Positions 1 through 20,431 of a stretch of DNA of 20,431 nucleotides are shown piece after piece (positions within the stretch are counted from its first letter, which is position 1; each line of letters begins with the position of its first letter). A program made the translations under genes and the position numbers. The DNA is from a virus. The notes under the pieces are model-generated. The model saw only the letters and a program-made list of their open reading frames with translations. It was not told where the DNA came from and made no database searches. Location of the stretch: the IMG/VR virus record IMGVR_UViG_3300017742_002121, positions 1 to 20,431 of that record; one strand, 5' to 3'.

Positions 1-236
1 ACAGTATCACCTGCTGTAACATCAAATATTTTATGATCAAGTTCCATCTGGCCACTGCCACTGACAAACATATATACTTCTTCTTGTCCGGCATGTCGAT
101 GTCCAGTTGTACTTTTATGAGCTGATAACATTGTACTGCTTACTACTAAGTTGTTTAATAATGTGTTATCTTTTACAACGTAGCGGTCATCGTTTTTAAC
201 TTCATCGCCGCCAATGTCCCATTTACTGTATTTCAT
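1..236 (-). CDS. Cupin-fold protein, 3' end cut by window edge
   Basis: The first 78 codons of a protein that runs off the left edge. The ATG at 236 opens MKYSKWDIGGDEVKND. Residues about 46-63 carry the cupin motif 1 pattern: GHRH, then an E four residues later, then a Gly-rich turn (VSGSG). This matches metal-binding cupins of the mannose-6-phosphate isomerase/sugar epimerase type. Family knowledge suggests a small beta-barrel enzyme or sugar-binding protein, but the substrate cannot be read from the sequence. The start lies inside the end of the preceding gene (14-bp overlap), so the two are probably translationally coupled. A second cupin (1642-2001) and a cupin domain (10145-10921) occur in the window, which fits a sugar-metabolism theme. 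Confidence 0.8.
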   Translation of the reverse strand, partial: MKYSKWDIGGDEVKNDDRYVVKDNTLLNNLVVSSTMLSAHKSTTGHRHAGQEEVYMFVSGSGQMELDHKIFDVTAGDT

Positions 237-519
237 TTCTATCATCCTTTATCATATAGTAAGTTGTTACTATTTTATCGAGTTGATGTTTGAGCGTTTC
301 GTTTTGTGCGGCCACCTCACAGATATCTTTCCATGTACCGTAGTCCATTAAATCACCTTGTGCTCTTGCAACAGCACCTGGGTCTCCGCCTATGATCCAA
401 CGTTCGATCTCAGGCTTATCTCGATAACGAGCAAACACGACACCTTCGGCCCGCTCGTATATTAATGCTTCTCCGGGTAGTAAACTACCTCTTACTTCAT
501 CATTTGAGTATTGCGACAT
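223..519 (-). CDS. Hypothetical 98-aa phage protein
   Basis: No family recognised. The protein starts MSQYSNDEVRG and is soluble, with no membrane segment. Its middle reads like a compact alpha/beta domain, and the last ~35 residues look like a helical segment (AAQNETLKHQLDKIVTTYYM). I chose the ATG at 519 because it has AAAGGA about 7 nt upstream; a TTG one codon earlier is the only competitor. It overlaps the end of the methyltransferase gene by 20 bp and the start of the partial cupin by 14 bp, so it belongs to the same minus-strand operon. The two consecutive overlaps and protein-like composition support a real gene. Function unknown. Confidence 0.7.
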   Translation of the reverse strand: MSQYSNDEVRGSLLPGEALIYERAEGVVFARYRDKPEIERWIIGGDPGAVARAQGDLMDYGTWKDICEVAAQNETLKHQLDKIVTTYYMIKDDRNEIQ

Positions 520-1030
520 CAAATTTTCCTTTAGTTGTTAATTCACTGTATTGTATATCACCATCGATACAATCATTAATTTTTGTTGTCCACCAGTCAG
601 GAGATTCTAAAATTAAATGTGCATTGCGTCCATCTGGTAAACTTTTCCTTGCTGGTAGTGTGTCAATACGTAACCATATATAGTTACTTGATAAACTGTT
701 TATGTGTTCTAAAACTTGGTTAACATAGTTTGGTTCTATGTGTTCTAATACATCGTTTGAAAATACACATTCGTAAACTCTGCTTGGTACTCCAGCAAAC
801 ATTTTTACTGCTGGATCATACCCTTCAAACATTGTATTAGGATATTTGTCTCGTAGTTGTGATAATACATATCCCTTACCACATCCATAATCAAGTAAAG
901 TGCTTGGCTTCCAAGCATCCATCCAATTATAGAATCTACCTAACTTCTTAGGTTTGCCTCCAAAGCCTTGAGGCCGACTACTGTCAGTGTGTAGGCTTTG
1001 GAGTTGTTTTATGTAGCTGTTGCTATACAT
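500..1030 (-). CDS. Class I SAM-dependent methyltransferase
   Basis: A 176-aa protein with the Rossmann-fold SAM-binding signature. Motif I is DYGCGKG at residues 47-53, an acidic residue ends the next strand (GYDP, about 70-73), and the post-motif segment SNDVLEHIEP (91-100) is typical of Methyltransf_11-type enzymes. It transfers a methyl group from SAM; the acceptor (small molecule, glycan, protein or nucleic acid) cannot be told. At 176 residues it is short for the family, with little room for a substrate-recognition domain. The start shares one base with the stop of the yhhQ-like gene (TAATG), indicating coupled translation. Stand-alone methyltransferases are common in marine T4-like phages. 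Confidence 0.85.
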   Translation of the reverse strand: MYSNSYIKQLQSLHTDSSRPQGFGGKPKKLGRFYNWMDAWKPSTLLDYGCGKGYVLSQLRDKYPNTMFEGYDPAVKMFAGVPSRVYECVFSNDVLEHIEPNYVNQVLEHINSLSSNYIWLRIDTLPARKSLPDGRNAHLILESPDWWTTKINDCIDGDIQYSELTTKGKFDVAILK

Positions 1031-1638
1031 TAACCAGCTTCTGTGTCATTAGTACGTCTTTTGATGTAACGTAGTAATAAACCGTATGCTGGTAGGAACA
1101 CAATTAGTCCCACTGCAATCTTCAAGCCTGCTTGGCTTGTTGCAATTTCCATCCAGTTAGCGGCCATGTACTCATCGGCGCTGTTGTTGAATGCAACTGC
1201 AAAGAATGTATAACTGTCAATTACGTTTGCAACTACAGTTGACAATGCCGGTGCTAACCACCATACATTCATACGCTCTCTAATTGCTTGGAACACATAT
1301 ACGTCAATAAATGTACCTACTGCATATGCTGTTGCTGATGCAAAACCAATACGCATTGCTACACTCTCTGGTGCACCTTCTGCTAGTACTACCGCAATAC
1401 TTGTGATAATAGCAATTGGATACGCCGCGGCAATAGTTGCTCGAGCAATGTTCTTACCTAACATTCTAACTGTTAGGTCAGTTGCTAGAATAACTAATGG
1501 GAACGTAAATGCCGCCCAAGTTAATTTAATACCAGCAATCTCTACTGGAATCGCAACTAGTGCGTTACTTATTGTGATGACTACAACATGCAATAGTGCA
1601 AGTTTGAGCATCATCTTCTTATCGATGTTTTTAAACAT
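1030..1638 (-). CDS. yhhQ: YhhQ/VUT-family queuosine-precursor transporter
   Basis: A 202-aa integral membrane protein with about six hydrophobic helices and positively charged ends. It shows the hallmarks of the YhhQ (DUF165/VUT) family: TWAAFTFPLVILATDLTVR near residues 40-58, then WWLAPALSTVVANVIDSYTF around 125-145, and MEIA shortly before the last helix. E. coli YhhQ imports the queuosine precursors preQ0 and preQ1 across the inner membrane, and this protein is close to the full family length. In a phage the role would be to supply 7-deazaguanine precursors for tRNA queuosine or modified phage DNA. No other queuosine or DpdA-type gene lies in this window, so the destination is inferred only. 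A GGAAAGAAG ribosome site precedes the ATG. Confidence 0.9.
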   Translation of the reverse strand: MFKNIDKKMMLKLALLHVVVITISNALVAIPVEIAGIKLTWAAFTFPLVILATDLTVRMLGKNIARATIAAAYPIAIITSIAVVLAEGAPESVAMRIGFASATAYAVGTFIDVYVFQAIRERMNVWWLAPALSTVVANVIDSYTFFAVAFNNSADEYMAANWMEIATSQAGLKIAVGLIVFLPAYGLLLRYIKRRTNDTEAG

Positions 1639-1641
1639 TTA

Positions 1642-2001
1642 TTACTTCTTTCCTGTTGCGGTGCCTACTGTGCGACGAACAATGTCGTCATGATTAAATT
1701 CAGCCCAATAAAGTTCGAAAGCGACACCATCTTCCAAACCTTCAAACTGGTGAATTTTTCCGGGCTTCACTTGTGTAAAGTCCCCAGCTTCAAGGATAGT
1801 TTCATCTACTAAGCCTTGATCATCTTGCCAAACACGAACAAGCATCTTGCCCGATTCAACAAAGAATCCGTTCCATTTAAATTGGTGCTCATGTTCTGAA
1901 CACTTAAAACCTTTTTTGTATTCTATACGGTGAAACTCTAACACACCATTAGCATGTATTAGTTCTGTGCTTCCCCAAATTTTTCCTGCTTTAATTCCCA
2001 T
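1642..2001 (-). CDS. Small single-domain cupin protein
   Basis: A 119-aa protein that is almost entirely one cupin beta-barrel. Motif 1 includes HEH at residues 37-39 followed by a hydrophobic strand and SGKM; motif 2 has the PGKIHQFEG segment at 80-88 with H84. Three histidines suggest a bound divalent metal. Such cupins are often annotated as mannose-6-phosphate isomerase-like, but the sequence does not show a substrate and it may be a sugar-binding or isomerase protein. AAGGAAG lies about 6 nt upstream of the ATG. It sits between the unknown 168-aa gene and the transporter, with only 3 bp to the latter. Confidence 0.82.
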   Translation of the reverse strand: MGIKAGKIWGSTELIHANGVLEFHRIEYKKGFKCSEHEHQFKWNGFFVESGKMLVRVWQDDQGLVDETILEAGDFTQVKPGKIHQFEGLEDGVAFELYWAEFNHDDIVRRTVGTATGKK

Positions 2002-2011
2002 TGTACTTCCT

Positions 2012-2518
2012 TTACATTAATAAACTGTAATCTATTGTTTCGCTTTGTCTTGATATATCTTTTACAAAGTATGCACACAACGGATTATCTCCATCTTCAA
2101 TTGGTACACTTAGTAATTGTCCGTTTTTCATTTTAGGAAAATACCATTTAACATCATTGTAAAAGTTTGTAATTTTTATATCACCAAAGTCGAATTTATA
2201 ACTCTTTAAAGGATTAAACAAGAATGCTTCAAATCCTCTATCGTTAATACTTGTTAGTGGTAAAATTTCAACGTCACAGCCAGCTGATGAATCACCTACT
2301 GCTATGCACCAATCTACTGGCATCATTATTTCTTTGCCGTTAATTTCTAATACCATTGCAGGTGAACTGAATGACTCAATAAAAATTAAAGGAATAAAAA
2401 AGAAATCAGGGTTTTTAGAATCGCTGTTATCTAATACACTAAAATGTATTTCGTCTTCAATCTCATCCGGTAAGTTTTTTAATTTGTAACATTTGTTATC
2501 TAGTGTTAGTATCTGCAT
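2012..2518 (-). CDS. Hypothetical protein downstream of uvsW
   Basis: A 168-aa acidic soluble protein that I cannot assign to a named domain. The N-terminal half is hydrophobic beta-strand-like (FFFIPLIFIES). The central region has MPVDWCIAVGD, and the C-terminal half is rich in aromatics (KSYKFDFGDIKITNFYNDVKWYFP). There is no signal peptide or membrane helix. From memory, proteins with this VDWCIAVGD-DVEILPLTS pattern occur in other marine T4-like phages, but that is not checked here. It begins 6 bp after the uvsW stop in the same operon. Proximity to uvsW suggests, but does not show, a replication or recombination role. Confidence 0.72.
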   Translation of the reverse strand: MQILTLDNKCYKLKNLPDEIEDEIHFSVLDNSDSKNPDFFFIPLIFIESFSSPAMVLEINGKEIMMPVDWCIAVGDSSAGCDVEILPLTSINDRGFEAFLFNPLKSYKFDFGDIKITNFYNDVKWYFPKMKNGQLLSVPIEDGDNPLCAYFVKDISRQSETIDYSLLM

Positions 2519-2524
2519 ATATTA

Positions 2525-3988
2525 TTAGTTCCAATCTACTTTTTCTATAGTGAAAGGATATTGTGCTTCTTTATAGAATTTTTTTCGTTGTGTTAAATGT
2601 CTCTTTGCAAATTTGCACGTTGAAGTGATATCCCAAATTTGAACAAAGTCTTTGTCTTTTGCTATTCGAACTCCTCTACCGATACTCTGTATTACTCTCA
2701 CAAAGCTCTTTCCAGGCTCCAAAAGAACCAAGTTAAAGATACGAGGAATGTTGAGACCCACAGCGGCCACTCCGTATGTAGCGATAATGACTTCATTAGT
2801 TCCTTCACGTATTGTATCATACGTTTCCTTTCTGTCTTTTACTTTAACTGAACCGCTTACAAAAGTACTATCAGGTATAAGTTCAGCAAGCATTTCACCT
2901 GCTGATATTCTATCTACTAGTATTAGTGTATTGCCGTCCTGTTTAACTGTGTTTAAAAGTTTAGCAATATATTCTATCCTTGATGGATTGCTTACGAGGT
3001 ATTTTAGTTCTTCTTGATAGTTACTGTGTCCTACAGTATCAATCATTTGTACTACATTAACATGGCATTTAGATAAAACACCTTTGTCTTGTAATGACTT
3101 AGCACTAATGCTTCCAATGACTGGACCTAAACTAGCATGTATTGATTCAAATTCAAACTTCTCTTTAGGCACTGTGCCAGTAAGTCCCCAACGAATTGGA
3201 GCATTACGTAAGTTACGTGTAAGTAAATTTTTCAATACTTCTGCTTTTGCTTGATGCACTTCATCAACAATAATAGTGCTTACGCCTTCTAAGAACTCTG
3301 CAAGACTCAACACTGCACTGCCGTCTTTATATTTCTTTTCTAAAATATTTAGACTTTGCCAAGTACAGATTGTGTGAGTCTTGCCTAGTTGTTTTCTATC
3401 ACCAAAGTATACACCTACGTCAAGTCCGCAGTTGATATAATCTTCTTCGGTTTGCTCAACTAGTGATTTGTTAGGCACAATAACCAGGCTACGCCCATAT
3501 GGTTCTGTTATGTGACTAAGCGTTGCTGTAGTAATAGTCTTGCCGGCGCCTGTGGCAATTTGTTGTAAACTCTGCGGATTGTCAAGGAAGTTATTAATAG
3601 CTTCAACTTGATAATCACGTAGAATAATTTCTTCACCTTCTACTGGATGACCTTTAGGCCAGCGTATGCCTTGGTCGGCCCAGTATCGTTCTGTAACAGG
3701 TGTAAATTCTAATTTAATTGGATGACGTCTATCTTCAATGTCTACTATTTGTACATTATTTTTTTGTAGCACTTGACTAACAGTGTCAAGATGATTGACA
3801 TAGCCAGTACCACCAATACCAAAGAAAGCAACCTTTCCATCCCAACGACCAAGTTTATATTGTGGCATATATCTTGCGTAAGGCACTTCAAACTTGAGAG
3901 CATTCGCAAGTTTCCTTCGTACATCAACCTCTAGTCCTTCTAGCTTTATGTTTACTTCATCTTCAATTATTAGTTTACATGATGCCAT
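2525..3988 (-). CDS. uvsW: UvsW-type superfamily 2 helicase
   Basis: A 487-aa SF2 DNA helicase of the UvsW type (T4 UvsW is about 503 aa), which in T4 remodels branched recombination intermediates and stalled forks. The N-terminal ~115 residues match the UvsW accessory domain (RYMPQYKLGRWDGKVAFF). The Q-like motif RDYQ is at 124-127, the P-loop ATGAGKT at 145-151, the DEVH box at 242-245, motif III-like LTGTVP at 269-274 and motif VI QSIGRGVR at 434-441. I chose ATG 3988: the stop of the upstream gene ends 1 bp before it, and the only longer in-frame start is a TTG inside that gene. It is probably coupled to the 419-aa gene. A possible internal sigma70 promoter lies about 200 bp upstream. Confidence 0.95.
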   Translation of the reverse strand: MASCKLIIEDEVNIKLEGLEVDVRRKLANALKFEVPYARYMPQYKLGRWDGKVAFFGIGGTGYVNHLDTVSQVLQKNNVQIVDIEDRRHPIKLEFTPVTERYWADQGIRWPKGHPVEGEEIILRDYQVEAINNFLDNPQSLQQIATGAGKTITTATLSHITEPYGRSLVIVPNKSLVEQTEEDYINCGLDVGVYFGDRKQLGKTHTICTWQSLNILEKKYKDGSAVLSLAEFLEGVSTIIVDEVHQAKAEVLKNLLTRNLRNAPIRWGLTGTVPKEKFEFESIHASLGPVIGSISAKSLQDKGVLSKCHVNVVQMIDTVGHSNYQEELKYLVSNPSRIEYIAKLLNTVKQDGNTLILVDRISAGEMLAELIPDSTFVSGSVKVKDRKETYDTIREGTNEVIIATYGVAAVGLNIPRIFNLVLLEPGKSFVRVIQSIGRGVRIAKDKDFVQIWDITSTCKFAKRHLTQRKKFYKEAQYPFTIEKVDWN

Positions 3989-3989
3989 A

Positions 3990-5249
3990 TTATAGTTCTT
4001 GTATCCCGTTTTTATCAAATCTCATTATCTGAGATGCAGTTTCATCAAAGTGTATTACTAAGTTTGCTTCTTCAATGTATGTTTTTACATTGGTAGACGG
4101 CATCACACTGTCCATCATTAGAACAGTTAATGCCTCCCATTTAACTTTTAGTAACGGCTTTGGTATTTTATTATTATTAATATACACTACTTTTAATGAT
4201 TTGTCAAGTGTTGTATTAATTTTTTCTCTTTTAATATAGTTGTTAAACTCAGGATTAACATGTGAATCTAATCTAAATAACACACTACACTCATGTGGTT
4301 CAATAAATCCTTTTAATGAGTTGTGTACTAATTGTAATGAATCTAATGGATCAAAATTTGTAGGTAGCATTACAAGTAACGGAAATCTATCTAATTCTAA
4401 TAATGATTCAGCAATGTTGTTAAAGTTATATTTTGTTTTATTTACGAAAACATGTGTTGAAGTTCTTCGAACGATACCTTGTGATAAAGTTGAAAGCATA
4501 TTAATACTTTCATCAAGTTTGTTTGGGTCAATGTGTTCTATGCCTAATGAAGAACTGCGATCTTTATATAGTGAAAGATTATCAATACTAGGTTCTCCTA
4601 AACTAGACAGCATAAATTTTACTGCACGATCATTTAAATTTTTTAATTTAAAATTATATATTCCAGGTATATGTTCCTTTTTGTTTTGTTTCATCTCTTG
4701 TAGCTTTCTATTCCATTCAAGCAATTCTTCATCTATTCCAAACTGTTTGTTTTCAAACTGTTCTAGAATCTGTATTGCATTACGTTCAGTTAATAAAAAA
4801 TAATGTTCATGTGAACCTTTCTCATGAATGTATTCGTGTGTCTTATATCTAATCTTATCAAGTGCTACAATAAGTTTTTTAGAAAAAGGAAAACGTATTT
4901 TAATCCAAGGTAACTCCATACCGTGTAAGTCAACTGATTGAAATTTGGTCATTGTCATATTAACAATTTTAATATACTTACTTCTATCAATCTGACGCAA
5001 GGGCATACGTAGGTTATTAATTGCAAAATGAAAATCTATATTATTTTCTATAAATTGATCTTTGTATGTGTTTAATTTCTCTTGAACCACCTCTAGTTGT
5101 CTGTCTGTCAGTGCTACACCTTTAAATACTTGCCTCGCAATACTATACATGATAGTCATGTCGTTGCGCTGTAGTGTCATTTTGTGAGAAGTAGATAGCC
5201 CAGCTATACTTTCGAGGAGGTCTTCAACAGTGTATATTTCATGATCCAT
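3990..5249 (-). CDS. Unknown 419-aa protein upstream of uvsW
   Basis: No recognised domain. It is a 419-aa soluble protein, Leu/Asn/Lys-rich, with a helical N-terminus (VEDLLESIAGL; LTDRQLEVVQEKL), a basic central part and a C-terminal alpha/beta region. The last ~130 residues alternate hydrophobic strands and helices (FPLLVMLPTNFD, VLFRLDSH, LKVVYINNNK, ALTVLMMDSVM). That resembles a RecA/SF2-like fold core, but no P-loop or DExx is visible. It opens the uvsW operon directly behind a consensus sigma70 promoter whose -10 box lies 6 nt before the ATG. There is no Shine-Dalgarno site, so the message may be leaderless. Genetic linkage suggests a partner of UvsW; the function is unknown. Confidence 0.85.
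   Translation of the reverse strand: MDHEIYTVEDLLESIAGLSTSHKMTLQRNDMTIMYSIARQVFKGVALTDRQLEVVQEKLNTYKDQFIENNIDFHFAINNLRMPLRQIDRSKYIKIVNMTMTKFQSVDLHGMELPWIKIRFPFSKKLIVALDKIRYKTHEYIHEKGSHEHYFLLTERNAIQILEQFENKQFGIDEELLEWNRKLQEMKQNKKEHIPGIYNFKLKNLNDRAVKFMLSSLGEPSIDNLSLYKDRSSSLGIEHIDPNKLDESINMLSTLSQGIVRRTSTHVFVNKTKYNFNNIAESLLELDRFPLLVMLPTNFDPLDSLQLVHNSLKGFIEPHECSVLFRLDSHVNPEFNNYIKREKINTTLDKSLKVVYINNNKIPKPLLKVKWEALTVLMMDSVMPSTNVKTYIEEANLVIHFDETASQIMRFDKNGIQEL
4179..4207 (-). promoter_or_regulatory. Possible internal sigma70 promoter for uvsW
   Basis: Read on the minus strand: TTGACA (4207-4202), a 17-bp spacer, then TATATT (4184-4179), one mismatch from consensus. It lies inside the 419-aa gene about 190 bp before the uvsW start and could give uvsW its own early transcript. 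In AT-rich coding DNA a chance match is possible. Confidence 0.4.
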
Positions 5250-5255
5250 ACACGT

Positions 5256-5284
5256 ATTATAACTTATTTTATCTTAGATGTCAA
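5256..5284 (-). promoter_or_regulatory. Consensus sigma70 promoter of the uvsW operon
   Basis: Perfect consensus on the minus strand: TTGACA at 5284-5279, a 17-bp spacer and TATAAT at 5261-5256. It overlaps the last codons of the 5264-6121 gene and ends 6 bp before the ATG at 5249. Transcription would therefore begin at about the A of the ATG. It should let host RNA polymerase express the 419-aa gene, uvsW and probably the genes to the left early in infection, separately from the glycan operon. Confidence 0.85.
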
Positions 5285-6121
5285 GTACTTTAGTGGTATT
5301 CCTTGAGATATTTCTTCAATGGTATGTTCGGTATGTGCGTAATCATTTAGCCATTGTGTTCTATCTGGTGTTAAAGGATTTTCAATATCGTGTAGGAAGT
5401 CTATGTCATTACCAACGTCATACGCAAGCGATAAGGGCCCTACAAACGCTGGAATACCTTTTATGATACTATGTATACCCGGATTGCTAGAATAGCTTAC
5501 AGTAGCGTATACGTTGTTAAAACCCATATCAAAATCATCATATGTAAATGTTAATTTTATAGGGTCTTGCCTATATACATCTTTGTATCTTTTTTCAATA
5601 CCTTTCCCTGCAGGACATCTTGGGTGTGGCCTAAGTAGTATTGGTCTTTTAGTGTGTTCACGGATAGTTGAAATAGTACGTTCTAGCCATATGTCTAGCG
5701 GAGGCATATCTTGCCATTGTAAACTTTTGTTATGTTGTCCACATACTAAAATATACTCGCCTGTGTTATCCCAAGGCTTTAGTTCAAGTCCAAGTTGTTT
5801 AGCCCTACTGCTATCATTACTGTCATCGCTAAAAAAAGCAGTTCTATTGATTCCATTTAGTCCTACCTTCCATGTTGTTCCACGTTTGATACCGCCAACT
5901 TCTAATACTATTGTTGGTTTTTTGTTTGCTTGATTTCTGTCCCAGATGTTTTTGTTTGAAGCCATTCTACCATGCCAAAGAACACTCCAGATAACATCAA
6001 CATCGCTATTAGGGTTATTCCACACAACATCATGGCCAGCATCCAAAATGCTGTGAGCAAAGGCATCAAAAATCGGTTTACTATTGAGTGCGCCATAATC
6101 AGTCCAAAGGCTAAACTGCAT
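5264..6121 (-). CDS. GT-B-like capsule-type glycosyltransferase (copy A)
   Basis: A 285-aa protein resembling the C-terminal half of capsule/LPS-type GT-B transferases (KpsS/LipB-like). Landmarks are RPILLRPHPR (159-168), SYSSNPGIHSIIKGIPAFVGP (209-229), the nucleotide-sugar side of such folds, and DIENP followed by a D-R-x-x-W motif (245-257). Two neighbours (7819-8730 and 8717-9493) share the same RP/VxR, S-S/A-x-G/E and IENP landmarks, so the three look like diverged paralogues. I chose ATG 6121, which overlaps the upstream stop by 11 bp; an in-frame ATG at 6151 is a longer alternative. It is the last gene of a seven-gene coupled operon. Donor and acceptor unknown. Confidence 0.78.
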   Translation of the reverse strand: MQFSLWTDYGALNSKPIFDAFAHSILDAGHDVVWNNPNSDVDVIWSVLWHGRMASNKNIWDRNQANKKPTIVLEVGGIKRGTTWKVGLNGINRTAFFSDDSNDSSRAKQLGLELKPWDNTGEYILVCGQHNKSLQWQDMPPLDIWLERTISTIREHTKRPILLRPHPRCPAGKGIEKRYKDVYRQDPIKLTFTYDDFDMGFNNVYATVSYSSNPGIHSIIKGIPAFVGPLSLAYDVGNDIDFLHDIENPLTPDRTQWLNDYAHTEHTIEEISQGIPLKYLTSKIK

Positions 6122-7010
6122 CTTCTTCGTCGTAACCTGCTTCAATTCCATCAAAGTTTATTCTTTCTTTTAATCCTGCTTTGAAGTGCTGTATGTAAGG
6201 ACCAATTACACTTCTACTAAACGGTGTCTTGTGTCTGCCTGGATTTAGATTTAGCATCTTATGTCCTTTTGCTTCCATTAGCTCAACAGTCTTACCGTAT
6301 ACTTCACCGTCATAAAATCTTCTAATATCTTCTTTTTCATCGTTAACATAGATGCGTTTGTATGTTTCACAAAAGTCTTTGTAACCAGGATGCTCTTTGT
6401 TTAACACAAAAAATCCTGTTTCACAACTATGATATTCTCTACCATTTGCTTCGTGCCATACTGAGAAGTGTGTACTAAGAACATCTTGTGGAGCAATCAT
6501 ATCAAGTAATTGATCATTAAAGTCTTCTGTAAACAATGTATCAGCATCAAACCATATTAAACGTTTACAATCAAGATTTTCCATTGCATGTATAATACTA
6601 AAACCTTTTTTAGCAAATGTTTTTACTTTATCGTTTTTCCAACGATTTTGAAACTTAATAAATTCAGGACCTAAATCCCAACCCATTTCAACCAAGTTCT
6701 TTGACTTAGGTGTAAATAATCCTTCGTTGTACACATGTATGTCGCAAATAAAACCAAAGTGTTTACTAAAGCTTCTTAGAAATGGCCGTCCTGTTTTGTT
6801 ATAGTATGTATTATTCATACTAGTTATTGCCGCATATTTCTTACTACTCATTTTTGTTTCTCCTGTTGATCGATCAATTTTAATCTTGCTCCATCGTGAT
6901 TTAATAAATTCTTGTCCGCTAATATGCGAAGTTTTTGCTCGCCACACATTGTCGTTGTGCTCTACATGATTACCCATACTATAAGGTGTTAAAGGTTGCC
7001 AGTTTTTCAT
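6111..7010 (-). CDS. GT-A glycosyltransferase with N-terminal carbohydrate-binding-like domain
   Basis: A 299-aa protein in two parts. Residues about 4-46 have a pattern like CBM5/12 or the short repeat of phage tail-fibre proteins: W4, Y10, G13, V16, then VWRAK, TSHISG and W40. The rest is a GT-A-type transferase with a DxD metal-nucleotide motif in RLIWFDADTLF (DAD 155-157) and a later SCETGFFVLN segment typical of these folds. It presumably moves a sugar from a nucleotide-sugar with divalent metal help, while the small domain may hold the glycan or virion substrate. ATG 7010 overlaps the previous stop as ATGA; an in-frame ATG at 7022 is possible. Confidence 0.8.
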   Translation of the reverse strand: MKNWQPLTPYSMGNHVEHNDNVWRAKTSHISGQEFIKSRWSKIKIDRSTGETKMSSKKYAAITSMNNTYYNKTGRPFLRSFSKHFGFICDIHVYNEGLFTPKSKNLVEMGWDLGPEFIKFQNRWKNDKVKTFAKKGFSIIHAMENLDCKRLIWFDADTLFTEDFNDQLLDMIAPQDVLSTHFSVWHEANGREYHSCETGFFVLNKEHPGYKDFCETYKRIYVNDEKEDIRRFYDGEVYGKTVELMEAKGHKMLNLNPGRHKTPFSRSVIGPYIQHFKAGLKERINFDGIEAGYDEEDAV

Positions 7011-7822
7011 ATCGTTTTCCAATATTCTTCAGTGCGTGGTTTTAATAAGTCTGTTCTTTTACTCTTACCGTCATCTTTCCGACCGCCTTTGAGATGATCT
7101 AAGTAACCGCCCCATACACTGTTTATTAAAGGATGACCTTCACCTCTTACAAGTCCGGCTCCCCAGTTATGGTTTTGCAGTTTCATTGGTTTACGTACTA
7201 CTTCAAACACAAAACTATCATGCCATTCGTCCATTTGGAATATACCGTTTTCTGCATCGTTATATACTCGTCTAAATTCTTTGAGGAATCTTTTGCCCAT
7301 TTTTGATGTAAGGTTAGTACTGTATAGTCCGCACTCTGGCCATTTACGTTCCCTACCAACATAGCACAAGTCTGCATTGTCCGGGTGTAATTTTAAAATT
7401 GTTTCTAATGTAATAGGACTGTGACAGAACATATCAGCGTCCATCCACATTAACCAATCTGTATTACAAATTTCTGCACAATGAAAAATGCTATATACCT
7501 TGTGCGAGAATCTTACAGCGTCCCATTTAAATCCTTTACCTGCATCTCTTCTTTTACTACGAATTGGATCTTGTGATACATCGCCGTTTGCTTTTGGAAC
7601 ATTTTTCCATTTTTCTTTAAATGCAACTAACTCCGGTACACTTGAATGTAGATCAAATAATTCGATCCTATCATGGTCCTTAATTTTTGGATTGCAGTCT
7701 TCTGCATACACATATAGTGTTACTTCCTTTGGCCAGTTATCAATAAAACTATCAATCATACGCTGTCCGTATTTCCGCAATCCGTCTGCGTTAAACGTTG
7801 TTACTACACTTAATGTTCTCAT
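7007..7822 (-). CDS. GT-A-fold glycosyltransferase
   Basis: A 271-aa protein. It opens with a Rossmann-like strand (RTLSVVTTFNADG) and has a clear DxD motif in TDWLMWMDADMF (DAD 128-130). A further conserved-looking CGLYSTNLTSK segment and an HDSFVFE / NHNWGAG region follow, where GT-A acceptors and the catalytic base usually lie. The fold predicts a metal-dependent, nucleotide-sugar-using transferase; the sugar is unknown. ATGA overlaps (4 bp) with both the upstream and downstream genes tie it tightly into the operon. It is a different subfamily from the neighbouring GT-A protein, with little visible similarity outside the DxD region. Confidence 0.82.
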   Translation of the reverse strand: MRTLSVVTTFNADGLRKYGQRMIDSFIDNWPKEVTLYVYAEDCNPKIKDHDRIELFDLHSSVPELVAFKEKWKNVPKANGDVSQDPIRSKRRDAGKGFKWDAVRFSHKVYSIFHCAEICNTDWLMWMDADMFCHSPITLETILKLHPDNADLCYVGRERKWPECGLYSTNLTSKMGKRFLKEFRRVYNDAENGIFQMDEWHDSFVFEVVRKPMKLQNHNWGAGLVRGEGHPLINSVWGGYLDHLKGGRKDDGKSKRTDLLKPRTEEYWKTI

Positions 7823-8730
7823 AAGTAGTCCTTTATAATACTCCAGGCTTTACCTGAACGTAAATCACTATAATTAAAATGACACATACAAATTTTTTCT
7901 ATCCATTGCTGTCTGTCAGGCAGTTTAGGGTTTTCAATATCTTTTATATCAAAGTTTGCAATATCGTATGCTTGGCTTGTTTGTGGTACAGGGTCTGTTA
8001 CAAAAACTGGAACGCCTTCAATAGCACTTACTACTCCAGGGCTACTATTAAATGTTATAGTTGCCCAACAGTTAATTAGGTCTGTTACAATACTTTTGTT
8101 TTGACTTACTACTACACCAGGCATAATTTTTTTCATATAATTTAATGCTTGTCTATCCCCAGGATGTGCTCTAACTAATATTGGTCTGTCTGTATACTTG
8201 CGTAATCTTTTAATTGTGTGATTGCACCATTGTACAACATTAGTTTGCCCCATACTCCAGCCACCGTTACGTTGTAAACAAATTAATATATGATTGCCTT
8301 CTGTACGCCAAGGTTGAAGATCCATATCGTAATCTTGTTTTATTTGTTGCCAGCGTTTTGGATCTACATTATCTGTAAAATAATTTCCTGTAGTAGGAAA
8401 CACATCATCTAAACTAAAACGAAAATACTTTAACGGATTATTTGTATCTCTATATAAAAATAAATTACTATCAATAGCAAGTGTGTGTCCTTTGTGTACA
8501 CGCTGTTCGTTAATTATTTTTCTTCTAAACATTAGATGCGGTGTACGTCCACTGTTTTGATGCACCCAACCCTGCATAACAGCAAGGTCAGTTGGTTGAT
8601 AATTCATGCCTTCAACAAGAGTACTTTGATTATCTGGAACACCTTCATGAAAGAATGTTAGCATATCTCTCTTTTCAGGTTTTGTATTTTTTGCAGGAAT
8701 ACCTGCATAGTAGACTCTAACTGACTTCAT
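7819..8730 (-). CDS. GT-B-like glycosyltransferase (copy B)
   Basis: A 303-aa paralogue of the 5264-6121 and 8717-9493 proteins. The shared landmarks are RPILVRAHPG (182-191), FNSSPGVVSAIEGVPVFVTDP (227-247), then DIENP at 264-268 followed by PDRQQW. The N-terminal ~110 residues differ from the sister copies, which may reflect different acceptors. This is the capsule-polysaccharide-type GT-B layout with a conserved His-Pro and Ser-Pro-Gly loop. The start overlaps the preceding gene by 14 bp and the stop overlaps the next ATG by 4 bp. The DNA shows no frameshift. Donor sugar and acceptor cannot be read from the sequence. Confidence 0.78.
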   Translation of the reverse strand: MKSVRVYYAGIPAKNTKPEKRDMLTFFHEGVPDNQSTLVEGMNYQPTDLAVMQGWVHQNSGRTPHLMFRRKIINEQRVHKGHTLAIDSNLFLYRDTNNPLKYFRFSLDDVFPTTGNYFTDNVDPKRWQQIKQDYDMDLQPWRTEGNHILICLQRNGGWSMGQTNVVQWCNHTIKRLRKYTDRPILVRAHPGDRQALNYMKKIMPGVVVSQNKSIVTDLINCWATITFNSSPGVVSAIEGVPVFVTDPVPQTSQAYDIANFDIKDIENPKLPDRQQWIEKICMCHFNYSDLRSGKAWSIIKDYL

Positions 8731-9493
8731 TTTTTAACATCCTATAAGCATCACCATTTTTTAATTCGTTAACATGAAATTGTCCGTATGCTAAATGGCA
8801 AGCCCATTTGTATATAGTATCTGTATCACTCCACTGTGGATTTTCTATATTACTAAGATCTTTATTTGCAACAGGATCTGCGGCAGTAGGTGCTAAAGTA
8901 AATGCTGGCACACCATACATTACGCTTTCTACTGCCGCAATGCTTTGATAAGTTACCATTGCATGACAGTCGTCAAGATCATGAAAGATTGTGTTATTAA
9001 TTCTTGTTGGTCTAGATTGTTTATCTCTTACAATAACTGTGCGATCAGTATGCTTGCCAATCTCGTCTACAGTTTCTTTAATCCATTGTTCTCTATCAAT
9101 ACCGTAAAACTTACATGGCTTCTCACTAGGCGTAACTAACAAAATATGTTTGCCTTGTTTACGTTTATGTAGTATTTGTTGTAATTGTTTCCATCTATCA
9201 TCTGGTCTATCAATAATTTCATTATGCTGTACATCGTCTTTTACAATTCGATGAAATAACTTCCATCCATTTGGATTAATTCGACTTCTGTAATTGCCTA
9301 CATAACCACTGTCCATATAATAAAATTGTTGTTTGTTTTCCCAACATTTATGTATTAACTTACGTTTGCCCATGCTACGTATTAGTATAGGTTCGTTATT
9401 AGGAAAATGATCGTAATTAAAGATAGGTAAGTTTGCACCTTTAGCAAACATGTTAACATATTCGTCAGTAAGATTTTTACTTAAACATATCAT
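8717..9493 (-). CDS. GT-B-like glycosyltransferase (copy C, shortened)
   Basis: A 258-aa member of the same paralogous trio. It keeps the HILLVTPSE strand (116-124), RTVIVRDKQSRP (151-162, where the sister copies have RPHPR or RAHPG), the TYQSIAAVESVMYGVPAFTLAP loop (181-202) and NIENP (215-219). Two landmark residues differ: the His-Pro pair is absent and Ser-Pro-Gly is replaced by Ile-Ala-Ala. Its catalytic activity is therefore less certain than in copies A and B. I chose ATG 9493, which overlaps the upstream stop by 17 bp. A longer reading would start inside the GT8-like gene and adds 21 unconvincing residues. Confidence 0.72.
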   Translation of the reverse strand: MICLSKNLTDEYVNMFAKGANLPIFNYDHFPNNEPILIRSMGKRKLIHKCWENKQQFYYMDSGYVGNYRSRINPNGWKLFHRIVKDDVQHNEIIDRPDDRWKQLQQILHKRKQGKHILLVTPSEKPCKFYGIDREQWIKETVDEIGKHTDRTVIVRDKQSRPTRINNTIFHDLDDCHAMVTYQSIAAVESVMYGVPAFTLAPTAADPVANKDLSNIENPQWSDTDTIYKWACHLAYGQFHVNELKNGDAYRMLKNEVS

Positions 9494-10148
9494 ATAGTTC
9501 TTGTTTCCACAATTCGTTATATTCACAATTACGATAGTTTTCAAACCAAGGACCACCTTCTGTATAGTGTATTAGATTTGGTTTTTCAATATCATCATAC
9601 ACACCTACTAAGTAGTTCCATGTATGATCTAGTTCGCCTACTTCGCTATCATCAAGCCAACTAAAGCGATGTAAGTATGCACCGTTAATTTCTGGTTCAT
9701 TAACTAATTCTTGAGTAAGAGCTTTGTTACTAGGATGTTCGCAATTAAACAACATTACACTTGACCAGTTCTTACGTGGATAGATAGTTTGTTTTTGTCC
9801 GTCCATCTTAAACTGTTCTTTAACTTTATAATCATGTTGTACACACATAACAGCATACTTGTCGTCTGCTTGATCAAACAATTTTTTAATGTCAGTTGTA
9901 AGGATCATATCACAATCCATAAATACTGCCCAACCTTTGAAGTTACATAACTCAGGTATAAGGAAACGTGTAAAAGTAAACTCAGTGCTTGCTAGTTTAT
10001 CTATAGGTCTATTATACCAGCCTGCATCTCTTAATTCTTGTTGTTTTAAAGGGCGCACATCGGCATCAGGTTGTCTAGCTAATATACTATGCTTACAAAC
10101 TTGATAAGCAATGTCCTCTCTAGTGTCATACCCTACAAATACTTTCAT
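9477..10148 (-). CDS. GT8-like (glycogenin/galactosyltransferase-type) glycosyltransferase
   Basis: A 223-aa protein with the compact GT8 layout. The N-terminus MKVFVGYDTREDIAYQVCK is the usual opening strand with the YD-R-E pattern. The segment TEFTFTRFLIPEL (55-67) is followed by AVFMDCDMIL with DxD (DCD 78-80). The C-terminal LIHYTEGGPWFENY has the His and Pro-Trp of the GT8 metal-binding tail. It is predicted to be a retaining, Mn-dependent transferase using a UDP-sugar. It is second in the operon, with an ATGA overlap to the fusion gene upstream. Similar small GT8 proteins are known from marine T4-like phages. The acceptor is unknown. Confidence 0.87.
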   Translation of the reverse strand: MKVFVGYDTREDIAYQVCKHSILARQPDADVRPLKQQELRDAGWYNRPIDKLASTEFTFTRFLIPELCNFKGWAVFMDCDMILTTDIKKLFDQADDKYAVMCVQHDYKVKEQFKMDGQKQTIYPRKNWSSVMLFNCEHPSNKALTQELVNEPEINGAYLHRFSWLDDSEVGELDHTWNYLVGVYDDIEKPNLIHYTEGGPWFENYRNCEYNELWKQELYDMFK

Positions 10149-10921
10149 GTGTCTTTTCTTTCAATGTCTTCTTCAATACAATTTGTTCCGTATTGTATTT
10201 CTACTAATTTTAAATTTGTGTTGTGTTCGTTAGCAAGTTGATGCCAAGTTCCTACAGGTATATGTAACGACTCGTGTTGATTGTATGTACCTAATGTTTC
10301 TACATCAGTACTACGTGTGTTAATAGTATATACTGTTGCTGTTCCTTCTGCAACAAACCAATGTTCTGAACGTTCTTTATGACGTTGCATCGATAGCTTA
10401 CCACCTGGTGGCACTGCTAATTCCTTTACTTTAGTATGTTCATCATATTCGTGTATCACTCTGTAGTACCCCCATGTACGCTCAGTCTTTGGTGCCTTCC
10501 ACTCGTCTAGTATCCAGCTACTTGAATTCTTTTTATCTTCGCCACCTACGCCAAATACAAATTCTACATTAGGCATATCACCATATGTAGCATACTCCGG
10601 TGTTGTTGTGTTAGTTCTATCTCCACCGTTAGCAAAGATTACTTTGATGTCTCCATGTGTACTTAGCGTATGAAAAATTGCATGACAAGCACTATCGTCG
10701 CTGTCGTCAAATCCAATTACTTTATCTACAATTTCCATTTCTTGTATAAGTGCAATACGTTCTGTAAAGGGCATAAAGGGCCTACCTTTTTTACGTGTTA
10801 ACCATTCGTCACTATTCACGCCGACAATAAGTTTGTCGCCGAGCTTCTTTGCTTCTTTGAAATAGGCTAGATGCCCTGAGTGTAGTGGATCAAAGCCACC
10901 TGTTACTAATACAACGTTCAT
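10145..10921 (-). CDS. Cytidylyltransferase-like domain fused to mannose-6-phosphate isomerase-type cupin
   Basis: A 258-aa two-domain protein. Residues 1-~130 are a nucleotidyltransferase of the TagD/HldE-C type: VTGGFDPLHSGH (6-17, HxGH-type motif with HSGH), VGVNSDEWLTRKKG (33-46) and RPFMPFTERIALI. Residues ~147-258 match the C-terminal cupin of type II mannose-6-phosphate isomerase/GDP-mannose pyrophosphorylase: TWGYYRVIHEYDEHTKVKEL, PGGKLSMQRHKERSEHW (172-188), IPVGTWHQL (221-229) and EIQYG. It could prime a sugar phosphate and activate it as NDP-sugar, supplying the transferases that follow. It is the first gene of the operon, with an ATTAAATA octamer 5 nt before the ATG and no clear Shine-Dalgarno. 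Confidence 0.87.
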   Translation of the reverse strand: MNVVLVTGGFDPLHSGHLAYFKEAKKLGDKLIVGVNSDEWLTRKKGRPFMPFTERIALIQEMEIVDKVIGFDDSDDSACHAIFHTLSTHGDIKVIFANGGDRTNTTTPEYATYGDMPNVEFVFGVGGEDKKNSSSWILDEWKAPKTERTWGYYRVIHEYDEHTKVKELAVPPGGKLSMQRHKERSEHWFVAEGTATVYTINTRSTDVETLGTYNQHESLHIPVGTWHQLANEHNTNLKLVEIQYGTNCIEEDIERKDT

Positions 10922-10926
10922 AAGTA

Positions 10927-10940
10927 TATTTAATTAAATA
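10927..10940. promoter_or_regulatory. Palindromic late-promoter-like element between divergent genes
   Basis: A perfect 14-bp palindrome, TATTTAATTAAATA, in a 24-bp divergent gap. Each strand reads ATTAAATA, close to the T4 late consensus TATAAATA, and each copy ends exactly 5 nt before its own ATG (10921 minus, 10946 plus). It could be a symmetric bidirectional promoter. Confidence 0.5.
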
Positions 10941-10945
10941 GCAGT

Positions 10946-11527
10946 ATGGCTATACATATTCCTGAGCATAACTTGACCTTTATTCATATTCCAAAGACAG
11001 GCGGCTCTAGTATACAAGATTGGTTATTAAAAAATAACAAATGCGTATATCCTAAAAAATCAGTACATTGGAACGTTAGTCAGACTAAGGAACACTTTGT
11101 TAATGTTGGCAAAACATTTTGTGTAGTACGCAATCCATATGATTGGATGGTTAGTTGGTTTGAATACGAACGTAAACTTACACCAAGATACATAGCAAAG
11201 TTAGGCAGTATACATAAACTTAATCTTGAGAAAGAGACTCACAACAAAGAACTTCTTATTAAAAAACAGTCTATATTAGATAAAGGATTTAAATGTTATT
11301 TGTTAGAATATGGAATTAACATAACGTCACAATACAGTTGGGCAAATGATGTTGATATTGTATTACGTTTTCACAATTTAAATAATGATTTTAAACAACT
11401 GTTTAAAACTAACACTAACTTGCCTACAGTAAACACTACAGAACGTCAAGCCTGGCCTAGTTATTACGATAAAGAATGTAAACAAATTATGTTAGATTAT
11501 TTTAGTAAAGATTTTACCCTTTTATAA
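10946..11527 (+). CDS. Sulfotransferase (PAPS-dependent, Sulfotransfer_2-like)
   Basis: A 193-aa protein on the plus strand, against its neighbours. The two PAPS-binding motifs are clear: HIPKTGGSSI (14-23, the 5'-phosphosulfate loop) and VVRNPYDWMVS (60-70, the 3'-phosphate motif with Arg and Ser). It is predicted to move sulfate from PAPS onto a hydroxyl or amine, most likely of a glycan given the surrounding genes. It is near the short end for the family but complete at both motifs. There is no Shine-Dalgarno; ATTAAATA lies 5 nt before the ATG. The last 31 bp overlap the end of the convergent pyruvyl transferase gene. The PAPS would have to come from the host. Confidence 0.9.
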   Translation: MAIHIPEHNLTFIHIPKTGGSSIQDWLLKNNKCVYPKKSVHWNVSQTKEHFVNVGKTFCVVRNPYDWMVSWFEYERKLTPRYIAKLGSIHKLNLEKETHNKELLIKKQSILDKGFKCYLLEYGINITSQYSWANDVDIVLRFHNLNNDFKQLFKTNTNLPTVNTTERQAWPSYYDKECKQIMLDYFSKDFTLL

Positions 11528-12267
11528 AACTCTCTATTTAAAGATCTACAATCTTCTAAATATCCACTAACATGCCGATCACCTTTATAATTTTTCCAGT
11601 TATCAACAGAATCAATAATAGTAGGTTTATTTTTAAAGTTTTGAAACTTAGTAGTCCAACTAACTACACGAACGTCTCTGTTTAATAACAATCCCCAATA
11701 AGCGCCATGATAACTGTCTGTTACAATAGTCTTACCAGATCCTAAAAATTCTATAACTTCGTCAAAGTTTGTATTAGTATTATGCATAACAGTATCACTT
11801 TCAGGATAAGTATCAGCCGACCGCGTTCTGTGTAAGAAAAATACAGTGTCTTTAGTTGCCGTATACGTTTTATCAAATGCAGGGTGCATACAACTAACAC
11901 ATGGCAAATATTCAGCTGTCCTATTACTAAAGTAATCTCTAACTCCGTATAGTGTAGATTGCGTTAACCAATCCGGCCACCAAAAGTTTTCTTTAAAACT
12001 AAAGTTATGTCCAATGCCCCAAACTATTAAATTTTTATAATTTTGTTTATCTATGTGTGCTGTGTATTTGTTAAAGTATTTTCTAATAAGTCCGCCACCA
12101 CCTACAATAATAGTTTTATTATTTAGGTCATACTTTGTACATTTAGAAATACAATCACTAGTAACGTTTGCAAAGTTAAAATAACGACTAGGATTACAAT
12201 ACATATCCCCTACATTATTATCGCCTTTTTTATAGTGAAATTCTAAGATCTTCTCTTGTGGAACCAT
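11497..12267 (-). CDS. Polysaccharide pyruvyl transferase family protein
   Basis: A 256-aa protein with the PS_pyruv_trans layout: NNVGDMYCNP near the N-terminus (17-26), IIVGGGGLIRKYF (53-65), IVWGIGHNF (81-89), YGVRDYFSN (107-115) and TDSYHGAYWGLLLNRDVRVV (183-202), which holds the conserved Ser-Tyr-His-Gly. Members add a pyruvate ketal from phosphoenolpyruvate to sugars in capsules, exopolysaccharides and secondary cell-wall polymers, giving a negative charge. The start overlaps the methyltransferase stop by 25 bp. The 3' end overlaps the sulfotransferase tail to tail by 31 bp. Some family members do not transfer pyruvate, so the exact reaction is not certain. Confidence 0.85.
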   Translation of the reverse strand: MVPQEKILEFHYKKGDNNVGDMYCNPSRYFNFANVTSDCISKCTKYDLNNKTIIVGGGGLIRKYFNKYTAHIDKQNYKNLIVWGIGHNFSFKENFWWPDWLTQSTLYGVRDYFSNRTAEYLPCVSCMHPAFDKTYTATKDTVFFLHRTRSADTYPESDTVMHNTNTNFDEVIEFLGSGKTIVTDSYHGAYWGLLLNRDVRVVSWTTKFQNFKNKPTIIDSVDNWKNYKGDRHVSGYLEDCRSLNREFYKRVKSLLK

Positions 12268-12833
12268 GTGTCGTAGTCTACCTCAGCAAAGGGAATGTCT
12301 TCTTTTACAAACCAAGTTTCAAATATTCTAGTTGGCACTTTATGCCATACATCTCTAACAGCTACTTTGTAGCCTAATGGAATCAAGTAATTGCAAGCAA
12401 TAGTATGATAGTCTTCTTCACACTGATATCTATCATGCTCAAATGTAATTACATCAAATGTAATGCCATCACCAATTACTTTTTGTAATGCTTTAAATGT
12501 ATTTTCAGGAGGCTCAATATCTATTGACAAATAATTAATATGTTTAGGCAAATTTAAATCTTCAAGGGCATTTTTGTAATTAAACTTTATAGCATCGCCC
12601 CAGTATATAGGATTTGTTCTTTGTGGACAATTATCCCATTCTGACTTATATTGCATATCAAATTCAATACTAAATCCCTTCCAGTTTTGTAACACTTCTA
12701 AGTTGTATGTGTTACTGCGCTTTCTTGGAAGGTGACCTCCTATTTCAATATAAGTACCGCCCATACCAATGCAATCAGAAGCAAACATATCCTGTCCTGC
12801 TTGACTACATTTTCTCCATTTCTCTCGTTTCAT
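12243..12833 (-). CDS. FkbM-like methyltransferase (SAM-fold protein)
   Basis: A 196-aa protein that looks like a short FkbM-type methyltransferase. It has SQAGQDMFASD (10-20), then TYIEIGGHLPRKRSNTYNLE (27-46) in the SAM-binding motif I position, WKGFSIEFDMQYKSEW (51-66), and YLSIDIEPPE (101-110) followed by FDVITFEHDRYQCE, where FkbM proteins carry the acidic strand. EIGG replaces the more usual DxGxxxG, so SAM binding may be altered. It likely methylates a sugar hydroxyl in the glycan made by the island. AAAGGA lies 7 nt upstream of the ATG, with a CATAAATA box 29 nt upstream. It is coupled to the pyruvyl transferase by overlap. Confidence 0.75.
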   Translation of the reverse strand: MKREKWRKCSQAGQDMFASDCIGMGGTYIEIGGHLPRKRSNTYNLEVLQNWKGFSIEFDMQYKSEWDNCPQRTNPIYWGDAIKFNYKNALEDLNLPKHINYLSIDIEPPENTFKALQKVIGDGITFDVITFEHDRYQCEEDYHTIACNYLIPLGYKVAVRDVWHKVPTRIFETWFVKEDIPFAEVDYDTWFHKRRS

Positions 12834-12854
12834 CGTGATCCTTTAAACTACGTA

Positions 12855-12870
12855 TATAAATATATTTATG
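12855..12870. promoter_or_regulatory. Late promoter TATAAATA within a 14-bp palindrome
   Basis: The plus strand has an exact T4-type late octamer TATAAATA at 12855-12862, 5 nt before the ATG at 12868. It is part of the perfect palindrome ATAAATATATTTAT (12856-12869), so the minus strand reads CATAAATA, 29 nt before the ATG at 12833 and followed by a normal AAAGGA site. This divergent gap is 34 bp. Confidence 0.65.
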
Positions 12871-13551
12871 AGAATACTTTATGCCACCGGCACAAGCAGA
12901 ACCTACTTTTCAACAATAACTGGTTATACACTGCCTTCTTGGAAGTATTTAATCGGAGATAAAATTGTATACCTTGATGAAGATTTTAAAATTCCTTCAT
13001 TTAAAACAAGGTCAATAATGTTTGAAAAATGGAAAAAACCAAGTCTGTTTAGTGCATCAGAAGAAAAGTTTTATAGAAAAAGTAGATGCATTGTACAAGC
13101 ATTAGAAGACGGTTGGAAATACGACTATGTTATCTGGATAGATGGTGATGTTGAAGTTACTAAACAACCTAATTTGTTAGAAATTTTACCAAATAGTAAT
13201 GAGCTAGTAAGTGCAGTACGGAAGCCTGGTAAAGACGGGACAGGACTTGATAGTGGGTTTGTTGCATTCAATATGAAACACAAATCACTTGGTGTATTTT
13301 TATCAGAGTATACATCATTCTGGCTTGACAAAGAACGGCTTAGAGCATTGCCTTACAGATATGATGCACCTGTGTTGGAAGAAATATTAAAAAAGTATAC
13401 TTGGCGTAATTTACTTAATGATGATTATGATGGTGATAATCCGGAAAAGAAACATCATTGTGGGTTTGATGGTAGTGTATTAGAAAAGTATTTTTTACAC
13501 TATTGGGGCAAAAAACTTAAACAACAAAGATTTTCTAACAAGAAAAGATAG
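12868..13551 (+). CDS. GT-A-fold glycosyltransferase on the plus strand
   Basis: A 227-aa protein. It has an opening strand MRILYATGTSRTYF, helix-rich middle, and a DxD motif in YDYVIWIDGDVEVTKQP (DGD 92-94). A GTGLDSGFVAFNMKHKS segment is the DSGF/N pattern that follows the DxD in GT8/GT32-like enzymes. The C-terminal HHCGFDGSV may supply a metal-binding His. It is predicted to transfer a sugar from a nucleotide-sugar; donor and acceptor are unknown. It is a single plus-strand gene with a late octamer 5 nt before the ATG and no Shine-Dalgarno. Its last 17 bp overlap the convergent FkbM gene. A basic tail (KKLKQQRFSNKKR) could be membrane or nucleic-acid associated. Confidence 0.82.
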   Translation: MRILYATGTSRTYFSTITGYTLPSWKYLIGDKIVYLDEDFKIPSFKTRSIMFEKWKKPSLFSASEEKFYRKSRCIVQALEDGWKYDYVIWIDGDVEVTKQPNLLEILPNSNELVSAVRKPGKDGTGLDSGFVAFNMKHKSLGVFLSEYTSFWLDKERLRALPYRYDAPVLEEILKKYTWRNLLNDDYDGDNPEKKHHCGFDGSVLEKYFLHYWGKKLKQQRFSNKKR

Positions 13552-14203
13552 CATCATTGTGTCCTTGCCAAATCATTTTATAACCGTGTGTCTTTAAAAT
13601 TTTATTAGTTCTATCGTGGACACTTTGATCTCCACCTTTGTCAATAGGCATAAACTCAATACATAATAACGGTTTGTATTTTCTAATAGTGTTTCTTGCA
13701 CCTTCTAATACATCTGCTTCATATCCTTCACAGTCTATTTTAATACAAGAAATATTTTTAAATCTAAAATCGTCTAACGGTTTAACTAGTATATTAGTGC
13801 AAATCTCGTTACCTTTTCTTGGTTTAGGTTTGTCTGCAATTTTAAATGTTCCGGTATTGTTCAAACGACCAATCATTTCTACTTCGCCTGACTTGCTACC
13901 TAATGCACAGTCATACAGCTCTATATTATCGTAACCGTGAACATTACGTACTAAGCATTCATTGTTTAATGGAACAGGCTCAAATGCAAAAACTTTATTA
14001 AAGTTCTTGGCAAACGCTACAGCAAATAATCCTACATTAGCACCAGCATCAATTACATTGCCTGTAGTGTTAGATAGTTTAACAATTTTAGCTATGTACT
14101 TTGTTTGAAAATTATGACCGTATGGTGTGTGTTCTTTATTAATACAATGTTTTGTAAAAAGTATATCGCTGGTTGGTAAATGAAATCTGCCAATTCTTTT
14201 CAT
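13535..14203 (-). CDS. FkbM family methyltransferase
   Basis: A 222-aa full-length FkbM-type SAM methyltransferase. Motif I is NVIDAGANVGLFAVAFAK (49-66), the second strand ends in the acidic VFAFEPVPLN (71-80), and the family signature ISCIKIDCEGYEADVLEGA (151-169) is followed by YKPLLCIEFMP (176-186). These enzymes usually O-methylate sugars or other hydroxyls. It is the island gene next to uvsY. A late-promoter octamer TATAAATA lies 16 nt before the ATG, with GGAGA about 7 nt upstream, so this gene has both promoter and ribosome site. It converges on the plus-strand transferase with a 17-bp overlap. Confidence 0.9.
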   Translation of the reverse strand: MKRIGRFHLPTSDILFTKHCINKEHTPYGHNFQTKYIAKIVKLSNTTGNVIDAGANVGLFAVAFAKNFNKVFAFEPVPLNNECLVRNVHGYDNIELYDCALGSKSGEVEMIGRLNNTGTFKIADKPKPRKGNEICTNILVKPLDDFRFKNISCIKIDCEGYEADVLEGARNTIRKYKPLLCIEFMPIDKGGDQSVHDRTNKILKTHGYKMIWQGHNDAIFSC

Positions 14204-14219
14204 AATAAGTCTCCGTTAT

Positions 14220-14227
14220 TATTTATA
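14220..14227 (-). promoter_or_regulatory. T4-type late promoter octamer
   Basis: Exact TATAAATA on the minus strand, overlapping the uvsY stop codon (14223-14225), upstream of the FkbM gene. It marks the boundary between the recombination cluster and the glycan island. A GGAGA ribosome site follows within about 12 nt, so transcription would begin close to it. Confidence 0.7.
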
Positions 14228-14678
14228 GACTAGCATCTTCCATACCTGCAACACGCAATTTAACTACGTTAGTAATTTGCCATTGCTTTTGGTCAAGTGC
14301 TTTGAGAACTCCTAACCATTTGTTACGCATTAGCGCAAACTCATTAATAATCTTTTCGTAGTCAACGACATCTGCCTCGCCGTCGACGTATTTTTCTACA
14401 TCGCGACTAGACAGAGCTCGTTGATAATTTTCAAGATATTTCTTAAAGTATGAACTACGCAACCTGCGTAGCTCAATATTTAGATAGTGTAATATTGCTT
14501 CAATTTCTTGAAGTTGATTAAATCGGTGTTCAACAATGCCTGGCATACTAGCGGCCGCTCTTTCAACGTTACCTACCAATTTACATTCTGCACGAGCATC
14601 AGTTAATTCATGCTCATAGTGTGCAACTGCATCTGGTATTTTACTTACGTCTCTTGATACTTCGCTATACCAACCCAT
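14223..14678 (-). CDS. uvsY: UvsY recombination mediator
   Basis: A 151-aa mostly helical protein, close in size to T4 UvsY (137 aa). UvsY helps UvsX displace gp32 and load on single-stranded DNA. The recognisable region is the C-terminal half: a basic helix (LRRLRSSYFKKYLENYQRALSSRDVEKY) then DYEKIINEFALMRNKWLGVLKALDQKQWQITNVVKLR. The assignment rests on that pattern and on position just after uvsX, as T4-like phages require the trio gp32-uvsX-uvsY. The ATG at 14678 is 3 bp after the stop of the small acidic gene. In T4, uvsY lies next to uvsW; here the glycan island intervenes. Confidence 0.88.
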   Translation of the reverse strand: MGWYSEVSRDVSKIPDAVAHYEHELTDARAECKLVGNVERAAASMPGIVEHRFNQLQEIEAILHYLNIELRRLRSSYFKKYLENYQRALSSRDVEKYVDGEADVVDYEKIINEFALMRNKWLGVLKALDQKQWQITNVVKLRVAGMEDASL

Positions 14679-14681
14679 TAT

Positions 14682-14909
14682 TTAATCCCAATCATCATCT
14701 TGTTCACTATCTGTTTCGTCTATTTCTAGATAATACCGGATGGCATCATCTAATTTATTGTCTACCCCAAAGGTGCTTTGGAATACGTGATCTGATACTC
14801 CGTAATCTGCAAGTAAGTCAACATAACGTTCCGCGGCCATCTCAACATGCTTCTTGTCAAGATATTCCTTAAAAAGTGTCCATATATCAGCAATCTGTTC
14901 TTCAGTCAT
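14682..14909 (-). CDS. Small acidic hypothetical protein between uvsX and uvsY
   Basis: A 75-aa acidic protein with no recognised domain. Predicted helices dominate (EEQIADIWTLFKEYLDKKHVEMAAERYVDLL), and the tail is strongly acidic (EIDETDSEQDDDWD). The ATG at 14909 overlaps the end of uvsX by 8 bp, and uvsY follows after 3 bp, so all three should be made from one message. The acidic tail resembles the C-terminal tails by which T4 gp32 contacts partners, so this could be a recombination-complex accessory. That is inference. The tight overlap and codon-like composition support it as a gene. Confidence 0.78.
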   Translation of the reverse strand: MTEEQIADIWTLFKEYLDKKHVEMAAERYVDLLADYGVSDHVFQSTFGVDNKLDDAIRYYLEIDETDSEQDDDWD

Positions 14910-16002
14910 TAGTAGCTAGTTCCTCGATAGGTTGTATTTCGTCTTCGCTGTCTGCGTCGAGTGTTTCAGAGGTATTTACCATAGTTGTTTCTTTTACTAG
15001 GTAATCTGACATAACCTTATCGAGATTTTCGCCAATCCACTTTTTACGATAGTCAAGAATTTCTTCACCATCTAGTGTAGTGTATGCAAGTCTATTGCCT
15101 TGCTTTTTAATAATGCCTTTTGCTTCAAACAATTCAAGCAAACCACTATAAGGGTTCATGCCTGTTTCATAAGGAATCTTCACTTGCACACCTTCAAAAG
15201 GTTTTGCATAACGAGTCTTCATTACTTTACAACCTGCTCTAATACCCATTACTTGACTGATTTTATTGCCGTCTTCGTCTTCTTTTAGTTTCAACTTCTT
15301 CATTGCAACAACAATACTTGATGCATAGATAAAGCCTTGACCGCCACTAATCTTATCATCTGGATCAAACATATCCTGTGATGCATAAGTGTGGTTAGTA
15401 CATACTAAGCCTACATTGTGTGAGCCAATCATGTTAACAGTATTACGGACTAATGAAGTTAGTGCTTTAGGCTTACGACCCATATCACCTTTCATATCAC
15501 CTTTGTTAAATTGATCAACGTCTGTAGGTGTTAGTAACATACCTAAACTATCAATAACAAACAACACCTTAGGACGTTCTTCTTCGTCCATTGCTTTGTA
15601 GTCAATCATAAACGTACTAATAGTTTTAGCAACGTCATCAATCATACTCATGTTTAGTTTTAATAGTTTTTCTTCTGAGGTATCAACATCAAGAGCATGT
15701 AACCAGCTTTCGTCAAGTGCGTTCTCTGAGTCAATTAGTACTACAAAGATGCCTTGATCTTGTGCCGCTTTTACAATGTTACCTGCACAGATATATGATT
15801 TACCTGCACCAGACTCTCCTGCAAAAACTGTAACCTTACCCATTGGAACACCTCTATGGAAGTCACCGCTGATAAGATAGTTGAGTGCAAAGTTGCCTGT
15901 ACTAATCCAGTCAGTAGGATCATTAAAACCACTACTCATACCTGAAATAGATTTTGTTAGACTGTTCCGAAACTTACTCGGATCAAACGATTTATTAGCC
16001 AT
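14902..16002 (-). CDS. uvsX: UvsX RecA-like recombinase
   Basis: A 366-aa strand-exchange protein (T4 UvsX is about 390 aa). The Walker A loop GESGAGKS is at 62-69, preceded by the typical NYLISGDFHRGVPMGKVTVFAG. Walker B is in VLFVIDSLGMLLTPTD around 145-160. The L2-region SGGQGFIYASSIVV and a Met/Arg-rich strand follow. It forms filaments on gp32-coated DNA and drives the recombination-dependent replication of T4-like phages. The ribosome site AGGAG is 8 nt upstream. A long inverted repeat lies between gp32 and this gene. The C-terminal ~30 residues are acidic (ETLDADSEDEIQPIEELATND). Confidence 0.96.
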   Translation of the reverse strand: MANKSFDPSKFRNSLTKSISGMSSGFNDPTDWISTGNFALNYLISGDFHRGVPMGKVTVFAGESGAGKSYICAGNIVKAAQDQGIFVVLIDSENALDESWLHALDVDTSEEKLLKLNMSMIDDVAKTISTFMIDYKAMDEEERPKVLFVIDSLGMLLTPTDVDQFNKGDMKGDMGRKPKALTSLVRNTVNMIGSHNVGLVCTNHTYASQDMFDPDDKISGGQGFIYASSIVVAMKKLKLKEDEDGNKISQVMGIRAGCKVMKTRYAKPFEGVQVKIPYETGMNPYSGLLELFEAKGIIKKQGNRLAYTTLDGEEILDYRKKWIGENLDKVMSDYLVKETTMVNTSETLDADSEDEIQPIEELATND

Positions 16003-16025
16003 ATTTTTCTCCTATCTAAAAAGTG

Positions 16026-16092
16026 CCGTTACTAGCGTTTGGAGTGTTGACAGGTAAACCATGAATCTCTGCTCCGGTTTTGCTAGTAACGG
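16026..16092 (-). repeat. Inverted repeat/hairpin between gp32 and uvsX
   Basis: Two perfect 11-bp arms, CCGTTACTAGC at 16026-16036 and GCTAGTAACGG at 16082-16092, enclose 45 bp. On the minus-strand message the loop has a further GGAG/CTCC pairing that extends the structure. There is no U-run after it, so it is not a standard terminator. It ends about 24 nt before the uvsX ATG and could act as an RNA-processing, mRNA-stability or translation-control element for the gp32-uvsX message. The rest of the 16003-16100 gap contains only the uvsX ribosome site. Confidence 0.6.
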
Positions 16093-16100
16093 TAATTGTT

Positions 16101-17108
16101 TTATTGTCCTTGACGTGCTCTAATCATTTGTAAAATGTCTTGAGCGTTGCCGCTTTCTGCAGGGGCTGCCGCTGGTGCCGCTTCTGCTACTGGAGCAGTT
16201 GCCGCTGGTGCCGCCTCTGGAGTTGGAGCAGGTGTTGCTACTGGTGCTACTGGAGCACTTTGGCTAACTGCTGTCGCGTTTGGGCTTGCCGCTCTCTGCG
16301 GATCACCTGTACGTTGCGCCATTCCTGCTGGACGGAAATATTGTCCCCAACGATCCATATCAAATGCTTCACCGTCTACTGACGCTTCAAACATTTCTGA
16401 CATGACCTTTAGTTCTACATCTCCTGGCTTTTTAGGAAGGAAGTCACTTAGATTATATAATCCGTGTGCATTAACTGCCGCCATTTGCGCATCGTCTAAT
16501 GGACGCTCTCTACGTGCCCAATTACTTGTGCTATAGTCTGCGTATCCACCTTTTGATGTTTTGTTTAGACGGAAGTCTACACCAGCAGTATAATCTGTTG
16601 GCAATTCTTCCATATCTGGGTCCATAAGGGCCTGCTTAATGATATTGAAGATTTGTGGACCAATAATAAAGCGTCTGATTGGATTCTCAGGTGCTTGATC
16701 ATCGGCAATTGGATTGTCTACTACAAACCCTTGGAAGATATAACTACGTTTCTTCCAGTATTTACGACCCATGTCTTCTAGACTTGGATCTTTAAACCAA
16801 CCACGTACCTCTTGTAGAATGTTACAGCTTTCGCCATACATTTCCATACATGGTACTTGTACCTGTACTGGACGTGAATCAGTTTGACCTTTTACACCAG
16901 CAAATGGAAGTTTGATTACCAAACGTTCAGCCCAGAAAAAAGTATTATCTGTGTTGCCGTCTGGAAGGAAACGTAGAGTTGAACTCTCGCCTTCTTTCAT
17001 ATTCCAAAATGGGTAAATTGCGTTATCACCACCGCCTGACTGACGGTTACCTGAAGCGCCTGCTTCTTGCTCTTTGAGCTTTGCTCGGATTTCTGCTAAT
17101 GATGCCAT
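16101..17108 (-). CDS. 32: gp32 single-stranded DNA-binding protein
   Basis: A 335-aa SSB of the T4 gp32 type (T4: 301 aa), which coats replicating and recombining DNA. The conserved core begins with YPFWNMKEGESSTLRFLPDGN (32-52), followed by the OB-fold region with C87 and C95 in VPCMEMYGESC, where T4 gp32 carries its zinc ligands, and WARRERPLDD further on. Residues ~275-322 form a low-complexity Ala/Pro/Val/Thr linker, then a short ILQMIRARQGQ end. This differs from the acidic tail of T4 gp32. A strong AGGAGG lies 7 nt before the ATG, behind a perfect sigma70 promoter and a structured leader. It is the first gene of the gp32-uvsX-uvsY operon. Confidence 0.93.
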   Translation of the reverse strand: MASLAEIRAKLKEQEAGASGNRQSGGGDNAIYPFWNMKEGESSTLRFLPDGNTDNTFFWAERLVIKLPFAGVKGQTDSRPVQVQVPCMEMYGESCNILQEVRGWFKDPSLEDMGRKYWKKRSYIFQGFVVDNPIADDQAPENPIRRFIIGPQIFNIIKQALMDPDMEELPTDYTAGVDFRLNKTSKGGYADYSTSNWARRERPLDDAQMAAVNAHGLYNLSDFLPKKPGDVELKVMSEMFEASVDGEAFDMDRWGQYFRPAGMAQRTGDPQRAASPNATAVSQSAPVAPVATPAPTPEAAPAATAPVAEAAPAAAPAESGNAQDILQMIRARQGQ

Positions 17109-17115
17109 AGTTATG

Positions 17116-17121
17116 CCTCCT
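17116..17121 (-). promoter_or_regulatory. Strong gp32 ribosome binding site
   Basis: Full AGGAGG on the minus strand with a 7-nt spacing to the gp32 ATG. It is the strongest ribosome site noticed in the window and fits the high amounts of gp32 that T4-like phages need. Confidence 0.85.
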
Positions 17122-17136
17122 ATAAATGTTGCCTAT

Positions 17137-17180
17137 GTGCAGTAGCTATATTGCTACTAGTGCCTTTTAGTTTGTAGCAC
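17137..17180 (-). promoter_or_regulatory. Structured 5' leader of gp32, possible translational operator
   Basis: On the minus-strand transcript, GUGCUAC (17180-17174) starts the leader. It is followed by an AGUAGC-AAUAUA-GCUACU hairpin (17158-17141) and then GCAC (17140-17137). The GUAGC arm can pair either with the first GCUAC or the second, and GUGC can pair with either of two GCACs, so mutually exclusive or pseudoknotted folds are possible. T4 gp32 represses its own translation by binding a pseudoknot in its leader. This element lies at the matching place, 29-72 nt before the ATG. The equivalence is inferred. Confidence 0.5.
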
Positions 17181-17187
17181 AGTTCTT

Positions 17188-17216
17188 ATTATATGCTATT
17201 CTACAAACTTTGTCAA
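17188..17216 (-). promoter_or_regulatory. Consensus sigma70 promoter of gp32
   Basis: Perfect host-type promoter on the minus strand: TTGACA at 17216-17211, exactly 17 bp, TATAAT at 17193-17188. An A/T-tract stretch directly upstream (17217-17256) could act as an UP element. The expected start is about 17181, giving a leader of roughly 73 nt. Confidence 0.92.
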
Positions 17217-17231
17217 GTCTTTTTTGAAGAA

Positions 17232-17256
17232 AAACTAAAAAAACTTATAAAAGTTT
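17232..17256 (-). terminator. Weak terminator-like hairpin after the 668-aa gene
   Basis: On the minus strand AAACTT-TTAT-AAGTTT (17256-17241) is followed by a T-rich run. The stem is all A/T except one G-C pair on each side, so it would be weak. It sits just after the stop at 17263 and before the gp32 promoter, in the 154-bp gap 17109-17262, which otherwise holds only the gp32 control elements. Confidence 0.3.
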
Positions 17257-17262
17257 AGCCAA

Positions 17263-19269
17263 TTATATACCAGCTAAACTCCTAATGCTGTCTAATTCTG
17301 TATTATCTTGTACTACAGGCTCTTCTCTGTAGCCCATTACTTCTGATACACGGTTATTAATCTTTTCTAAAAACTGCTTTGCAGGCTCAATATATTGTTC
17401 ACCGTAATCTTTTTCTACCATAGTAAGTATTGCTGTTTCACCTTTTGGAAACTGTCCTGTTGTGTAATCAAAGTAACTTAGTATGAACTCTCCTAATGGA
17501 GTCTTTTCGTCCTTTTCTAATTTAATCTTATCACCGTCTGGTCCGTCAATCTCATCGCCTTTTTTCTTGCCATTCATTTTGGCTTTCTTTACAGCGTGTG
17601 CGTATGCATTGCCTTCGTCGGTATCGTCATCAGTTAACACTGATACCATATCGTCGCCGTTGTTTAGACCACCTTTTTTGATTTTTACATTTTCTTTACC
17701 AAACTTTAGTATTGCGTCTTTAGGATCCATTGAAGTTTGTTTCCAACGCATTTCACCTTCGTTCTTTTTACAACTACCTGGTTCTCCGGCTTTTTTGCCT
17801 GGAACTTTAGAGTAGCCTTTCCAACACTTGTCATAGATTTTGCTATTGCCGTGTCTTTCGCCTTCTTCAATTTCTTCTTCAGTCATGCCTAGTGTAGTCC
17901 AACTTTGGTTACCACAGTCTTCACATGCAGTTTCTGAGAACTGACCCATTGCATCTTCTAATGCTTGTTCAATTTCTGACTCATCAGTTGTGCCTGAACG
18001 TGTAGTAAATCCACTGTTTAATTCTTTACCAATGCGTTTTACTTCCATGTCCATATCGCCGGCATTAATTTTATTTTTTCTAACCGTGTTGTACAAACAC
18101 ACACGTGGATCATTTAAACAACCATTTTCAATTTTAGCAATAGTTGCATCATCATATCCATGTGTTTTTAACAATGTTCTTAGTATATGTAAATCTTGTT
18201 TATACTGTTTCATACTGTCAGCACGACCTTTTTTAAAGTCAGCAATCTTACCTTTAGCCCAATCAATAGGACCTTCTTCTAAATCTTCTGGACCTAGTTC
18301 AACTGTCTTAGTGCCTTCTTTAACTAAGTTGTATATGTAAGGAAACACGTCTGATAGTTCTTCGTTAAACTGTTTGATAGTTAGCTCGTCTATCCAGTTC
18401 TCTGCAACGTCACTTGGTACGTCTTCCATCATAGGTGTTTCAAATGCTTCAAATGTTTCTTTGTAATATGCTGGCTTTTGTAATGACTCTACAGTCTTTT
18501 TAACTGTTGACATACGCTCTTTAACAATGTCCATATATCCTGCTAGGCTTTCTGCCATTACTGCTGAACGACCCATGTAAGTTTTAAACTTACGTAACTT
18601 TGCTAATTCTTCACTTAGACTTGTAATATGTTTGCCAAAGTCATCATGTGGAGCTCCGCCTTCTGCTACGTGACGAGCCATTGCTCTTGCACCACTTAGG
18701 TGTTTAAATGGATACTTGAATCTTTCACCATCTGCATTTTCAACATATATTGCACCAACCTTTTGTGTACGTCCTGTTGCACTTGCTTGGTTAATACTTT
18801 CTGTATGTTTTATCATTAGTCTAGCACTATCAAAGTTTTGATAACTTATTCTTGATGTGCCATAAAGTTTTGATTCGTTCATTTGATCATCCTCAACGCG
18901 GTTTTGAGCTAAAAATTTGTAATCTCGTTTATCTAGATTGCTTTTTGTTATGTTACGTGTATCAAAATTTAGCAATCTCATTTTACTAAATTGACGTAAT
19001 TCTTTTAGAAAACTGTACCAATTATCTCGTGTCATTGAATCTTCGTTTGCTACAAAATCGTTTGTATACATAACTGCTAATGCATCTTCGTCTAAGGAAA
19101 TACTAACTTTGCCTAATACACGATCTGCCTCTTTATACTGAAAGTCGAAAAAACGTGCTTCAGATGCTACGTTAGTTACATTGCCTTCAGAATCACCAAT
19201 AGTAACAGTGGGAAAACGTCCACGTATTTTATCGAAAAGGTCTTTTGATATATTCTCTAAGTTCTTCAT
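17263..19269 (-). CDS. Probable structural protein with Cys-rich motif (668 aa)
   Basis: A 668-aa hydrophilic protein with no named enzyme domain. The N-terminal ~270 residues are mixed alpha/beta. The middle is helical and charged. A cysteine cluster follows (C449, C452, C482, C500) within CEDCGNQSW and KCWKGYSKVPGKKAGEPGSCKKN. From memory, this CW-GY-K-PGKK...GSC motif and the C-terminal KTPLGEFILSYFDYTTGQFPKGE segment recur in large marine-phage proteins of probable structural role. It lies directly after gp17, which favours a virion role, but this is not proven. I chose ATG 19269 because the longer reading needs a TTG overlapping the gp17 stop. A GATAAATA octamer sits 5 nt before the ATG and no Shine-Dalgarno is visible. 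Confidence 0.78.
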   Translation of the reverse strand: MKNLENISKDLFDKIRGRFPTVTIGDSEGNVTNVASEARFFDFQYKEADRVLGKVSISLDEDALAVMYTNDFVANEDSMTRDNWYSFLKELRQFSKMRLLNFDTRNITKSNLDKRDYKFLAQNRVEDDQMNESKLYGTSRISYQNFDSARLMIKHTESINQASATGRTQKVGAIYVENADGERFKYPFKHLSGARAMARHVAEGGAPHDDFGKHITSLSEELAKLRKFKTYMGRSAVMAESLAGYMDIVKERMSTVKKTVESLQKPAYYKETFEAFETPMMEDVPSDVAENWIDELTIKQFNEELSDVFPYIYNLVKEGTKTVELGPEDLEEGPIDWAKGKIADFKKGRADSMKQYKQDLHILRTLLKTHGYDDATIAKIENGCLNDPRVCLYNTVRKNKINAGDMDMEVKRIGKELNSGFTTRSGTTDESEIEQALEDAMGQFSETACEDCGNQSWTTLGMTEEEIEEGERHGNSKIYDKCWKGYSKVPGKKAGEPGSCKKNEGEMRWKQTSMDPKDAILKFGKENVKIKKGGLNNGDDMVSVLTDDDTDEGNAYAHAVKKAKMNGKKKGDEIDGPDGDKIKLEKDEKTPLGEFILSYFDYTTGQFPKGETAILTMVEKDYGEQYIEPAKQFLEKINNRVSEVMGYREEPVVQDNTELDSIRSLAGI

Positions 19270-19274
19270 GTTAA

Positions 19275-19282
19275 TATTTATC
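19275..19282 (-). promoter_or_regulatory. Late-promoter-like octamer before the 668-aa gene
   Basis: GATAAATA on the minus strand (one base from TATAAATA, and fitting the NATAAATA form), overlapping the gp17 stop codon and ending 5 nt before the ATG at 19269. Its spacing matches three other starts in the window. Confidence 0.5.
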
Positions 19283-20431
19283 AATAATTGCTACTAACGA
19301 AGATCGGCATGGGTGCATCATAATCTTCCATACTTTCCGCCTGGGTAAATGTATTATACACTCTTGGATCCCAGTCTTTTAATACATCCATCATTCTAAG
19401 TGCAAGTAATGTTGCACTTACTAGATCATCGCTTATTCCTGATTTAGCTTGGAAGCTACTTCCTGTAGCAACAAAGCCTTTTAATTCTGACAATAGAGGC
19501 TTACTGCGTATAAGCATTTTGTCATTTTCTACCATTGTTTTTAATCGACTACATGCTGTAATCTTAGTACCGTGTGTAGTATTAAAGCCTTTACGGAACT
19601 TGCGCACATGTCCTTTTCGAATAGGTTCAGACACAAATAGTCCTGGTATATTCTCTTCCCCGAAATCGTTTATAACGATTAGTGCCGCTTCGCCGATGCC
19701 ATTGTTTTCTACACTCCAATACACGCCATTGCTATTGCCTGTTTCTTTTGTTATATAATTACAGATATCCGACAGTACACGTATTTGTCCTGGTATAGCA
19801 GTTTGATTGTGTTGCCACTCTGCTACTTGTTCATAACTAGGTAATTCAAATACTTGTATAGCCGCATTATCTCCGCCTGTGCCCATACTAGGATCAAGTG
19901 CAATACAATATGTATATTGCGAAGTTGGCTTTTTATACCAACGTGTTTGACCCATATTTAATGTAGGGTTAGTGCCTTCCATGGCCGCAAGTTTAATTGA
20001 GTTGATAAGTGTTTCATCAAATACCAAAAACTCACATCCGTATTCACGTCTAAACTTTTCTTCGCCAATACGTCCAATTTCTGCTACTTTCCATTCTTCA
20101 TCACGATCAGGATGTTCTTCCCATTGTGCAACAAAACTATGAAATCCGTTTATGCCTAATTCTTGTTCATTGCCATGTTCGTCAAACTTTTGTTCTGCTT
20201 GTTTCCAAATAGTAGCAAATGTATCTTCATCACTGTTAGGTGTTGATGTAATAATAGCACGACCACCTGTTGCTAGTGTAGGTGATATTGATGTCCAAAA
20301 TTCTTCTGCAATGTTAGGTTGCACAAATGCAAACTCGTCACAGTATAGTAATGATATGGACATACCACGTCCAGTGTTTCCAGTAGTTGTTTGACTTACG
20401 ATTCTACTACCGTTTTCAAACTCAATACTAC
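19281..20431 (-). CDS. 17: gp17 terminase large subunit, 5' part missing
   Basis: The C-terminal 382 residues of the phage packaging motor; the N-terminal part with the Walker A loop lies beyond the right edge. The visible ATPase end has the TTTGNTGRGMS segment and Walker B SLLYCDEFAF, followed by a coupling-motif region (ATGGRAIITSTPN). The C-terminal RNase H-fold nuclease starts at TYCIALDPSMGTGGDNAAIQVF with the catalytic Asp, continues through SVENNGIGEAALIVI, and has the later acidic SGISDDLVSATLLALRMM. It cuts and translocates concatemeric DNA into proheads. The frame stays open to base 20431, so the Met at 20363 is internal. It is followed by the 668-aa gene. Confidence 0.95.
   Translation of the reverse strand, partial: SIEFENGSRIVSQTTTGNTGRGMSISLLYCDEFAFVQPNIAEEFWTSISPTLATGGRAIITSTPNSDEDTFATIWKQAEQKFDEHGNEQELGINGFHSFVAQWEEHPDRDEEWKVAEIGRIGEEKFRREYGCEFLVFDETLINSIKLAAMEGTNPTLNMGQTRWYKKPTSQYTYCIALDPSMGTGGDNAAIQVFELPSYEQVAEWQHNQTAIPGQIRVLSDICNYITKETGNSNGVYWSVENNGIGEAALIVINDFGEENIPGLFVSEPIRKGHVRKFRKGFNTTHGTKITACSRLKTMVENDKMLIRSKPLLSELKGFVATGSSFQAKSGISDDLVSATLLALRMMDVLKDWDPRVYNTFTQAESMEDYDAPMPIFVSSNY

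Follow-up and report, generated by a model that had tools for sequence, protein, structure and literature searches.

A phage glycan locus between uvsY and uvsW with a fixed core, an exchangeable arm and a probable link to Kdo

What a phage might build with a dozen consecutive glycan genes, and on which molecule, is the question raised by a viral fragment of 20,431 bases (the window, that is, the whole stretch of DNA analysed). The phage belongs to a jumbo lineage of the sea. All twelve open reading frames, lettered A–L (5264-14203), were confirmed at their coordinates between uvsY and the uvsW neighbourhood. An earlier note on this DNA had described such an island with no other gene type in it, which is correct within 5264-14203. 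The landmarks on either side lie on the minus strand and comprise the uvsW helicase (2525-4018) at one border, and uvsY (14223-14678, phrog_231) at the other with the uvsX recombinase (14902-16002) beyond it. Between A and uvsW sits a further minus-strand gene (3990-5249) that has no Pfam match, is conserved with a counterpart in 38/42 loci and may or may not belong to the pathway. An overlapping contig, identical at the protein level, extends the window leftwards. PHROGs offered no family for A–E, I, J or K, and a search for T4-type late promoters gave no signal (TATAAATA, two occurrences against 3.6 expected).

The earlier note regarded the island as cargo in a conserved locus. Relatives were fetched with uvsX as the bait, and hence without bias towards the island, and the core counts rest on the 42 whose loci are complete from uvsY through uvsW. 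All 42 have F, E, D, C and A, and 41 have G, in an order that is kept across the complete loci, though C is inverted in many relatives. The placement of a glycan locus in a conserved recombination neighbourhood is therefore upheld, while the notion of loose cargo throughout is not: the same genes recur across relatives in the case of F, E, D, C, A and G, and fail to do so in the case of B and H–L. Positions 5264-10921, all on the minus strand, are thus mostly a fixed core, G-F-E-D-C-A, with B as an extra. In the relatives L035 and L041, no match to the island was found in the 9.2 kb past uvsY, a result that either a long arm or a missing core would give. The more distant Pectobacterium phage CBB, Vibrio phage 2.275.O and Sinorhizobium phage Phosso have the same terL-ssb-uvsX-uvsY-uvsW order as here; their uvsY-uvsW interval holds one gene in each of the first two and three hypothetical genes in Phosso, with no recognised glycan gene in any. 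The phage locus also occurs on contigs filed under Neomarinimicrobiota, Euryarchaeota and Rickettsiales metagenome-assembled genomes; these were taken for mis-binned phage and discarded as evidence on the host.

Within the core, G (10145-10921) is a fusion of an HxGH nucleotidyltransferase with a cupin of the mannose-6-phosphate-isomerase type (CTP_transf_like and MannoseP_isomer, over the Pfam cut-offs). F (9477-10148) is a GT8 transferase with an invariant DxD (PF01501, 33.4 bits, over the cut-off) and is fused to E in many relatives; the active-site residues of both F and G are invariant. E (8717-9556, likely true start 9493), D (7819-8730) and A (5264-6154, likely ATG start 6151; 61-70% identity across the group) are paralogues of one another, predicted to be Kdo-transferase-like GT-B proteins. 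No Pfam family reaches its cut-off for C (7007-7822, sub-threshold GT2), the accessory B (6111-7022, likely ATG start 7010; 3/42 loci, with a sub-threshold CBM_5_12 stretch) or K (12868-13551, plus strand), which lies beyond the core. As the three align as one family in which two invariant Asp form a DxD, they look like GT-A transferases. Seven putative glycosyltransferases (A, B, C, D, E, F and K) are thereby counted from sequence and models.

The remainder, between G and uvsY, is an exchangeable arm (10946-14203, genes H–L on both strands). Its sulfotransferase H (10946-11527, plus; Sulfotransfer_2, with conserved PKTGGSS and VRNP motifs) and its polysaccharide pyruvyl transferase I (11497-12267, minus; PS_pyruv_trans, PF04230, 28.8 bits) were both named in the earlier note and both exceed curated Pfam cut-offs. 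Of the two FkbM-like methyltransferases it listed, L (13535-14203, minus) is secure (FkbM, PF05050, 66.2 bits, over the cut-off), whereas J (12243-12833, minus) is a weak candidate that matches nothing in Pfam or PHROG and aligns to FkbM with an hhalign E of 0.002 but a probability of 15%. K is hardly found outside this phage and its nearest kin. Among 110 loci, the arm ranges from 34 to 8269 bp and from 0 to 12 genes, drawn from a pool of 126 clusters whose recognisable members are nearly all glycan-related. Where the flanking proteins of two phages are 90-95% identical, the pair has no arm family in common in 54% of cases, and the arm turns over faster than its borders. The methylated, sulfated and pyruvylated product envisaged earlier describes only the arm of the studied phage; other phages of the group carry different decorations. 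Because whole arms are replaced while both flanks stay conserved, recombination in the uvsY and G flanks would be a fitting route of exchange. High turnover would also suit filler or passing genes, mostly without consistent function, and 'stuffer DNA' has been considered for cyanophage LPS clusters (PMC3037559). That explanation is highly improbable here, set against a core order maintained in every complete locus, the invariant active sites of F and G, and the recurrence of related modules across several phage lineages that are not related to one another.

The identity of the sugar is suggested by genes just past the window edge, in the overlapping contig of the same phage. KdsA is encoded there and exceeds its NCBIfam equivalog cut-offs (330 bits against 242; 318.5 against 314). 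Also encoded there is a KdsB-like enzyme (PF02348, over the cut-off); KdsB families lead its NCBIfam matches, though none of them reaches its cut-off (154.9 against 193). The two genes occupy the same place in relatives, and in the sister phage L219 a kdsB homologue lies inside the glycan cluster itself. KdsD and KdsC could be supplied by the host. An APS kinase near kdsB was considered as a source of PAPS for H and rejected, for although it reaches 32.7 bits in Pfam, it scores 23.6 against the 138.7 of NCBIfam apsK. The Kdo connection, through these neighbours and the Kdo-transferase-like folds, is absent from the earlier note.

Pfam offers no good match for A, D or E, and as neither separate sequence profiles of A and D nor a joint profile of all three found anything meaningful in the PDB, their affinity had to be sought by fold. 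The AlphaFold2 model of D (pLDDT 91.7) retrieved KpsC, WbbB and KrkA as all of its best 28 PDB matches in Foldseek (E 1.8e-7), and the five best PDB matches of the E model (pLDDT 89.2) were KpsC. Both models are therefore assigned a predicted GT-B fold of the KpsC/WbbB type, with moderate TM-scores to Kdo transferases of only 0.41-0.55. Every core sequence of A and of D retains the (K/R)XHP CMP-binding motif, in the form RXHP; E lacks it. The position of QXXXD reads QXXXS in A (64/64 sequences) and QXXXG in D (76/76), and E lacks the Q. None of the three is accordingly classed in GT99, GT107 or GT140, since each lacks the nucleophilic Asp; together with the TM-scores, this absence calls for caution in ascribing Kdo transfer to them. 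Arm paralogues in other phages have QXXXD in 56/59 cases, plus RXHP, and one of those with QXXXD gives a sub-threshold match to Capsule_synth (PF05159). What is new here is the paralogy of A, D and E and the resemblance of the predicted D and E structures to retaining beta-Kdo transferases.

Taken together, these observations lead us to favour, if tentatively, an ulosonic-acid glycan whose outer part can be exchanged and whose likeliest acceptors would be virion proteins. KdsA, the KdsB-like enzyme and the core genes G, F, E, D, C and A would make a CMP-ulosonic acid, CMP-Kdo being the likeliest, and build a short inner oligosaccharide to which F (GT8), C (GT-A), D, A and E would add sugars. 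The arm would then attach outer sugars and caps, which in the studied phage would be O-methyl, pyruvyl and sulfate groups plus one further sugar. Modification of virion proteins would take place in the cytoplasm, and exchange of arms would alter the outer surface of the phage particle, a variation from which the phage may benefit. The constancy of the core, the glycan-related content and rapid turnover of the arm, the neighbouring KdsA and KdsB-like genes, the D and E fold matches and the RXHP of A and D all argue for this reading, and glycoproteins have been detected in the jumbo phage XacN1 (PMC5852040).

The acceptor is more likely to be a virion protein than host LPS, and the surroundings of related genes bear on both. 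In Caulobacter phages, D-, E- and F-like genes have tail genes on one side and endolysin on the other, and podoviruses carry F homologues in an MCP-TPR-FkbM-F block near the capsid gene; such structural neighbourhoods point towards the virion. On the other hand, the locus studied here adjoins recombination genes rather than structural ones, and the related pelagimyophage module adjoins nrdAB/RuvC. An F homologue also lies near KdsB/KdsA in S-SCSM2R; its genes 262/263 were considered as a further D/E pair and match neither. Remodelling of the infected cell, in which LPS or capsule is altered, for instance to block later phages, and variation in the arm follows that among competitors and hosts, is a serious though somewhat doubtful contender. 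Kdo, an HldE-like nucleotidyltransferase and GT8 belong to LPS or capsule chemistry; Kdo may equally serve host LPS, and marine Alphaproteobacteria commonly carry F homologues. Further, the literature interprets the cyanophage and pelagimyophage clusters in terms of the host surface (PMC7824862, PMC7029224), the authors of the latter preferring modification of the host O-chain by the phage transferases. No flippase or polymerase (Wzx and Wzy/WaaL families; PF01943 and PF04932 searched) was found in 16 contigs, which favours the virion reading but weighs little as the contigs are partial, and modification of the LPS core in the cytoplasm would need no phage flippase.

DNA, the third target raised in the earlier note, fares worse. 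Glycosylation of modified bases, with the arm diversifying the glycan against nucleases, would suit neighbouring genes that act on DNA, and there are reports of phage glycosyltransferases that attach diverse glycans to DNA (Pyle et al. 2024, cited in PMC12619734). As PF00303 (thymidylate synthase/dCMP hydroxymethylase) occurs in 0/16 contigs and is absent from a 335-kb contig, however, this target is very unlikely, and a search for the TGT family was negative. Nor is DNA known to carry sulfate, pyruvyl or Kdo groups.

Gene clusters for phage 'LPS' have been reported for years and their acceptor never established. The present locus brings acceptor and function within reach of testing, since its fixed core is well delimited, Kdo is a specific precursor to seek, and nature supplies pairs of closely related phages distinguished by the arm alone. 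Should the glycan prove to be on the virion, these would be phages with exchangeable surface serotypes. A and D would be informative in their own right, as they combine a predicted Kdo-transferase fold and a retained CMP site with a missing nucleophile. It is conceivable, if unlikely as a combined claim, that virions bear a coat of Kdo-type glycan, the outer portion of which is swapped at one locus in the manner of bacterial serotype switching, and that D and A, as relatives of the retaining Kdo transferases, form a new class of CMP-ulosonate transferases that functions with no Asp nucleophile.

Glycan clusters of marine phages are already known as a kind (PMC3037559, PMC7029224, PMC7824862). 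The LPS clusters of T4-like and jumbo cyanophages (P-SSM2, S-SSM7; PMC3037559, PMC7824862) similarly unite many glycosyltransferases, an HxGH nucleotidyltransferase and methyltransferases, and they too are polymorphic between relatives. They lie near hli03 or phoH, whereas the present locus occupies the uvsY-uvsW interval of another jumbo lineage and has a fixed core, a replaceable arm and Kdo-type enzymes. Pelagimyophages (PMC7029224; Mosig EXVC030M) possess a host recognition cluster (HRC) and LPS genes scattered elsewhere; their C-, F- and D/E-like genes occur alongside those for FkbM and sulfotransferases, GT8 being prominent, at about 25-45% identity to the island genes; their module was seen here at nrdAB-RuvC, and PMC7029224 describes the HRC with tail fibres. 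In mycobacteriophage virion glycosylation, as cited in PMC12619734, and in XacN1 (PMC5852040), phage glycosyltransferases possibly act on structural proteins; the putative pathway here is far larger. KpsC (GT107), WbbB (GT99) and KrkA (GT140) have in common with D and E the predicted fold, and with D and A the RXHP motif, while A, D and E are single-domain proteins lacking the Asp. Finally, whereas the flippase, polymerase and export genes of bacterial group 2 capsule and O-antigen loci were not found in the partial contigs, conserved genes beside a serotype-variable segment, and Kdo chemistry, are features that those loci have in common with this one.

On the minus strand, the viral contig of 20,431 bases reads terL, a virion structural protein gene, ssb, uvsX, a small gene, uvsY, the island, a gene at 3990-5249, uvsW and onwards. 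The island (5264-14203) comprises twelve genes, lettered A to L starting at its left end; two of them (H and K) lie on the plus strand. The gene list drawn up for the island in the earlier note proved correct. Seven genes encode glycosyltransferases (the Kdo-transferase-like paralogues A, D and E, the GT-A-like B, C and K, and the GT8 protein F), accompanied by a nucleotidyltransferase-cupin fusion (G), a plus-strand sulfotransferase (H), a pyruvyl transferase (I) and a clear FkbM methyltransferase (L), while the assignment of J to the FkbM methyltransferases is doubtful. Elsewhere in the window, 1030-1638 encodes a queuosine-precursor transporter of the YhhQ/QueT type (TIGR00697 above cut-off), but no enzyme of the TGT family was found in 16 relatives.

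Relatives were retrieved by uvsX, which is unbiased as to the island, and by G. Among the 42 complete loci with both uvsY and uvsW, many of them near-duplicates so that independent cases are fewer, F, E, D, C and A were matched in all 42, G in 41 and the gene at 3990-5249 in 38. The accessory genes were rarely matched (B, I and J three times each, H twice and K once). The order uvsY, exchangeable arm, G, F, E, D, C, A, 3990, uvsW is constant apart from occasional extra genes; the orientation of C is inverted in many relatives, and in 43 of 112 cases the ORF encoding F is fused with E (e.g. L096, L106 and L138). Of the loci selected by uvsX, 32 extend 6.5 kb or more past uvsY: 26 of these have F and C, 25 have D and A, and the seven that reach uvsW all have F, E, D, C and A. 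Among the others, several carry a long arm or stop short of the core, so no absence is claimed. The 419-aa product of 3990-5249, which has the glycan core on one side and uvsW on the other, is conserved yet fast-changing, with 30-50% identity where UvsW shows 75-92%. In marine Alphaproteobacteria (L191 and L198), a chromosomal row of F-E, a TPR protein and then C and D homologues may be the cellular equivalent of the core seen in the phages.

The arm between uvsY and G (10946-14203 in the window) behaves differently from the core. Across 110 loci its length ranges from 34 to 8,269 bp and its content from 0 to 12 genes, counting those of at least 100 aa; clustering the 381 ORFs at 50% identity gave 126 clusters. 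A census by Pfam, taking one member from each, yielded methyltransferases (FkbM and others), pyruvyl transferases, sulfotransferases, GT29 and GT25 transferases and sugar epimerases. When turnover was measured pairwise against the protein identity of the two flanks, UvsY and G, 90% of pairs at 95-100% flank identity had the same arm set, and 54% of pairs at 90-95% had no arm family in common. Arm content thus turns over faster than its borders. The window's arm (as in L082) is common to L083 and L086 and has nothing in common with those of L084, L085 (flank identity 91.8%) or L087 (90.7%), a pattern that fits replacement of whole arms via putative recombination within the conserved sequence on either side.

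A second contig (L178), whose proteins match those of the window at 100% identity, prolongs it leftwards and suggests a link between the island and Kdo. KdsA, exceeding NCBIfam equivalog cut-offs, starts ~90 bases beyond the window edge, followed by a HemE-like gene and a KdsB-like gene whose top family is KdsB at a score below cut-off. CTP_transf_3 was found in 8 of 16 relatives; a 335-kb contig has kdsA and kdsB at the equivalent position (70% and 60% identity), and a sister phage (L219) has a kdsB homologue within the cluster. The intervening uroporphyrinogen decarboxylase gene (HemE, PF01208, 208 bits; L178:5567-6547, minus strand) is absent from this position in the other relatives read. 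On the same contig, L178:3349-3774 and L178:2946-3356 encode a small P-loop kinase, weakly similar to APS kinase, adjoining a second HxGH-type nucleotidyltransferase; a role in supplying PAPS to the sulfotransferase is a guess.

Independent evidence comes from structure prediction: the best 28 PDB matches of the D model (pLDDT 91.7) are all retaining beta-Kdo transferases, and the five best for E are KpsC; with TM-scores of 0.41-0.55, the modelled fold is of the same kind, though distant. Several Tetraselmis virus 1 (green-algal giant virus) proteins, named capsule polysaccharide biosynthesis proteins, are structurally close to D (TM ~0.75) in a fold search of viral models. Known retaining beta-Kdo transferases carry QXXXD, with Asp as the covalent nucleophile, and mostly a CMP-binding (K/R)XHP (PMC12887879, PMC9587256). 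Across 273 aligned sequences, QXXXG and RXHP occur in 76/76 of the core D proteins, QXXXS and RXHP in 64/64 of the core A proteins, and neither motif in core E. D-like paralogues in other phages' arms, present in 19 of the 42 complete loci and lacking in the window, have QXXXD and RXHP in 56/59. With RXHP kept and the Asp absent, A and D could, to judge from these motifs, bind a CMP-sugar but cannot use the known Asp-nucleophile mechanism; they may use another mechanism or another CMP-sugar, or be non-catalytic partners. With QXXXS and QXXXG instead of QXXXD, they were not filed under GT99, GT107 or GT140.

As to the acceptor, three targets were considered: DNA, the host envelope and the virion. 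DNA finds no support in the gene content: PF00303 is absent from all 16 contigs and from the 335-kb contig, and no TGT family occurs in the 16 relatives. Nor was a flippase or polymerase for a host-envelope glycan found in any of the 16 contigs, but modification of the LPS core in the cytoplasm could do without either, and for pelagimyophages, in which C, F, D and E follow nrdA-nrdB-RuvC, the published authors prefer modification of the host O-chain (PMC7029224). In the other two of these three outside contexts, the setting is structural. In Caulobacter Bertelyvirus and Colossusvirus phages, genes resembling D, E and F lie together with a methyltransferase gene between tail genes and the endolysin, and a podovirus group has F within an MCP-TPR-FkbM-F block. 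These settings, together with the glycoproteins found by proteomics in jumbo phage XacN1 (PMC5852040), moderately favour the virion as the acceptor.

Glycan clusters in phages and the polymorphism of these clusters have been described before, as has the presence of kdsA/kdsB in marine viruses (PMC3037559, PMC7824862, PMC7029224, PMC10653327). In the part of the literature covered, no earlier report was found of a fixed core with an exchangeable arm at uvsY-uvsW, or of phage paralogues that resemble Kdo transferases but lack the nucleophile. The 335-kb contig (PBPT01000016.1, L349-L365), filed under a Neomarinimicrobiota MAG, has the locus in full and looks like a jumbo phage of this group. Its coding density is 95% and its GC fairly even, suggesting that the group consists of jumbo phages; a near-identical locus sits on another contig of that MAG. 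The window's UvsX is ~65% identical to that of jumbo phage isolates sharing the gene order, in which the uvsY-uvsW interval is nearly empty. No island genes were detected with the window proteins (tblastn) in the loci of Vibrio phage 2.275.O and Sinorhizobium phage Phosso. Where the window has its glycan island, 2.275.O has one gene, Pectobacterium phage CBB likewise one, as read from annotation, and Phosso three hypothetical genes.
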